From NCBI GenBank assembly GCA_027624235.1, contig JAQBYB010000002.1, positions 1 to 64,000 of the forward strand: a DNA stretch of 64,000 nucleotides, read 5' to 3'. Positions 1-64,000 of this stretch are shown here, in pieces; within the stretch, counting starts at the first letter, position 1, and every line of letters starts with the position of its first letter. The notes beneath the pieces are model-generated. The model was not told where the DNA came from and did not search any database. It was given only the letters and a program-made list of their open reading frames with translations. Made by a program: the position numbers and the translations under genes. The stretch is from Pseudomonadota bacterium (lineage in GTDB: Bacteria > Pseudomonadota > Alphaproteobacteria > Rhodospirillales > Casp-alpha2).

Positions 1-89
1 GAGGGAAATTCCAGTGCGCATGCGCCAGACTCGCAAATCCGCGCGCCGTTGGGAATCCCTAAACGGACTTATCCGTTAGGCGGAGACCA

Positions 90-261
90 CTAGGAGGCTG
101 CTGAAAAACCCATGATTTGGTTGAGTGAGTCTTCGAGACGGACCTCCGGTCCTCCTCAGCGCGAGGGATAAGCTATTGAAATTCCTCATCCTGAGCCTTG
201 CGCGCAAGCGGGCGAGTCGAAGGATTGTTGCCGCAAATCCACTTTTTCAGCAACCTGCTAG
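90..261. mobile_element. IS5-like MITE with CTAG target duplication
   Basis: A 164-bp non-coding element lies between two CTAG tetranucleotides (90-93 and 258-261). Its ends are inverted repeats: the left end reads GAGGCTGCTGAAAAA from 94, and the complement of the right end reads CAGGTTGCTGAAAAA. A TGCTGAAAAA-type terminus and a YTAR (here CTAG) target are typical of the IS5 family, so this looks like a transposase-less derivative. The interior also holds a CCTCATCCTGAGC ... GTCGAAGGA motif that I recall as common in alphaproteobacterial intergenic DNA. No ORF inside resembles a transposase. The right-hand CTAG contains the TAG stop codon of pabC, so the insertion left that gene intact. Confidence 0.65.
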
Positions 262-1061
262 ACGATTTTTTGGGCTTTTGCCGTCACCGGCCCCGGTTTG
301 CCGTCGCCGATCGGCACAGCATCGACCATCACCAGCGGCCTGATCCCAAGACTATTGGTCAGGAACGCTTCGCTGGCGTTGGCCAGATCGGCAGGGGCCA
401 GCGTCCGTTCCGCCGCCATCAGGCCGGTGATGACATCGGCCCGCATGACGCCGGGAAGGGCGCCGTCGTCAACCGGCGGCGTCACCGCCACCCCGTCGAT
501 CACCACGAAAAGATTGGCAATCGTCGCTTCGGCAAGATTGCCGGCGGTGTTCAGCAACAGCGCGTCATCACAGCCCCGCTGGGATGCTTCCCTGGCCGCC
601 AAAATGGCATCCAGAAAGCCAATGGTCTTGATGCCGGAAAGCGGTGAATGCTCGTTGCGTCTGGTCACCGTGGCAATCACGGCGGTTGCCGCGTTGGTCG
701 GCGTCAAGTCCTGGACGCTGCCGGTGATCAGCAGGCTTGGCCGCGCCGGGCCCATTGGCAACAATCCCCTTGGCGACGGCCCCCGGGTCAGGGTCAGCCT
801 GAGGACACCTTCGCCAATGCCATTGGCCTCGATAACGCCCTGAATGGCGGCGGACAATTCCTGATCGCCCATGGCCATCTTCAGGCCGATGATGGCGGCG
901 CTGTTCCTAAGCCGGGTCAGATGGGCGTTTACGCGCTCCGCCCGACCGTCCCTGACGGCAATGGTCTCGAACAAGCCGTCGCCCAGGGTTAGGCCGCGAT
1001 CAGCGGGGTCAACACGGGCGTCGTCCGCCGCCACCAGTTGACCGCCCCAAAAGACCTTCAC
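258..1061 (-). CDS. pabC: Aminodeoxychorismate lyase (class IV PLP aminotransferase fold)
   Basis: This 267-residue protein is a fold-type IV PLP enzyme. It would convert 4-amino-4-deoxychorismate to p-aminobenzoate and pyruvate for folate synthesis. Visible family marks are the N-terminal DRGLTLGDGLFET block (about residues 22-34), the PLP-lysine region HSPLSGIKTIGFL (about 138-150), and the AEATIANLFVV block followed by LPGVMR. The start is GTG, and its GTG overlaps the pabB stop codon as GTGA, implying translational coupling. The stop codon TAG lies inside the target duplication of the adjoining MITE. A D-amino-acid or branched-chain aminotransferase would share the fold, but the link to pabB favours PabC. 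Confidence 0.9.
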   Translation of the reverse strand: MKVFWGGQLVAADDARVDPADRGLTLGDGLFETIAVRDGRAERVNAHLTRLRNSAAIIGLKMAMGDQELSAAIQGVIEANGIGEGVLRLTLTRGPSPRGLLPMGPARPSLLITGSVQDLTPTNAATAVIATVTRRNEHSPLSGIKTIGFLDAILAAREASQRGCDDALLLNTAGNLAEATIANLFVVIDGVAVTPPVDDGALPGVMRADVITGLMAAERTLAPADLANASEAFLTNSLGIRPLVMVDAVPIGDGKPGPVTAKAQKIV

Positions 1062-2437
1062 CGCGCCTGTTCCCTTATCCGTTCGCCGGGATCAAGGCTT
1101 TGCAGAAGCGCCCAGACCTTGTCCATGGATTCATCATATTCCGCCGCCGGGTCGGAATCGGCGACGATGCCGCCACCGGCCTGCGCCGCAACCTGGCCGT
1201 CCTTGATGACCAGGGTGCGGATGACGATGGAAGAATCCATGGCGCCGTCAAAACCGATCCAGGCGATGGCGCCGCAATACGGCCCGCGCCGCGCCGGTTC
1301 CAGTTCGTTGATAATTTCCATGGCACGGATTTTGGGCGCACCGGTGATTGATCCGCCGGGGAACGTGGCGCGCAGCAGATCCACCGGGCCGAGATTGGGA
1401 AACAAGGTGCCGCGCACTTCGGAGACCAGATGATGGACGTTGGCGAAGCTCTCCAGTCCGGCCAGTTCGCTGACCTTGACGCTGCCCAGGCGGCAAACCC
1501 GGCTCAGGTCATTGCGCATAAGATCCACGATCATCAGGTTTTCGGCCTGGTCCTTTTCGCTCGAGATCAATTCCTTGGCCATCGCCTCGTCCTCGCCGGG
1601 CGTTCTGCCACGGGGCCGGGTTCCTTTGATCGGTCGGGTCACGGCAAGGCCGCTGCCGTCGAGACTGAGGAAGCGTTCCGGTGACGCCGACAGGATCTTG
1701 GTGCCGTCAGGCGCGGCTACAAAGGCGGAAAAGGGCGCCGGCGACAACGCCCGCAACCGCCGGTACAACATGAACGGGTCCAGCCCCTTGGGCATGATGC
1801 TCAACAGCCGCTGCGTCAGGTTGGCCTGAAAGATGTCGCCGGCATGGATGTAGTCGATTACCCTGGACACCATGTCCTCAAATTCCGGCCGCGTCAGTTC
1901 CGGCGTCCAGGTTGCCACCGGGCCCCAATCGACGGGGCCGGGTTCCGGCGCGGCCTTGATCCGCGCCGCCATGGCCTCGGCCCGGTGTTCCGGCGAGCGC
2001 CGCCCCGGTGTCTCGGTGTCACAGGCGATGATCCAGGCCTGGCCGGTCCGGGTGTCGAAGGCGGCGATGGTGTCATATAGGCCTAAGCCGACGTCGGAAA
2101 CGTCGAGACCGGGGCCGACAGGCGCAGGCAGGCGTTCCAGGTGACGGCCCAGCTCGTAACTCAGATAACCGACGGCGCCGCCTTGGAAGGGGGGCAAGGC
2201 TGGGTCATTCCGCATCCGAAACTGTTTTAGCTCGGCCTCCAGGGCATCGAAAGGATTGCCTGTTTCAGCCCCGCTCAGCACCCGGAACGGATCGGCGGCG
2301 ATATAGGCATAGCGGCCCCGACCACCGATTACCGCGGCGCTGTCCAGAAACGCCGTTGCCGACGCATCGGCAAAGGCGGCGAACGCGCGTAAGGGCTCGC
2401 GGTAGGGAATCGGCAGTGCATAGGGCAGGTCGTTCAT
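1058..2437 (-). CDS. pabB: Aminodeoxychorismate synthase component I
   Basis: This 459-residue chorismate-binding enzyme aminates chorismate to 4-amino-4-deoxychorismate, using ammonia from a PabA-type glutaminase that is not in this window. The C-terminal chorismate-binding domain is clear: FQANLTQRL, then ITRPIKGTRPRG-like residues (VTRPIKGTRPRG), then the catalytic-site run MIVDLMRNDLSRVC and the FPGGSITGAPKIRAMEII signature near the C terminus. I start it at the ATG at 2437, which has AGGTGA upstream; the reading frame stays open further upstream but runs into a repeat element. It overlaps pabC by four bases, giving a two-gene pabBC operon. Confidence 0.92.
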   Translation of the reverse strand: MNDLPYALPIPYREPLRAFAAFADASATAFLDSAAVIGGRGRYAYIAADPFRVLSGAETGNPFDALEAELKQFRMRNDPALPPFQGGAVGYLSYELGRHLERLPAPVGPGLDVSDVGLGLYDTIAAFDTRTGQAWIIACDTETPGRRSPEHRAEAMAARIKAAPEPGPVDWGPVATWTPELTRPEFEDMVSRVIDYIHAGDIFQANLTQRLLSIMPKGLDPFMLYRRLRALSPAPFSAFVAAPDGTKILSASPERFLSLDGSGLAVTRPIKGTRPRGRTPGEDEAMAKELISSEKDQAENLMIVDLMRNDLSRVCRLGSVKVSELAGLESFANVHHLVSEVRGTLFPNLGPVDLLRATFPGGSITGAPKIRAMEIINELEPARRGPYCGAIAWIGFDGAMDSSIVIRTLVIKDGQVAAQAGGGIVADSDPAAEYDESMDKVWALLQSLDPGERIREQAR

Positions 2438-2473
2438 GCGGTTCACCTGGATGGGGCTCGCTTGGAGCCTAGA

Positions 2474-2516
2474 GCAAATCCCGAGCAAATGGACACATTT
2501 GCGACGACGAATTTGC
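2474..2516. repeat. Dispersed palindromic repeat, copy A
   Basis: This is a 43-bp element with outer inverted ends GCAAAT / ATTTGC and a perfect inner hairpin GCAAATG-GACA-CATTTGC (2485-2502), followed by GACGACGA. The same architecture with base changes occurs twice near 36.9 kb. It sits in the leader of pabB, between that gene and the downstream end of the D-2-hydroxyacid dehydrogenase gene. REP-like or RNA-structural roles are both possible. Confidence 0.7.
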
Positions 2517-2532
2517 GCCTAAAACAAATACC

Positions 2533-3516
2533 CTAATCGCCGATGACCCGATCCGGCGGCGTGTGACCGTCGATAAAGCTTTGGATATTGAGCACCACTT
2601 TATTGCCCATATCGATCCGGCCCTCGAAGGTGGCGGAGCTCATATGCGGCAGCAAAATGACATTATCCAGGGCCAGCAACTTCGGATTGATGGCCGGTTC
2701 GTGCTCAAAAACGTCAAGCCCGGCACCGGCGATCTCACCGGCCGCCAGCACCTTGGTCAGGGCGGCTTCATCGATGATCTCACCCCTGGCCGTGTTGACG
2801 ATAACGGCGTGCGGCTGCAACAGCTTCAAGCGCCGGGCGGACAGCAAATGAAAGGTCGCCGGCGTGTGCGGACAATTGACGGAAATGATATCCATGCGGG
2901 CCAGCATTTGATCCAGGCTTTCCCAATAGGTCGCCTCAAGCTCGGACTCGATCTCGTCATGGACGCGGTTCCGGTTATGGTAATGGACCGACAGACCGAA
3001 CCCCTTGGCACGCCGCGCCACGGCCTGGCCGATTCGGCCCATGCCGATGATCCCTAGGCGTTTGCCGAAGATGCGGTGGCCCAGCATCCACGTCGGCGAC
3101 CAGCCCTTCCAAACGCCGTCACGCATGGTTTTTTCGCCTTCGACCAGCCGGCGCGGCACGGCCAAAATCAACGCCATGGTCATATCGGCGGTGTCCTCGG
3201 TCAGAACATCGGGCGTATTGGTGATGGCAATTCCGCACGCCTTGGCTTTGCTCAGGTCGATGTGATCAACACCAGTACCGTAATTTGCGATTAGCTTGAA
3301 TCGCTTGCCGGCCTGATCAAGAAGGTCGGCACCGATGGAATCGGTAACGGTCGGCACCAGAATATCGGCGGTCTGTACGGCCTCGACCAACTGGTCATGG
3401 GACATCGGCGTGTCTGTGACGTTCAGCACAACGTCAAACAATTCCATCATTCGTGTTTCAGTGGCGTCCGGCAACTTGCGCGTGACCACCACCCGATATT
3501 TTTTCTTGGCCATCAT
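2533..3516 (-). CDS. D-2-hydroxyacid dehydrogenase (glyoxylate/hydroxypyruvate reductase type)
   Basis: This 327-residue NAD(P)H-dependent D-isomer-specific 2-hydroxyacid dehydrogenase probably reduces glyoxylate or hydroxypyruvate in the cytoplasm. The Rossmann motif LGIIGMGRIGQAVARR lies near residue 155. The catalytic Arg-Glu-His set is seen as NTARGEIIDE, the Glu of LDVFEHEP, and the His of LLPHMSSAT. I start it at the ATG pair at 3516/3513, preceded by AAGGGACG. The gene is divergent from the secreted SH3 protein, sharing a 147-bp promoter region that contains only a short GGCCT / AGGCC inverted repeat. Exact substrate cannot be read from sequence. Confidence 0.87.
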   Translation of the reverse strand: MMAKKKYRVVVTRKLPDATETRMMELFDVVLNVTDTPMSHDQLVEAVQTADILVPTVTDSIGADLLDQAGKRFKLIANYGTGVDHIDLSKAKACGIAITNTPDVLTEDTADMTMALILAVPRRLVEGEKTMRDGVWKGWSPTWMLGHRIFGKRLGIIGMGRIGQAVARRAKGFGLSVHYHNRNRVHDEIESELEATYWESLDQMLARMDIISVNCPHTPATFHLLSARRLKLLQPHAVIVNTARGEIIDEAALTKVLAAGEIAGAGLDVFEHEPAINPKLLALDNVILLPHMSSATFEGRIDMGNKVVLNIQSFIDGHTPPDRVIGD

Positions 3517-3663
3517 CGTCCCTTGTGTTCCCGCCGTCAGGCCTAACAATCTAGGCCCTGGTTGTCCAGAGTCCAAGAGGCAACGGAACAACTGTCCGAA
3601 CCGTCCAGGACTGTTTATAATAGCCCACTCTTCGGCTTTTTGTTCCCTAGAACTGTATTATTT

Positions 3664-4170
3664 ATGTCCCGTTTTCGTTTTCATGTTTTCCTCTGCGCGG
3701 TTGTGCTGATCGGCACTGCCGCCCCCGGCCTTCGGGCCGCGACGACGGGCACCGGACTGCCGTTGCCCCGGTATGTCAGCCTGCGCGCGAGTGAAGTTAA
3801 CCTGCGCACCGGCCCCGGCGTTCAATATCCTGTCGACTGGGTCTACTTGCGCCAAAACCTGCCGGTGGAAATCATCGCCGAATACGGGACCTGGCGGAAA
3901 GTGCGTGATTGGCAGGGAACCCAGGGCTGGGTCCATCAAAGCATGGTCAGCGGGCTCAGGACCCTCATTATCACCGGAAACCCCCGCACCGTGCGGCACA
4001 AGGCCGATGCCAAAAGCCCCCCGGTCGCCACCCTTGAGGAAGGGGTCATCGGCAAGTTGCTATCGTGTCCCGATCTAAACGGATGGTGCCGGGTGGATGT
4101 CGCCGGCAAAAAGGGGTGGCTAAGGCGCGTTGATTTCTGGGGCGTGCTTAAAAACGAAGTGATGAAATAA
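3664..4170 (+). CDS. Exported SH3-domain protein
   Basis: This 168-residue protein has a Sec signal peptide (MSRFRFHVFLCAVVLIG, cleaved near APGLRAA) and two bacterial SH3-like segments. The first starts at SLRASEVNLRTGPGVQYPV and has the usual WVYLRQNLPVEIIAEYGTWR and WVHQSM strands. The second covers the C-terminal half, ending in NGWCRVDVAGKKGWLRR. Such proteins bind or sit near peptidoglycan in the periplasm; no catalytic domain is present. The frame is open 34 codons upstream, but the start at 3664 places the signal peptide at the N terminus. It converges on phoB with a 13-bp gap. Confidence 0.85.
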   Translation: MSRFRFHVFLCAVVLIGTAAPGLRAATTGTGLPLPRYVSLRASEVNLRTGPGVQYPVDWVYLRQNLPVEIIAEYGTWRKVRDWQGTQGWVHQSMVSGLRTLIITGNPRTVRHKADAKSPPVATLEEGVIGKLLSCPDLNGWCRVDVAGKKGWLRRVDFWGVLKNEVMK

Positions 4171-4183
4171 TTGCCGCCAAGGA

Positions 4184-4870
4184 TTATTCGGCATCGAGGG
4201 CATACCCGGCCCCCCGCACCGTGCGGATGATATCTTTCCCGCCGTCAAGGCTAAGGGCCTTTCGCAACCGGCGAATATGGACATCGACGGTACGCGGCTC
4301 GACAAAAACATTACCGCCCCAGATCCGGCTGAGCAGCCGTTCACGGGAATAAACCCGGCCCGGGCGCTCCATCAGCGCCTCCAGGAGCTTCAATGATGTC
4401 GGCCCCAGGCTGACGAGGACGCCATCGCGGGTAACTTTGAATGTCTCCTTATCGAGGACGATACCGGCATATTCCAGATTTCGGCTGGTCGTTTGTTGGT
4501 TTGAGCGCCTGAGCAGCGCCTTCACTCTGGCCACCATTTCACGCGGTGAATACGGTTTGATGACATAATCGTCGGCGCCGGCTTCCAGCCCAAGAACGCG
4601 GTCCCCTTCCTCGCCACGCGCCGTCAACATGATGATCGGCAGTTGTTGGGTCTCTGGTCTGGCGCGGAGCGCCCGGCAGATCTCGATGCCGGACCATTCC
4701 GGCAGCATCCAGTCGACCACCGCCAAATCCGGCACTTCGACATCCATATGTTGAAATGCTTCTTCGCCGGTCGACGCAATGACGGTTCTGAACCCTTCAC
4801 TTTCCAGGTTGTAGCGAAGCATCTCCGCCTGCGGAGTCTCATCTTCGACAATGAGGATAAGGGCGGTCAT
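4184..4870 (-). CDS. phoB: Phosphate regulon response regulator PhoB
   Basis: This 228-residue OmpR/PhoB-class response regulator switches on the phosphate-starvation regulon. The receiver domain occupies residues 1-120, with the acidic pocket ED near residue 10, the phospho-acceptor Asp in DLAVVDWMLP, Thr in MLTARG and Lys in YVIKPYSPRE. The winged-helix domain follows (LEYAGIVLD to the C terminus, with RTVDVHIRRLRKAL and IRTVRGAGYAL). It lies 13 bp after pstB with no phoU between, so it is probably transcribed from the Pho-box promoter of pstS and autoregulated. Confidence 0.95.
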   Translation of the reverse strand: MTALILIVEDETPQAEMLRYNLESEGFRTVIASTGEEAFQHMDVEVPDLAVVDWMLPEWSGIEICRALRARPETQQLPIIMLTARGEEGDRVLGLEAGADDYVIKPYSPREMVARVKALLRRSNQQTTSRNLEYAGIVLDKETFKVTRDGVLVSLGPTSLKLLEALMERPGRVYSRERLLSRIWGGNVFVEPRTVDVHIRRLRKALSLDGGKDIIRTVRGAGYALDAE

Positions 4871-4883
4871 TGTTCGGTCGGTC

Positions 4884-5717
4884 CTATCCTATACGCCCCA
4901 TGACATAATCCCGGGTCCGTTCGTCTTGGGGGTCGGCAAAAACGGTCTCCGTATCGCCTTCCTCAACAAGACGCCCAAGGTGGAAATACGCGGTTTTCTG
5001 CGAAAGGCGCGCAGCCTGTTGCATTGAATGCGTGACAATAACAATGGTGTAATGTTCCTTCAACTCCGTGATCAATTCTTCGATGCGGGCAGTGGCGATG
5101 GGATCGAGGGCGGAACACGGCTCGTCCATCAAAATGACGTCCGGCTCGACGGCGATGGCGCGCGCAATGCACAGGCGTTGTTGCTGGCCACCCGACAGGC
5201 TGGTGCCTGGCGCCCGCAGCCGGTCACGCACTTCGTCCAGCAACCCCGCCCGATCCAAACTTCTGAGCACGATGGCGTCGCGTTCCTCTTTGGTTTCGCA
5301 CATGCCGTGAATTTTCGGGCCATAGGCGACATTGTCATAAATGGATTTCGGAAATGGATTGGGTTTTTGAAACACCATGCCGATCCGGGTCCGGAGATTG
5401 ACCACATCCTGGCCCGGCGCGTAAACATCTTCATCATCCAATTTTACCCGGCCTTCAATTCGGCAGCCGGGGATAACGTCGTTCATGCGATTGAGGCAGC
5501 GGATGAAGGTCGATTTTCCGCAACCGGACGGGCCGATCAGGGCGGTCACCCGGTTGCTTCCTATTTTGAGGTTAACGTCATGCAACGCCGGCTTATCGCC
5601 GTAAAAAACCGTCAAGTGCTCGATCGTCATCTTGGCGGCGGGTTTGGCGCTATCGAGAATATGGACTTTCGGCTGTGTATTTTCCATGGCGGACGCAGGC
5701 ATTTTTTTATTCTCCAT
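4884..5717 (-). CDS. pstB: Phosphate ABC transporter ATPase PstB
   Basis: This 277-residue ATPase energises high-affinity phosphate import. It shows Walker [10 protein letters not shown] (about residues 58-66), the ABC signature [16 protein letters not shown], Walker [14 protein letters not shown] and the switch His in IVTHSM. The Q-loop region reads [19 protein letters not shown], a PstB hallmark. The ATG overlaps the pstA stop codon as TAATG, so the two are translationally coupled. An N-terminal extension of about 30 residues precedes the ABC core. Confidence 0.96.
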
Positions 5718-6937
5718 TACCAGCGGATTTCATATTTTTTACGCAACAGCACCGCGGTCAAATTCATCAGGCAGGTGAACAGCAGCAAAATCAGGATTGC
5801 CGCAATGGTTCGTTCCTCGAAGCCACGCTCCGGGCTATCGGCCCACAGAAACACCTGCACCGGCAACGCCGTGGCCGGGGAAAGAATGGTTTCCGGCAAG
5901 TCGACGACGAAGGCGACCATGCCGATCATCAGGAGTGGCGCCGTTTCGCCAAGCGCCCGCGCGGTGCCGATGATGGTGCCGGTCAGCACCCCCGGCATGG
6001 CCAAGGGCAGCACATGGTGGAAGACCGCCTGCAACGGGCTTGCGCCGACCGCCAGCGCGGCTTCGCGAATAGACGGCGGCACCGCCTTCAGCGCCGCCCG
6101 ACCGGTAATGATGATCGTCGGCAGCGTCATCAGCGCCAAGACCATGCCGCCGACCAACGGCGCCGAGCGCGGCAGGCCGAAGGCATTGAGAAACACGGCC
6201 AGGCCCAACAGCCCGAACACGATGGATGGAACCGCCGCCAGATTGTTGATGTTAACCTCGATAAAATCGGTCCAGCGGGTACGGGGCGCGAATTCTTCCA
6301 GGTACACCGCCGTTAACACGCCGAGCGGGAAAGAAAGCGCCAAGCAAACGAACACGCTGAACAACGACCCCAGGGTCGCCACCGCGATCCCTGCCAATTC
6401 CGGTTCGCGGGAATCGCCGCCCGTGAAAAACCTCCAATTGAATTGCGTTTTCAGCCGTTCTTTTGTTTTGAGATCATCGACCCAAGCCAACTGGCGGTCT
6501 GTCAGTCGGGGCGTCTCACCCTTAATCGCCATATCTACGTCCGCCGATGCCGTAACCCATATGGAAACCATCGTGCCGCGCAAGACCGGGGCCGCCTGAA
6601 CCCTATCTTTCAATTGATAGGCCGCGCCCGAGCTGACCAGGGCATAGAGTTCACGTTTGTGACGGCGGGATGTAACGTCTTGGAAGGCGTTGCGGAGCGA
6701 TAATTTCACCATCGCCTGATAATTGTCGCCGCTGGCTTCAACGGGGATGTCCAGATGGATCACCGTCTGTTTAAAGGCGCTGAGGCCGGAAAACAGAACC
6801 ACCGCGAACAGCACTGCCAGAAAAATCAACCCGACGCTGACCGCCGCCATGCCGAACAGGCGGAAACGTGTTTCGGCGCGGTGGCGTTTTTTCCGAATGG
6901 CGGCCATCCGGAGCTTTTTTTCCGCTATCTCACTCAT
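5717..6937 (-). CDS. pstA: Phosphate ABC transporter permease PstA
   Basis: This 406-residue inner-membrane subunit forms the phosphate channel with PstC. One membrane span lies near residues 27-55, followed by a long periplasmic insert of about 150 residues. The permease core then begins around [20 protein letters not shown] and contains the EAA-like loop [28 protein letters not shown]. The periplasmic insert makes it longer than the roughly 290 residues of E. coli PstA, a form I recall as common in alphaproteobacteria. It overlaps pstC by 8 bp and pstB by 1 bp. Confidence 0.93.
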
Positions 6938-7868
6938 ATTGTTCCCGATAGGTCTTAACGATACGAAGCGCGATCACGTTCAGGATCAGCGTCACAATGA
7001 ATAGCAAAAGCCCCAGGGCAAAGGCCGACAGGGTTTTTGCGCTGTCAAACTCCTGGTCGCCTGTCAGCAGCGTGACAATCTGCACGGTGACGGTGGTCAC
7101 CGCTTCCAACGGGTTCAGGGTCAGGTTGGCGGTCAGGCCCGCGGCCATGACGACAATCATGGTTTCCCCGATGACCCGGGACGTCGCCAGCAACATGCCG
7201 CCGGCGATTCCCGGCAGGGCGGCAGGCAGAACGACCTGGCGGATCATTTCAGAGCGCGTCGCGCCGACGCCAAGCGCGCCTTCTTTCAACGCATTGGGAA
7301 CGGCGGTGATGGCGTCATCGGCAATCGAGGAGACAAAGGGAATGGTCATCACCCCCATCACCAACCCCGCCGCCAGCGCACTTTCCGACGACACCGCGAG
7401 GCCGATGCTCTCGCCCCCGGCGCGCAAAAGCGGGGCCACGAACAGGGCGGCGAAAAAGCCGTACACCACCGTTGGAATACCGGCGAGAACCTCAAGCAGG
7501 GGCTTGACCACGGCGCGGAACCGGGGCGATGCGTATTCGGCGATATAAATTGCCGAATACAATCCGACCGGACCGGATACCGTCAGCGCAATGGCGCTGA
7601 TGAGAAAGGTGCCGGCCAGAAGGGGAATCGCCCCGAAGCCGCCGCTGGCGCCGACCTGATCGGCCCGGATCGCCATCTGCGGCGACCAGTGAATGCCGAA
7701 CAGAAAATCCGTAACCGGAACCATCCGGAAGAACTGTAGCGATTCGAACACCAGCGACAACACGATCCCGATGGTCGTCAAAACAGCTACCGTGGAGCAG
7801 GCAATGAGAACCCCCATCACCAATCGCTCCACGATTACCCGTCTTTGCGACGCAGCCGTGGCGTCCAT
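6930..7868 (-). CDS. pstC: Phosphate ABC transporter permease PstC
   Basis: This 312-residue integral membrane protein has about six predicted spans (VMGVLIACSTVAVLTTIGIVL at the N terminus; the last is FALGLLLFIVTLILNVIAL). The permease loop EGALGVGATRSEMIRQVVLP contacts PstB. I start it at the ATG at 7868, with GAGG upstream. The frame extends 19 codons further and would overlap pstS, so the longer form cannot be excluded. The order pstS-pstC-pstA-pstB is the canonical transporter operon. Confidence 0.93.
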   Translation of the reverse strand: MDATAASQRRVIVERLVMGVLIACSTVAVLTTIGIVLSLVFESLQFFRMVPVTDFLFGIHWSPQMAIRADQVGASGGFGAIPLLAGTFLISAIALTVSGPVGLYSAIYIAEYASPRFRAVVKPLLEVLAGIPTVVYGFFAALFVAPLLRAGGESIGLAVSSESALAAGLVMGVMTIPFVSSIADDAITAVPNALKEGALGVGATRSEMIRQVVLPAALPGIAGGMLLATSRVIGETMIVVMAAGLTANLTLNPLEAVTTVTVQIVTLLTGDQEFDSAKTLSAFALGLLLFIVTLILNVIALRIVKTYREQYE

Positions 7869-7905
7869 CCGGCCTCTGTCTGCGCCGCTTCGGGGGGGAC
7901 TTGGA

Positions 7906-8943
7906 TTACATATTGAGGTTGGCAAGGGTCTTTACTTTTCCATTCCATTTTGCCCGTTCACTTTCGGACATCGGGATCAGCCCCTTGTCGGCCAGGTATC
8001 CTTCCACGCCCCAGGCTTTGTCGCTGGTGAACTCGGCCATGTATTCCTTGATGCCGGGGATTTTGCCGATGTGATCCTTCTTGACGTAGAAGAACAGCGG
8101 CCGTGATACCGGATATTTACCATCGGAAATATTCTCGAAGGTCGGCGAATTTCCGTTGATAATGCTGCCCTGAACCCGTTCGGCGTTCTGATCAAGGAAG
8201 CTGTATCCGAAGATACCGAAGGCTTTCGGATTGGCGTCGAGCTTCTTGACGATCAGGTTATCATTCTCGCCGGCTTCGATAAAGGCGCCGTCTTCGCGAA
8301 TGGTGTGACAAAGCGCCTTGTAGGCCTTCGTGTCCTTCTTCTTCAGCGCCTTGATCCAGCCGAAGGTCTTGCAGCCGCCTTCCATGGCCAGTTCGACGAA
8401 GGCGTCGCGGGTGCCCGACGTCGGCGGCGGCCCCAGGACTTCGATCTTGGTCGCCGGCAGCGACGCATTGACGTCCTTCCAGGTCTTGTAGGGGTTGGGG
8501 GTCGTCTTGCCGGCACCGGCGGGAACGTCCTTGGCCAGCGCCAGATAAACATCCTTGAGGCTCAGGCTAAGGACGTTGGTCTTTTTGGAATTTGCCAGGA
8601 CGATGCCGTCATAGCCGACCTTGACCTCGATAATGTCGGTGATACCGTTTTGGGCACAGCGCTCAACCTCGGATTTTTTGATCCGGCGGGACGCGTTGGC
8701 AATGTCAGGGTGCCGGTCGCCGACCCCGGCGCAGAAAAGCTTGAGGCCGCCGCCGGAACCGGTGCTCTCGACCACGGGCGTCTTGAACGCCGTGCTTTTG
8801 CCGAACTTTTCGGCGACCACGGTGGCAAAGGGATAGACCGTCGAGGAACCGACGATTTTGATCTGGTCGCGGGCCTCGGCAAGGCCCGTCATGGCGATCA
8901 AGGCAAGGGCCGCAAAGGCAAGGGGCCTCTTTAAAGTGAACAA
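7906..8943 (-). CDS. pstS: Periplasmic phosphate-binding protein PstS
   Basis: This 345-residue periplasmic binding protein delivers phosphate to PstCAB. A signal peptide (MFTLKRPLAFAALALIAMTG, cleaved near AEA-RD) precedes the phosphate-binding loops IKIVGSSTVYPFA and ESTGSGGG. The middle region holds GPPPTSGTRDAFVELAM, another PstS ligand loop. It is the first gene of the pst operon and is preceded by a strong Pho-box array, so expression should rise under phosphate limitation. Confidence 0.95.
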   Translation of the reverse strand: MFTLKRPLAFAALALIAMTGLAEARDQIKIVGSSTVYPFATVVAEKFGKSTAFKTPVVESTGSGGGLKLFCAGVGDRHPDIANASRRIKKSEVERCAQNGITDIIEVKVGYDGIVLANSKKTNVLSLSLKDVYLALAKDVPAGAGKTTPNPYKTWKDVNASLPATKIEVLGPPPTSGTRDAFVELAMEGGCKTFGWIKALKKKDTKAYKALCHTIREDGAFIEAGENDNLIVKKLDANPKAFGIFGYSFLDQNAERVQGSIINGNSPTFENISDGKYPVSRPLFFYVKKDHIGKIPGIKEYMAEFTSDKAWGVEGYLADKGLIPMSESERAKWNGKVKTLANLNM

Positions 8944-9023
8944 TTTATTCTCCTACATCCATCCAAAATGCGGACGCTATCGTCCGCTCGCACCCGGACA
9001 GTAGGCGGAAACGGTTTCGCTTT

Positions 9024-9052
9024 TGTGACAGTTATATGAACTTTTTATGACA
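9024..9052 (-). promoter_or_regulatory. Tandem Pho box upstream of pstS
   Basis: On the minus strand three heptamers recur with exact 11-bp spacing: TGTCATA, GTTCATA and TGTCACA, separated by AAAA and TAAC. This matches the known PhoB site layout (7-bp repeats with 4-bp AT-rich spacers), with one and a half boxes. It lies between the phoR stop codon (9054) and pstS (start 8943), about 80 bp upstream of the pstS start. Confidence 0.85.
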
Positions 9053-9053
9053 C

Positions 9054-10151
9054 TTAAGAAGCGGGGCGGGTGGCCTCAGCAGCGGGCAAATAAACCGTAA
9101 AGCGGGTGTCCTTGCCGAGCGTGCTTTTAATTTCCAGGTAGCCCCGATGGTGGGCAACGATGTGTTTAACAATGGCTAGCCCCAAGCCGGTGCCGCCCAT
9201 GGAGCGCGAACGGCCCTTGTCGACCCGATAGAACCGTTCCGTTAGGCGTGGAATCTCTTCCGCCGGGATGCCGTCCCCCTGATTGATGATGGCTACCGAA
9301 ACCCTGGGTTCCTTGGCGCCGGGTAGCACAATATTCTTTGCCACCTCGACTCGAACGATGCTGCCTTCACGACCATAGCTGATCGCGTTACCGATTAAAT
9401 TCTGGAACACTTGCACCAGTTCATCGGCATTGCCCTTGGCAACCGTTGGTTCCGGTAATTTTTCGATCATTATTTTCATATTCCGGGCTTCGGTCCGAAC
9501 CGACAGAATGTTTGCTACTTGGGTCAACAGATCGCCCAAATTTACTTTCCCCTCAGGTAAAATATGTTCGTCTGACTCCACCTTTGACAGCGTCAACAGG
9601 TCGTTGATCAGGCGCGTCATGCGCTTGGCCTCATCTTCCATGATCCGCAAAAACCGTTCCCTGGCCTCACTGTCGTCGCGGGCGGGACCGCGAAGGGTTT
9701 CGATAAAACCCAGCAAGGAAGATAACGGGGATCGCATTTCGTGACTGACGTTGGAGACGAAATCAGCCCGCATCTGTTCCGCCCGGCGCATCGCCGTCAT
9801 ATCGTGCAGCACGACGATGACCCAGGCCGGTCCTTTCGATTTCAGCCCAGGCAATCGCCACAGGTTCATCTCAAAAGTTCTGGAGATCGGGGAAGGAAAC
9901 TCGACTTCGCTGCGTGGGATGGGTGTCCCGTCGAGGACCATTTTCACCGTTTCCAGGACAGACTTGGAAACGAGCGTGTCATTCAGGATCGCGCCAACAG
10001 CATTGTCGCCGAGAAAATTTTTCGCTGCCTGGTTGGCGTCGACCACTTGCAAATCCAAATCGACCGCGAACACGGGGTCCGGAAGGCCATCAAATATGCG
10101 GGCGTCGAAAGGCAGGATACCGTCGGCCAATATAGATTTTCGCGTATTCAT
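9054..10151 (-). CDS. phoR: Phosphate sensor histidine kinase PhoR, soluble form
   Basis: This 365-residue histidine kinase pairs with PhoB. It has a PAS domain (ARIFDGLPDPVFAVDLDLQVV, about residues 17-120), a HisKA domain with phospho-acceptor H137 in SNVSHEMRSPLSS, and a HATPase domain (N box QNLIGNAISYG, G boxes GDGIPAEEI and GGTGLGLAIVKHI). No hydrophobic segment precedes the PAS domain, whereas PhoR proteins usually carry N-terminal membrane spans. Only 65 bp separate the chosen ATG from the next gene, and the frame (a possible TTG start at 10190) adds just 13 polar residues. Ribosome-binding sequence is weak at either start. Confidence 0.88.
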   Translation of the reverse strand: MNTRKSILADGILPFDARIFDGLPDPVFAVDLDLQVVDANQAAKNFLGDNAVGAILNDTLVSKSVLETVKMVLDGTPIPRSEVEFPSPISRTFEMNLWRLPGLKSKGPAWVIVVLHDMTAMRRAEQMRADFVSNVSHEMRSPLSSLLGFIETLRGPARDDSEARERFLRIMEDEAKRMTRLINDLLTLSKVESDEHILPEGKVNLGDLLTQVANILSVRTEARNMKIMIEKLPEPTVAKGNADELVQVFQNLIGNAISYGREGSIVRVEVAKNIVLPGAKEPRVSVAIINQGDGIPAEEIPRLTERFYRVDKGRSRSMGGTGLGLAIVKHIVAHHRGYLEIKSTLGKDTRFTVYLPAAEATRPAS

Positions 10152-10216
10152 TCGGCCCGCACTGTGCGCCGGGCCGCCCTTATTTGGCAAGGGGGCGCGT
10201 CAGCCGTCAACCGACG

Positions 10217-10807
10217 TCAGTCAAAATCGGCGGCCAACGCATTCTTGACCGCGTCGGGCAGGTTCGCCATGTGGCCGTATTGATTGTGGCCGATGCCCAA
10301 GGTCACCGTTGTTGCCGGATCTCGGAATTTTTCGACCTGTTGATCCGTGAACGGAAAGTGCAAAAACTGGATCGACGACGCTTTGCCGTCGGCATTGGTG
10401 CGATCAACATCATCTTCCGGGACTGCCGTGACAATTTCATCGCCCAACGTCATCGTTACCGTTTTTTCGACGCCGCCGAGACCGGCCAGAACCTTTTCCC
10501 GGCGCACCGGCTCGTCGATTTCGAACATCAAGGTGGCCACCAGCTCGCGGCCGTTCGGGATTAACGGGTTATAGGCGCCGAGCTCATCATCAATCTGATC
10601 ATCACCGCCTTTTTCGATATACAACATCTCTTGGACCTGATGCAGCATGGTGTCATAGGACTCGAAATAGAACGTGGCGTCAGGGCCGACGGAAATACGG
10701 CGGTTTTTTTTCAGGCCCGTGATCAACCGTTTACGTTCCGGGCGGATTGCAACGTAATCGTCCATGGCCAGAAGATCGTCGCGGGTGATTTCGTGTTTTG
10801 CGGTCAT
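10217..10807 (-). CDS. DUF3501 family protein of the rubrerythrin cluster
   Basis: This 196-residue soluble protein resembles the DUF3501 family, whose biochemical role is not established as far as I know. The start at 10807 (MTAKHEITRDDLLAMDDY) has AAGGA eight bases upstream; a much longer open frame upstream overlaps the neighbouring gene and is discarded. Charged segments such as RPERKRLITGLKKNRRISVGP and ESYDTMLHQVQEMLYIEKGG look typical of the family. It follows the Fe-S oxidoreductase by 11 bp, and family members are commonly found with rubrerythrin and this oxidoreductase, suggesting a joint role in peroxide or redox metabolism. Confidence 0.8.
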   Translation of the reverse strand: MTAKHEITRDDLLAMDDYVAIRPERKRLITGLKKNRRISVGPDATFYFESYDTMLHQVQEMLYIEKGGDDQIDDELGAYNPLIPNGRELVATLMFEIDEPVRREKVLAGLGGVEKTVTMTLGDEIVTAVPEDDVDRTNADGKASSIQFLHFPFTDQQVEKFRDPATTVTLGIGHNQYGHMANLPDAVKNALAADFD

Positions 10808-10818
10808 TTGAACAGTCC

Positions 10819-12156
10819 TTACAGGCCGTAGGCGCGGGCGATGAGTTCTATCGGGTGGGTGGCGCTGCTGGTCTGAAGCGCATCGCCGTCCAAACGGTCG
10901 ACCCCTTGCAGGATATGGTCCCGCGCCAACGGGCATTCGGAAACAACATGGCCGGGGTTTTGTTTTTTGACATCGCGGGCGACCGGCTTGCCGATCTTCA
11001 AGGCGACGTCGAAGTTGTCTTTCATCACCCCCCATGATCCGCCATGCCCGGAGCATCGCTCCATCACGGAAAGTTTTGTGTCCGGCACCAGCCGCAGCAT
11101 CTCGGCCGCCTTCTGGCCCATGTTTTGGGCCCGGGCGTGGCACGCGATATGAACGCTGACGCCGCCATCGAGGGGAGCCATTCCGTCAGCCAGCCCTTCG
11201 GTCTTGGCGATCTTGACCAAATATTCGCTGATGTCCGAGGTTGCCGCACTCAGCCGATTGACGGCGTCATTTTCGGGCACGATCAGCGGCCATTCAAACT
11301 TCAGCATCAAGGCGCATGACGACACCAGCGCAATGACCTCATAGCCCTTGTCGATCCAAACGCCCAAGTCCTTGGCGGTGGCTTCGGCGCTGTCGGCGAC
11401 GGCCTGGATGTCACCCTGTTCCAACTGCGGCATACCGCAACAGCGGGGGTAAACGACCTCAGTCTCAACGCCGTTTTTGGCGAGCACCTTGATGGTGGCC
11501 TCGCCGATGGCGGTGTTGTTGTAATTTCCGAAACAGGTGGCGTAGATCACCGCCTTGCGCCCGAACGCCGGCGCATCCTTGTTGACGACCGGGGCAATGT
11601 CTTTGGCTTTTTCGACCAGGGGTTTGTCGCTGAATTTCGGCAGCGCGGCGTCAGAATGAATATCCAGCACCGCCTGCATTAGCGGCCGGGTCAGGGAATT
11701 TGAGCAACTGCACGCCCAGTTCGCCAACCCCGATGCCCGGCAACCAAGTTTTCCGTTGCGGTCGGTCTGCGTCAGCTGTTTGGCCTTGAACGACACCTTG
11801 CCCTGCTTCGCCTCCAAGGCGCGGGCGCGCAGCATCAGGTGCGGGAAATCGAGATTGAATTCGTGCGGCGGCACATAGGGGCACTTGACCATGAAGCACA
11901 TGTCACAAAGGGTGCAGGCATCGATGACCGGCTTGAAATCGGCGCTGTCGACGCTGTCCATTTCGCCGGTGGCGGATTCATCGATCAAGTCAAACAGGCG
12001 CGGAAAGCTGTCACACAGGTTGAAGCACCGGCGGCAGCCGTGACAGATGTCAAATACTCGGCGCAGTTCCTCATCCAGCTTTTCAGGATTAGTGAAATCC
12101 GGGTCCCGCCACGGAATCGGGTGGCGCACCGGCGCTTCGAGGCTGCCTTCGCTCAT
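10819..12156 (-). CDS. Fe-S oxidoreductase, GlpC/HdrD-like, with two ferredoxin motifs and CCG domains
   Basis: This 445-residue protein has two N-terminal [4Fe-4S] motifs: C38, C41, C44, C48 and C81, C84, C87, C92 followed by Pro. Two CCG-type cysteine-rich domains follow. The first has YATCFGNYNN and later PRCCGMPQ. The second has HIACHARAQN but reads ERCSGHGG where the family has CCG, so one cysteine is replaced by Ser. Proteins of this architecture pass electrons between Fe-S centres and a redox partner. It lies downstream of rubrerythrin and upstream of DUF3501, so electron supply to rubrerythrin is a reasonable inference. The ATG at 12156 has AAGGA upstream. Confidence 0.87.
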   Translation of the reverse strand: MSEGSLEAPVRHPIPWRDPDFTNPEKLDEELRRVFDICHGCRRCFNLCDSFPRLFDLIDESATGEMDSVDSADFKPVIDACTLCDMCFMVKCPYVPPHEFNLDFPHLMLRARALEAKQGKVSFKAKQLTQTDRNGKLGCRASGLANWACSCSNSLTRPLMQAVLDIHSDAALPKFSDKPLVEKAKDIAPVVNKDAPAFGRKAVIYATCFGNYNNTAIGEATIKVLAKNGVETEVVYPRCCGMPQLEQGDIQAVADSAEATAKDLGVWIDKGYEVIALVSSCALMLKFEWPLIVPENDAVNRLSAATSDISEYLVKIAKTEGLADGMAPLDGGVSVHIACHARAQNMGQKAAEMLRLVPDTKLSVMERCSGHGGSWGVMKDNFDVALKIGKPVARDVKKQNPGHVVSECPLARDHILQGVDRLDGDALQTSSATHPIELIARAYGL

Positions 12157-12252
12157 GATCCAATATCCTTTAATAATCAAAAAACAGGGGAGACCGTCAC
12201 CGGCCCCCCCTAATATTTTTTTGCCGCTTAATAACGTCCGGTGAGTTCGGGG

Positions 12253-12675
12253 CTATTTGCCCAGGCTGTCGATGGCCTTCTGGAAGCGTCCGGCGTGGGA
12301 TTTTTCAGCCTTGGCCAACGTTTCGAACCAATCGGCGATTTCGTCGAAGCCTTCTTCGCGCGCCGACTTCGCCATGCCCGGATACATGTCCGTGTATTCG
12401 TGGGTTTCCCCGGCAACGGACGCCTTCAGGTTGTCAGACGTGCCGCCGATGGGCAGGCCGGTAGCCGGATCGCCGGTTTCCTCAAGGTATTCGAGATGGC
12501 CGTGGGCGTGGCCGGTTTCGCCTTCCGCGGTCGAGCGGAAAACGGCGGCGACATCGTTGTACCCTTCAATGTCGGCCTTTTGAGCGAAATACAAATAACG
12601 GCGATTGGCCTGGCTTTCCCCGGCAAAAGCGTCTTTCAGATTTTTTTCTGTTTTGGATCCTTTTAGTGCGGTCAT
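12253..12675 (-). CDS. Rubrerythrin, ferritin-like domain only
   Basis: This 140-residue diiron protein probably reduces hydrogen peroxide. It is a four-helix ferritin-like domain with ligand-bearing segments [33 protein letters not shown] and [12 protein letters not shown]. The usual C-terminal rubredoxin domain (two CxxC pairs) is absent, so electrons must come from a separate partner, perhaps the adjacent Fe-S oxidoreductase. The ribosome-binding site AAGGAGA is ideal and is directly continuous with a hexanucleotide tandem repeat. It lies downstream of irr on the same strand. Confidence 0.92.
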
Positions 12676-12684
12676 GGTCGTCTC

Positions 12685-12720
12685 CTTCTACTTCTACTTC
12701 TACTTCTACTTCTACTTCTG
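12685..12720. repeat. Hexanucleotide tandem repeat at rubrerythrin ribosome-binding site
   Basis: Five perfect CTTCTA units and a sixth ending CTTCTG stand in tandem; on the rubrerythrin transcript they read TAGAAG repeated. The innermost unit runs into the ribosome-binding sequence AAGGAGA (12681-12687), 5 bases before the ATG. A change of copy number would move the promoter relative to the ribosome-binding site or alter leader pairing without changing any protein. Confidence 0.92.
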
Positions 12721-12821
12721 CAAATATGAGCAAACAATTCTCCGCCCCAGGAGGGGCCAATCCCCGCCAGCGACGACCCATACTATGGGGCGACATGTTA
12801 AAGGAGTCAAGAATTTTTTAC

Positions 12822-12833
12822 TTATTCTAATAA
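12822..12833. promoter_or_regulatory. AT-rich palindrome, possible Irr-type site upstream of rubrerythrin
   Basis: TTATTCTAATAA is a palindrome with 5-bp arms in the 189-bp region between irr and rubrerythrin. It shares TTCTAA with the iron-control element described for Irr. The surrounding 12811-12864 stretch is strongly AT-rich and probably holds the rubrerythrin promoter. The match is partial. Confidence 0.3.
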
Positions 12834-12864
12834 ATTGCATAACTTATTGGTTTTAAACAATATT

Positions 12865-13290
12865 CTATTCAACCCGAACAACGATATCGACGCGCTTCAC
12901 CGTCGTCCCGGCTGGTGGCGGCGGCATCGAGGCAACGATGAGCTGATCGCCGGGGATGTCGTCGAGCCGGTTGGTCCCTTCAAAGAAGAAGTGATGATGG
13001 TCGGTAATGTTGGTGTCGAAGTATGAGCGTTGCGAATCGACGACGATCTCCCGGAGCAGACCGGCAGACGTGAACTGATGCAGCGTGTTATAGACCGTCG
13101 CCAGCGACACCCGGATGGTGGCGGCTTGCGCCTCGACGTGGAGAATCTCGGCGGTCACGTGCCGGTCCGGACCCTCGAACAACATTTTGGCCAATGCCAA
13201 CCGCTGCCGCGTAGGGCGAAGTCCGGCGCCGCGCAAACGGTCTAGAACCTGTTTAAAGGGTCTTGGGGTATCGAATTTTGACATATCCAT
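12865..13290 (-). CDS. irr: Irr-type Fur-family iron response regulator
   Basis: This 141-residue Fur-superfamily repressor/activator has an N-terminal winged helix (LRPTRQRLALAKMLFEGPDRHVTAE, then SLATVYNTLHQFTSAGLL) and the dimerisation/metal region YFDTNITDHHHFFFEG. The HHH run and the lack of C-terminal CxxC pairs are characteristic of Irr rather than Fur or Zur; Irr responds to haem/iron status in alphaproteobacteria. Its position beside fabI-fabB-fabA is a known alphaproteobacterial arrangement. Its own promoter region carries a TTCTAAA half-site. A PerR-like peroxide sensor is the main alternative. Confidence 0.87.
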   Translation of the reverse strand: MDMSKFDTPRPFKQVLDRLRGAGLRPTRQRLALAKMLFEGPDRHVTAEILHVEAQAATIRVSLATVYNTLHQFTSAGLLREIVVDSQRSYFDTNITDHHHFFFEGTNRLDDIPGDQLIVASMPPPPAGTTVKRVDIVVRVE

Positions 13291-13340
13291 CCCACCTATA
13301 TGGCACCTGACCTGGGCCTTTCCAGCAATAATAGTAATAA

Positions 13341-13347
13341 TTCTAAA
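13341..13347. promoter_or_regulatory. ICE-like half-site upstream of irr
   Basis: TTCTAAA, on the minus strand TTTAGAA, equals one half of the iron-control element TTTAGAA-N3-TTCTAAA. The expected second half is absent (TTATTAC follows). It lies about 50 bp upstream of the irr start, where an autoregulatory site would be expected. Confidence 0.3.
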
Positions 13348-13398
13348 CTACCCCACAGGGCAAGACCATACTTTTTTTAAGGAGAAAGCGCCGTGACT

Positions 13399-14211
13399 TC
13401 AGGAATTATTCGGACCCGGCATGCCGACGACGTTGAAACCGGCATCCACGTGGTGAATTTCCCCGGTGACGCTATTCGATAAATCGGAAAGCAGATAGAG
13501 CGCGGCGCCGCCGACATCGTCCAATTGGACGCTTCGTTGCAAGGGCGCGTTATCCTCGCTCCATCGATAGATATGCCGGGCGCCGGCGATGGCGCTGCCG
13601 GCCAGCGTCCGCATGGGACCGGCGGAAATGGCGTTAATACGGATATTTTGCGGCCCCAGATCTACGGCCATATATTTGACGCTGGCTTCTAGCGCCGCCT
13701 TCGCCACCCCCATGACGTTATAGTTGGGCACCACCCGTTCGGACCCGGAAAAAGTCAGCGTCACCATGGCGCCGCCTGTCGTCATCAAGGGCGCGGCGCG
13801 GCGCGCCAGGGCGGTAAACGAATAACAGGAAATTTCCATCGTCCGGGAAAAATTGGCGCGGCTGGTATTCAGATACTTGCCCTTTAATTCATCTTTGTCG
13901 GAATAGGCGATGGCGTGAACAAGAAAGTCCATCTTGCCCCATTGTTTGTCGATCTCGGCAAAGACCCGATCCATGCTCGCCTCATCCTCGACGTCACAGG
14001 GCAGCACGATCGTTGAGCCGATACCTTCAGCCAGCGGCTTAACCCTTTTGGCCAGGGTTTCGCCCTGATAGGTGAACGCCATTTCGGCGCCGTGCCGATT
14101 CAAGACGTCGGCGATCCCCCAGGCGATCGACCGATCATTGGCGACGCCCATGACCAGGCCCTTTTTTCCGGCCATCAGTGCAGCGGGGTGCGGTGTTTTT
14201 GTATCCGGCAC
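13399..14211 (-). CDS. fabI: Enoyl-[acyl-carrier-protein] reductase (NADH)
   Basis: This 270-residue short-chain dehydrogenase-type enoyl-ACP reductase performs the last step of each elongation cycle. The cofactor loop is GVANDRSIAWGIA, and the active site appears as MEISCYSFTALARRA followed by YNVMGVAKAALEASVKYMA (Tyr and Lys of the Y-x6-K motif). The GTG start at 14211 has GGAG eight bases upstream and gives the short leader seen in family members; an ATG at 14175 is possible. It is the third gene after fabA and fabB, 37 bp after fabB. Confidence 0.93.
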   Translation of the reverse strand: MPDTKTPHPAALMAGKKGLVMGVANDRSIAWGIADVLNRHGAEMAFTYQGETLAKRVKPLAEGIGSTIVLPCDVEDEASMDRVFAEIDKQWGKMDFLVHAIAYSDKDELKGKYLNTSRANFSRTMEISCYSFTALARRAAPLMTTGGAMVTLTFSGSERVVPNYNVMGVAKAALEASVKYMAVDLGPQNIRINAISAGPMRTLAGSAIAGARHIYRWSEDNAPLQRSVQLDDVGGAALYLLSDLSNSVTGEIHHVDAGFNVVGMPGPNNS

Positions 14212-14248
14212 GCTTACGTCTCCGAAACCGGCCACCGCAAGGCGGCGG

Positions 14249-15469
14249 TCAATTTTCGACTCGTTTGAACGTAAGACTGGCGTTGGTGCCGCCGAATCCG
14301 AAGCTGTTCGACAGCACGCAATTAAGGCCGGCATCGTCGATGCGCTTGGTAACGATATCGGCGTCGCCCGCCTCCGGGTCGAGGTTATCGACGTTGGCCG
14401 AGGCGGCGATAAAATCATTGTTGAGCATGAGCAGCGAATAAATTGCCTCATGGGCGCCGGTGGCGCCCTGCGAATGTCCCGTTAATGACTTCGTCGAGGA
14501 AATTTTCGGCGAGTCGGCGCTGAACACTTCCTGGATCGCCTTAAGCTCAGCCATGTCGCCTGCCGGCGTCGAGGTGCCGTGGGCGTTGATGTAATCGACC
14601 TTGGTATTGCCGAGTCCCTGGGTCGCCATCCGCATGCAGCGCATCGCGCCCTCGCCAGACGGCGCCACCATATCGACGCCGTCGGATGTGGCGCCGTAAC
14701 CGACGATTTCACCGTAAATCTTGGCGCCCCGGGCTTGTGCGCGCTGCATTTCTTCAAGCACCACAACCCCGGCACCGGCGGCGATCACAAAACCGTCCCG
14801 GTTGACATCGAACGGCCGTGACGCGCGTTCCGGGGTGTCGTTGTATTTAGACGAAAGCGCGCCCATGGCATCAAACAGGACCGTTAGCGTCCAGTGCAAT
14901 TCCTCGCCACCGCCGGCAAACACAATGTCCTGCTTGCCCCATTGGATCAGCTCAGTGCCATTGCCGATGCAATGTGCGCTGGTTGAACACGCCGACGAAA
15001 TAGAATAGCTAAGGCCGCGCATATGAAACGCCGTCGAAAGATTGGCGGAATTGGTCGAACACATGGATTTAGGCACCGCATAGGGACCAACACGTTTAGC
15101 CCCCTTGTCGCGCGCCGTATCGGCCGCGTTGACAAGCGCCGAGGTTGACGGGCCACCCGACCCCATGACCAGTCCGGTCCGCTCGTCGGTAACCTCGGCC
15201 TCGCTGAGGCCGGCGACCGCAATGGCTTCTTGCATGGCGATGTAATTGTAAGCGGCCCCATCCCCCATGAAGCGCCGCAGCTTGCGATCAATCATGTCAT
15301 CCATGTCGATCTGGGGGGTGCCGGCAACGTGCGACCGGAAGCCCCGCTCGGCATAGTCCTCGCAAAACACGATGCCCGAACGCCCGGTGCGCAGGCTGTC
15401 GGTGACCTCGGCCAGATTGTTGCCGATGGGTGACACGATACCCATCCCGGTTACCACTACACGTCTCAT
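14249..15469 (-). CDS. fabB: 3-oxoacyl-ACP synthase I
   Basis: This 406-residue ketosynthase elongates acyl-ACPs, including the cis-3-decenoyl product of FabA. The catalytic Cys is in [16 protein letters not shown] (about residue 160). The two His residues are in [11 protein letters not shown] and [14 protein letters not shown]. The Gly-rich C-terminal loop reads [14 protein letters not shown]. With fabA 22 bp upstream it forms the anaerobic unsaturated fatty-acid pair. Confidence 0.95.
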
Positions 15470-15491
15470 GGAAGCCTCGTTATTTTAAATG

Positions 15492-16004
15492 TCAGCTCTC
15501 GCCGGGCAACAGGACAACCCGTAGGCCCTCGGCGGCATAACCATCTTGCCCGTCGATCTTCATAACGCCGTCGGCGAAGCAAATGGCGCTGCCGCGCTCC
15601 ATCACCCGCTTGATATCAATATAGTACGATACCAGCTTGGCGTCAGGGGAAACTTGGCCTGAAAATTTCACCTTGCCGACGCCGAGCGCACGGCCGGCGC
15701 CGGGTGAGCCCCGCCAGCCCAGGAAAAAACCGGTCAATTGCCAAAGCGCATCCAGGCCCAAACAGCCCGGCATGACCGGGTCGCCCTCGAAATGGCATTT
15801 AAAAAACCAAAGGTCGGGGTTGATATCGAATTCGGCGATGATGTGGCCTTTGCCATAAGCGCCGCCTTGATCGGATATCTCGACGATGCGATCGAACATC
15901 AGCATCGGCGGTAAAGGCAACTGGGCATTGCCGGGACCGAACATTTCGCCGCGCCCGCAGGTCAGCAATTCTTCGTAGGAATAACTGGATTTTTTTTTAG
16001 CCAA
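15492..16004 (-). CDS. fabA: 3-hydroxydecanoyl-ACP dehydratase/isomerase
   Basis: This 170-residue hot-dog-fold enzyme dehydrates 3-hydroxydecanoyl-ACP and isomerises it to the cis-3 form. The catalytic His lies in [24 protein letters not shown] (about residues 66-89), the signature distinguishing FabA from FabZ. The protein appears to start at TTG (16004), with AAAGG 11 bases upstream. It is the first gene of the fabA-fabB-fabI run; its promoter should lie in 16005-16110, where TATATATAT occurs. Confidence 0.94.
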
Positions 16005-16110
16005 GGATTTAAAAACCTTTGTTTACAATCTGCTATAACTCCGCAGATTATGGCATATATATATCCCGGATATGCGGAAAACCATAGAAAACTATGTCTT
16101 TGCGAACGTT

Positions 16111-16140
16111 AAGAAGGCGGCCCCGAGGAGCCGCCTTCTT
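16111..16140 (-). terminator. Hairpin terminator of pnp
   Basis: A perfect 10-bp inverted repeat (AAGAAGGCGG / CCGCCTTCTT) with a 10-base loop lies 39 bp after the pnp stop codon. Reading on the minus strand the 3' arm ends in CTTCTTAA, a weak U tract. It separates pnp from the fabA promoter region. Confidence 0.7.
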
Positions 16141-16178
16141 AATTACCGTGCGCGTAACAGCGCAAGAACGTGGGAAAA

Positions 16179-18302
16179 TTACTTCCCCGAGATGTCCTCG
16201 CCGGTTTTCTGGTCGACGGCTTTGAGGGACAACTTGACCTTGCCCCGATCATCGATGCCGATCAACTTGACCTTCACTTCGTCGCCGACGTTGACGACAT
16301 CGGTGGTCTTGCCGACCCGCTCCGCCGCCAGTTCCGAGATGTGAACCAGGCCATCCTTGGCGCCCATGAAGTTGACGAAAGCGCCGAAGTCCATCGTTTT
16401 GACCACTTTGCCGGTATAAATGGCGCCGACTTCGGCTTCCGCGGTAATCGAACGAATCCATGCGATGGCGGCATCCGCCGCCTTTTGATCAACGGCGGCG
16501 ACTTTCACGGTGCCGTCGTCATCCAGGTCGATCTTGGCGCCAGTCACTTCGCAGATTTCCCGGATCATCTTGCCACCCGGTCCGATCACTTCGCGGATTT
16601 TATCCTTGTTGATCTTCAACGTGGTAATGCGCGGCGCGTTGTCACTGACCGAGGAGCGAGCCGTATCTAGCCCCTTGGACATTTCACCGAGGATATGAAT
16701 CCGGCCATCACGGGCCTGCGCCAGGGCGACTTTCATGATCTCTTCGGTAATCGAAGTGATCTTGATGTCCATCTGCAGGGCCGTAATGCCGCCTTCGGTG
16801 CCGGCAACCTTGAAGTCCATATCGCCCAGATGATCCTCGTCACCAAGGATATCGGACAAAACAGCGTAATCATCACCTTCCTTGATCAGGCCCATGGCGA
16901 TACCGGCAACCGGGCTGGTCAACGGCACGCCCGCATCCATCAACGCCAGCGAGGCGCCACAGACACTTGCCATCGACGAAGACCCGTTGGACTCGGTGAT
17001 TTCGGAGACCACCCGCATGGTATAGGGGAAGTTTTCCTTCGACGGCAGCAACGGGTGAATGGCCCGCCACGCCAGTTTGCCGTGACCGACTTCGCGCCGC
17101 CCGGTGAAGCCGAAACGCCCGGCCTCGCCCACCGAATACGGCGGGAAGTTGTAATGCAGCAGAAAGTGCTCGCGGTAATCTTCGGCCAGACCGTCGATGA
17201 TCTGTTCGTCCTGTCCGGTGCCGAGCGTCGTCGTCACCAGCGCTTGGGTCTCGCCACGGGTAAACAAAGCCGAGCCGTGAGTCCGGGGCAGGATACCGGT
17301 TTCAACTTCGATTTGACGCACCGTCTTGGTGTCGCGGCCATCGATACGTAGCCCGGTCTTCAGGATGTCATGACGAACAATGTCTTTTTCAAGATTCTTG
17401 ATAAGATCCCCTAAAACATCGGCGACCAAATCGGCGTCGAGACTGGCATCGGCAGCGAGAACTTCCTTAATTTTGGCTTTCGCGGCGCTTAATTTTTCGA
17501 CACGCGGGGTTTTCGCGGTTTCCTTGTACGCGGCGCGGAGAGCTTCTTCGCCGACAGCCTTGACCTTCGCGGCCAATGCCGCCTTGCCTTCCGGTTCGCT
17601 CGGCAAATCGCGCGGTGGCTTGGCGCAGTCTTGGGCCAAGGCGATGATTGCATCAATCACCGGCTGCATGCCTTTGTGGCCGAACATGACGGCGCCCAGC
17701 ATGACCTCTTCGGATAATTCGTGGGCTTCCGATTCGACCATCAGCACGCCTTCGCGGGTGCCGGCGACGACCAGGTTAAGGAGCGTCGAAGGCATTTGAT
17801 CGAGAACCGGGTTCAACACATACTCGCCGTCAATGTAACCGACCCGGGCGCCGCCGATGGGGCCCTTGAAGGGCAGGCCGGAAATGGTCAGCGCCGCGGA
17901 CGTGCCGATCAAGGCAACGATATCCGGGTCATTTTCCAAATCGTGCGTCACCACCGTACAGATTACCTGGGTTTCATTGCTGAACCCCTTGGCGAACAAC
18001 GGCCGGATCGGCCGGTCGATCAGACGCGACGTTAAAACTTCTTTTTCGGCGGGACGGGCTTCGCGCTTGAAAAAACCGCCGGGGATTTTACCCGCGGCAA
18101 AGGCCTTTTCCTGGTAATGAACGGCCAATGGGAAAAAATCAATTCCCGGGCGCGGCACCGCTTCGCCGACCACGGTGCACAGCACCTTGGTATCGCCGTA
18201 CGTTGCCATTACGGCGCCGTCGGCCTGGCGGGCGATTTTGCCCGTCTCCAGGGTTAGCGTGCGGCCACCCCATTCAATTTCTTTCTTAAACTCCTTAAAC
18301 AT
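16179..18302 (-). CDS. pnp: Polyribonucleotide nucleotidyltransferase (PNPase)
   Basis: This 707-residue 3'-5' phosphorolytic exoribonuclease is a degradosome-type RNA-turnover enzyme. It has two RNase PH domains (starting near residues 10 and 315; [14 protein letters not shown] and [20 protein letters not shown] are typical), then a KH domain ([15 protein letters not shown], about 560) and an S1 domain ([21 protein letters not shown], about 625). Length is standard. It follows rpsO with a 144-bp leader that contains two short hairpins, as in autoregulated rpsO-pnp operons. Confidence 0.97.
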
Positions 18303-18389
18303 CCTCTTTCTTCCTTCCTACGAACATCTCATGCTCGTCATACAACATCCATACAGGCATGGGCCCAATGCCCACGCTCAATTAAGGGG

Positions 18390-18405
18390 CCGTCCCCGTG
18401 GACGG
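18390..18405. promoter_or_regulatory. Hairpin in the rpsO-pnp intergenic leader
   Basis: CCGTCC-CCGT-GGACGG forms a 6-bp stem with a 4-base loop between rpsO and pnp. A second small stem, TGGGC / GCCCA, lies at about 18359-18373. In enterobacteria a hairpin here is cut by RNase III and mediates PNPase autocontrol. A similar role here is inference. Confidence 0.4.
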
Positions 18406-18446
18406 GTCCCGGTCGTTTCGATACTTAATATTGAAAGGCACTGCCT

Positions 18447-18716
18447 TTACCGGCGCAGGTTAAGACGCTTGATCAAGTCCTCGTACCGCTGGACCTGTTT
18501 TCTTTTTACATAGTCAAGCAGCCTGCGGCGTTGGCCGACCATCATCAGCAAGCCTCGGCGGGAATGAAAATCCTTACTGTGGGTTTGCAAGTGTTCGGTG
18601 AGGTTGGAAATGCGTTCCGTCAGGATCGCAACCTGGACCTCGGGCGATCCCGTGTCGTCTTTCTTCGTCGCGAACTCTTGGATGAGTTCTTGCTTCCGCT
18701 CTGCGGTTATCGACAT
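18447..18716 (-). CDS. rpsO: 30S ribosomal protein S15
   Basis: This 89-residue protein has exactly the usual S15 length. Family motifs are visible: [35 protein letters not shown], which carries the conserved HxxDxxSRRGLL rRNA-binding element ([12 protein letters not shown]), and the C-terminal [11 protein letters not shown]. It binds 16S rRNA in the platform of the small subunit. It lies 14 bp after truB. Confidence 0.97.
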
Positions 18717-18730
18717 CGTATACTCCGAAA

Positions 18731-19657
18731 TTAAAAGTTCATGACACGGAAGGGACGAATTTCCCCTCCTTTTATTTTAGCCAACGCCACCAGTCTGCCT
18801 TCGGCCATGGCACAAACAACGTCGCCTTGACTGATGTTTTTTAAAGGAGACCGATTGGCCACCGGAAGAACCGGAATGGCCTGTCCTCGTCGCAACTTAT
18901 TCGCCTCCATTTCCGTCAGGGCCAGTGCCGGGATGTCGTCCAGCACGGTCTCAATAGGAAGCAGTCGCTCCAAGAGCGGCGCACTATGCCCCAGCGATTC
19001 CAGTTTATCCAGTGAAATCGCATCCTTTTCTTCAAACGGGCCGACCGCCACCCGCCGTAACGCCGAAACATACCCCAATGTTCCCAAAGAAACGGCAATA
19101 TCCCGCGCCAAAGAGCGCATATAGGCGCCTTTGCCGGAGACCACTTCAAACACCGCATGGTCCGCATCGGGCATCTCCGATACCGTTAAATCGTCGATAT
19201 GAACGATCCTGGATTTCATTTCCGGCGCCTGATCGGCGCGGGCCAGCGCATAGGCCCGTTGGCCATCAATCTTGATCGCCGAGAACACCGGCGGCACCTG
19301 TTCGATATCGCCGATGAAACGACCGAGGACGGCTTCAATTTGTTTTTTTGTCGGGCGAACGTCACTGGTCCCGGTGACCGTGCCCTCGGCGTCATCGGTG
19401 TTGCGGGCTTCCCCCCAACGAATGGTAAACCGGTATTTTTTTGCCCCGTCCATAACGTAGGAAACGGTTTTTGTCGCCTCTCCCAGCGCCAACGGAAGCA
19501 GCCCCGTCGCCAGCGGGTCCAGGGTGCCGCCATGCCCGACTTTAGCCGCGCCGGTAATCCGCCGCACCTGGCCGACGACGCCGTTGGAGCTGATCCCGGC
19601 TGGCTTGTCGATGACCAGCCAGCCGTGGATCGGCGTCCCCCGGCGCTTACGAGCCAT
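18731..19657 (-). CDS. truB: tRNA pseudouridine-55 synthase
   Basis: This 308-residue enzyme makes pseudouridine 55 in the T-loop of tRNAs. The catalytic Asp is in [16 protein letters not shown] (about residue 42), and the [20 protein letters not shown] and [13 protein letters not shown] blocks follow the TruB pattern. I start at ATG 19657 ([14 protein letters not shown]); the frame is open 9 codons upstream. The start overlaps the rbfA stop by 11 bp. Confidence 0.95.
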
Positions 19658-20060
19658 CGGTATCGTCCCCGCGCCCGGCAACAAGGTCCCGGGAAACGCC
19701 GGGGGCCCTCAATAGATCATCGATGCGCCCGGCTTCGTCAAAGGTGGTATCGGCAATAAACGTAAGGTTGGGCAGGCGCCTTAACTTTACCGCCTTGCCG
19801 ACCTTGTGGCGCACAAACGGCGCCGCCCGGTTAAGGGCATCAATCACCTCAGGAACATTGCCGCCGCCGAGCGGAATCACGAAAGCCGTGGCGTTGCGAA
19901 GATCGGGGCTGATGCGAACCTCGGTGACGGTGATCGCGTTCTCTCCCAGGCCGGGGTCCCGGATTTCGCCGCGCCCAAGAATTTGCGCCAAGGTATGGCG
20001 AACTTCCTCGCCCACCCGAAGCTGGCGTTGGCTGGGGGCCTTGGCATCCCCTTTTTTCAT
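19647..20060 (-). CDS. rbfA: Ribosome-binding factor A
   Basis: This 137-residue single KH-like-domain protein is a 30S maturation factor acting on the 16S 5' end. It shows the family segments RQLRVGEEVRHTLAQIL, TVTEVRISPDLRNATAFV and the C-terminal VKLRRLPNLTFIADTTFDEAGRIDDLL. It lies between infB and truB in the standard order, 41 bp after infB. Confidence 0.95.
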   Translation of the reverse strand: MKKGDAKAPSQRQLRVGEEVRHTLAQILGRGEIRDPGLGENAITVTEVRISPDLRNATAFVIPLGGGNVPEVIDALNRAAPFVRHKVGKAVKLRRLPNLTFIADTTFDEAGRIDDLLRAPGVSRDLVAGRGDDTDGS

Positions 20061-20101
20061 GGTGTCCTCGATTACGCGGTGATTTCAGCCGAAAGCCTGG
20101 A

Positions 20102-22612
20102 TTATAACGACCGGGCGATTTCCTCGGTTTCAAAACATTCGATCCGGTCGCCCTCTTTAAGGTCATGGAAATTGGCAAAGCCCATGCCGCATTCGGTGCC
20201 TTCCTTGACTTCCTTGGCGTCATCCTTGAATCGCTTTAACTGGCTCAGATCGCCCTCATGAATGACCACATCATCGCGCACCAGCCGCACCTTGGCGCCG
20301 CGGCGGACCATGCCCTCGGTAACCATACAGCCGGCGATCTTGCCGATCTTAGAAATGTTGAAGACCTCGCGGATTTGGGCATAACCGAGGAGGTTTTCCT
20401 TGATCGTCGGGGCCAGCATCCCGGAAAGAATTTTCTTCAGTTCGTCGAGGAGATCGTAGATGATCGAATAATAACGGATTTCAACATTGTCCCGGCGCGC
20501 CATTTCGCGGGCCTGGGGATTGGCGCGAACGTTAAAGCCAATGACCACGGCGCCGGATGCATTGGCAAGGGTCACATCGGATTCGTTGATGCCACCGACA
20601 CCCGAATGCAGAACGTGGGCCTTAACCTCATCGGTGGCCATATTTTTGAGGGCACCGATAATCGCTTCCAACGAACCTTGCACGTCGGTCTTGATAACCA
20701 CCGGCAGCATTTGAAGATTACTGCCTGCTTTGATCTTTTCGAACATCTCTTCAAGGGTGCCGCGGGCGCCCGCAACGGCTTTTTCATCGCGCACGCGGTT
20801 TTGGCGGAATGCGACGACTTCCCGCGCCCGGCTTTCGCTTTCGACAACCGCGACTTCTTCGCCGGCGCTCGGGGTGCCGTTAAGGCCTAAAACTTCCACC
20901 GGCATGGAAGGCCCGGCTTCTTTCAGGTTCTCGCCATGGGCGTCGACAAGGGCCCGTACGCGTCCCCATTCATCGCCAGCGACGAAGATATCGCCGACCC
21001 TGAGGGTGCCGCGCTGAACCAGGACCGTTGCCACGGAACCACGGCCTTGTTCCATCTTGGCCTCAATCACGACACCTTCCGCCGAACGGTTGGGGTTCGC
21101 CTTTAGGTCCATCAATTCCGCCTGTAGCAGGATGGTTTCTTCCAGTTTGGCCAGGTTGATTTTCTTGGTCGCGGAAACCTCGACGGCCAAAACATCGCCG
21201 CCCATTTCCTCTAACACCAGTTCATGCTGCAAAAGATCCGTGCGGATCCGTGCGGCGTTGGCGCCTTCCTTGTCGATCTTATTAATGGCGACAATGATCG
21301 GCACGCCCGCGGCCTTGGCATGGGCAATGGCTTCAATGGTCTGCGGCATGATGCCGTCATCGGCGGCAACGCAAAGCACAACGATATCAGTGACATTGGC
21401 GCCCCGAGCGCGCATTTCCGAAAAGGCGGCATGGCCCGGCGTATCGATAAACGATATTTTCGCGCCGGATGACAAGGTCACCTGATAGGCGCCGATATGC
21501 TGCGTGATACCGCCCTTTTCATGGGCCGCGACATCGGTGGAACGGATGGCGTCCAGAAGCGACGTTTTGCCGTGATCGACATGCCCCATCACCGTAACCA
21601 CGGGCGGGCGCGAAACCAGGGCCACATCCTCGTCAACCTCACCCTTGAGCCCTAATTCCACATCGGCGGCGGAAACGCGTTTCAAATTGTGCCCAAATTC
21701 CGCAACCACCAATTCCGCCGTGTCGGCATCAACGATTTGGGTCATTGTCGACATCACGCCCATGTGCATCAGCGCCTTGATAACATCAACACCGCGTTCG
21801 GCCATGCGGCTGGCCAGTTCCTGAACGGTAATGGTTTCCGGGATGATGACGTCGCGGATGATTTTCTTGCCCTCGGAAAGATGCGCTTGCTGCTTCTGCT
21901 TTTCCTTCTCCCGGGCGCGCTTGATGGAAGCCAGGGAACGGGTTCTTTCCTCGCTGTCACCAAGCGCTTCGGCGATGGTTAATTTTCCGGCTCGGCGGCG
22001 GGGTTCCGTCCGGCGCACCGTCGGCGGGCGCTGTCCTTCCCGGTCCGGGGCGCGCTTGACACGGCCCTTCTTCTCGATTTCAGCTTCACCGCCGTCAATC
22101 GCTTCCAGTTTGGCGGCAGCGGCGGAGGCAGCGGCTTTCTCCTGTTTCTCGCGCAGCGCTTGCTGTGCTGCGGTTTCTTTGGCACGCACGGCCACCGGCG
22201 CGGCGACCTTATTGTCTTTGGCCTGCACCTGGGCCACGGCCCTTTCTTCTTCTCCGGACAATTTCGCCCCTTCAAGGGCACGGGCGCGCGACGCTTTTTC
22301 TTCTTTCGTCAAGGTCGGCGCACCGCTGACAGGGGTCTCGGCCACAACCTCTACATCGGGGCCACGTTCATCCTGTTCCGGAATCTGCCTTTCGGCGACG
22401 GGCGTTTCTTCGGCGGGAACTTCAGCCATATGGCCGCCGGCATCGGGGGCGAAGGTGCGTTTTTTACGCACCTCAACGGTAACCATCCTGGAACGGCCAT
22501 GGGAAAAGTTCTGGCGGACCTGTCCGGTCTCAACCGTTTTTTTCAGCTCCAGCTTACCCGGCCTGGACAGGCCTAGCTTTTTGCCTTCTTTTTGATTTTC
22601 GGTCTCAGCCAT
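20102..22612 (-). CDS. infB: Translation initiation factor IF-2
   Basis: This 836-residue GTPase delivers initiator tRNA to the 30S subunit. The first 200 or so residues are charged and low-complexity, then an IF2_N-type region ([28 protein letters not shown], about 250) leads to the G domain: G1 [13 protein letters not shown]3 [12 protein letters not shown]4 NKID. Domains II to IV follow. The N-terminal region uses many Ala, Glu and Lys residues, as usual in alphaproteobacterial IF-2. Confidence 0.97.
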
Positions 22613-22684
22613 TTATTCAACGATCCTTTTCAGGGCGCTTACGTACCCCGTTCTCATTCACCCAGCTTTTTATCCGGGGCAACC

Positions 22685-23278
22685 TTATCGGGAGAGCCCA
22701 CGAAATATCTTCAACCGGCCAGCTTCCCGCATCAGGCGTTCGGCCAACCGGCCTTTATTAATCACCACATGGACGGCATTATCCCGGCCTAATGCCTTGC
22801 CCAGTTCGGCGGCGGAGAATATGTCCACCAGCGCCATCCCCTGCGCCAACGCCTTGATCTTACCGCGACCATCATCGGCGCCATCGCCAGCTTGCAGCAA
22901 AACGCCGCCCTTATTCTTACGCAACCGGGCCTGTACCTTTTCAAACCCGGAGACTACCTCACCGGCCCGCCGGGCCAAACCCAGAAAATCCAGGCCCCGG
23001 CGCACCATCAGGCCATCCAAATGACCGGCCAAATCGGCGGGGACCTTAACACTCCGGCGCGCGGCCCTGGCAAATAACCCCTTATCGCAGGCTGTATTTA
23101 CCATATCGCGCTCGCCACTCAACCATAAACCCCGCCCCGGCAATCGCTCGTCCAGATCGGGGACCAGATCCCCATCAGGGCCGACGACAAAGCGCAACAT
23201 CTCATCCTTGGGCCTGTGGGCGCCGGAAACGATGCAGGTTCTTAGCAGCGACACCCCTTCCGAAAGCTTTTCGGGCAC
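22685..23278 (-). CDS. YlxR domain fused to L7Ae-like RNA-binding domain
   Basis: This 197-residue protein joins two domains that are separate genes in Firmicutes. Residues 1-90 are YlxR-like (RTCIVSGAHRPKDEMLRFV ... GRGLWLSG), and the rest is an L7Ae/YlxQ-like RNA-binding domain (FLGLARRAGEVVSGFEKV, ALGRDNAVHVVI). It probably binds RNA in the nusA-infB operon context. It starts with GTG, 35 bp after nusA. Confidence 0.88.
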   Translation of the reverse strand: MPEKLSEGVSLLRTCIVSGAHRPKDEMLRFVVGPDGDLVPDLDERLPGRGLWLSGERDMVNTACDKGLFARAARRSVKVPADLAGHLDGLMVRRGLDFLGLARRAGEVVSGFEKVQARLRKNKGGVLLQAGDGADDGRGKIKALAQGMALVDIFSAAELGKALGRDNAVHVVINKGRLAERLMREAGRLKIFRGLSR

Positions 23279-23313
23279 TTTTTCGGGGCCGTGAACGCTT
23301 TCAGGATGTCCGC

Positions 23314-24924
23314 CTATTTTTTATCCTCCTCGACCGCTTCGGCGTCTTTGGCATCTTCCTTGACGCCATCTTCCGCCTCGGCGCTCTCCGCCGGGGTTTC
23401 ATCTTCGAACCAATGGGCGCGCGCGGCCATAATGATTTCGTTGGCCTTGGCTTCTTTTAACGTTCCCGCCGGGGCGAACTCCATCAGCTCGTCCGTCGCC
23501 AGATCGGCCAGGTCGTCGCGGGTTTTGATGCCATTCTCACCAAGCGCCACCAACAGTTCCGGCGACACCCCTTCGACTTCGGCCAGATCGTCGCTGACTT
23601 TCAGTTCCTTGCGCCGCTTGGCCAGGTCTTCGTTCTTCGCCGCCAGGTAGGCGCGGGCGCGTTGCCGCAATTCTTCCGAGATTTCCTCATCGAAACCCTC
23701 AATGCCGACCATATCCTCGACGGGGACGAAGGCCACTTCTTCGACAGAGGAAAAACCCTCAGTGACGAGAAGATGGGCAATAACATCGTCCACGTCCAAG
23801 GCGTCCACAAATATCCGTGAGCGGGACTTGAACTCCGTATTGCGGCGATCGGATTCTTGGGCTTCGGTCAGAATGTCGATGTCCCAGCCCGAAAGTTGCG
23901 AGGCCAGGCGCACGTTTTGGCCGCGGCGACCGATCGCCAGGGAAAGCTGTTCGTCGGGAACCACCACTTCGATACGATTGGTCTCTTCATCCAAAACCAC
24001 CTTGGCGACTTCCGCCGGCGCCAGTGCATTGACGATAAAGGAGGCTTGATCAGGCGACCATTGGATGATGTCGATTTTTTCTCCCTGGAGCTCGCCGACA
24101 ACGGCCTGCACCCGAGACCCCCTCATGCCGATACACGGGCCGACCGGGTCAATGCTGGAATCGTGAGACAATACCGCAATCTTGGCGCGTGATCCGGGGT
24201 CCCTGGCCACCGCCTTGATTTCAATGACGCCGTCATAGATCTCCGGAACCTCTTGAGCAAATAATTTTGCCATGAACTGAGGATGGGTGCGGGACAGAAA
24301 AATTTGCGGGCCGCGAGCTTCTTCGCGGACATCGACAATGTAGGAACGCAGCCGGTCGCCGGTGTTGAAGTGTTCGCGCGGAATCGATTCGTCCCGGCGC
24401 AGGATCGCCTCGGCGCGGTTTAAATCGACAATGACGTTTCCGTATTCGATTCTCTTGACCAGGCCGTTGACGATCTCGCCGATGCGGCCTTTGTATTCGG
24501 CAAATTGGCGGCTGCGCTCAGCGTCGCGAACCCTTTGCACGATTACTTGCTTGGCCGTTTGGGCGGCGATGCGCCCGAAGTCGATCGGCGGCAGGGCGTC
24601 GACCATGTAATCGCCTGCTTCAGCACCAGCTTGTATTTTTTGGGCCGCTTTAAGATCAATCTGGGTGGCTTCGTTTTCGACCTCTTCCGGGGTCTCCACG
24701 ACTTCCACATACCGGGCCAGGGTTATTTCCCCCGTCGAGCGGTTTATGTTGGCGCGAATGTCGTGTTCATGGCCGTATTTGGAGCGACCGGCTTTTTGGA
24801 TCGCTTGCTCCATCGCCTCAAGAACCTCATCGCGATCAATCCCTTTGTCGCGGGCAACGGCTTCGGCCACTTCAATTAATTCCGGCCGCGTCTGTGCGGC
24901 GCTTGTATTCATGCTTTCGCTCAT
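23314..24924 (-). CDS. nusA: Transcription termination/antitermination factor NusA
   Basis: This 536-residue RNA polymerase-binding factor has an N-terminal RNAP domain, an S1 domain (about residues 135-200), and tandem KH domains including [33 protein letters not shown]-like [18 protein letters not shown], and [18 protein letters not shown]. Two C-terminal acidic helical repeats of the NusA type follow ([41 protein letters not shown]). A Glu/Lys-rich tail ends the protein. It follows rimP by 6 bp. Confidence 0.96.
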
Positions 24925-24930
24925 CGTCTC

Positions 24931-25413
24931 TTAACTCTCCTGCGCTGCCGCGATCAAATCGTCGGTCATGAGTAATTTTGCCCGGTGAATGTCGGGATGA
25001 GGCAATCCCACCTCAACGCCGTCCACCAATATTCTTACGATGTCGTCCTTAACGCCCAGCAATTCGCCTTTGAAACGGCGCCGTCCATCCAGGGGCCGAT
25101 TGATTTCAATCTTCGCCTGAAACCCCAGGAACCGTTCGAAATCTTTAATCCTGACCAGGGGCCGGTCAAGGCCCGGTGACGAGACCTCTAGTGTATAGGC
25201 CCCCTTGATCGGGTCATCAACTTCAAGAAGCGTCGAAATCGCCCGGCTGACGGAAGCACAATCATCCACCGTCAACCCTTGGCCATCCTTACGTTCCACC
25301 ATGACCTGCATCAACATCACTTCCTTGCCGGACATTTGCACCCGAACGATGTCGAAACCCAGATCGTCCACGGACGGCTCAATCAGGTCTTGGATGCGTC
25401 GGGACATATCCAT
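24931..25413 (-). CDS. rimP: Ribosome maturation factor RimP
   Basis: This 160-residue 30S maturation factor shows the family elements LIEPSVDDLGFDIVRVQM, LTVDDCASVSRAISTLLEVDD and the signature YTLEVSSPGLDRPLV. The C-terminal Sm-like domain includes GRRRFKGELLGV. I start it at the ATG at 25413; the frame extends further upstream only by crossing a transcription terminator, which excludes the longer form. It heads the rimP-nusA-ylxR-infB-rbfA-truB-rpsO-pnp operon. Confidence 0.94.
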   Translation of the reverse strand: MDMSRRIQDLIEPSVDDLGFDIVRVQMSGKEVMLMQVMVERKDGQGLTVDDCASVSRAISTLLEVDDPIKGAYTLEVSSPGLDRPLVRIKDFERFLGFQAKIEINRPLDGRRRFKGELLGVKDDIVRILVDGVEVGLPHPDIHRAKLLMTDDLIAAAQES

Positions 25414-25460
25414 CAGATCACTCACCCTTGGCTTCGGGGGTTGCTTAAGGAAATTCCTCA

Positions 25461-25488
25461 AAAACAAAAGGCGGGCCACCGGCCCACC
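25461..25488 (-). terminator. Intrinsic terminator between trmB and rimP
   Basis: On the minus strand an 8-bp stem GGTGGGCC / GGCCCGCC (one G-U pair) with a 3-base loop is followed by TTTTGTTTT, a classic intrinsic terminator. It lies 105 bp after the trmB stop and 48 bp before the rimP start. It either ends the metK-trmB transcript or acts as an attenuator in the rimP-nusA leader. Confidence 0.85.
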
Positions 25489-25592
25489 CATCAATCCCAC
25501 CAAATTTTACGGACTAAACGAGTACGTTCACGACTGAACGTATGGAATATATATACCGATGGCCTCTAAAGTTCAATGGTTTTTGATGGTTT

Positions 25593-26302
25593 TCACGCGG
25601 GTGGGCGCGGTCGCCGGGACAAGCAGAGATAGGCCGGATGATTGCCCTTTGCCCTGGCCTTTCTTTCGTAGCGTGTCTCAACCCAATCAGACGGCGGCGC
25701 GGACCAATCGTGCTTTGAGCGCGCGCGCCATGTCAACTCATCCCTGGCGGTCAGGTGATCCAACATCCAGTCGACGTAGCCCATATGGTCGCTGGCCAGC
25801 CTAATTTCGCCATTGTCCTTCAACAGGCGGACCAACTGCGCCACGGTATCGTCGCTGATAAAGCGGCGGCGATGGTGTTTTTTTTTCGGCCACGGGTCTG
25901 TAAACAACGCAACAATCCTTCCGAAACAAGCGTCCGCCAGGACCGGAAAGAGCTTTCTCACATCGTCGTCGAAAATACGGACATTGGTGAGACCGCCGCA
26001 TTCGATCAGGCTCAACAGATTGGCGACGCCATTGACGAAGGGCTCGCACCCGATAAACCCGATATCCGGGTGAACCGCGGCCTGGGCGGCAAGATGTTCG
26101 CCGCCGCCGAACCCGACTTCAAGCCATAGGTCGCTGACGGGGGCCGCGAATGTCGCCGCAAGGTCCAAGGGTTGACCGCCTGCCGGCAACGACACCCTCA
26201 GGCGCGGCAACAGATCATTGATTAAGGCCTGACGGTTGGGGCGCAACTTATGGCCGTGCCGGCGGCCATAAAACTGCGGCCCTTCATGTTGTTTTTCGCC
26301 GG

Positions 26303-26306
<4 letters not shown>
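25593..26306 (-). CDS. trmB: tRNA (guanine-N7)-methyltransferase
   Basis: This 237-residue SAM-dependent enzyme makes m7G46 in tRNA. The SAM-binding motif is [17 protein letters not shown] (about residue 58), followed by [14 protein letters not shown]. The catalytic-region signature is [16 protein letters not shown], typical of TrmB. The start codon is TTG, overlapping the metK stop codon as TTGA. Coupling to SAM synthetase is functionally sensible. Confidence 0.94.
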
Positions 26307-27478
<1,172 letters not shown>

Positions 27479-27602
27479 AATTGTTCCCTTCGATCTCAGT
27501 TTTTGTCCAATTGGACCGAGGGCTTCAATTATTCGAGAGTCTTTTTGAGCCCACTTAGCGCCATTTTTTTCGTGGTGGTCAAGCAGTCCAAATCCTTCCA
27601 CG

Positions 27603-27627
27603 CTTCACCCTTTATAAATGGGTGAAG
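27603..27627 (-). promoter_or_regulatory. Structured metK leader
   Basis: The 225-bp region between praR and metK contains a perfect 8-bp hairpin CTTCACCC / GGGTGAAG with a 9-base loop, immediately followed on the metK transcript by a CGTGG / CCACG stem. No U tract follows, so it is not an ordinary terminator. I could not match it to a known SAM riboswitch class. Confidence 0.45.
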
Positions 27628-27703
27628 GCTGTCCTTGTCGCAAGCTTTACAGAGATCGTCAAGGAATTTTGACGGGCCCAGAAAAACAGAACCCGCCTTA
27701 ATT

Positions 27704-28186
27704 CTAGCTGGCGCTTCTGGCCAGAGACTTGGTCAGCTCAAACAACCGTTTGCGCACTCTGGGATCGGCAATCTTGTAGTACGCACGAACCAGTTCCAGG
27801 GTTTCTCGACGGGCCAGGGGGTCGAGCTCAAGCGTCTTGTGTTCCTGCTCACGCAATCCCCGGACGACCTGGCCTTCGGTGGTCTTGAGGCCCATAGGCA
27901 TTTCTTCGAAGAAAAATGAGACCGGCACATCCAGAATATGGCAGAGCTGAAACAACCGGGACGCGCCGATTCTGTTGGCGCCGCGTTCATACTTTTGAAT
28001 TTGTTGGAACGTCAAGCCGACCGCATCCCCAAGTTTTTCCTGGCTGAGACCCAGCAACGTGCGCCGCAAACGGACGCGGGCGCCGACATGAATATCAACA
28101 GGATTGGGAACACCCGGGGGCAAGCGCCTTTTCTTCTTTAGGCGGGCGCGGGCTTTAGATTTCTGTGCAGGAGATGGTTTTATCAT
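27704..28186 (-). CDS. praR: PraR-like helix-turn-helix regulator
   Basis: This 160-residue protein has a basic N-terminal tail (KKKRRLPPGVPNPVDIHVG) and then a Cro/CI-type HTH domain (RVRLRRTLLGLSQEKLGDAVGLTFQQIQKYERGANRIGASRLFQLCHIL, about residues 37-90). A C-terminal helical part ends in RKRLFELTKSLA. I recognise it as PraR-like, from the sequence and from its position between lnt and metK, a conserved alphaproteobacterial order. In rhizobia PraR represses quorum-sensing and surface genes; the target here is unknown. A 22-bp palindrome lies in its upstream region. Confidence 0.72.
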   Translation of the reverse strand: MIKPSPAQKSKARARLKKKRRLPPGVPNPVDIHVGARVRLRRTLLGLSQEKLGDAVGLTFQQIQKYERGANRIGASRLFQLCHILDVPVSFFFEEMPMGLKTTEGQVVRGLREQEHKTLELDPLARRETLELVRAYYKIADPRVRKRLFELTKSLARSAS

Positions 28187-28296
28187 TTTTTCCGTGGGCT
28201 TCCGTTTTTAAGTTTGATTTTTACAACACCGACTTAGCCGCGACCTGAGAAAGTACGCCGTATTCACAATCACGTTGATCTTATCGATACTATGCA

Positions 28297-28318
28297 CTCG
28301 CATACGATTGTATGCAAG
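28297..28318. promoter_or_regulatory. Palindromic operator-like site upstream of the PraR-like gene
   Basis: The core GCATAC-GATT-GTATGC is symmetric and extends outward to CT / AG with one mismatch on each side, 22 bp in all. It lies about 110 bp upstream of the HTH regulator and 50 bp after lnt. Dyads of this size suit a dimeric Cro/CI-type protein; an autoregulatory operator is inferred. Confidence 0.4.
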
Positions 28319-28367
28319 TAAAAATAGCGAACTAAGCAAACTGTCCCCTCAAAAGCTATCGTTATTA

Positions 28368-30020
28368 TCACACACCATTCCTGGAAGGTGCCAGCAGAAT
28401 TCCCCCCGCCAAGGCGAAAAACATCAACAAAACTGTTATCCAGCCACCGAACCGGGAAAATGGTGTTCGCTCATCTAGTGCGACGGGAAGCGGGCTGTCG
28501 ATGACCCCTTCTCGGCCCAATCCCAACTTCTTAACGGTGCGTCCATACCCATCAATGACCCCGGAAATTCCGGTATTGGCGACGCGGACCAGGGGCAGGC
28601 CTTCTTCGACGGCGCGCAAGCGGGCGGCGGCGAAATGCTGGTAGGGCCCGAACGATTGTCCGAACCAGCCGTCATTGGTGAGGTTCAAAATCCATTGCGG
28701 GCGGTTTTCCGGATCGGCGACGTTGCCGGGGAAAATGACCTCATAGCAAATCAGTGGCGAAACCGGGGGCAAGCCGTCAAAAACAACCGTCCGAATTCCG
28801 GGGCCGGGCGAAAAATCCTGTCGTCCCGCCGTTAATTTTTCGATGGGCAAGATATCGCGGAACGGCACGTATTCTCCAAACGGCACCAAATGGTGCTTGT
28901 CATAGGTTGCCGTCACCCGGCCCTTGCCATCAATGGCGTGCAGGCTGTTCCAAATCCGCCTTGGCGTGACGCCGCGCGGCGTTGCCCGTGGGGCGCCGAC
29001 GATGATGAGGCCGCCCGGCGGCGCGGCGGCGCCCAATACCTGAGTCAGTCCGGGCGTATCGGTAAGGATATAAGGCACCGATGCTTCCGCCCAGATAATG
29101 TGGGTCGGCGGTTTGGCAGGCGGGGAACCCGCAGGCGCCATCGCCAGACTCATTTTCAACTGCTTTTGCACATGGCTGCGCCGCAATTCGGGTTTCCACT
29201 TCAAGGCTTGTGGGATATTCGGCTGCACCAACCTGAGCTGCACACCGGCGACGATTTCACTGGACGCGGACGCCAAGCGCACCTGGCCCCCGGTCCAGAC
29301 GACGCCGATAACCGCGAATATCGCCAACACGGGAACCCAACGACGGCGACGGCGGGACGACGCGCCATGATCCGCCAGCACCGCCGGCATCGCGGCGGCG
29401 GCGATGGTCAAAAGGCTCAACCCATAAACCCCGGTCACGGCGGCAAGTTGAATCATAGAATCCGACACCACCCATACCGTTCCGATCAGATTCCACGGAA
29501 ACCCGGTCAACGCCCAGCCGCGCACCCATTCCAGCAGTGTCCACAGGGCGCTGAAAACAATGACCCGGCCGACCGCGGACAACGGTCTTTTATCGAAAAC
29601 CAGGCGGCTCAAGGCGGAGGCGGCGCCCGTGAACAGGCCCATGCCCGCGGCCATGGCGCTAATCGCGATTGGCGCCATCCAGCCGTATTGGGGTGCATCG
29701 ACGAAAAAGGCCGACCCGATCCAGGACAGGCCCGCCGCCGAATGGCCGAAACCAAACCACCAGCCGCCGGAAAAGGACCGGGCCACGCCGGGGCTGTCCT
29801 CGACGATCCACAACAGGCCGGTGAACGCCGGGATCAATAACACCAGAAAATAAACAGGCGGCAGCGCCATTGCCGCCAACACGCCCAGCCCGGCAAGCGC
29901 CACCCAGCGGCGCCACCCCATCAACCCGGACAGGCGGCGGCGCAGCGCATCCAGATGTCGCTGCCCGGCGGCATCCCCTGTTTCTCCCGAAGCCGTGCTA
30001 TTTGAAGGGTGGCCGTTCAT
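28368..30020 (-). CDS. lnt: Apolipoprotein N-acyltransferase
   Basis: This 550-residue inner-membrane enzyme adds the third acyl chain to lipoproteins. Six to seven N-terminal spans precede a periplasmic nitrilase-like domain with the catalytic triad: Glu in IIWAEASVPYIL, Lys in YDKHHLVPFGEYVPF and Cys in PLICYEVIFP. A last span (ITVLLMFFALAGGILL) anchors the C terminus. Its ATG overlaps the ybeY stop codon, so it is translationally coupled. A CorC-like gene usually found between ybeY and lnt in related genomes is absent. Confidence 0.95.
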   Translation of the reverse strand: MNGHPSNSTASGETGDAAGQRHLDALRRRLSGLMGWRRWVALAGLGVLAAMALPPVYFLVLLIPAFTGLLWIVEDSPGVARSFSGGWWFGFGHSAAGLSWIGSAFFVDAPQYGWMAPIAISAMAAGMGLFTGAASALSRLVFDKRPLSAVGRVIVFSALWTLLEWVRGWALTGFPWNLIGTVWVVSDSMIQLAAVTGVYGLSLLTIAAAAMPAVLADHGASSRRRRRWVPVLAIFAVIGVVWTGGQVRLASASSEIVAGVQLRLVQPNIPQALKWKPELRRSHVQKQLKMSLAMAPAGSPPAKPPTHIIWAEASVPYILTDTPGLTQVLGAAAPPGGLIIVGAPRATPRGVTPRRIWNSLHAIDGKGRVTATYDKHHLVPFGEYVPFRDILPIEKLTAGRQDFSPGPGIRTVVFDGLPPVSPLICYEVIFPGNVADPENRPQWILNLTNDGWFGQSFGPYQHFAAARLRAVEEGLPLVRVANTGISGVIDGYGRTVKKLGLGREGVIDSPLPVALDERTPFSRFGGWITVLLMFFALAGGILLAPSRNGV

Positions 30021-30578
30021 TGGTTTTGAACATCGCCCTTGCTATGTTTACCAGGGCCGTCTTCATACGGGTTCCTAATATCGAGACCGGCAAGAACCTT
30101 GATTTCCAGCGTTTCCATCGCCTTGGCCATGACGTCCGTTTGATGATCAAAGCCGAGAAGGTGAAGCATGCCATGGACGATCAGGTGACAGAAATGATCC
30201 GCAAGTGGTTTGCCTTGGCTTTCGGCCTCGGCGGCGATGGTTTCAAACGCAACGATAATGTCGCCTAACAATTTGGGCTCTCCGGGAGGGGCGGGCGGCT
30301 CATCCGGTCCTGCAGACGGAAACGACAGAACGTTGGTCGCTTTGTCCTGGCCTCTGAAATCACGGTTGAGTTCCCGAATGACGGCATCATCGGCGAGAAC
30401 GATACTGACCTCCGCGCCGGGATCGTCTTTGGCCTTGGATGGCACAAGCGCCGCTTGATAGGCGGCATCGGCGGCGTCCAGGCAAAGTGTCGCCGCCGTC
30501 GGCAATGCCGCCGCCCACTGCGGGCAAGTGACGTTAACGCCGATGTCCAGGGTCGCCATAATAGTCAGGGATACCGGC

Positions 30579-30592
<14 letters not shown>
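30017..30592 (-). CDS. ybeY: Endoribonuclease YbeY
   Basis: This 191-residue zinc-dependent RNase acts in 16S 3'-end maturation and 70S quality control. The zinc motif HGMLHLLGFDH (H-x3-H-x5-H) is intact near residue 140, preceded by ATNVLSFP. The 14-bp overlap with phoH is typical of this pair. An internal ATG (MATLDIGVNV) 12 codons later could be the real start. Confidence 0.93.
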
Positions 30593-31639
<1,047 letters not shown>

Positions 31640-31643
<4 letters not shown>

Positions 31644-33055
31644 GCGCTGGCCCTTTTATTTTCCCTGACGGGGGCGCCGGTATTCGCCCTGACAGGGTTG
31701 CCGGTCAGACTGTTGGCGTGGGCATCAATAATTAGAAGTTCCTGGATGGCGCCCATTGCCCCCCCTTCGCCGTCCATATGAACCGCCTGCATGTAGGGAC
31801 TGCGCCCGACCAATTGGCCCGGCAGTCGGCCGGGGCGATCAAGCAACACCGCCATCACCTGGCCGACGCAAGACCGGTTGAATGCCAATTGCTGCGCGTT
31901 CAACAGACCCTGGAGGGTCGCCAGACGTTCGCCCTTTACATCCTCAGCGACATGGTTTTCCATCACCGCCGCCGGGGTTCCGGGCCGGGGACTGTATTTA
32001 AAGGAATAGGCCTGGATGAACCCGACCTCTTCCACCAGCTTCATGGTCTCGGCGAAATCCGCATCGGTTTCGCCGGGAAAGCCGACAATGAAATCGGATG
32101 AAAGCCCGATATCGGGCCGAACCGCACGCAACCGATCAACCAGACGCCGGTAGTCATCGGCGTTATGGCGCCGGTTCATGGCCTTCAGAACGACATCCGA
32201 GCCGGATTGTACCGGCAGATGCAAAAACGGCATTAGCGCAATGACGTCCCGATGCGCGGCGATCAATTCTTCATCCATGTCGGCGGGGTATGAGGTCAAG
32301 TAACGAATACGCTCGATCCCATCGATCGCCGCGACCTCGGCAATCAAACGGCCCAAGCCCCAATCTCCCCCTGAGGACCCGTCAGCAGCGGCGCCTTTGT
32401 AATTATTCACATTCTGACCCAACAGCGTGATCTCGCGGACGCCGATCGCCGCCAACTGCCCGGCTTCGGCCAGCACGGCAGCGGCGGGGCGTGAATATTC
32501 GGCGCCACGGGTATAGGGAACGACACAAAACGTGCAGAATTTGTCACAGCCTTCCTGGACCGTCAAAAAAGCAGCGCTTTCGGCATGTCCCTCCGGCCTA
32601 GCGGAATTCGCCGATGACACCGGAGCCGGCAGGAAGTCGAATTTGGGCTCGACCGGGAAGTCGGTGTCCAGCACCACATCCCCGGCGCGTCCGGCGCGCG
32701 CCACCATTTCACCTAAGCGGTGATAGGTCTGCGGTCCGAAGACCATGTCCACATAAGGGGCGCGCGACAGAATCTCTTCACCCTCGGCCTGGGCGACGCA
32801 CCCCGCCACAGCCAAAATCATGCGTCCGCCGCCTTCTTCCTTGGCTATTTTAAGGCGTCTGAGACGCCCCAGTTCCGAATACACCTTTTCGGCCGCTTTT
32901 TCGCGGATATGACAGGTGTTGAGGATCACCATGTCGGCGTCATCGGGGGCATCGGCCTGGACATAGCCCAAGGGCGCCAGAACATCGGCCATACGACCCG
33001 AGTCGTAGACGTTCATCTGGCAGCCATAGGTTTTGATATAAAGTTTTTTTGCCAA
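31640..33055 (-). CDS. miaB: tRNA-2-methylthio-N6-dimethylallyladenosine synthase
   Basis: This 471-residue radical-SAM methylthiotransferase modifies A37 of tRNAs reading UNN codons. It has the N-terminal UPF0004 domain with cluster cysteines ([30 protein letters not shown]), then the radical-SAM motif CDKFCTFC (C-x3-C-x2-C), and a TRAM domain at the C terminus. The start appears to be TTG at 33055. It is the first gene of the miaB-phoH-ybeY-lnt run. Confidence 0.95.
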
Positions 33056-33085
33056 ATGTCTCTACACTATGCCAATCGCCGACGC

Positions 33086-33505
33086 TTACTTTTTTCGATC
33101 CAAAGGAACGCCATAAAGCTCCAGGCGGTGGCCGACAAGCTTCATTCCGTGCGCCTTGGCGATTTTTTTCTGCAAGGCTTCGATTTCCTCATTTTGAAAT
33201 TCGATAACATTACCGGTCTGAATATCGATCAAATGGTCGTGGTGCTCGGTTGAGGCCTCTTCATACCGTGACCGGCCATCGCCGAAATCATGCCTTTCAA
33301 GGATGTTGGACTCCTCGAACAGGCGTACCGTCCGGTAAACAGTGGCGATAGAAATGCGCGAATCCAACGCATTCGCCCGCCGGTGGACCTCTTCAACGTC
33401 GGGGTGGTCGTCTGCCGAAGACAACACCCGGGCAATCACCCGGCGCTGTTCGGTCATTTTCATGCCCTTTTCAACACAAAGGCGTTCGATTTTATTTTCC
33501 GGCAT
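33086..33505 (-). CDS. fur: Ferric uptake regulator Fur
   Basis: This 139-residue Fur-family regulator has the winged helix (GMKMTEQRRVIARVLSSADDHPDVEEVHRRA; ISIATVYRTVRLFEESNIL) and the metal-site sequences EASTEHHDHLIDIQTG and IEFQNEEIE. C-terminal CxxC pairs are absent, as often in alphaproteobacterial Fur/Mur, which may sense manganese. It lies 30 bp before miaB, in the conserved fur-miaB order. The window thus holds two Fur-family regulators. Confidence 0.92.
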   Translation of the reverse strand: MPENKIERLCVEKGMKMTEQRRVIARVLSSADDHPDVEEVHRRANALDSRISIATVYRTVRLFEESNILERHDFGDGRSRYEEASTEHHDHLIDIQTGNVIEFQNEEIEALQKKIAKAHGMKLVGHRLELYGVPLDRKK

Positions 33506-33536
33506 AGCCTCTCCCTGGACCGGAACGCATCATGTC

Positions 33537-33950
33537 TTAGCGACGGCGCTTGCGCGGTTTCGTGCCCAGCCCGATTTTCTTTGCCAAATTGCTGCGGTGC
33601 TTGGCGTAATTCGGCGCCACCATTGGATAATCCGCCGGCAACCCCCAACGTTTGCGATATTCATCAGGCGTCAAGTTATAGGCCGTTTTCAGATGCCGTT
33701 TGAGCATCTTTAGCTTTTTGCCATCTTCAAGACAGATGATGAAATCGGCGGATATCGATTTTTTGACCGCGACCGCGGGACGCGGGCGCTCGGGGATCAA
33801 GGATGAGCTGCCAACACCCGCAAGCGTTTTGTAAACATCTTGAATCAATTGCGGCAAATCACTGGGCGCGATACTGTTGTTGCCCGCATGCGCGGAAACG
33901 ATTTCGGTCGTCAACTCCAGCAATTCGCTTATATTAGGCTTATCGGTCAT
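33537..33950 (-). CDS. MucR/Ros family zinc-finger regulator
   Basis: This 137-residue regulator belongs to the Ros/MucR family found almost only in alphaproteobacteria. It contains the prokaryotic zinc-finger region starting at FIICLEDGKKLKMLKRHL and continuing with the signature LTPDEYRKRWGLPADYPMVAPNYAKHRSNLAKKIGLG. Only one Cys is present at the finger (CLED), so the zinc site is non-canonical, as in several MucR proteins. Family members silence AT-rich genes and control exopolysaccharide and motility. Confidence 0.92.
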   Translation of the reverse strand: MTDKPNISELLELTTEIVSAHAGNNSIAPSDLPQLIQDVYKTLAGVGSSSLIPERPRPAVAVKKSISADFIICLEDGKKLKMLKRHLKTAYNLTPDEYRKRWGLPADYPMVAPNYAKHRSNLAKKIGLGTKPRKRRR

Positions 33951-34021
33951 GGGCGATTTTCCTCACTGATACAAATTCCCTGGACAAAATCAGGCCTGCC
34001 ACGGGATTTTCGGAATTATCG

Positions 34022-34045
34022 GCCTCTTATGGAGGCGCTCTTTTT
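34022..34045 (+). terminator. Plus-strand terminator-like hairpin upstream of TusA-like gene
   Basis: GCCTC-TTATG-GAGGC followed by GCTCTTTTT on the plus strand looks like an intrinsic terminator, yet no plus-strand gene ends here: mucR reads away and the TusA-like gene begins 67 bp later. It could end a short RNA from the mucR-tusA divergent region or attenuate the TusA-like gene. Confidence 0.5.
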
Positions 34046-34111
34046 AAGAAATCATTCAATCAAGAACTGTTTTAGCCTAATAAATAAACCCCCGCCGGGC
34101 AAGTAAGAACA

Positions 34112-34396
34112 ATGAATAGCGACAAAAAAGACAACAAGGATACTGAAATAGACTTCTTCATTGATATAACAGGAGAAGTCTGCCCTCTTACTTTTGTAAA
34201 AACCAAACTACTGATCGAAAGCATGTCGGCTGGGCAGATCGCTGAAGTGCGGCTCAAGGGCCGGGAGCCTTTGGAAAACGTCCCCCGTTCCGTCACCGAC
34301 CACGGCCACCGCGTTATCAGCCTTGTGCCGGAAAGCCCGACGGAGCCCGCCGACGGCATTCACCGCCTCATTCTTAAAAAAGCCCCCGAGTCTTGA
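34112..34396 (+). CDS. TusA-like sulfur carrier protein
   Basis: This 94-residue protein has the TusA/SirA fold. The active-site Cys is in DITGEVCPLTFVKTKLLIE (about residue 24), with the CPxx motif at the start of helix 1, and VPRSVTDHGHRVISL gives the later strands. It would carry persulfide sulfur to an acceptor, for example in tRNA thiolation or sulfur metabolism. It stands alone on the plus strand between mucR and tsaB, so the partner is not indicated. Its ribosome-binding site is weak. Confidence 0.85.
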   Translation: MNSDKKDNKDTEIDFFIDITGEVCPLTFVKTKLLIESMSAGQIAEVRLKGREPLENVPRSVTDHGHRVISLVPESPTEPADGIHRLILKKAPES

Positions 34397-34428
34397 AAAT
34401 TCCGCATAAAACGCCCAGGACGCCTTGA

Positions 34429-35133
34429 TCAGGGCCTGAGCCGACCACCGTCTTTCGGGACCTTCGCGTCGGGAGGCCTCAAATAAAGCGGCCGTGGCCG
34501 CTCGATCGGTGTCTCTGGAGACCATCGGCTTGCCGCCAGGGCGGCCAGGGTCCCGGCATCAGGCGCTTCGGGGGCATTGCTTAAAGCAACCTCCAGCCCG
34601 GCCCCGTCCAATGCGGCGACGGCGCGCGGGCCGGCGTCACCGGCGATGACAACACGCCCCCCCGTGATCGATACACCGGCCAGCACCGCCGCCAGGGCGT
34701 CGGGCAAAACCGCTTGGGGCGGGGACAACGGCGCAAGGCCGGCGGCAAAGACCTGAACAAAGATATCGTCGCGCTTGGATTCGATCGCCACTAATAGGGT
34801 TGCGCCGTCCCGCTCAGACGCCTGAACACCGGCGGCAACGACCTCAAGAGTGGTGACGCCCATACACGCCAGGTCGCCTGCCAGGGCCAGCCCCCGGGCG
34901 GCGGCCAGGCCAATGCGAAGACCGGTGAATGAGCCCGGCCCCGTGGTCACGGCCAACAGATCAAGGTCCTGATAAGCCTTTCCCGCCTCCTCCATAACGT
35001 CGGCGATCATTCCCATCAGGTGTTCCGCCTGGCCCCGCGCCATCGCTTCGAAGCGCCGCGCAATGATTTTCCCGTCGTCGCTAAGGGCGGCCGAGCAAGC
35101 GGACGCCGCCGTATCAAACCCAAGAACAAGCAT
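34429..35133 (-). CDS. tsaB: tRNA threonylcarbamoyladenosine biosynthesis protein TsaB
   Basis: This 234-residue actin-like ATPase-fold protein supports TsaD in making t6A37. It starts with [17 protein letters not shown], and [21 protein letters not shown] (about residues 63-83) is the family signature. The C-terminal half is Ala-rich and variable. In related genomes rimI usually follows; here it does not. tsaD and tsaE are not in the window. Confidence 0.93.
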
Positions 35134-35149
35134 TGCTTAAGTCTCTTTT

Positions 35150-35740
35150 CTAGATCACCGAACAGTCCTCATTGAAATCAGGCCGGGGGCTACGCGGAAA
35201 CAGATCCTCCTCGCTGCCGTAACCGATACTGCAAAGGAAGTTGGAGCGAACCTCCGTTCCGGCAAAAAATTCCTCGTCAACGGCGGCGTTATCGAACCCC
35301 GACATCGGCCCGCAATCGAGGCCCAGCGCACGCGCGGCCAGCATCAAATAGGCCCCTTGCAAGGTAGCATTGCGAAAGGCGGTGGTCTCAATCAAGGGCT
35401 GGTTTCCGGCGAACCACGACCGGGCGTCGGTGTGGGGGAACAGAACGCCCAGCCGGTCATAAAATTTCATATCCTGGCCGATGATAGCGGTCACCGGGGC
35501 GGCCATGATTTTTTTCACGTTTCCTTCAAGTAAATGAGGCTTCAAACGCGCCTTGGCTTCATCCGAAACCACGAAAACAATCCGGGCCGGACAGCAATTG
35601 GCGCTGGTCGGGCCCATTTTGGCCAGGTCCCAGACGGCCTTGAGCAAATCCACCGCCACCGGCCTGTCCAGCCAGCCATTACGGGTGCGGGCCTTGGTGA
35701 AAAGCTGGTCGAGGGCTTCTTGGGTTAGGGCATCTGTCAC
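35150..35740 (-). CDS. Nitroreductase family protein, RutE/HadB type
   Basis: This 196-residue FMN-dependent reductase begins with GTG after AGGAG. The segments LDQLFTKARTRNGW, GPTSANCCPARIVFV and LAARALGLDCGPMSGFDNAAVDEEFF match malonic-semialdehyde reductase-like nitroreductases. No pyrimidine-degradation (rut) genes adjoin, so the physiological substrate is open. It lies 16 bp before tsaB on the same strand. Confidence 0.85.
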   Translation of the reverse strand: MTDALTQEALDQLFTKARTRNGWLDRPVAVDLLKAVWDLAKMGPTSANCCPARIVFVVSDEAKARLKPHLLEGNVKKIMAAPVTAIIGQDMKFYDRLGVLFPHTDARSWFAGNQPLIETTAFRNATLQGAYLMLAARALGLDCGPMSGFDNAAVDEEFFAGTEVRSNFLCSIGYGSEEDLFPRSPRPDFNEDCSVI

Positions 35741-35853
35741 CGGAGTCTCCTGAAAGGGAATTGTTGAATGGGTTGCTGTTTTCAGTATGACACTTGTGTT
35801 CAGGCATGGAAGCGTGAAAAATTCAGATCAACGTCAATAATATGTGAGACCTC

Positions 35854-36897
35854 ATGGGCCTTGGACGAAGACTTCAAACCGTACTTTTGATTTTTATAGC
35901 CGCTTTCTCCGCGCATACCGCTGTGATCGCCGCGCCCCTCACCCCCGCCGCCAATGGCGCCGTCGTCGTCATGTATCATCGCTTCGGAGAGACAAAATAT
36001 CCCTCCACCAATATCACCCTCAAACAATTCGAGGCCCATCTCCAGGAATTAAAGTCGGGCCAATATAATGTATTGCCGCTGCTCGAAATCATTGCCGCCC
36101 TTCAGCGCGGCAACCCTCTTCCCGACCGAACCGTGGGGATAAGTATCGACGATGCCTACCTCTCCGTTTTCACCGAGGCTTGGCCGCGCCTCAAGAAAGC
36201 CGGGTTTCCGTTTACGGTGTTCGTCGCCACCGACCCCGTCGACAACTCCACGTCCGGCTTTATGAATTGGGACCAGATCAAGGAAATGGCTTTGGCCGGC
36301 GTCACCATCGGCGGCCATACGGGATCACACCTGCACATGCCGAATGCAGGCCGGGACAGGAACCTGGACGAGATAGCACGGTCGAAAAAGCGTTTTGAGG
36401 AAATGTTGGGCAATCCGCCCCGGCTTTTTGCCTACCCTTACGGCGAATCCAGTCTTGCCGTCCAAACGATGGCAAAAGACGCCGGTTACATCGCCGGTTT
36501 CGGGCAGCACTCGGGCGCCTTTGATGGCGGCTCGAACCTGTTCGATTTACCGCGCTTCGCCATGAATGAAAGTTATGCCGGGATGGATCGGTTTCGTTTG
36601 GTGATAGCCGCGCTTCCGCTCCCCGTTGCCGATATCACGCCCGCGGACCCGTTGATTACCACCATCAATCCTCCGGCCATGGGGTTTTCTTTCTTGGGCG
36701 ACGCCAAGGCCCTGGGCCGGCTGACCTGCTTTTCGTCGAATGCCGGCAAAACCAGGGTGGAACGTCTTGGCGAACGGCGAATTGAAATCAGGGTAGAGCA
36801 AGCATTTCCCACCGGCCGAACCCGGGTGAATTGCACACTCCCGACAAACAAGGGCCGCTGGCATTGGTTCGGACGCCAGTTCTACAGACCGGAGTAA
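35854..36897 (+). CDS. Exported polysaccharide deacetylase
   Basis: This 347-residue protein has a signal peptide (RRLQTVLLIFIAAFSAHTAVIA) followed by a NodB-type carbohydrate-esterase-4 domain. Catalytic elements are SIDDAYLS (the DD pair), the metal-binding HxxxH in GGHTGSHLHM, and RLFAYPYGESS. The C-terminal 100 residues form an extra beta-rich region with no recognised domain. It probably removes acetyl groups from a periplasmic or secreted polysaccharide or peptidoglycan. The gene is followed directly by two palindromic repeats. Confidence 0.9.
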   Translation: MGLGRRLQTVLLIFIAAFSAHTAVIAAPLTPAANGAVVVMYHRFGETKYPSTNITLKQFEAHLQELKSGQYNVLPLLEIIAALQRGNPLPDRTVGISIDDAYLSVFTEAWPRLKKAGFPFTVFVATDPVDNSTSGFMNWDQIKEMALAGVTIGGHTGSHLHMPNAGRDRNLDEIARSKKRFEEMLGNPPRLFAYPYGESSLAVQTMAKDAGYIAGFGQHSGAFDGGSNLFDLPRFAMNESYAGMDRFRLVIAALPLPVADITPADPLITTINPPAMGFSFLGDAKALGRLTCFSSNAGKTRVERLGERRIEIRVEQAFPTGRTRVNCTLPTNKGRWHWFGRQFYRPE

Positions 36898-36898
36898 A

Positions 36899-36941
36899 GC
36901 AAATCCCGAGCCGATGGTTACATCCGCGACGACGAATTTGC
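36899..36941. repeat. Dispersed palindromic repeat, copy B
   Basis: This 43-bp element begins one base after the deacetylase stop codon. It has outer ends GCAAAT / ATTTGC, like copy A. The inner hairpin is GCCGATG-GTTA-CATCCGC, with one C-C mismatch. Of the two arm positions changed relative to copy A, one keeps pairing. Confidence 0.75.
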
Positions 36942-36954
36942 GTTTAAACAAAGA

Positions 36955-36997
36955 GAAAATTCCGAGCCGATGGTTACATCCGCGACGACGAATTTGC
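36955..36997. repeat. Dispersed palindromic repeat, copy C
   Basis: This is a direct tandem of copy B at a 56-bp period; 37 consecutive bases (36906-36942 and 36962-36998) are identical. The left outer arm has decayed to GAAAAT. It ends 15 bp before the stop codon of the convergent Bax-like gene. Confidence 0.75.
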
Positions 36998-37012
36998 GGT
37001 AATAAAAGAGAT

Positions 37013-38125
37013 CTAGATAAGCGAGCGTGGGCCGGAATTTCCATCGCGCAACCGGGCGTCATCAAACCGGTGCAGATTGTTGCTTTCGATCAGGGCGCGG
37101 ATGCCTTGCACGTACTTTTCACCCCGCGCGGAATAATTTTTCAGGTTATCCACCAACAACAGGCCGTCCAACGGCGCGCCGTTGAGTCTGAGGCCGGAGC
37201 GAACTTTCCGCATCCCCCGGTAGGCCGCATGGGTGTTGAGGTTAAGCGCATAGGAGCGAACCGAATCGAGAAGATTGGGAAAGGCCCTGATCTTGTGCTT
37301 CTTATCTTCGTCGCGCTCAGTCGGGACCAAGTTTCCGGTCTTGGAGAACGTCCATTGTCCGAACATCGCGTTGCCCTCGCGCACAAAACGCGACGTGCCC
37401 CAACCGCTTTCCTCGGCCGCCTGAGCCAACGCCAGGGATGGGGGAATAATATCAACACGCTTCAACAGCGTTTCGATGAGGTTTTTCTTCACGCCGTAGC
37501 GTTCCGACATTACCATCAGCCAAAGCCGGTCCGCCGGGCCCGGTTTTTGACCCAGGCTTTGTTGGAAGTGAAGTTTCCAAAGCCGCTGACGGTCACGCAG
37601 AAGTTCCTCGTTGGCTTGCAGGACAAGCGGCAAAAGGGTCTGAAAGAAAAGCGACTTACGGAGCCCGGCTTCACGGATGTTTTTGATGTCACTGGGCAGG
37701 CTGGCCAGGAACAGACGCGGCACCGCGGCTTCGCCGGAACGAACAAGATCGAGATCATAGCCCAATTGATTGAATGTCTCCGACAGCGCCACCGTCGTTT
37801 TCAGGCGTTGCAAGCGATGTTGGCGATCATCTGATTCCACGGAGAAGAAACCGATCAGCGTATCGATGCCGGCCATCCTTACCGTGTTCGTTACGGCCTT
37901 CAGGGCGCGTTTACTCGCCGTCGGCGCCGCGATCTCGTGGGGGAAAATCTCAGCCGGGATCGGCGCATAGGCCGGCACTGGAACAGCGACGGAAACCGCA
38001 AGGCGGAGCGTCGCCTTCGGCGACGAGGGTTGATTTTCAATAGGATTGGTGACAACAGAATAAAACAGGCCTGTAATCAGACCGGCAACAGCGAGCAAGG
38101 CGCCGTGTTCAAAGCGAAACTTCAT
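37013..38125 (-). CDS. Bax-like glucosaminidase-domain protein
   Basis: This 370-residue membrane-anchored protein has an N-terminal signal anchor (ALLAVAGLITGLFYSVV), a Pro-rich linker and a C-terminal glucosaminidase (mannosyl-glycoprotein endo-beta-N-acetylglucosaminidase-like) domain: SLALAQAAEESGWGTSRFVREGNAMFGQWTF, with the catalytic Glu in AEESGWG, and AFPNLLDSVRSYALNLN later. It probably trims peptidoglycan. I start at ATG 38125; a GTG nine codons upstream is possible. It converges with the polysaccharide deacetylase, another cell-wall or glycan enzyme. Confidence 0.87.
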   Translation of the reverse strand: MKFRFEHGALLAVAGLITGLFYSVVTNPIENQPSSPKATLRLAVSVAVPVPAYAPIPAEIFPHEIAAPTASKRALKAVTNTVRMAGIDTLIGFFSVESDDRQHRLQRLKTTVALSETFNQLGYDLDLVRSGEAAVPRLFLASLPSDIKNIREAGLRKSLFFQTLLPLVLQANEELLRDRQRLWKLHFQQSLGQKPGPADRLWLMVMSERYGVKKNLIETLLKRVDIIPPSLALAQAAEESGWGTSRFVREGNAMFGQWTFSKTGNLVPTERDEDKKHKIRAFPNLLDSVRSYALNLNTHAAYRGMRKVRSGLRLNGAPLDGLLLVDNLKNYSARGEKYVQGIRALIESNNLHRFDDARLRDGNSGPRSLI

Positions 38126-38430
38126 AACCTGATATAAATTGAGCGACACCACCGGGCCGCTTCAACCCCTCATTTGCATAAACAAATCTCATATTTTCTT
38201 ATTATTATTATTGGTATTCCGTTCATTCTCCCCCCGAGTCGAGAGATCACGGAGCCATTTGGCCGGCAGTGTTGGTGGAGCTTCTAGCACAACGCCGACT
38301 CCAACACCAGCCTCTGTGCAAGGCAGTGTGGCAATATTGCACCGTACAATTTAAATTTTAAGGACTTTTTTTGTTGCCTGTCGCGCCGACGCCCGAAAAC
38401 ACCTTCAAAGAGTATAGGGACTACAAGGGG
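38126..38430. other. Intergenic region with no recognised gene
   Basis: These 305 bases separate the Bax-like gene from nfu. The left part is AT-rich (TATTTTCTTATTATTATTATTGG) and may carry the Bax-like promoter. A GTGTTGG / CCAACAC inverted repeat and a GCAATATTGC palindrome are present. No convincing ORF, tRNA or terminator was seen. Confidence 0.6.
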
Positions 38431-38994
38431 TTACTCGACGGCACGCACTTCCGTCACTTCCGGAATGTAATGGCGAAGCATATTTTCGATACCATTTTTT
38501 AATGTCGCCGTGGACGAAGGACAGCCCGCACAGGCCCCCTGCATATGGAGAAAAACGACTCCGTCCTCGAATCCTTTGAAGACGATGTCGCCGCCGTCCT
38601 GGGCCACGGCCGGGCGAACCCGGGTATCAATCAGCTCTTTGATCTTCGACTCGATGCCGCCGCTAGGGCCTTGCGCCGACGGATCGGTGGTGTCGGTGCC
38701 GGGGCCTTCGCCCTCAATCACCGCCTTGCCCGACTGAAAATGTTCCATGATCGCGCCAAGGATCAGGGGCTTCATGATTTCCCAATCCTTGTCGTCGGAT
38801 TTGGTGGCGGTGATGAATTCCGCCCCCAGAAAGACGCCGGTGACCCCTTCGATACCGAAAAGGCCGGTCGCCAGCGGCGAATTCGTCGCCAGGGCCGCGG
38901 CGGTGAAATTAGCGGTTCCCGATTTCATAACCGGCACACCGGGCATGAACTTCAGTGTCGCCGGATTGGGCGTGCGTTCCGTTTGAATAAACAT
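38431..38994 (-). CDS. NfuA/NifU-type iron-sulfur cluster carrier
   Basis: This 187-residue protein joins an N-terminal Nfu_N domain (MFIQTERTPNPATLKFMPG, about residues 1-88) to a C-terminal NifU domain with the cluster-binding CxxC in MQGACAGCPSSTATLK (about residues 150-165). It would deliver [4Fe-4S] clusters to apo-enzymes such as MiaB-type proteins. The start at 38994 has AGAGG upstream. Presence next to trpS is common in this group. Confidence 0.92.
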   Translation of the reverse strand: MFIQTERTPNPATLKFMPGVPVMKSGTANFTAAALATNSPLATGLFGIEGVTGVFLGAEFITATKSDDKDWEIMKPLILGAIMEHFQSGKAVIEGEGPGTDTTDPSAQGPSGGIESKIKELIDTRVRPAVAQDGGDIVFKGFEDGVVFLHMQGACAGCPSSTATLKNGIENMLRHYIPEVTEVRAVE

Positions 38995-39086
38995 TATTAA
39001 AACCTCTTTTGCGCAAAAACTGCGTCCTAGACCCTTTAAATGGGCCACCCTGGTCCTTGAATCAAGCCTATTTAGCCAAGTTATTT

Positions 39087-40100
39087 CTAATCGGCTCTGG
39101 GACGAAGAAAGCCGACGATATCGTGAACCTCGGCCAGCACCGGTTCTGCGATGGCGCGGGCGCGCTGGACACCGTCGGTAATGACGGCGTCGACATGGGA
39201 CTCATCAATCATCAAGCGGCGCATTTCGTCCTGCATGGGGGCCAATTTCTCCACCGCCAAATCGGCCAAGTCCTGTTTAAACCTCGAGAATTGAAGGCCG
39301 CCGAATTTATTGCAGACCTCGGCGATTTCCAGATCGGCCAGCGCCGCATAGATCCCCATCAGGTTGGCGGCTTCCGGACGGCCATCGAATTGGTTCGGGC
39401 TGGCGGGCAGCTCGTCCGGGTCGGTCTTGGCCTTGCGAATTTTTTTGACGATGGTATCGGCGTCATCGGTCATATTAATACGCGACAGGTCAGAAGGGTC
39501 CGACTTGCTCATCTTTGATGAGCCGTCCCGCAATGACATAACGCGGGTGGCGGCGCCGAAGATCAGTGGCTCGACAATTGGGAAAAAATCGACGCCGAAG
39601 TCGTTGTTGAATTTCTGGGCGATGTCGCGGACCAGTTCCAGATGCTGTTTCTGATCCTCGCCAACGGGGACATGGGTGCCTTTGTACAGCAGGATATCGG
39701 CGGCCATTAAATTCGGGTACGCGTACAGGCCGACCGAGGCATTTTCCTTGTTCTTGCCGGCCTTCTCCTTGAACTGGGTCATCCGGTTCAGCCAGCCGAG
39801 ACGCGCCACGCAGTTAAAAATCCAGGCCAGTTCCGCATGACCGGGAACCTGGCTTTGGTTAAAGATGATGTGGCGCTTGGCATCAATGCCGGCGGCCAGC
39901 ATGGCGGCGGCGACATGACGGGTTGAGGTCTTTAGCTCGACCGGGTCCTGCCAGACCGTCACCGCATGCAGGTCGACAACGCAGAACAGGCATTCGTATT
40001 CATCCTGCAGGCGCACCCAATTGCGGATCGCGCCCAGGTAGTTGCCCAAGTGCAGATTGCCGGTCGGCTGCGCGCCCGAAAAAATTCGTTCCATCGACAT
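39087..40100 (-). CDS. trpS: Tryptophanyl-tRNA synthetase
   Basis: This 337-residue class I synthetase has the HIGH-like motif in [18 protein letters not shown] and the KMSKS motif ([13 protein letters not shown], about residue 196). Length is typical of bacterial TrpRS. A second ATG two codons later (MERIFSG) is an equally good start. It lies 10 bp after murJ. Confidence 0.96.
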
Positions 40101-40110
40101 TCGCTCCCAA

Positions 40111-41676
40111 TTATTCGTGCTTTTTAGGGTGTCCCGCCGCCCCGATAAAGACTTTTAAATCGGCCACCCGCGCCGCGCCGAACGCCAGGGCAAGGCCCCC
40201 GAACACCGCCATGCCGCCAGCCACCAGAACGGCCAAGCCAAGGGCGCGTTCCGGTGTCGTCCCGGCCAAGACGTCCGCCAACGGCCCCAGCGCCCAAACA
40301 AGCGCCAGCCCCATGCCGACCGACGCCAGGGCCATGCGCCACCAGCGTCCGCGTAGGCGGCGGTCCGGGACCAAATGACCACGGCGGTGAAGGACGGCGG
40401 CCATGATCGCGACGTTGAGCCAGCTCGAGACCACCGTCGCCGCCGCAATCCCGACATGCAGAAACGGACCCATCAATAAAAGATTGAGCCCCAAATTAAC
40501 GAACAGACAGAACACCGATATTTTGACCGGCGTCGCCGTGTCCTCGCGGGCAAAGAAGCCGGGCGCCAACGCCTTGACCATGACATAGGCCGGCAGCCCC
40601 ACGGCATAGACGGACAACGCCGCCGCCGTCGCCAACGTCTCCGGCGGTCCGAACTGGCCGCGTTCGAACAACACCCGGATCACCGGCTCGGCAATCACCA
40701 TCAAGGCGATGGCGGCCGGCAACGTCAGCAGCAATGATAATTCCAACGCCCGGTTTTGGCTGTCGAGGGCGGCGGCGGCTTCCCCGGCGCGGACCTGACG
40801 CGATAACAAGGGCAATAAGGCCGTGCCGACGGCGACGCCGAGCACGCCCAGCGGTAATTGATTAACCCTGTCGGCATAGAACAGATACGAAATCGAGCCC
40901 GCCGGCAGCAACGACGCGATCACCGTATCAATGACCAAATTGATCTGATAAATACCGGCGCCGATGGCGACCGGCGCCATTCGTTTCAACAGGACTTTAA
41001 CGTCGGCGGTCAGCCGGGGCGCCCGCAAGCGCATCCACACCCCTTCCCGGCCACAGACGGCAAACAGCCAAATACACTGAACCAAACCCGCCGCCGCCAC
41101 GCCCCAGGCGAGCGCATGGCCGGGGGTTTCGGTGAAGTTGGCGAGACCCAGGATGGCGCCGATCAGACAAAGGTTCAGCAGGATCGGGGTCGCGGCGGCG
41201 GCGGCAAACTTGCCGAGGGAATTCAGCACGCCGGCCATCAATGAGACCAGGGAGATAAATAATAAATAAGGGAATGTGATCCGGGTCAGCGCCACCGCCA
41301 GATCGAACTTGGCGGGATCGCCGATAAAGCCCGGCGCAAAGCCCAACATCACCAGCGGCATCGCCACTTCAATGACGCCGACGAAAATCAGCAGCGCCCA
41401 AAACAGAACGCTGAACGCGGCGATCGCAAACGCTTTCGCCGCCTCGAGGCCTTCCGACTCGACGCGGCCCGCGAACATCGGCACGAAGGCCATGGAAAAG
41501 GCGCCTTCGGCAAACAGGCGGCGGAACAGGTTCGGTAGTTTGAAGGCGACGAAGAATACGTCGGCGCCGGCTGCCGCGCCGAGCACGGCGGCGATCAGAA
41601 TATCACGCACGAAGCCCAGACCCCGGCTGATCAGGGTGAAGCCGCCGACGGTGGCAATGGATCGCAAAAGCACCAT
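40111..41676 (-). CDS. murJ: Lipid II flippase MurJ
   Basis: This 521-residue integral membrane protein of the MviN/MurJ MOP family has about 14 spans. The N terminus [31 protein letters not shown] is the family signature, followed by [28 protein letters not shown]. It moves lipid II across the inner membrane for peptidoglycan synthesis. It stands between glnD and trpS, as in many alphaproteobacteria. Confidence 0.95.
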
Positions 41677-41731
41677 AGCCGCCTCAATAGCGGTTTTTTG
41701 TGTCAGCGAAAAGGCGCAGGGATGGGCAATA

Positions 41732-44575
41732 TTACGCGGGGGACGCTTCGCCGTTGGCCTGCTTAGTTTTTGCGGCCCCTGATTTTTTGTGCTTTTTCCC
41801 GGTTTCCCCGGTCTTTTTTGACGACGTGTCAGGGTCGTCCCCTGAAGACACGATGTCCAAAAGGCCCACCCGTAAAGACTTTAGCTTCTCCTCATTGTCC
41901 ACTTTCAGGCCGAAGACATCCTTAACGTAAAACACATCGACGACACGCTCGCCATAGGTCGAGATATGGGCGCTCGAAATCTGCAATCCGGCGGCGGTCA
42001 GGAACGCGGTGACGTCGTGCAACAGCCCCAACCGGTCACGGCCGTTTATTTCAATTACCGTCAGCCGCCTCGACGCCTTGTTGTCGATCAGCACCCGAGG
42101 CGGAACCTTGAACGCCCCGGCGCGTTTTTGCAGAGAGGATTCTTGTGCGGCGGCCAACTCCTTTGCCGAATGCAGGCGGCCCGACAGGGCGGTTTCAATG
42201 CGTACGCAAAGCCGCTTCAAGCGGTCTTTAGCGGCATAGGCGTGGCCATCGGAATCCTGGATCCAGAACATATCCAACGCCATACCGTTGGTCAGCGTCA
42301 GGACCTTGGCGTCAACGACCGATGCCCCCGATAACGCCATGGCGCCGGCAATGGTCGCGAACAGCCCTGGGTGGTCAGGGGTGTAGATGGTGATTTCCGT
42401 GGCATCGCGCGCGCGCTCGATACGGCTTTCAATGTGAAGCTTTGAATCGCTGTCTTCGGCCTTGCGGATCAACTTGGCATGGTGGGCCAAGGTGTCGGCA
42501 TCAAAGGCCAGCCAATAATCGCTATAGCCCCTGGCAAAATGGTTTTCGATTTCGTCCTTCCCCCAATCGGCCAAGCGTGCCGCAAGTTCGGACTTGGCCA
42601 GATCGACCCGTTCGCCCTGGCGCTCCGCTGGAATGGCGCCGGCCATTTCCTCCTGGGCGCGGTAATACAATTCACGCAACAGCCCCGCCTTCCAGGCGTT
42701 CCAGACATCGGGGCCGACCGCCCGGATATCGGCAATCGTCAGCACCAATAACAGGCGCAGGCGTTCCGGCGATTGCACGACGCCAACAAAGTCGGAAATG
42801 GTTTTTGGGTCATAGACATCCCGCTTGAACGCGGTGTTGCTCATTAACAAATGGTGACGCACCAACCAAGATACGGTTTCGGTTTCCCATTCGCTAAGCC
42901 CGAGCCGTGGCCCCAATTCGGTGGCGACATCGGCGCCCAGGTCGGAATGGTTGCCGCCCCGGCCCTTGGCGATATCATGCAGGAACACCGCCACATAAAG
43001 GGCCGGCAACGATTGCACCTCACCGATTACCGAATTGGCTGCGGGATGGTCGTCTTTGAGCCGTCCGTCTTCGATCCCCTTGAGGATGCCGATGGCGCGG
43101 ATGGTGTGCTCGTCGACCGTATAGACGTGATACATGTCGTATTGCATTTGCGCGACGACGCGGCCGAAGTCGGGCAAAAAGCGCGCCAGGACGCCAGCTT
43201 CATTGAGCCGCATCAAAGTGACATCCGGTTTCGGCCCACACAACATTTCCATAAACAGGGCGTTGGCGGCGGCATCATTGCGCAACTGGTCGTCGATGAG
43301 CCCCAGATTCTGAGTCACCAGGCGCAGTGCATAGGGGTGAATGTCGGCGTCAAGGCGCTGGGCCGTGCGAAACAGCGTCAATAATTTCACCGGGTCTTTG
43401 CTGAAGGCATCGTTGTCGTCAACGGTCAGGCGGTCACCGTCGACAATGAAACCATCGATCTCACGCTTGCGGAACCCGAAGCTCGGCAGGCGAAACTTGC
43501 GGTGACTTTTTTTCTGCTGGTCCTCAAGCACCGCACACAGGATTCGGGTCAGGTCGCCGACGTCCTTGGCGACCAGGAAATAGTCCCGCATGAACCGCTC
43601 GACGCCTTGCACGCCGTCGCCGTCCGTATAGGCCATGCTGGCGCTGATTTCATTTTGGACGTTAAAGGTCAGACGCTCCTCCGCCCGGTTGCTCTGATAG
43701 TGCAGATGACAACGGACCGTCCACAGGAATGCTTCCGCCTTGGCGAACAAGTCCACGTCCTCCGCCGTCAGCACGCCCTTGGCTTGCAGTTCCTGTACGT
43801 CATCGACCCGGTACAGATACTTGGCGATCCAAAACAGCGTCTGCAGATCACGCAGGCCACCCTTGCCTTCCTTGATGTTTGGTTCCAGCACATAGCGGGT
43901 ATCGCCCATCCGGTCATGGCGGGCATCGCGCTCGGCCAGCTTGGCCTCGACGAATTCAAGGCCGGTGGATTCTGAAAATTCAGTCCCGAATCGCAGCTTG
44001 AAGGCCTTGAACATCTCCTGATCACCCCACAGCCAACGCGCCTCCAGCAAACTGGTGCGGATGGTCATATCGGCCTTGGAAAGCCGTATGCTCTCGTCGA
44101 TGGAACGGGTCGCATGACCGACCTTGAGGCCCATATCCCACAACATATAAAGGATGTATTCGACCACCTGTTCGGTATGCGTGGTCAGCTTATAGGGCAC
44201 CAGGAACATCAGATCGATGTCCGAAAACGGCGCCAGCTCGCCGCGGCCGTAACCGCCGGTGGCGGTGATGCTCATGACCTCGCCGGTGGTCGGATTGGCA
44301 AGAGGATAAACGTTGGCCAACGCAAAGTCGTAGATCGTGCGGACCAGCTGATCGACCAGATGGGTGTTGGCCTTGGCAACATCGCGGCTGCAAGCGCCAT
44401 CTTCTTCAAACCGGCGGCGAACTTCCGTCCAGCCCCGGCTAAAGGCGGTTTTAAAGATATCGAGGACTTGCGATTGCGTTTTCGGCGTATAGCCGGACCA
44501 TCCGACAAGTTCATCGAGTTCGGCCTGAAGCGCCTTGCGGTCGATGATGTCGCGGGGTTTTGAGATGCTGTCCAT
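41732..44575 (-). CDS. glnD: Bifunctional uridylyltransferase/uridylyl-removing enzyme GlnD
   Basis: This 947-residue sensor uridylylates PII proteins at low glutamine and reverses this at high glutamine. The nucleotidyltransferase motif is GGYGRGELAPFSDIDLMFL (about residues 112-130). The HD domain shows HDIAKGRGGNHSDLG, and two ACT domains end the protein (EITIYTPDHPGLFATIAGAM and VIEINGRDRLGLLHDVTAFL). The ATG at 44575 with AAGGG upstream gives the usual length. The open frame continues 54 codons upstream, where residues lack GlnD character. Confidence 0.95.
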   Translation of the reverse strand: MDSISKPRDIIDRKALQAELDELVGWSGYTPKTQSQVLDIFKTAFSRGWTEVRRRFEEDGACSRDVAKANTHLVDQLVRTIYDFALANVYPLANPTTGEVMSITATGGYGRGELAPFSDIDLMFLVPYKLTTHTEQVVEYILYMLWDMGLKVGHATRSIDESIRLSKADMTIRTSLLEARWLWGDQEMFKAFKLRFGTEFSESTGLEFVEAKLAERDARHDRMGDTRYVLEPNIKEGKGGLRDLQTLFWIAKYLYRVDDVQELQAKGVLTAEDVDLFAKAEAFLWTVRCHLHYQSNRAEERLTFNVQNEISASMAYTDGDGVQGVERFMRDYFLVAKDVGDLTRILCAVLEDQQKKSHRKFRLPSFGFRKREIDGFIVDGDRLTVDDNDAFSKDPVKLLTLFRTAQRLDADIHPYALRLVTQNLGLIDDQLRNDAAANALFMEMLCGPKPDVTLMRLNEAGVLARFLPDFGRVVAQMQYDMYHVYTVDEHTIRAIGILKGIEDGRLKDDHPAANSVIGEVQSLPALYVAVFLHDIAKGRGGNHSDLGADVATELGPRLGLSEWETETVSWLVRHHLLMSNTAFKRDVYDPKTISDFVGVVQSPERLRLLLVLTIADIRAVGPDVWNAWKAGLLRELYYRAQEEMAGAIPAERQGERVDLAKSELAARLADWGKDEIENHFARGYSDYWLAFDADTLAHHAKLIRKAEDSDSKLHIESRIERARDATEITIYTPDHPGLFATIAGAMALSGASVVDAKVLTLTNGMALDMFWIQDSDGHAYAAKDRLKRLCVRIETALSGRLHSAKELAAAQESSLQKRAGAFKVPPRVLIDNKASRRLTVIEINGRDRLGLLHDVTAFLTAAGLQISSAHISTYGERVVDVFYVKDVFGLKVDNEEKLKSLRVGLLDIVSSGDDPDTSSKKTGETGKKHKKSGAAKTKQANGEASPA

Positions 44576-44979
44576 GATCCCTTTATATAAAGCGGGCGGA
44601 GGAGGCGTTAAAGGGGCAAGCCGGTCCTGGAGGAGACGATCCGTAATTTTGGCCGACATCGTCCCCAGGGATTTTGATTTTATAACGATACCGTAATAAA
44701 TACGCGGGCTTTTGCCGGGCCGATCGCTCTGGGGCAAGCCGCAAGCATCGGAAAAATCGCCCGAGCACCAAAAATTTTAAACCTATTATTAAGTACATTT
44801 AAATATTCTTATTTATTAGGCCCATTAAACACGATTTCAGACTTAATATTTATGATAAAACAGCTCATAAATAATCTTTTCGAGAAATAATTTATAAATA
44901 TTTCAGTATGTTAGCGCATGGTTTAATTAAGATTATTAGAAAAATCTTATTTTATAACAATCCGTGAAACGATGGCGGC
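44576..44979. other. AT-rich intergenic region upstream of glnD
   Basis: This 404-bp gene-free stretch lies between mutS and glnD. From about 44770 to 44965 the DNA is strikingly AT-rich compared with its neighbours, with runs such as AATATTTATGATAAAAC. A weak AT-only hairpin TAAGATT / AATCTTA lies near 44928-44950, close to the mutS stop. It probably holds the glnD promoter; no ORF is convincing. Confidence 0.7.
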
Positions 44980-47679
44980 TTAATCTTGAGTTTCAAGCAA
45001 TTCCCGCAGCCGATAAATCAATTCCAGAGCCTCCCGCGGGCTCAAGGCGTCGGCGTCAACCGCTGAAAGCGCCTCTTCCAAAGGTGACGGCCCTGTCGCC
45101 ATGAAGCCGGCGGGGGCGGCCTCAAGCGCCTGAAATAACGGCAGATCATCCGCCAGCCGGGTCATGGCCGAGGATTGTTCGCCCTTCTCGAGCGTGGCAA
45201 GGACATCCGTGGCGCGTTTAATGACGCTTTTGGGCAACCCCGCCAGCGCCCCGACATGGATGCCGTAGGAGCGATCCGCCGCGCCCGGCCCGACTTCATG
45301 CAGGAACACCACATCTCCCTGCCATTCCTTGACCCGCATGGTGTGGCACTGCAGCCCCGATAGCCGCGCCGCCAGCGCCGTCAATTCATGGTAATGGGTG
45401 GCGAACAGCGCCCGGCACCGGTTCACCTCATGCAGGTGTTCGACCACCGCCCAGGCGATCGACAGGCCGTCGAAGGTGGCGGTGCCGCGCCCGATTTCGT
45501 CGAGGATCACCAACGCCCGCGGACCCGCCTGGTTAAGAATGGCCGCCGTTTCGACCATTTCAACCATGAACGTGGAGCGCCCCCGGGCGAGATCGTCGGC
45601 GGCGCCGACCCTGGAAAACAAGCGGTCGACAATGCCTATTTTAGCGGCCTCGGCGGGAACGAAAGAGCCCATCTGGGCGAGCACTGCGATCAGCGCATTC
45701 TGGCGCAAAAAAGTACTCTTGCCGGCCATGTTGGGGCCGGTCAGCAGCCATAAATTCCCTTCCTTACCGCCATCTCCGCCCGACAGCATGCAGCCGTTAC
45801 CGATAAAGGCGGCGTCACCGGCCTCGGCCAGGGCCGCCTCGACCACCGGATGACGGCCACCGGTGATAAAAAAATCGAGGCTGTCATCAACCACCGGCCT
45901 GATAAAGCGGCCATCAACAGCCAAAGCCGCCAAGCCTTGCGCGACATCAAGCGCGGCCAGGGCCTGGGCGGAAAGCGCTACGGCGTCGGCCCGCCCGGTC
46001 ACCTCACCGACCAGATCCTCGAACAGATTCAATTCAAGCCCCAGGGCCTGGTCGCCGGCCTTGGCGATGCGGCCTTCAAGCTCGTTCAGTTCCACCGTCG
46101 AATACCGGACCCCATTGGCCAGGGTCTGGCGGTGAATGAAGGGGCCGTCATCGAGGGGGATTTTATCCGCCTGTTTGGCCGCCACCTCGATGAAATAGCC
46201 GAGCACGTTGTTATGCTTGATCTTGAGGGTCGGGATCGAGGTTTGTTCCACGTAGCGGCCCTGCAGTCCGGCAATCAAGCGCCGGCTTTCGTCCCGAAGC
46301 GCCCGAAACTCATCCAGTTCCGGCGCGTAGCCCGCCGCGATAAACCCGCCGTCGCGGGCATAAAGCGGCAAGTCTTCGGCCAAGGCGCGGCGCAACCGAT
46401 CAATCAGGGCGTCATGGTGGCCAAGCTCTTTGACGGCATCGGTGATGCCTTCCGGGGCGCCGGTTCCGGTGTCCTCAAAGAGGCATTTGATTTCTTCCGC
46501 CGCCGCCAGACCGTCACGCACCGCCGCCAGGTCCCGCGGGCCGCCACGGCCAAGGGTCAGCCGCGACAAGGCGCGTTCGATATCAGGGCAACGCTTGAGA
46601 ACCGGGCGAAGATCATCGCGCAGCCGCACGCCGGCGACAAAATGCTGGACCATGTCCAAACGGTGCGCGATGGCCTTAACATCGGTCAAGGGGGCGGCCA
46701 GGTGCGCCCCCAACAGCCGGGCGCCGGCGCCGGTCATGGTCCTGTCGATGACGCCCAAAAGACTGTGTTTTTGTGACCCCGACAGCGACGCCGTCAGTTC
46801 CAGATTGCGCCGGGTGGCGGTGTCGATTTCCATCACCTCGCCCTGGGCCAACTGCTTGGGCTGGGTCAGCCTTGGTAAATTGCCTTTCTGGGTGAGCTCC
46901 AGATAATCGACGAGGGCGCCGGCTGCCGCCAGTTCCGCCCTCGAAAAATCGCCGAAGCCATCGAGGGTTTTGACACCGTAGAGGGCGCTCAGGCGCTTCT
47001 TGCCGTTGGCGCTGTTAAAACGGCTGGCGGGCAGGGGGCTCAACCGATCCTTCCACACGGCAAAGGTTTCAAACAGGGCGTGGTGCTGAATAAGGCTGTC
47101 GGGAACCAGCAGTTCGCCGGGCGACACCCTGGCCAGAACGGCATCCAGATCGCGGGGCGCAAAAGATTGGGTGATGAAAACGCCGGTCGACATGTCGATC
47201 CAGGCCAGCCCCAGGTCGCCGCCGGCCTCGGCGGTGGCGGCCAGAAAATTGTTCTGGCGCGCATCCAACAACGCATCTTCCGTCAGCGTCCCCGGTGTCA
47301 CCATGCGCATGACCTGACGCTCGACGACGGATTTGGCGCCGCGCTTCTTTGCTTCCGCCGGGTCTTCCGTTTGCTCGCAGACGGCGACCTTGAAGCCTTT
47401 TTTAATGAGCCGATTGAGATAGGTCTCATGGCTGTGCACGGGCACCCCGCACATCGGAATATCGTCGCCCAGATGCTTGCCCCGTTTGGTCAGCGCAATA
47501 TCCAGCGCCGCCGACGCCTTGACCGCATCGTCGAAAAACAATTCGTAGAAATCCCCCATCCGGTAAAACAACAAACCGCCGGGATGCGCCGCCTTGATCG
47601 TCAGATACTGCGCCATCATCGGAGTGACGGTATCGGCGGTATCTTTTGTCGGGGAGGACGCGGCGGGCATTGCGGTCAT
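44980..47679 (-). CDS. mutS: DNA mismatch repair protein MutS
   Basis: This 899-residue mismatch-recognition ATPase has the Phe-x-Glu mismatch motif in [16 protein letters not shown] (about residue 41), connector, lever and clamp domains, then Walker A in [27 protein letters not shown] (about 637) and Walker B in [15 protein letters not shown]. The C terminus keeps the short helix-turn-helix dimerisation part. Length and order are standard. Confidence 0.96.
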
Positions 47680-47825
47680 TCGTCAAAACAATCAAGAGTG
47701 GCGGACAAGCCGACAATAACACAGGCTCTCCTGGGGCGCTATCAGTCGCGGGCTCCCTTATCCCCTGGTTTATCAACTTTTACCCCCGCCTTCACCTGCG
47801 GCAGTAGTTGTGCTACCCGGTAGGG

Positions 47826-48848
47826 ATGGCGAAACAACTTCCATCCAGCGTTCTGGTCTATGTCGGCTTCGACCGCATCGGCGACGGGCTGCTCAAGCTG
47901 CCTTTTGTGCGGGGGCTTCGCGGGGCGTATCCCGACGCCCGCATTACCTGGTTGGCGGGCAAGGAAGACAGCGTCTATGCCGGCGTCCTGGCGGACCTGG
48001 CCAAGGGCCAGATTGATGAGGTCATCGAATATGCCGGCGTCGGCGTCGGACCCGGCGAATTACTGCACAGCCTATCAAAAGGGCCGTTGGCCGGGCGACG
48101 CTTCGACCTGATCATCGACACGCAAAGGACGCTCTGGACCAGTGTGTCATTGTGGCGGGTTCCCCACGAGACCTTCATTTCCCCGGCCGCGCGTTTTTTG
48201 CTATCGGCTAAAAAACCCGAAAAAGGCTACCGCTTCCCGAAAACCATGCAGCGCCAGTTACTGGACCTGCTGGAACTGGCCAGCGGCAAAAAATTCCCGA
48301 GCCCGACCACCTTAGAGATCGATCTCGACCCGGACCTCGCCGATGCCGCCGCCCGATTGTTGCCAGACGGCCCGATCTACATCGGCGTTGCCCCCGGATC
48401 GGGCGGGCCGCCGAAATGCTGGCCCCTGGACAATTTCATTTCCCTTGCGCAAGGACAGGTCGGCAAAGGGCGGGTGCCGGTGTTTTTGCTGGGGCCAATG
48501 GAAGACGGCTGGCTGGAGCCAATCAGAACCGCCGTCCCGGAAGCCCTGTTCCCCTTGCAGGACGATGGCGTTCAGGCGGCACACGGATTTTCCCCGATGC
48601 TGACGATCGCGATATCGAAACGATTTCAGGCGGCGGTATCCAACGATTCCGGCACCGGGCACATGTTCGCCGTCGGCGGCAAGCCGGTGGTGATCTTGTA
48701 CGGCGTCACCGCGCCTAAAAAATTCCAGCCGATGACAGAGGCGCTGACCATCCTCCGCGCCCAGGATTTCGGTGGCCCGGAAATGCACAATATTCCCGTC
48801 GATGCCGTCGAAGCGGCGCTTGACGGTGCGCTTACAGACCAGGCCTAA
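47826..48848 (+). CDS. Glycosyltransferase family 9 protein (heptosyltransferase-like)
   Basis: This 340-residue GT-B-fold transferase begins VLVYVGFDRIGDGLLKLPFVRGLRGAYPDARITWL. The acceptor-site Asp of heptosyltransferases corresponds to GDGLLKLP. The donor-site segments are IGVAPGSGGPPKCWPLDNFI and AVSNDSGTGHMFAVGGKPVVILYG. It probably adds a heptose or similar sugar to lipopolysaccharide on the cytoplasmic face. A TTG six codons upstream is an alternative start. It is convergent with the AmpG-like gene and overlaps it by 17 bp. Confidence 0.83.
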   Translation: MAKQLPSSVLVYVGFDRIGDGLLKLPFVRGLRGAYPDARITWLAGKEDSVYAGVLADLAKGQIDEVIEYAGVGVGPGELLHSLSKGPLAGRRFDLIIDTQRTLWTSVSLWRVPHETFISPAARFLLSAKKPEKGYRFPKTMQRQLLDLLELASGKKFPSPTTLEIDLDPDLADAAARLLPDGPIYIGVAPGSGGPPKCWPLDNFISLAQGQVGKGRVPVFLLGPMEDGWLEPIRTAVPEALFPLQDDGVQAAHGFSPMLTIAISKRFQAAVSNDSGTGHMFAVGGKPVVILYGVTAPKKFQPMTEALTILRAQDFGGPEMHNIPVDAVEAALDGALTDQA

Positions 48849-50172
48849 GCGCGGGTTCCGGCGGCGGGTATTTTTTCATCAACCACATCAGTACGATCAG
48901 CCCCGGCACGGCGGCGGCGGCGCTGATCAGGAAAAAGCCGCTCCAGGCGACCTGGTCCGCCACCCAACCGGCGGTGGCCGACAATACATCACGGCTAAAC
49001 GCGGTCAGGGAGCTCAATAGCGCATACTGGGTCGCCGTATAGGCTTGGTTGCACAGCGACGACAGATAGGCGACGAAGGCCGACGTCGCCATGCCGGAGG
49101 TGACGTTTTCCGCCGTAATCGTCGCCATCAACATCGGCACGCTATGGCCGACCTTGGCCTGAACGACGAACATCAAGGTGCCGACGATCTGCAGGAAACC
49201 GCAAATCATCAGGCTCCGCATGATGCCGACACGATTAACCATAATGCCGCCGATCAGGCCACCGACAATGATGGCGCCAAGGCCGAAGGCTTTGGTGATG
49301 TTGGCGATCTCGACGGTGCTGAAGCCCATGGCGATATAAAATGGCCCGGCCATGACGCCCAGGTAGGATTCGCCCAGTTTATAAAGCGCAATGAACGCGA
49401 GGACGGCGGCCCAGCCCGAATGGGACATGAAGTCGCGAAACGGCGCGATCACCCCTTCATAAAACCAAGCCAGCGTGCGCGCCAGCCACGGCGCCGTGCC
49501 CGACGCCAAGTGCGCGGCCAGCCGTTGCTGTTCGGCCTCGGCGGACGCGAGCGATGCGCCGGTATCGGGCTCACGGGCGCAAAGGATGGTCACCATGCCG
49601 ACGGCAACCAGGGCGCCCATAATCAGGTAGACCTGATTCCAGGTGAACAAAGCGGCCAGCCACAAGGCGCCCGCGCCGGCGCTTAACATCCCGGCCCGAT
49701 AGCCGAGCACGATCGCGCCGGCGCCGGCGCCCTGTTCGTCGTCTTCCAGGACCTCGACCCGATAGGCATCGATCACGATATCCTGGCTGGCCGAGGTAAA
49801 CGCCACCAACATGGCGAACAGCGCCGTCATGCCGGGGTTGTCCGCCGGGTTGGTCGAGGCCATGGCAAAGATAGCGGCCATCAATGCCGCCTGCGCCACC
49901 AGGGCCCAACTTCGCCGACGACCGAGCAGACCGGTCAAGATCGGCACCGGCAACCTGTCGATCACCGGGGCCCACAAAAATTTGAACGTGTATGGCGTGC
50001 GGACCAGGGAAAACAGGCCGATGGCGGTCAACGATACGCCTTCAATTTTGAGCCAGACCGACAGTGTGGAGAACACCAGCAACAACGGCAGGCCGCTGGA
50101 GAAACCCAGAAACAGGATAATCACAACGCGGCGATCGGCATAGACCCTGGCCGCCTCAAACCACGACTTCAT
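48832..50172 (-). CDS. AmpG-like MFS permease
   Basis: This 446-residue major-facilitator protein has about 12 spans. The N terminus VVIILFLGFSSGLPLLLVFSTLSVWL and the conserved FLWAPVIDRL and FTSASQDIVIDAYRVEVL blocks match AmpG, the importer of anhydromuropeptides for cell-wall recycling. Its ATG overlaps the GT9 stop codon (ATGA), so it is the last gene of a kinase-GT9-permease operon. Confidence 0.9.
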   Translation of the reverse strand: MKSWFEAARVYADRRVVIILFLGFSSGLPLLLVFSTLSVWLKIEGVSLTAIGLFSLVRTPYTFKFLWAPVIDRLPVPILTGLLGRRRSWALVAQAALMAAIFAMASTNPADNPGMTALFAMLVAFTSASQDIVIDAYRVEVLEDDEQGAGAGAIVLGYRAGMLSAGAGALWLAALFTWNQVYLIMGALVAVGMVTILCAREPDTGASLASAEAEQQRLAAHLASGTAPWLARTLAWFYEGVIAPFRDFMSHSGWAAVLAFIALYKLGESYLGVMAGPFYIAMGFSTVEIANITKAFGLGAIIVGGLIGGIMVNRVGIMRSLMICGFLQIVGTLMFVVQAKVGHSVPMLMATITAENVTSGMATSAFVAYLSSLCNQAYTATQYALLSSLTAFSRDVLSATAGWVADQVAWSGFFLISAAAAVPGLIVLMWLMKKYPPPEPALRPGL

Positions 50173-51410
50173 GTCCCTTCCCGGCGTGCGACATCCCCCT
50201 CAAGCAACGCCTCGCAGGCGCGCCAAACCTGGTCTTCGCCGATGGCGCCGATGCAGGGAAAAAGCTGATATTTATTGGCGCGGCGGTGGCATCGCCAGAA
50301 GCAGTGATAGCATTCCATTTCCTGAAAGACGAAACGCGCATTCTCGGGCGTCACCTCCTTGGGATAGGGCACGAAACTGCCGAAGTGACCGCCGCCGACA
50401 ATGACCACGGTCGGCCGTCCCAAGGCGATGCTCAGATGCGCCGGCCCGGTATCGTTGCTGACCACCAGGGCGGCATGCTTCATCAGGTCCAGAAGTTCGG
50501 GCAAGGCGGTCTTTCCGGTCATATCGATGATGCCAAGCGTGCCGCCGGCATCGCGCATCGCCTGTTCGATTTCCTCTTGGCCGGACCGTTCCTCGACGCG
50601 GCCGACGAAGATCACCCGCAGCCCTCTTTCCCGCAACGTCTTTGCCAACGCCGCATACCTGGCCAGCGGCCAGCGGCGACCGGGCTCATTGCTGCCTGGG
50701 TTGAGGACGACGTAAGGTGCGCCCTCACTGATCGGCGGCGCCTGATCGCGCCACGTAATTTGAGGCGCCTCCGGCGGGATGGTGGTCCCGGAGATGGCGG
50801 AGACAAAGCGGAAATGGCGGATGATTTCGTGGGTCGGATAAGGCCCGGTATCGATAATTTCATCGACCTGGCTGAGGTAATAACTGAACTCGGACCGGGT
50901 CCGTTCGCTAACATATGGGCGGGACGCCACGGTCCTCGGCGCCGATGATACCCAGACCAGACTGTCCGCCATCAAGGCGCGGCGCATATAGGAATCGCTG
51001 ACCGCAATGGCCGGCGCCAAACCGCGAACCCACAGCGATACCTTAAATCGGTAAAAAGGCCGCCGGGCATAGGCATGTTCGTCGATGGCGTAAACGCGGT
51101 AGCCCTTAAAAACCTCGTCGGTAAGATTGCCCCAACTTTTGCAGCCCAACACGGTGATGTCGGATTGTTCGACGCCGAAGGCCGCCGCGTAATGGTCCAG
51201 GGTGCGGCGAAATAGAACCATGTCGCCGATACCGTCCATACGCACGACCAAGAGACCACGGCGCTTTTTAAACACCGGCCAATGGCGGGCGATCAAATCC
51301 AACGGTCGGAACATCCACCACCGCCGCCGCATCCCGGCGGGCAGGGTGCGCCAGAACGCCGTCGTCGGAAACTGCCCGGAAGATCCAGGGTTGGGTAGGG
51401 GCGCCGTCAT
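50169..51410 (-). CDS. Glycosyltransferase family 9 protein with Cys-rich tail
   Basis: This 413-residue GT9-like protein has the acceptor motif LLVVRMDGIGDMVLFRRTLDHYA near residue 53 and the donor-site motifs VVLNPGSNEPGRRWPLARYAALA and VVSNDTGPAHLSIALGRPTVVIVGGGHFG. A cysteine-rich tail follows (ECYHCFWRCHRR ... FPCIGAI), whose spacing suggests a structural metal site; I have seen similar tails in GT9 proteins but the role is unknown. It overlaps both the PfkB kinase upstream and the AmpG-like gene downstream by four bases. Confidence 0.83.
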   Translation of the reverse strand: MTAPLPNPGSSGQFPTTAFWRTLPAGMRRRWWMFRPLDLIARHWPVFKKRRGLLVVRMDGIGDMVLFRRTLDHYAAAFGVEQSDITVLGCKSWGNLTDEVFKGYRVYAIDEHAYARRPFYRFKVSLWVRGLAPAIAVSDSYMRRALMADSLVWVSSAPRTVASRPYVSERTRSEFSYYLSQVDEIIDTGPYPTHEIIRHFRFVSAISGTTIPPEAPQITWRDQAPPISEGAPYVVLNPGSNEPGRRWPLARYAALAKTLRERGLRVIFVGRVEERSGQEEIEQAMRDAGGTLGIIDMTGKTALPELLDLMKHAALVVSNDTGPAHLSIALGRPTVVIVGGGHFGSFVPYPKEVTPENARFVFQEMECYHCFWRCHRRANKYQLFPCIGAIGEDQVWRACEALLEGDVARREGT

Positions 51411-52402
51411 TTCCTCAGTTTTTCCTCGACCAAATCCTTAAAGGATACATCCGGGCGGGCGCCCATATGGGAGATGCACTCGGCCGCGCAGATACCGCCG
51501 ATTCGGGCACTGGTGAACAAGTCCCGGCCCGAAGTCAGGCCGAACAGGAAACCAGCCGCATAGGCATCCCCGGCGCCGGTGGTATCAACCAAGGCGCCCA
51601 CCGCCTCGGCGTCAACCACATGGACCTCGTCCCCGGAAACGATGACCGAGCCCTTTTCGCCGCGCGTCAGCGCCGCGATGTCGCAATGGCCGCGAACCGC
51701 CTGCAGGGCGTCATCAAAGTTTTCGACCTGATAGAGGGACATGATTTCCTCTTCATTGGCGAACAGGATATCGACATGGTGTTCGGCCAGATCAAGGAAG
51801 TCGTCGCGGTGACGATCGACACAAAACGGATCCGACAGGCTCAGCGATACCTTGCGGCCGGCTTGATGGGCCCCGTCGGCGGCCTTGAGGAAGGCCTCCT
51901 TAGCGGCGGGGGGGTCCCACAGATAGCCCTCAAGATATGTCACCTGGGCACCAGCGATCAGTTCCAGGTCGATATCGTCAGGGCCAAGATTAACGCAGGC
52001 CCCTAAGAACGTCTGCATGGTGCGTTGGGCATCAGGCGTCACCAGCACCATCGAGGTCGCCGTCGGCGGGCCGCTCTCCGTCGGCGGTGTGTCGAAGTAA
52101 ACCCCAATCGCGCGCATATCGTGTCCGAATACTTTCCCCAGTTGATCGTCATGGACCTTGCCGACAAAAGCCCCGGCACCGCCCAGCGAAGCCAACCCGG
52201 CGATGGTGTTGGCGGCGGAACCCCCGGAACATTCAATCGCCGCGTCGATTTTCTCGTAAATCCGCTGGGCTTCATCAGCATCAATCAGGGTCATGGCGCC
52301 CTTGGTCATCCCCTCCGAGACCAATAGGTCATCGTCCGCATGAACCAAGATATCGACAATGGCATTTCCGATGCCAATAACATCAAACCGGGAGGCACCC
52401 AT
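51407..52402 (-). CDS. PfkB-family sugar/nucleoside kinase (adenosine kinase-like)
   Basis: This 331-residue ribokinase-fold enzyme has the N-terminal FDVIGIGNAIVDILVHADD, the ECSGGSAANTIAGLASLGG substrate region, and the ATP/anion-hole motif VDTTGAGDAYAAGFLFGL (catalytic Asp, about residue 280). The overall pattern is like the alphaproteobacterial adenosine kinases, but a sugar substrate is possible; the GT9/AmpG neighbours do not settle it. AGGAG precedes the ATG, and a strong hairpin lies just upstream of it. Confidence 0.87.
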   Translation of the reverse strand: MGASRFDVIGIGNAIVDILVHADDDLLVSEGMTKGAMTLIDADEAQRIYEKIDAAIECSGGSAANTIAGLASLGGAGAFVGKVHDDQLGKVFGHDMRAIGVYFDTPPTESGPPTATSMVLVTPDAQRTMQTFLGACVNLGPDDIDLELIAGAQVTYLEGYLWDPPAAKEAFLKAADGAHQAGRKVSLSLSDPFCVDRHRDDFLDLAEHHVDILFANEEEIMSLYQVENFDDALQAVRGHCDIAALTRGEKGSVIVSGDEVHVVDAEAVGALVDTTGAGDAYAAGFLFGLTSGRDLFTSARIGGICAAECISHMGARPDVSFKDLVEEKLRK

Positions 52403-52417
52403 ATATTTCTCCTGAGT

Positions 52418-52452
52418 TAGTCCCCGCCATCATAAAAGGACGGCGGGGACTA
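52418..52452. promoter_or_regulatory. Perfect 11-bp hairpin in the PfkB kinase leader
   Basis: TAGTCCCCGCC and GGCGGGGACTA pair perfectly around a 13-base loop. On the kinase transcript the 3' arm ends six bases before AGGAG, so folding may affect ribosome access or mRNA stability. No U tract follows on either strand. Confidence 0.6.
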
Positions 52453-52537
52453 GGGATGGAATTTAACGACGGGCATGAGTATAACGGCGGGCCCGCCTTC
52501 GACAACAGGCCCTGAGCAACACCTGGAATCAACCATT

Positions 52538-53197
52538 ATGGTAGCCGCATTTTTCCTGGGAATCTCTCAATTAAACGACCGCCCGACTCAAAGGGTCCTG
52601 TGGATTTCCATCGTCGCCGCCACGTTGGTGTTCGTCCTGTTGTGGGCAGTGGTCGGGTTTTTGCTGAGTGCAACTTCAATCTTTACCATCGGCTGGCTGG
52701 AATGGGCCGTTGATCTGTTGGGTGGATTGGCGACTTTTTTATTCACCTGGTTTTTGTTTCCCGGCGTGGTCAGCGCGGTGATCGGGATTTTTCTTGATGA
52801 CATCGCCGCCGCCGTGGAGGCCCGCCATTATCCGGACTTAGGCCCGGCCATGGGTTTGCCGGTGGCAAAGGCGGTGTTGGTGACGCTTGGCTACCTGGGC
52901 GTCCTGATCGTTTTAAACCTGTTTCTGCTTGTTTTCCTGCTGTTGCCGCCATTATTCCCTTTTGTTTTCTATTCCGTGAACGGCTATCTTTTGGGCCGGG
53001 AATATTTTGAGCTGTTGGCGTTACGCCGGGTCGGCCCCGAAGAGGCCCGGCGGTTAAGAAAAGCACATCGTGGGAAACTGTTTCTGACCGGCGCCGTCAT
53101 GGCGTTGCTGTTGACCCTGCCGGTGGTTAATCTGTTGGCACCCGTTGTGATCACCGCCACCATGGTTCACTTGTTTGAACGTTGGCGGAGAGGTTAA
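52538..53197 (+). CDS. EI24/CysZ-like membrane protein
   Basis: This 219-residue protein has four or more hydrophobic segments (VLWISIVAATLVFVLLWAVVGFLL, LATFLFTWFLFPGVVSAVIGIFL, VLVTLGYLGVLIVLNLFLLVFLLLPPLFPFVFYSVNGYLLGREYF, and LFLTGAVMALLLTLPVVNLLAPVVITATMVHLFE). The NGYLLGREYFELLALRR block is typical of the EI24/CysZ family (sulfate permease-like in enterobacteria). I start at the inner ATG, since family members begin with this AAFFLGISQLNDR-like helix; an ATG 21 codons upstream is also in frame. It is 13 bp before the bactofilin. Confidence 0.75.
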   Translation: MVAAFFLGISQLNDRPTQRVLWISIVAATLVFVLLWAVVGFLLSATSIFTIGWLEWAVDLLGGLATFLFTWFLFPGVVSAVIGIFLDDIAAAVEARHYPDLGPAMGLPVAKAVLVTLGYLGVLIVLNLFLLVFLLLPPLFPFVFYSVNGYLLGREYFELLALRRVGPEEARRLRKAHRGKLFLTGAVMALLLTLPVVNLLAPVVITATMVHLFERWRRG

Positions 53198-53210
53198 GAG
53201 GAGGCCCATC

Positions 53211-53795
53211 ATGTTCCGTAAGAAGAAAGAAGAACCGTCCGTTGATGACGAGATATCCGCACCGCCGATGAAGCCTTTCTCCAAAAAGGGTTCTCACTCC
53301 CCCAGCAGGCCGCCGATCGCGCCGACGTTTAATCACGAAACTCCTCGACGGCCGTCGCCGGAAATTCCCCGCGCCCATACAAGGCAGGCCGAGCGGATCA
53401 GCAGCGGCGCCCAGGACAGCAAGCAGCTGGTGATCGGTCGTGACATCCGTCTCAGCGGTGAGATCACGTCGTGCAATCGACTGCTCGTCGAGGGCCGCGC
53501 CGACGTCACCCTGCAAGGCGCCCACACCATCAATGTTGCGGCCAGCGGGTTTTTCAAAGGTTTTGCCGATGTCCAAGTTGCCGATATCAGCGGTCACTTT
53601 GAGGGCGAGTTGGTGGCGCATGATCAGTTAATTATCCGCGCCGGCGGACACATCAACGGCAGCGTCCGCTATGGCCGCATCGTCATCGAGGCCGGCGGCA
53701 AAGTTTCCGGCGATATGCAGGCCCTGGAAACTGTCGCCACAGGCGAAGACGGCGCGGCCATACCGGCGCCCATGAAGCCGACAATGAAGTCGTGA
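53211..53795 (+). CDS. Bactofilin
   Basis: This 194-residue cytoskeletal protein has a disordered, Pro- and Lys-rich N-terminal part (about 70 residues) and a beta-helix bactofilin core (LVIGRDIRLSGEITSCNRLLVEGRADVTL ... GGHINGSVRYGRIVIEAGGKVSGDM). Bactofilins polymerise without nucleotide and position cell-wall enzymes. The start has an excellent AAGAGGAGG site. Its stop overlaps the GTG of the next gene. Confidence 0.92.
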   Translation: MFRKKKEEPSVDDEISAPPMKPFSKKGSHSPSRPPIAPTFNHETPRRPSPEIPRAHTRQAERISSGAQDSKQLVIGRDIRLSGEITSCNRLLVEGRADVTLQGAHTINVAASGFFKGFADVQVADISGHFEGELVAHDQLIIRAGGHINGSVRYGRIVIEAGGKVSGDMQALETVATGEDGAAIPAPMKPTMKS

Positions 53796-54229
53796 CGCCG
53801 GCACGCGGCATCATCTTTCTGGCGGCAACGCTGGCGTTCACCGCCTGCGCCGAGACCTCTCGTTCGGTTACGCCTAGCGTCACGGCGGCGCCGGCATTCA
53901 AGCCAACCGTGGCCGCCATTCCGCCGGTAGCGCCAACCCCCAAAGCCCCGCCTAAAAAGGTATACCCGTCGCCGTCGCGCCTGTCGGGGCTGGACCGCGA
54001 TCAAGTGACCGGCCTGTTGGGAGCGCCCGGGTTCAAGCGACTGGATGAGCCCGCCCTGATCTGGCAATACCGCTCAGCCATCTGCGCGTTGGATATTTTT
54101 CTGTACCGAGGCGAAATAGGCGATATCTACACGGTCCGCCATTTCGAAGCCCGCAGCCGGGGCATCGCCACGGTTAGCGAAAAGGACTGCTTCGTTGGCT
54201 TGTTAATCGCCCACGAACAACGATCTTAA
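53792..54229 (+). CDS. Small exported protein, possible lipoprotein
   Basis: This 145-residue protein of unknown function starts with GTG overlapping the bactofilin stop (GTGA). The N terminus IIFLAATLAFTACAETS could be a lipobox signal, though Phe at -3 is unusual. A Pro/Ala-rich linker leads to a C-terminal domain (SGLDRDQVTGLLGAPGFKRLDEPALIWQYRSAICALDIFLY) with a BamE/SmpA-like pattern (LLGxP ... WxYR), plus two Cys that could pair. Coupling to the bactofilin gene suggests a shared envelope role. Confidence 0.7.
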   Translation: MTPARGIIFLAATLAFTACAETSRSVTPSVTAAPAFKPTVAAIPPVAPTPKAPPKKVYPSPSRLSGLDRDQVTGLLGAPGFKRLDEPALIWQYRSAICALDIFLYRGEIGDIYTVRHFEARSRGIATVSEKDCFVGLLIAHEQRS

Positions 54230-54236
54230 AAATTCC

Positions 54237-54872
54237 TCAAACAATTTCCTTTGCCTTGTAGCGGCAAAACTCAACCACCCGGCAGACTCCGCAAAGTGGT
54301 TTTCTGGCCTTGCAGACATAGCGACCGTGCAGGATCAGCCAGTTGTGGGCATGCCTTTTCCATTGCTCCGGCGTCCTTTTTTCCAGGCCCTTTTCCACTT
54401 CCAGCGGTGTTTTCCCCGGCGCCAAACCCGTGCGGTTGGAAACCCGGAAGATGTGGGTATCGACGGCAATGGTCGACTCACCGAAGGCAACGTTCAACAC
54501 CACGTTGGCGGTCTTGCGGCCGACGCCGGGCAGGGACTCCAGCGCCTCGCGGTCGTGGGGCACGTCGCCGCCGAATTCATCAATCAGGCGATGCGATAGG
54601 CCGATGACGTTTTTGGCCTTGGTGTTGAAAAGCCCGATGGTCTTGATGTAGTCGCGGACCTTGGCTTCGCCGAGCGCGATCATTTTTTGCGGTGTGTCGG
54701 CGACCTTGAACAAGGGGCCGGTGGCCTTATTGACGCCGATATCGGTCGCCTGCGCCGACAATACCACGGCGACCACCAGGGTATAGGGGTTCTTGAATTG
54801 AAGTTCGGTCTCGGGCTTGGGATTTACGCCCGACAGGCGGCGGTAGAATTCGTCGATATCGGCTTTTTTCAT
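54237..54872 (-). CDS. nth: Endonuclease III
   Basis: This 211-residue DNA glycosylase/AP lyase removes oxidised pyrimidines. The helix-hairpin-helix with the catalytic Lys is ESLPGVGRKTANVVL (about residues 112-126), the catalytic Asp is in AVDTHIFRVSNR, and the C-terminal [4Fe-4S] loop is C-x6-C-x2-C-x5-C (CKARKPLCGVCRVVEFC). It follows dapB by 15 bp. Confidence 0.96.
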   Translation of the reverse strand: MKKADIDEFYRRLSGVNPKPETELQFKNPYTLVVAVVLSAQATDIGVNKATGPLFKVADTPQKMIALGEAKVRDYIKTIGLFNTKAKNVIGLSHRLIDEFGGDVPHDREALESLPGVGRKTANVVLNVAFGESTIAVDTHIFRVSNRTGLAPGKTPLEVEKGLEKRTPEQWKRHAHNWLILHGRYVCKARKPLCGVCRVVEFCRYKAKEIV

Positions 54873-54887
54873 TCTCCGGCGAGGGCT

Positions 54888-55688
54888 CTACTCAAGCCCC
54901 AGTACGTCGCGCATGGAATACAGCCCCGGCACTTGGCCTTGGGTCCACAGCGCCGCACGAACCGCGCCACGGGCAAAGACCGCCCGATCCCCGGCCTTGT
55001 GGGTCAACTCAATCCGCTCTCCGTCTCCGGCGAAGATGACCGTGTGGTCACCGGCGATGTCGCCACCCCTGAGCGTCGCAAAGCCGATGTCGCCGGTGGC
55101 GCGGGCGCCGGTGTGGCCGTCGCGCCCCCGTTGGGCGACCGTTTCCAGATCGACGCCGCGTCCCGCCGCCGCCGCGTCGCCTAAGGCCAGCGCCGTTCCC
55201 GACGGTGCATCGACCTTGTGGCGGTGGTGCATTTCGACGATTTCAATATCGTAATCATCGCCCAGCATAGCGGCGACCTGTTCGGTCAATCCCAACAACA
55301 CGTTGACCCCGACGCTCATATTGGCGGCCTGAACGATCACCGCCTTTTCGGAGGCCTTGGCAAGACTGCTCAGATGGTCGGCAGCAAGCCCGGTGGTGCC
55401 GACAACCAGCGCCCGGCCCAGGCTTGCCGCCAATGCCGCGTGTCCGACGGTGGCCACCGGAACGGTGAAATCAATAACCACATCGGACGCTTGAAACAGC
55501 GCTTTCGCGTCATCACCAACAGTCAGGCCAACCGCATCGGCGCCGGCAATTTCGGCGACGTCGCGGCCGATCATGTCGCTGCCTGGTGCTTCCGAACCAC
55601 CGGCCAGCTCGCATCCGTCGGTGGCCAAAATCTCACGGACAAGCATCCGTCCCATGCGCCCGGCGCAACCGACAATTCCGATCTTCAT
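54888..55688 (-). CDS. dapB: 4-hydroxy-tetrahydrodipicolinate reductase
   Basis: This 266-residue reductase of the lysine/diaminopimelate pathway has the nucleotide-binding motif KIGIVGCAGRMGRMLV at the N terminus and the substrate signature EMHHRHKVDAPSGTAL (about residues 150-165, His and Lys catalytic). An ATG three codons upstream (55697) is an alternative start. It forms a two-gene operon with nth. Confidence 0.95.
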   Translation of the reverse strand: MKIGIVGCAGRMGRMLVREILATDGCELAGGSEAPGSDMIGRDVAEIAGADAVGLTVGDDAKALFQASDVVIDFTVPVATVGHAALAASLGRALVVGTTGLAADHLSSLAKASEKAVIVQAANMSVGVNVLLGLTEQVAAMLGDDYDIEIVEMHHRHKVDAPSGTALALGDAAAAGRGVDLETVAQRGRDGHTGARATGDIGFATLRGGDIAGDHTVIFAGDGERIELTHKAGDRAVFARGAVRAALWTQGQVPGLYSMRDVLGLE

Positions 55689-55884
55689 CGTCTTCATCCC
55701 GTCATTGGTAGCGTCTATCCACAATTCTTTAGGCGAGGCCGCGCCGGATTGCCAGAATTATCCACTGCACCGTCTGCCCGAACGATCAACCTCCCTAGCT
55801 TTTTTATGGGTATTGGTGTAGACTCAGTGCGTCTGCCAACCGCCCGGTCTCCGCGAGACTAAGGGCGAAAAGGAGGGTGCGCCC

Positions 55885-56211
55885 ATGTCTCCGACGCTGT
55901 CTGAAATCAACATCGCCATCCTGATGATCACCGTGGTGGTTTTCCTGTTTATTTGGTTTGAGAGAAGCGAGGCCGCGGCCACGGTCACGCGCATGAGCCG
56001 CATGATGTCGCGGGTCGGGCTCAATATCAGTTTCGGCACCATGGCCGGGCCAAAAGCCCGGGCCATCATGAAAGAAGCCCGCACCCGGTGTGGAAGATGC
56101 CGGTGCGAGGATCGCTGTGAATTGTGGCTTGATGAGGAGGTCAAGAGCGACAACGCCTTCTGCCCCAATGCGCAGGTCTTCAGCTTGCTGAAAAGGGCAA
56201 GCGCCGCCTGA
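55885..56211 (+). CDS. DUF6455 family small membrane protein
   Basis: This 108-residue protein has one N-terminal span (INIAILMITVVVFLFIWF) and a cytoplasmic Cys-rich domain: RCGRCRCEDRCELWLDEE and DNAFCPNAQVF. Five cysteines (C-x2-C-x-C-x3-C ... C) suggest metal binding. I recognise the layout as DUF6455, found in alphaproteobacteria, function unknown. AAGGAGGG precedes the ATG. Confidence 0.78.
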   Translation: MSPTLSEINIAILMITVVVFLFIWFERSEAAATVTRMSRMMSRVGLNISFGTMAGPKARAIMKEARTRCGRCRCEDRCELWLDEEVKSDNAFCPNAQVFSLLKRASAA

Positions 56212-56234
56212 TCCTGATTGTCTGAAGGAAGATA

Positions 56235-56294
56235 ATGCACCCCGAGGACGATGCACAGCGCCGCATCGCCCTCGGGGGCATCATGATGGAATGA
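56235..56294 (+). CDS. Possible 19-residue ORF or remnant spanning a long hairpin
   Basis: An ATG with AAGGAAGATA directly before it opens a 19-codon frame (MHPEDDAQRRIALGGIMME) that ends in TGA. The same bases form the hairpin at 56240-56277, so either the peptide or the RNA structure may be the real feature. No homologue is known to me. Confidence 0.2.
   Translation: MHPEDDAQRRIALGGIMME
56240..56277. other. Long imperfect hairpin in a convergent intergenic region
   Basis: CCCCGAGG-A-CGATGC pairs with GCATCG-C-CCTCGGGG around an 8-base loop: 14 pairs with one mismatch, and three more outer pairs (TGC / GCA) after one bulge. It lies between two convergent genes. No U tract exists on either strand, so it may stabilise 3' ends or stop polymerase in a factor-dependent way. 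Confidence 0.6.
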
Positions 56295-56306
56295 ACGTCG
56301 GCGCGC

Positions 56307-57281
56307 TTAACAGCCCGCGACGCATTTTCCCTTGCCGTCGAACTCCATGGTCTTGCCGCTCAGCGGGATATGGACCGGTACCTTGACCGCTTTCTTAAAG
56401 ATCGCCGTCCGGGATCCGGGGATCAACTTGCCGTCTTTGGTCGACGGTTGGTTGGCGTGAGACGCAATCACGGACACTGGCTTGACCAACGTGTTGATCA
56501 CATAGGCGGCTTCCTTCGGGCCGGTGGTGAAGGTGTCGCCGATGTTCATGACGGCCAGTTTGGCTTTATAAAAACCACGCACGATCTTGTCCTGCTCGGC
56601 GGTGATGCCGGTGTCACCGGACAGATAAACGACAAGTCCGTTGGTGAACTGCAGGATGTAGCCGGTGGCCTGGCCGACATAACCGGCGATGCCGGCGGCC
56701 TTCATCGAGGCCCCCAACTCGCCGCCGATGAATTCCGGCGCGAGGCCGTTGGAGTGCAGCGCGGGCACCGTGGAAATCTTGACGCCGCCGACCGTCGTGG
56801 TCGCGCCGAAGCGGACCAGGATCGAGTCCTTGGGATCGCCGCCAAGGGCCTTCAGCTTGTTGGCGAAGAACGGCGGCATTTCACTACCGGTGACGATCTT
56901 GGCTTTCTTGGCTAGCGCGATGTTGACGGTGCTGGAATTCGGCGTCGCATCGACGGAAAAGTCCGGCTTGCCGCAGGTGCCAGCGTTGACGGCCTTGGTG
57001 TGCCTGTTGCCGATATGATCGCCATGCGTGTGGCTGACCAGAAGGACGTCGATCTTGCCGAGCCGGGGATCGCCGGCGCCGGCGACGGTGCGGCCGGCGT
57101 CATAGAGGACGCGGGTGCCGGTCGGGTCTTCGAAGACCATGGCCCGGTCAAGGGGGCAGAATTCGCCGTCAATGCTGCCGAGCGGGGTGATTTTCACATT
57201 CGCCGCCGAAGCGGGCGCCGCGAGCGTTGCTACTGACGCGCCGATAACGGCAGCCGCCAGAGTCAACAAAGTCTTCCTCAT
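56307..57281 (-). CDS. Exported metallo-beta-lactamase-fold hydrolase
   Basis: This 324-residue protein has a signal peptide (TLLTLAAAVIGASVATLAAPASA) and the MBL-fold metal motif LVSHTHGDHIG (about residue 82). Further ligand candidates are His in PALHSNGL, Asp in LSGDTGI and His in IASHANQP. It resembles the UlaG/UPF0173-like MBL group with periplasmic location; the substrate is unknown. It ends in CVAGC. GGGAGGAAAT precedes the ATG, and it is divergent from the aminotransferase. Confidence 0.85.
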   Translation of the reverse strand: MRKTLLTLAAAVIGASVATLAAPASAANVKITPLGSIDGEFCPLDRAMVFEDPTGTRVLYDAGRTVAGAGDPRLGKIDVLLVSHTHGDHIGNRHTKAVNAGTCGKPDFSVDATPNSSTVNIALAKKAKIVTGSEMPPFFANKLKALGGDPKDSILVRFGATTTVGGVKISTVPALHSNGLAPEFIGGELGASMKAAGIAGYVGQATGYILQFTNGLVVYLSGDTGITAEQDKIVRGFYKAKLAVMNIGDTFTTGPKEAAYVINTLVKPVSVIASHANQPSTKDGKLIPGSRTAIFKKAVKVPVHIPLSGKTMEFDGKGKCVAGC

Positions 57282-57420
57282 GTAGATTTCCTCCCAAGTT
57301 TCGAAATTTTAAAATGGTGGATTGTTTCCGGGCGCAGTCTGTACGGTTTTTAATATAATTTCCAGAGTCTATATACTTAAACTCAATGAAGGCGTAATGC
57401 GGTAATAGAGGAGGGTCTCA

Positions 57421-58587
57421 ATGACCTTTAAAAGCGGGCGCCACTTTCTGCAAATTCCGGGGCCGACCAACGTGCCGGACCGTATCTTGCGCGCCATGGA
57501 CAGGCCGACCATCGACCACCGCGGGCCTGCCTTCGCCGATATGGCGTTGGAGATACTTGCCGGGATCAAGGGCATTTTCAAAACCAAACAGCCGGTCATC
57601 ATCTACCCGGCGTCGGGCACCGGCGCCTGGGAAGCGGCCCTGGTCAACACGTTATCCCCCGGCGACCGGGTGCTGATGTTCGAAACCGGGCAGTTCGCGA
57701 CTCTGTGGCAGAAAGTGGCCGGGCGCCTGGGCCTTGATGCGGAGCTGGTTGCCGGTGATTGGCGTTCGGGCGTCGATGCGGGCGCGGTCAGGGCGCGGCT
57801 CGAAGACGACGTGGGCCACGCCATCAAGGCCGTTTGCGCCGTCCATAACGAGACCTCGACCGGCGTCACCAGCGACATCGCCGCCATCCGCAAGGCCATG
57901 AACAAGGCCGGGCACCCGGCGCTGTTGATGGTCGATACCATTTCGTCGCTGGCCTCTATCGATTTCCGCCACGACGAATGGGGGGTCGACGTCACTGTCG
58001 CCGGCTCGCAAAAGGGCCTGATGATGCCACCCGGGTTGTCGTTCAATGCCGTCAGCGAAAAGGCGCTGACGGCCACGGAAAAATCCACGTTCGCGAAATC
58101 CTATTGGCGCTGGGACGACATGCTGGCCGCCAACGATAAGGGCTTTTTCCCCTACACTCCGGCGACCAACCTGCTGTACGGCCTGAAAGAGTCGTTAGCC
58201 ATGCTGAACGAAGAGGGGCTGCCCAATGTCTTCGCCCGCCACGACCGCCTGGCGGAAGCGACGCGCCGAGCCGTCGCCGCCTGGGGGCTGGAAGTGCTTT
58301 GCCAAAACCCGGCGGAATATTCCAGCACGCTGACCGCCGTGTTGATGCCGGTCGGCCAGGACGCCGATGCCTTCCGCAAACTGGTGCTGGAGCGCTTCGA
58401 CATGTCGCTCGGCAACGGCCTCGGCAAGGTCGCGGGCAAGGTGTTCCGGATTGGGCATCTCGGCGATTTCAACGACCTGATGCTGGCCGGCACCCTGTTC
58501 GGAATCGAAAAGGGGCTGCGCCTGTTCGGGATCAACAGCGCCCAGGGTGGCGTCGACGCGGCAATGGATTACCTGGACGGCGGCTGA
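57421..58587 (+). CDS. Serine-glyoxylate aminotransferase-like enzyme
   Basis: This 388-residue class V PLP aminotransferase begins HFLQIPGPTNVPDRILRAM, the SGAT/AGAT signature. The PLP Lys is in TVAGSQKGLMMPPGLSF (about residue 200), after MVDTISSLASIDF. It probably exchanges amino groups between serine or alanine and glyoxylate, as in the serine cycle or photorespiratory-type metabolism. GAGGAGG precedes the ATG. The hydroxypyruvate-reductase-like gene at 2.5-3.5 kb could act on its product, though distant. Confidence 0.9.
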   Translation: MTFKSGRHFLQIPGPTNVPDRILRAMDRPTIDHRGPAFADMALEILAGIKGIFKTKQPVIIYPASGTGAWEAALVNTLSPGDRVLMFETGQFATLWQKVAGRLGLDAELVAGDWRSGVDAGAVRARLEDDVGHAIKAVCAVHNETSTGVTSDIAAIRKAMNKAGHPALLMVDTISSLASIDFRHDEWGVDVTVAGSQKGLMMPPGLSFNAVSEKALTATEKSTFAKSYWRWDDMLAANDKGFFPYTPATNLLYGLKESLAMLNEEGLPNVFARHDRLAEATRRAVAAWGLEVLCQNPAEYSSTLTAVLMPVGQDADAFRKLVLERFDMSLGNGLGKVAGKVFRIGHLGDFNDLMLAGTLFGIEKGLRLFGINSAQGGVDAAMDYLDGG

Positions 58588-58678
58588 GCGCGGCCATCGG
58601 CACGGGCCTTTACCAAATGCGCCAGCTCTGCTTAAAATAGCGATAAATATTAATAAGTTACCCTGGGGAGGCACGCGG

Positions 58679-59341
58679 ATGCTTCGTAGCGCATTGATGG
58701 GATTAGCCTTAGTTGTTTTGTCGTCGGCGACGGCTTTTTCGGAGGTTCCAAGGAAAATCACCTGGAAAGACCTGGTCCCCAAAGACCAGTCCCTTGAAGA
58801 CCCGTATGCGGATGTGAACGGTGAGCAAACCATCGAGCTCGGCATTATCCAGAATGTTCGGATTAGAAAGGAAAAGGGATTAATCCGGGATGGCGATCCC
58901 AACCTTTCGTTCGCGGCGGATTATGTCAAGAAACTGGCGGCTCAGGGGCTTGATGTCGAAACCTTGCTGGCCAAGGATCGAATTTTCCGCGCCAAGAAGG
59001 CGAAACTAAGCCGCCAGTTAGTCGGTGATCTAAAAGGCCAAATGGTGACGATGCCGGGGTTCGCACTGCCGTTGGAATTTACCGATCAGGCGGTCAAGGA
59101 ATTCCTGCTGGTTCCCTATGTCGGCGCGTGTATCCATAGCCCGGCCCCGCCCGCGAACCAGATCGTTTTCGTGACCCTTCGCGAAGGCTATAAAATCGAA
59201 AATATTTTTCAACCGGTGATGATTACCGGGCGGATGTCGGTAACGTCTTCGACCCAAAAACTTTCCTATGTGGACGGCCAAGCCAATATCAATGCCGGGT
59301 ATACCTTGGATGGATTGCTTGTCGTTCCCTACGATGACTGA
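58679..59341 (+). CDS. DUF3299 family exported protein
   Basis: This 220-residue protein has a signal peptide (LRSALMGLALVVLSSATAFS) and a DUF3299 core: LKGQMVTMPGFALPLEFTDQAVKEFLLVPYVGACIHSPAPPANQIVFV, where the Cys-Ile-His motif is invariant in members I know. In other Proteobacteria such genes adjoin a MacB/LolD-like ABC transporter, as here (ATPase 42 bp downstream). I recall a link to zinc-responsive transporters in Vibrio; the DUF2796 partner found there is absent, so the substrate is open. GGGGAGG precedes the ATG. Confidence 0.8.
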   Translation: MLRSALMGLALVVLSSATAFSEVPRKITWKDLVPKDQSLEDPYADVNGEQTIELGIIQNVRIRKEKGLIRDGDPNLSFAADYVKKLAAQGLDVETLLAKDRIFRAKKAKLSRQLVGDLKGQMVTMPGFALPLEFTDQAVKEFLLVPYVGACIHSPAPPANQIVFVTLREGYKIENIFQPVMITGRMSVTSSTQKLSYVDGQANINAGYTLDGLLVVPYDD

Positions 59342-59383
59342 CAAAACGCCAATGTCCCGAATCCTGAAATAAAAGCAGCCTTG

Positions 59384-60091
59384 ATGGCCAACATCGCAAT
59401 ACGGATGCAGGGGGTGCGGTTTCGATGGCGTCCCCAGGACCCCATTGTCCTGGATATTCCGGAATTCCAGGTCGCCAAGGGCGAAAAGATTTTCATAAAG
59501 GGACCGAGTGGCAGCGGCAAGACGTCCTTGCTGAATCTGCTGGCCGGGGTCGCGCGTCCCGAAGCCGGGGACATCGACATTTCGGGCCATCGGATTACGG
59601 CCTTTTCAGGCCGCCAGGGGGATACCTTTCGAGCCGACCACATCGGCTTTATCTTTCAAATGTTCAACCTGCTTCCCTATCTTTCCATGCTGAACAACGT
59701 GACGCTGGCGTGCCTATTCTCCGATGTCAGACGCCAGCGCGCCCTTGGCCGCGCCCCCTCCCTTGATGCGGAAGCCTCCAGGTTGCTGCAGCATCTGGAA
59801 CTGGATGTCAGCGGTCTGGCCTCCCGGCCGGTGTCCCTCCTCAGCATGGGCCAGCAACAGCGGGTGGCGGTGGCGCGATCGCTGATCGGCGGGCCGGATC
59901 TTGTCATCGCCGATGAACCGACATCGGCCCTGGATGCCGATGCGCGGCAATCGTTTCTGGATCTGTTGTTTCGCGAAATCGCCGAAACCGGATCGACGCT
60001 CCTGTTCGTCAGCCACGATGCCGGCCTCGCGGATTCCTTTGACCGCTCGCTTGCGATTGCGGACTTCAACATGGCCGAGACGGAACGCTAG
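59384..60091 (+). CDS. ABC transporter ATP-binding protein, LolD/MacB type
   Basis: This 235-residue ATPase has Walker A GPSGSGKTSLLNLLAG, the LolD-type FIFQMFNLLPYLSMLNNV segment, signature LLSMGQQQRVAVARSL (LSMGQ instead of LSGGQ), Walker B LVIADEPTSALD and the switch His in LFVSHDAGL. The class usually works as a mechanotransmitter with FtsX-like permeases rather than a pump through the membrane. It is 3 bp before the permease gene. Confidence 0.92.
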   Translation: MANIAIRMQGVRFRWRPQDPIVLDIPEFQVAKGEKIFIKGPSGSGKTSLLNLLAGVARPEAGDIDISGHRITAFSGRQGDTFRADHIGFIFQMFNLLPYLSMLNNVTLACLFSDVRRQRALGRAPSLDAEASRLLQHLELDVSGLASRPVSLLSMGQQQRVAVARSLIGGPDLVIADEPTSALDADARQSFLDLLFREIAETGSTLLFVSHDAGLADSFDRSLAIADFNMAETER

Positions 60092-60094
60092 ACG

Positions 60095-61354
60095 ATGGCT
60101 ATTCTCAAACTTTCCCTGATGAGCCTACTCAATCGCAAAGCGACGGTGGTGCTGACGATCATCGCCATCGCCGTCAGCGTGACGCTGTTGTTGGGCGTCG
60201 ATAAGCTGCGCGATCAGGCGCGGACCGGTTTCGCCAATACCATTTCCGGATCCGACATGATCATCGGCGCCAGAAGCGGCTCGATCCAGCTGTTGCTGTA
60301 CTCGGTCTTTCGGATCGGCAGCGCCACCAACAATATAACGTGGCAGAGCTACCTCGACCTGGCCGCCGACCCCAGGGTTAAATGGAGCATTCCGCTGTCG
60401 ATGGGTGATTCCCATCACGGCTTTAGGGTGCTGGGCACCACCGGGCAGTATTTCGAACACTACCGCTACGGCGGCAAACAAAAACTGGCGTTTGCCGAGG
60501 GCAAGGCCTTCGATGATGTCTTCGACGTCGTCATCGGCGCCGATGTGGCGAAGACGCTGGGCTATGGCATCGGCGCCGCCGTCGTCGTCCAACATGGGAT
60601 CGGCGCGGTAGGTTTCGTTAAGCATGAGGACAAACCGTTTAGAGTCTCCGGCATCCTTCGCCGAACCGGCACCCCGGTTGACCGGACCGTTCACATCACC
60701 CTCAAAGGCATCGAGGCCATGCACATCGATTGGCAGACCGGGGCCATGGCTACGGGCCGCATCACCAGCGCTGATGCTATTCGCCGGATGGACTTGCCGA
60801 CCGATACCATCACCGCAATTCTTGTCGGCCTGAAATCCCGGACCACCGCCTTTTCCTTTCAACGCCACGTCAACGACTACAAAAAAGAGCCGCTGCTTGG
60901 GGTGCTGCCGGGGTTGGCCTTGCAGGAACTCTGGTCGTTGATGTCGACGGTCGATAAAACCCTGGGCGCGATCGCCGCCTTCGTCGTCGTCAGTGGGTTG
61001 CTCGGCATGACGACGATGATCCTGGCCGGGCTCGACGGACGACGCCGGGAAATGGCCATCCTGCGCTCGGTCGGGGCCAGGCCGGTTCATGTGTTCGGCC
61101 TGCTGGTCACGGAAGCGACTATCCTGACCCTTGTGGGGAGCCTCGGCGGCGTCGCGCTATTGTACCTGGGATTGTTTCTGGCCCGGCCCCTTGCCGCCGA
61201 AATGTTGGGCCTGAACCTGATCATCGGGCTGCCGAGCCCGCGCGACGTTGGCATCTTGGGCCTCGTCGTTGGCGCCGGTTTTTTCGCCGGCCTGTTTCCG
61301 GCGTTCAAGGTCTATCGCCAGTCTCTTGCCGATGGCATGATGACGCGGCTTTGA
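60095..61354 (+). CDS. FtsX-like ABC permease, MacB/LolC type
   Basis: This 419-residue membrane protein has one N-terminal span (ATVVLTIIAIAVSVTLLLGV), a periplasmic domain of about 240 residues, and three C-terminal spans (IAAFVVVSGLLGMTTMILAGLD; GLLVTEATILTLVGSLGGVALLYLGLFL; VGILGLVVGAGFFAGLFPAF). The RRREMAILRSVGARPVHVFGLLVTEA loop contacts the ATPase. It forms an operon with DUF3299 and the ATPase; substrate unknown. Confidence 0.9.
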   Translation: MAILKLSLMSLLNRKATVVLTIIAIAVSVTLLLGVDKLRDQARTGFANTISGSDMIIGARSGSIQLLLYSVFRIGSATNNITWQSYLDLAADPRVKWSIPLSMGDSHHGFRVLGTTGQYFEHYRYGGKQKLAFAEGKAFDDVFDVVIGADVAKTLGYGIGAAVVVQHGIGAVGFVKHEDKPFRVSGILRRTGTPVDRTVHITLKGIEAMHIDWQTGAMATGRITSADAIRRMDLPTDTITAILVGLKSRTTAFSFQRHVNDYKKEPLLGVLPGLALQELWSLMSTVDKTLGAIAAFVVVSGLLGMTTMILAGLDGRRREMAILRSVGARPVHVFGLLVTEATILTLVGSLGGVALLYLGLFLARPLAAEMLGLNLIIGLPSPRDVGILGLVVGAGFFAGLFPAFKVYRQSLADGMMTRL

Positions 61355-61385
61355 CCGATGGCCCCAGACGGAGAGCAGGGAAACG

Positions 61386-62300
61386 ATGTCTGATTCACCT
61401 AAATATCAAGATCAAGGCACGGTGTATTGCGCGCCGCCGGACCCGGAATTGCGGTCGCCGGCGGTGACCTTGGGACCGTTGGCGTGTGACAGCCACGCCC
61501 ATATCTGCGGCCCGGAAGCGGAACACGCCTATGCCGCCGACCGCATCTACACGCCGCCCGATGCCCTGCCCGCCGATTATCTGCGGCTGCTGAAAACTTT
61601 AGGCGCGGAACGCTGCGTGCTGGTGCAACCCAGCGTCTATGGCGCCGACAACACCGTGATGCTGGCGGCGATCACGGAAATAACCGCCGCCGGGGTGGCC
61701 TGCCGGGGCGTCGCCGTCGTCGATGACACCATCACCGAGGCCGCGCTCGACGACATGCACGCCGCCGGGGTGCGCGGCTTGCGGTTCAATCTTGTCGATA
61801 TCGCCGACCCGTCCCAAGGCGCGCCGCTGGCAACGATCCGTGCGTTCAGCGCGCGGATCGCGGCGCGGGGCTGGCACACCGAGCTGCTGCTGCATGCCGA
61901 TGATTATCCAGACTTCGATACCACCTTCGCAGATTTCCCGACCGAAATCGTCGTCGGCCATAGCGGCTATCTTCGGCTTGGCCGCAATGCCGCCTGCGCC
62001 GGGTTCCAAGGGATGCTGCGATTGGCCGAAGCCGGGCGCTGCTGGATCAAGTTGACGGCGCCCTATCGGATTTCGGCGGGCGGCCTGCCCTACCCCGAGG
62101 CCGGCGGCTTCGCCGGCGCCGTGGTTGATGCCGCACCGGGCCAGGTCGTCTGGGGCAGCGACTGGCCGCACGTCAAGGTCTCGACAATGATCCCCAACGA
62201 TGCCGATCTGTGCGATCTCTTTTTCGACTGGGTGCCCGACCCCGCGGCGCGGCGGCGCATTCTGGTCGACAACCCGGCCCGGCTGTACGATTTCCAGTAA
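61386..62300 (+). CDS. Amidohydrolase (LigI / PDC-hydrolase-like)
   Basis: This 304-residue TIM-barrel metal hydrolase has HxH in ACDSHAHICGPE (about residue 35), His in TELLLHADDYPDF and VVGHSGYLRLGR, and the C-terminal Asp in VVWGSDWPHVKV. The pattern resembles 2-pyrone-4,6-dicarboxylate hydrolases, but the substrate could be another lactone or dicarboxylate. It is followed 20 bp later by the YciI gene, so the two may act in one catabolic step. Confidence 0.85.
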   Translation: MSDSPKYQDQGTVYCAPPDPELRSPAVTLGPLACDSHAHICGPEAEHAYAADRIYTPPDALPADYLRLLKTLGAERCVLVQPSVYGADNTVMLAAITEITAAGVACRGVAVVDDTITEAALDDMHAAGVRGLRFNLVDIADPSQGAPLATIRAFSARIAARGWHTELLLHADDYPDFDTTFADFPTEIVVGHSGYLRLGRNAACAGFQGMLRLAEAGRCWIKLTAPYRISAGGLPYPEAGGFAGAVVDAAPGQVVWGSDWPHVKVSTMIPNDADLCDLFFDWVPDPAARRRILVDNPARLYDFQ

Positions 62301-62320
62301 CAAAGACAAAGGACCGCGCC

Positions 62321-62929
62321 ATGCTGTTTTCCATTGTGATCTTCGATGAGCCGGACAGCGGCGCGATGCGCGATGTTTGGCGCGAGCGGCACCTGGTTTA
62401 CCTGAAAGCCTTCGACGAGCAGACCCTGTTCGCCGGCCCGTTCACCGCCGACGACGAGTCCGCCGACCTCGGCAGTCTGCGCCTGATCGAATTTGCCGAC
62501 CGGGCGGCGGCGGAACAACACGTCGCCGACGAGCCGTATGTCACCGCCGGTATCCAGAAACGCTGGCACATCAACCGCTGGCAGGCGTCGGTGCCGTTCA
62601 CCTGGCGCGATTGCCCGCGCACGGACGGCAACATTCAGGCGCTGTTTCATGGTCTCGATGTGGCGGACGGCCCGGAACGCCGCGCCGCCCACCAGGCCGC
62701 GCAATATGCCTATCTTGATGCGCACAGCGCATCGATCATGTCGCGGGGGCCGATCCTCACCGACGACGGCGCGGCCAACAAAGGCAGCGTCATGTTATTT
62801 GATGCCCCGGATATGGCGGCGGCGCGGGCATTGCTGGAAAACATGCCGTTTTACAAAGCCGGCTGTTACGGCGATATCCTCTTCCACCGCTGGCGTTTCG
62901 GCCGGGTGTTCGACCGCAATAAGGTCTAA
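62321..62929 (+). CDS. Tandem YciI-like domain protein
   Basis: This 202-residue protein consists of two YciI-like (ferredoxin-like alpha/beta) domains. The first runs from LFSIVIFDEPDSGAMRDVWRERHLVYLKAF to about residue 90, the second from ALFHGLDVADGPERRAAHQAAQYAYLDAHSASIMSRGPIL to the end. Each has an Arg-x-x-His-like helix and a Gly-Pro turn. AAAGGA precedes the ATG. YciI proteins include dehalogenases and lactone enzymes; the function here is unknown, but coupling to the amidohydrolase suggests a shared pathway. It overlaps the convergent recombinase by 4 bp. Confidence 0.82.
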   Translation: MLFSIVIFDEPDSGAMRDVWRERHLVYLKAFDEQTLFAGPFTADDESADLGSLRLIEFADRAAAEQHVADEPYVTAGIQKRWHINRWQASVPFTWRDCPRTDGNIQALFHGLDVADGPERRAAHQAAQYAYLDAHSASIMSRGPILTDDGAANKGSVMLFDAPDMAAARALLENMPFYKAGCYGDILFHRWRFGRVFDRNKV

Positions 62930-63744
62930 TCCGGGAAGCGCGCCGTGAATACTTTTCGGCTGCCGTACTTTTCCAATTTCGGAACGGCGTGGGCTTTTTT
63001 TGGGAAACCGCCGGTTTTGGCCAGGTATTGCATGACGAACTCTTGCACCGCCGCCAGCTCGAACGACTTATTCACGTAGCCTTTGTAACCACTGTCTTTC
63101 TGGCTGGCGAACGTGGCGCGCGCCGCCCATGCATCAATTTCCTTTTGCATGGGATGTAAGGCCGCATGGCGCACGCGGTCATCGAGCCGGCCGGCTTTGC
63201 GGTCATTGATGATTCGATAGACGCTGGCGCGGCCAATATCGAGCGTTCTGGAAATTTCGGTAGCGCCGGCCCCCTTATCCTTGAGCCGCAGAACATCTTT
63301 TGATTTGGCCCGCGCGGTCGGCTTGCGCCCTTTGTAGCGTCCTTCGGCCTTGGCCTTGGTGACGCCTTCCTGGCGGTGCTCCAAGGCGATCTCTCGTTCA
63401 AAGCGGGCGATGGCCGCCGCCATCGTCAGCAGATGCCGTCCCGCCGAAGTCCCGGTGTCGACGCCAAGATCGAGGATTTGCATGGTCGCGCCCCTGGCTT
63501 CCAGGCCATCGGCAATTTGAACAAGGTGCTCGGTGGAACGGGCCAGCCGGTCCAACCTGGTGACGACAAGGCTGTCGTCGGTGCCGATAAAATCCAACGC
63601 CGCGGCCAATTGTGGGCGCAAACTTGCGAACGATCCCCGATCGGTGAAGACCTTTTCACAGCCGGCCTTGTTCAGCTCACCCAACTGCGCCTCAAAATCG
63701 GCTTCCACATTAAGAATAGGCGCTCTGGCGTAGCCAATTTTCAT
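62926..63744 (-). CDS. Serine recombinase homologue with altered catalytic loop
   Basis: This 272-residue resolvase/invertase-family protein has a catalytic-type domain (1-140), an HTH domain (TEISRTLDIGRASVYRIIND, about 170-190) and an extra C-terminal region of about 80 residues. Family residues R7, R43, D65, R66 and R69 are present. The nucleophile Ser in the usual YARVST motif is missing: this protein reads YARAPILN, with Pro at position 9 and two residues inserted. Strand cleavage by that Ser is therefore unlikely. DNA binding may remain, perhaps as a repressor. ATG at 63744 has GGGA upstream; a candidate res site lies just upstream of the gene. Confidence 0.85.
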   Translation of the reverse strand: MKIGYARAPILNVEADFEAQLGELNKAGCEKVFTDRGSFASLRPQLAAALDFIGTDDSLVVTRLDRLARSTEHLVQIADGLEARGATMQILDLGVDTGTSAGRHLLTMAAAIARFEREIALEHRQEGVTKAKAEGRYKGRKPTARAKSKDVLRLKDKGAGATEISRTLDIGRASVYRIINDRKAGRLDDRVRHAALHPMQKEIDAWAARATFASQKDSGYKGYVNKSFELAAVQEFVMQYLAKTGGFPKKAHAVPKLEKYGSRKVFTARFPD

Positions 63745-63757
63745 GCTATTTTCCCAA

Positions 63758-63823
63758 TGTCTCAATCAAATAACTTATTTATGGTACACTGTCTCATATA
63801 AATAAACCAGCCTTTATGAGACG
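63758..63823. promoter_or_regulatory. Res-like recombinase binding sites
   Basis: Two dyads stand side by side upstream of the recombinase. The right one (63790-63823, 34 bp) has TGTCTCATA / TATGAGACG arms, eight bases of each perfectly inverted. The left one (63758-63788, 31 bp) has TGTCTCAAT / TTATGGTACA arms, less perfect. Tn3-type resolvases bind such TGTC-ended 25-34-bp subsites in front of their own genes. Confidence 0.65.
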
Positions 63824-64000
63824 GTTTTCGGCGTCCACACCCGCCGCTTGGCCCGTCACACGCCACTTGGCGCGCCTCGGTGGCGGCGATGCCGCTAGGG
63901 GACCCCCCTTGCCGCGCCGGCGCGGCATTCGAAATCCGGTTTGGGCCTGGACCGGCGAAAGGCCGAAAAGCCGCCGCCGAAATTCAAAGGTAGGCATTGG
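63824..64000. other. Right-end intergenic DNA without recognised gene
   Basis: This GC-rich stretch runs to the window end. Short open frames occur on both strands, but none has a ribosome-binding site or recognisable sequence. A gene might continue beyond the window, which cannot be judged here. Confidence 0.4.

Follow-up and report, generated by a model that had tools for sequence, protein, structure and literature searches.

The resolvase-like protein P0001 is, on sequence evidence, a solitary member of a serine resolvase subfamily found mainly in Alphaproteobacteria, and it is accompanied in the 64,000-nucleotide stretch of DNA analysed here (the window) by a matching, truncated res site. 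The protein has lost residues associated with recombination and the res site lacks crossover site I, while site II and an eroded site III remain upstream of the gene, and a family-like HTH stands beside a diverged catalytic domain. The explanation that we favour, with about an even chance of being correct, is that P0001 is a recombination-dead resolvase that still binds sites II and III and acts only as a DNA-binding autoregulator. This would require P0001 to be expressed, to bind DNA, to repress its own promoter and to be maintained by selection, all of which we infer.

The open reading frame placed at 62926-63744 by the initial annotation is confirmed and lies on the minus strand (63744-62926), running from an ATG start codon at 63742-63744 to a TAG stop codon at 62926-62928, and its 272 aa translation begins MKIGYARAPILN. 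P0001 possesses the Resolvase N-terminal domain (PF00239, E 4.6e-28) that identifies small serine recombinases, and a C-terminal HTH_7 (E 4e-05), in agreement with the HTH reported earlier. The PDB matches are Tn3 and gamma-delta resolvases, and the predicted structure resembles the structures of gamma-delta, Tn3 and Sin (best E 6e-14).

Homologues were drawn from plasmids, phages, GTDB genomes, viral contigs and genome searches that included 385 class-level genomes, giving an alignment of 137 non-redundant sequences, namely P0001 and 136 relatives with identities of at least 41% and about 58% at best. The nearest relatives are 55–58% identical, and the N-terminus of the subfamily reads YARTST. 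Both the translation and this alignment uphold the original claim that codon 9 of P0001, CCT (63718-63720, minus strand), encodes proline in place of the catalytic serine, which is invariant in the other sequences (136/136); the serine of the YARxS motif is missing, and residues 7-13 contain no Ser, Thr, Cys or Tyr. The homologues sharing this proline that were envisaged as a conserved clade were not found, as every relative examined has serine, and no relative with Pro9 was detected in genome contigs, viral contigs, plasmids, phages or the 385 class-level genomes. The genome-contig scan, of which the best 80 of at least 556 relatives were retained, used a pattern that permitted proline. Six exact DNA matches to GYARAPILN in viral contigs were all in chance frames.

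The active-site loop (RAPILNVEADFEAQ, codons 7-20, 63685-63726, minus strand), which carries Pro9, T10I and Q13V, had been described as having two extra residues. These are not out of the ordinary, as 130 of the 136 relatives have a loop of equal length and P0001 aligns to its own subfamily with zero gaps (YARTSTLDQKASIEAQ vs YARAPILNVEADFEAQ); the two residues count as extra only against YARVST proteins of the Tn3/gamma-delta type. An abnormal loop insertion is thus rejected, loop length being a subfamily trait. Nor was the serine lost with all else left intact: together with S9P, the changes T10I, Q13V, E35D, R123H and Q124R fall at positions invariant in all 136 relatives, R54G, G56D and M120A fall at near-invariant positions, and the crossover site has also been lost. 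P0001 deviates at 9 of the 38 columns conserved in at least 95% of relatives; the relatives themselves average 0.6 such deviations, with at most 4 in any one, so that the count in P0001 exceeds chance.

Two of these changes can be placed by alignment with gamma-delta resolvase. Codon 123 (63376-63378, minus strand), His for an Arg found in 136/136 relatives, corresponds to gamma-delta R125, a residue in a charged patch proposed to aid docking before religation (PMC11607074), and codon 54 (63583-63585, minus strand), Gly for an Arg found in 132/136, falls at gamma-delta E56, where Sin has R54 as part of its inter-dimer R interface (PMC2428073; PMC9943657). Since H123 and G54 occupy these positions, the changes in P0001 reach beyond the nucleophile to positions linked to catalysis and synapsis. 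The alignment shows that R7, S38, R43, D57, D65, R66, R69, E116 and R117 are kept, including the five (R7, R43, D65, R66 and R69) that had been listed as retained, and the active-site Arg, Asp and Glu residues equivalent to gamma-delta R8, R45, D67, R68, R71, E118 and R119 are all present, with His at the equivalent of R125.

In many relatives, the res site that precedes the gene consists of a 28 bp site I of the GTCTCA-N16-TGAGAC type, then site II, a 32 bp GTCTCA-N20-TGAGAC element usually spaced 21–23 bp from site I, and then site III. Upstream of P0001, alignment of a res profile, R1, to the family site II places a predicted site II, GTCTCA-N20-TGAGAC with both arms perfect, at 63791-63822 (minus strand), a palindrome that has its single occurrence in the 3.03 Mb genome here, with 0.02 expected per window by chance. 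A predicted site III, GTACCA...TGAGAC, also matched by R1, lies at 63759-63787 (minus strand) and is partly eroded, with two mismatches in the left arm and a perfect right arm. Crossover site I, for which the approximate expected place is 63840-63875 (minus strand), 21–23 bp beyond site II, is absent; the best score within 600 bp of a site I PWM was -2.8, inside the shuffled range, whereas the 46 relatives with three or fewer arm mismatches from which the PWM was made gave leave-one-out scores of 14–37. The three-part res site with GTCTCA/TGAGAC arms extends across the subfamily (relatives L041-L120), with a TTGAC -35-like element within site II and a site I core that is found in both orientations; the TTGAC element, common in site II among the relatives, does not persist in the window.

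The R1 profile, built from 30 relatives picked for their easily recognised sites, matched 13/13 held-out relatives from model position 12-23, that is from site I onward (43–68 bits; for L090 the match stopped at position 124). In the window the match began only at model position 63 and covered sites II and III, with 18.6 bits (63752-63835, reaching model position 149). No second R1 match and no second perfect-arm palindrome was found as another res site or regulatory target in the whole assembly, and as this is 94.7% complete, a site I elsewhere in the genome is unlikely. The truncated res site and the further losses at invariant positions were both absent from the initial annotation. Its pair of alternatives, a loss of very recent date or a newly acquired role in DNA binding, was the right one, but this is not a one-mutation loss, as the crossover site is gone along with several positions specific to recombination.

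The P0001 gene converges on a YciI-like gene, overlapping its end by a few bases, and an amidohydrolase gene is the other downstream neighbour. Beyond the res site are genes for a HigB-like toxin and an HTH antitoxin, followed by dnaJ, dnaK, grpE and an HrcA-like gene (the last names being from translation). Nucleotide similarity and synteny with the genus mates examined stop at the dnaJ stop codon, at position 65004 of the contig (L004:10005), which puts the resolvase in a variable spot, and no P0001 orthologue was found in 9 genus mates. The locus is known from one sequence, taken from a draft assembly in 159 contigs. The possibility that it is the remnant of a Tn3 transposon is rejected, as no match to the Tn3 transposase (PF01526) was found in the genome.

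Divergence from the family is uneven along the protein. Residues 1-20 have the lowest family-profile score of the 137 sequences (z -5.3), and residues 21-58 and the E helix are also low (z -3.4 and z -2.8), whereas the hinge and HTH that form the DNA-binding domain (residues 136-181, 63202-63339, minus strand) score as normal for the family (z +0.5, 94th from the bottom among the 137). With the tree held fixed, P0001 has a terminal branch of 1.25 for residues 1-134, the second longest of 127 (median 0.29), and one of 0.27 for residues 135-181 (median 0.25). The ratio of catalytic to HTH branch ranks 4 of 127, high but not unique, and the uneven divergence reflects either uneven decay or a changed function, between which the branch ratio alone is not decisive. 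An HTH as family-like as that of active members, with sites II and III upstream, favours retained DNA binding over uniform decay.

A serious and close rival to the autoregulator is a decaying relic, a resolvase that has drifted since losing site I or its serine, whose frame has so far escaped stop codons and frameshifts by luck and whose HTH and site II are leftovers; we regard this as quite possible, if somewhat short of probable. P0001 is a singleton, the E helix and segment 21-58 have diverged along with the active site, site III shows erosion, and conservation within the genus does not extend past dnaJ, a pattern typical of mobile-element debris. Serine is found in all relatives, the outcome that the initial annotation had named as counting against its own reading and for recent decay, and decay is retained here on that ground. 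A fully normal HTH, the perfect arms of site II and the coding composition retained in the C-terminal part are, however, harder to reconcile with drift. The nine changes at conserved columns imply about 0.12 substitutions per site, at which 3.4 stop codons would be expected in 272 codons (probability of none about 0.03), together with several indels at an assumed indel:substitution ratio of 1:12, although the estimate, in taking every one of the nine changes to be neutral, is a rough guide only.

Recombination appears to have been lost both in trans, through the missing nucleophile and the changes at further residues used in recombination, and in cis, through the missing crossover site I; cleavage is not expected, and there is no substrate for crossover. 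What survives is what is needed to bind sites II and III beside the start codon, and a P0001 dimer most likely still binds these candidate sites. In Tn3, recombination takes place in site I, site III adjoins tnpR, and binding of the resolvase to res autoregulates tnpR (PMC7157771), while dimers bound at sites II and III play an architectural part, and S10A subunits, which fail at site I, still work at those two (PMC9943657). As sites II and III require no catalytic serine and res binding controls tnpR in Tn3, autoregulation would be the simplest active role for P0001, and because sites II and III would cover its own promoter region, this may be its only one.

The likeness to Tn3 and gamma-delta TnpR, for which res binding is known to autoregulate, extends to the resolvase fold and HTH, the position of site III next to the gene, and, in the relatives, the 28 bp site I and 21–23 bp I-II spacing, the Tn3 linker being 22 bp (PMC9943657). 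P0001 differs from these in lacking the catalytic serine, site I and any Tn3 transposase, in having His at the R125 equivalent, and in its extension of ~87 aa. The YARTST subfamily (L036, L041-L120), with members in Azospirillum, Magnetospirillum, Roseovarius, Paracoccus, Methylorubrum and others, shares 45–58% identity, an equal loop length, a similar recognition helix region and, in many cases, the GTCTCA/TGAGAC arms; its members all have Ser9, Thr10, Gln13 and Arg123, however, those tested keep site I, and nearly all are shorter (mostly 180–210 aa, longest 245). The missing nucleophile is shared with laboratory S10A and S9A mutants of Tn3 and Sin, of which Tn3 S10A retains a synapsis signal (PMC11607074), but P0001 is natural, has several further changes and, to match, has lost its crossover site. 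No natural serine resolvase without its nucleophile was found in the literature searched, though one may have been described before. In serine resolvases, an architectural, DNA-binding function at sites II and III goes together with catalysis at site I; a natural protein and site of which the architectural half alone survived would, if true, show that the two functions are separable in evolution, and studies of resolvase autoregulation could use the pair as a natural control.

The C-terminal extension noted initially is present, at ~87 aa (residues 186-272, 62929-63189, minus strand), and has no detectable relatives: Pfam and PHROGs (best E 0.2) gave none, nor did plasmids, viral contigs or genomes of the same order. 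At class level a single weak match was spurious, being in an unrelated protein and without tblastn support. The in-frame coding score of the extension is 0.22, the best of six frames, and since codon composition also favours the annotated frame, the extension is probably genuinely translated; the coding score also argues against its being a fresh read-through into non-coding DNA. AlphaFold predicts a helix at 186-218, with the rest at low confidence. It is conceivable, though on balance doubtful, that P0001 is an exapted, nucleophile-less resolvase kept by selection as a DNA-binding protein with an orphan C-terminal domain, serving either in self-regulation or in interference with the resolution of incoming elements that have the same res arms.

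A dominant-negative role, in which P0001 would bind the GTCTCA-arm res of incoming elements, mix with their resolvase and block the resolution of cointegrates or multimers, is improbable. The HTH is like that of active relatives with identical res arms, some of them on plasmids and viral contigs, and inactive S10A subunits at site I stop Tn3 recombination (PMC9943657), but there is no sign of a defence context and no second res site in the genome. An assembly or sequencing artefact behind the proline codon and odd loop is very improbable indeed, for although the draft assembly is fragmented and the locus has no second copy for comparison, there are nine separate changes at conserved columns, a frame that is open to its end with coding composition, and, independently of these, a loss in the upstream site.

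Three further observations concern the surroundings of the gene and the wider family. The HigB-like toxin and then the HTH antitoxin lie at 64350-65036 of the contig (L004:9351-10037), outside the window and ~530 bp beyond site II; toxin-antitoxin pairs adjoining res have been described for Tn3 transposons (PMC7157771). Between res and this pair is an imperfect tandem array of about nine copies of an 11-bp unit, starting at 63989 (L004:8990-9096). Among the relatives from class-level genomes, L222, L225 and L226 were reported with stop codons within the matched frame, which may point to decay elsewhere in the family.
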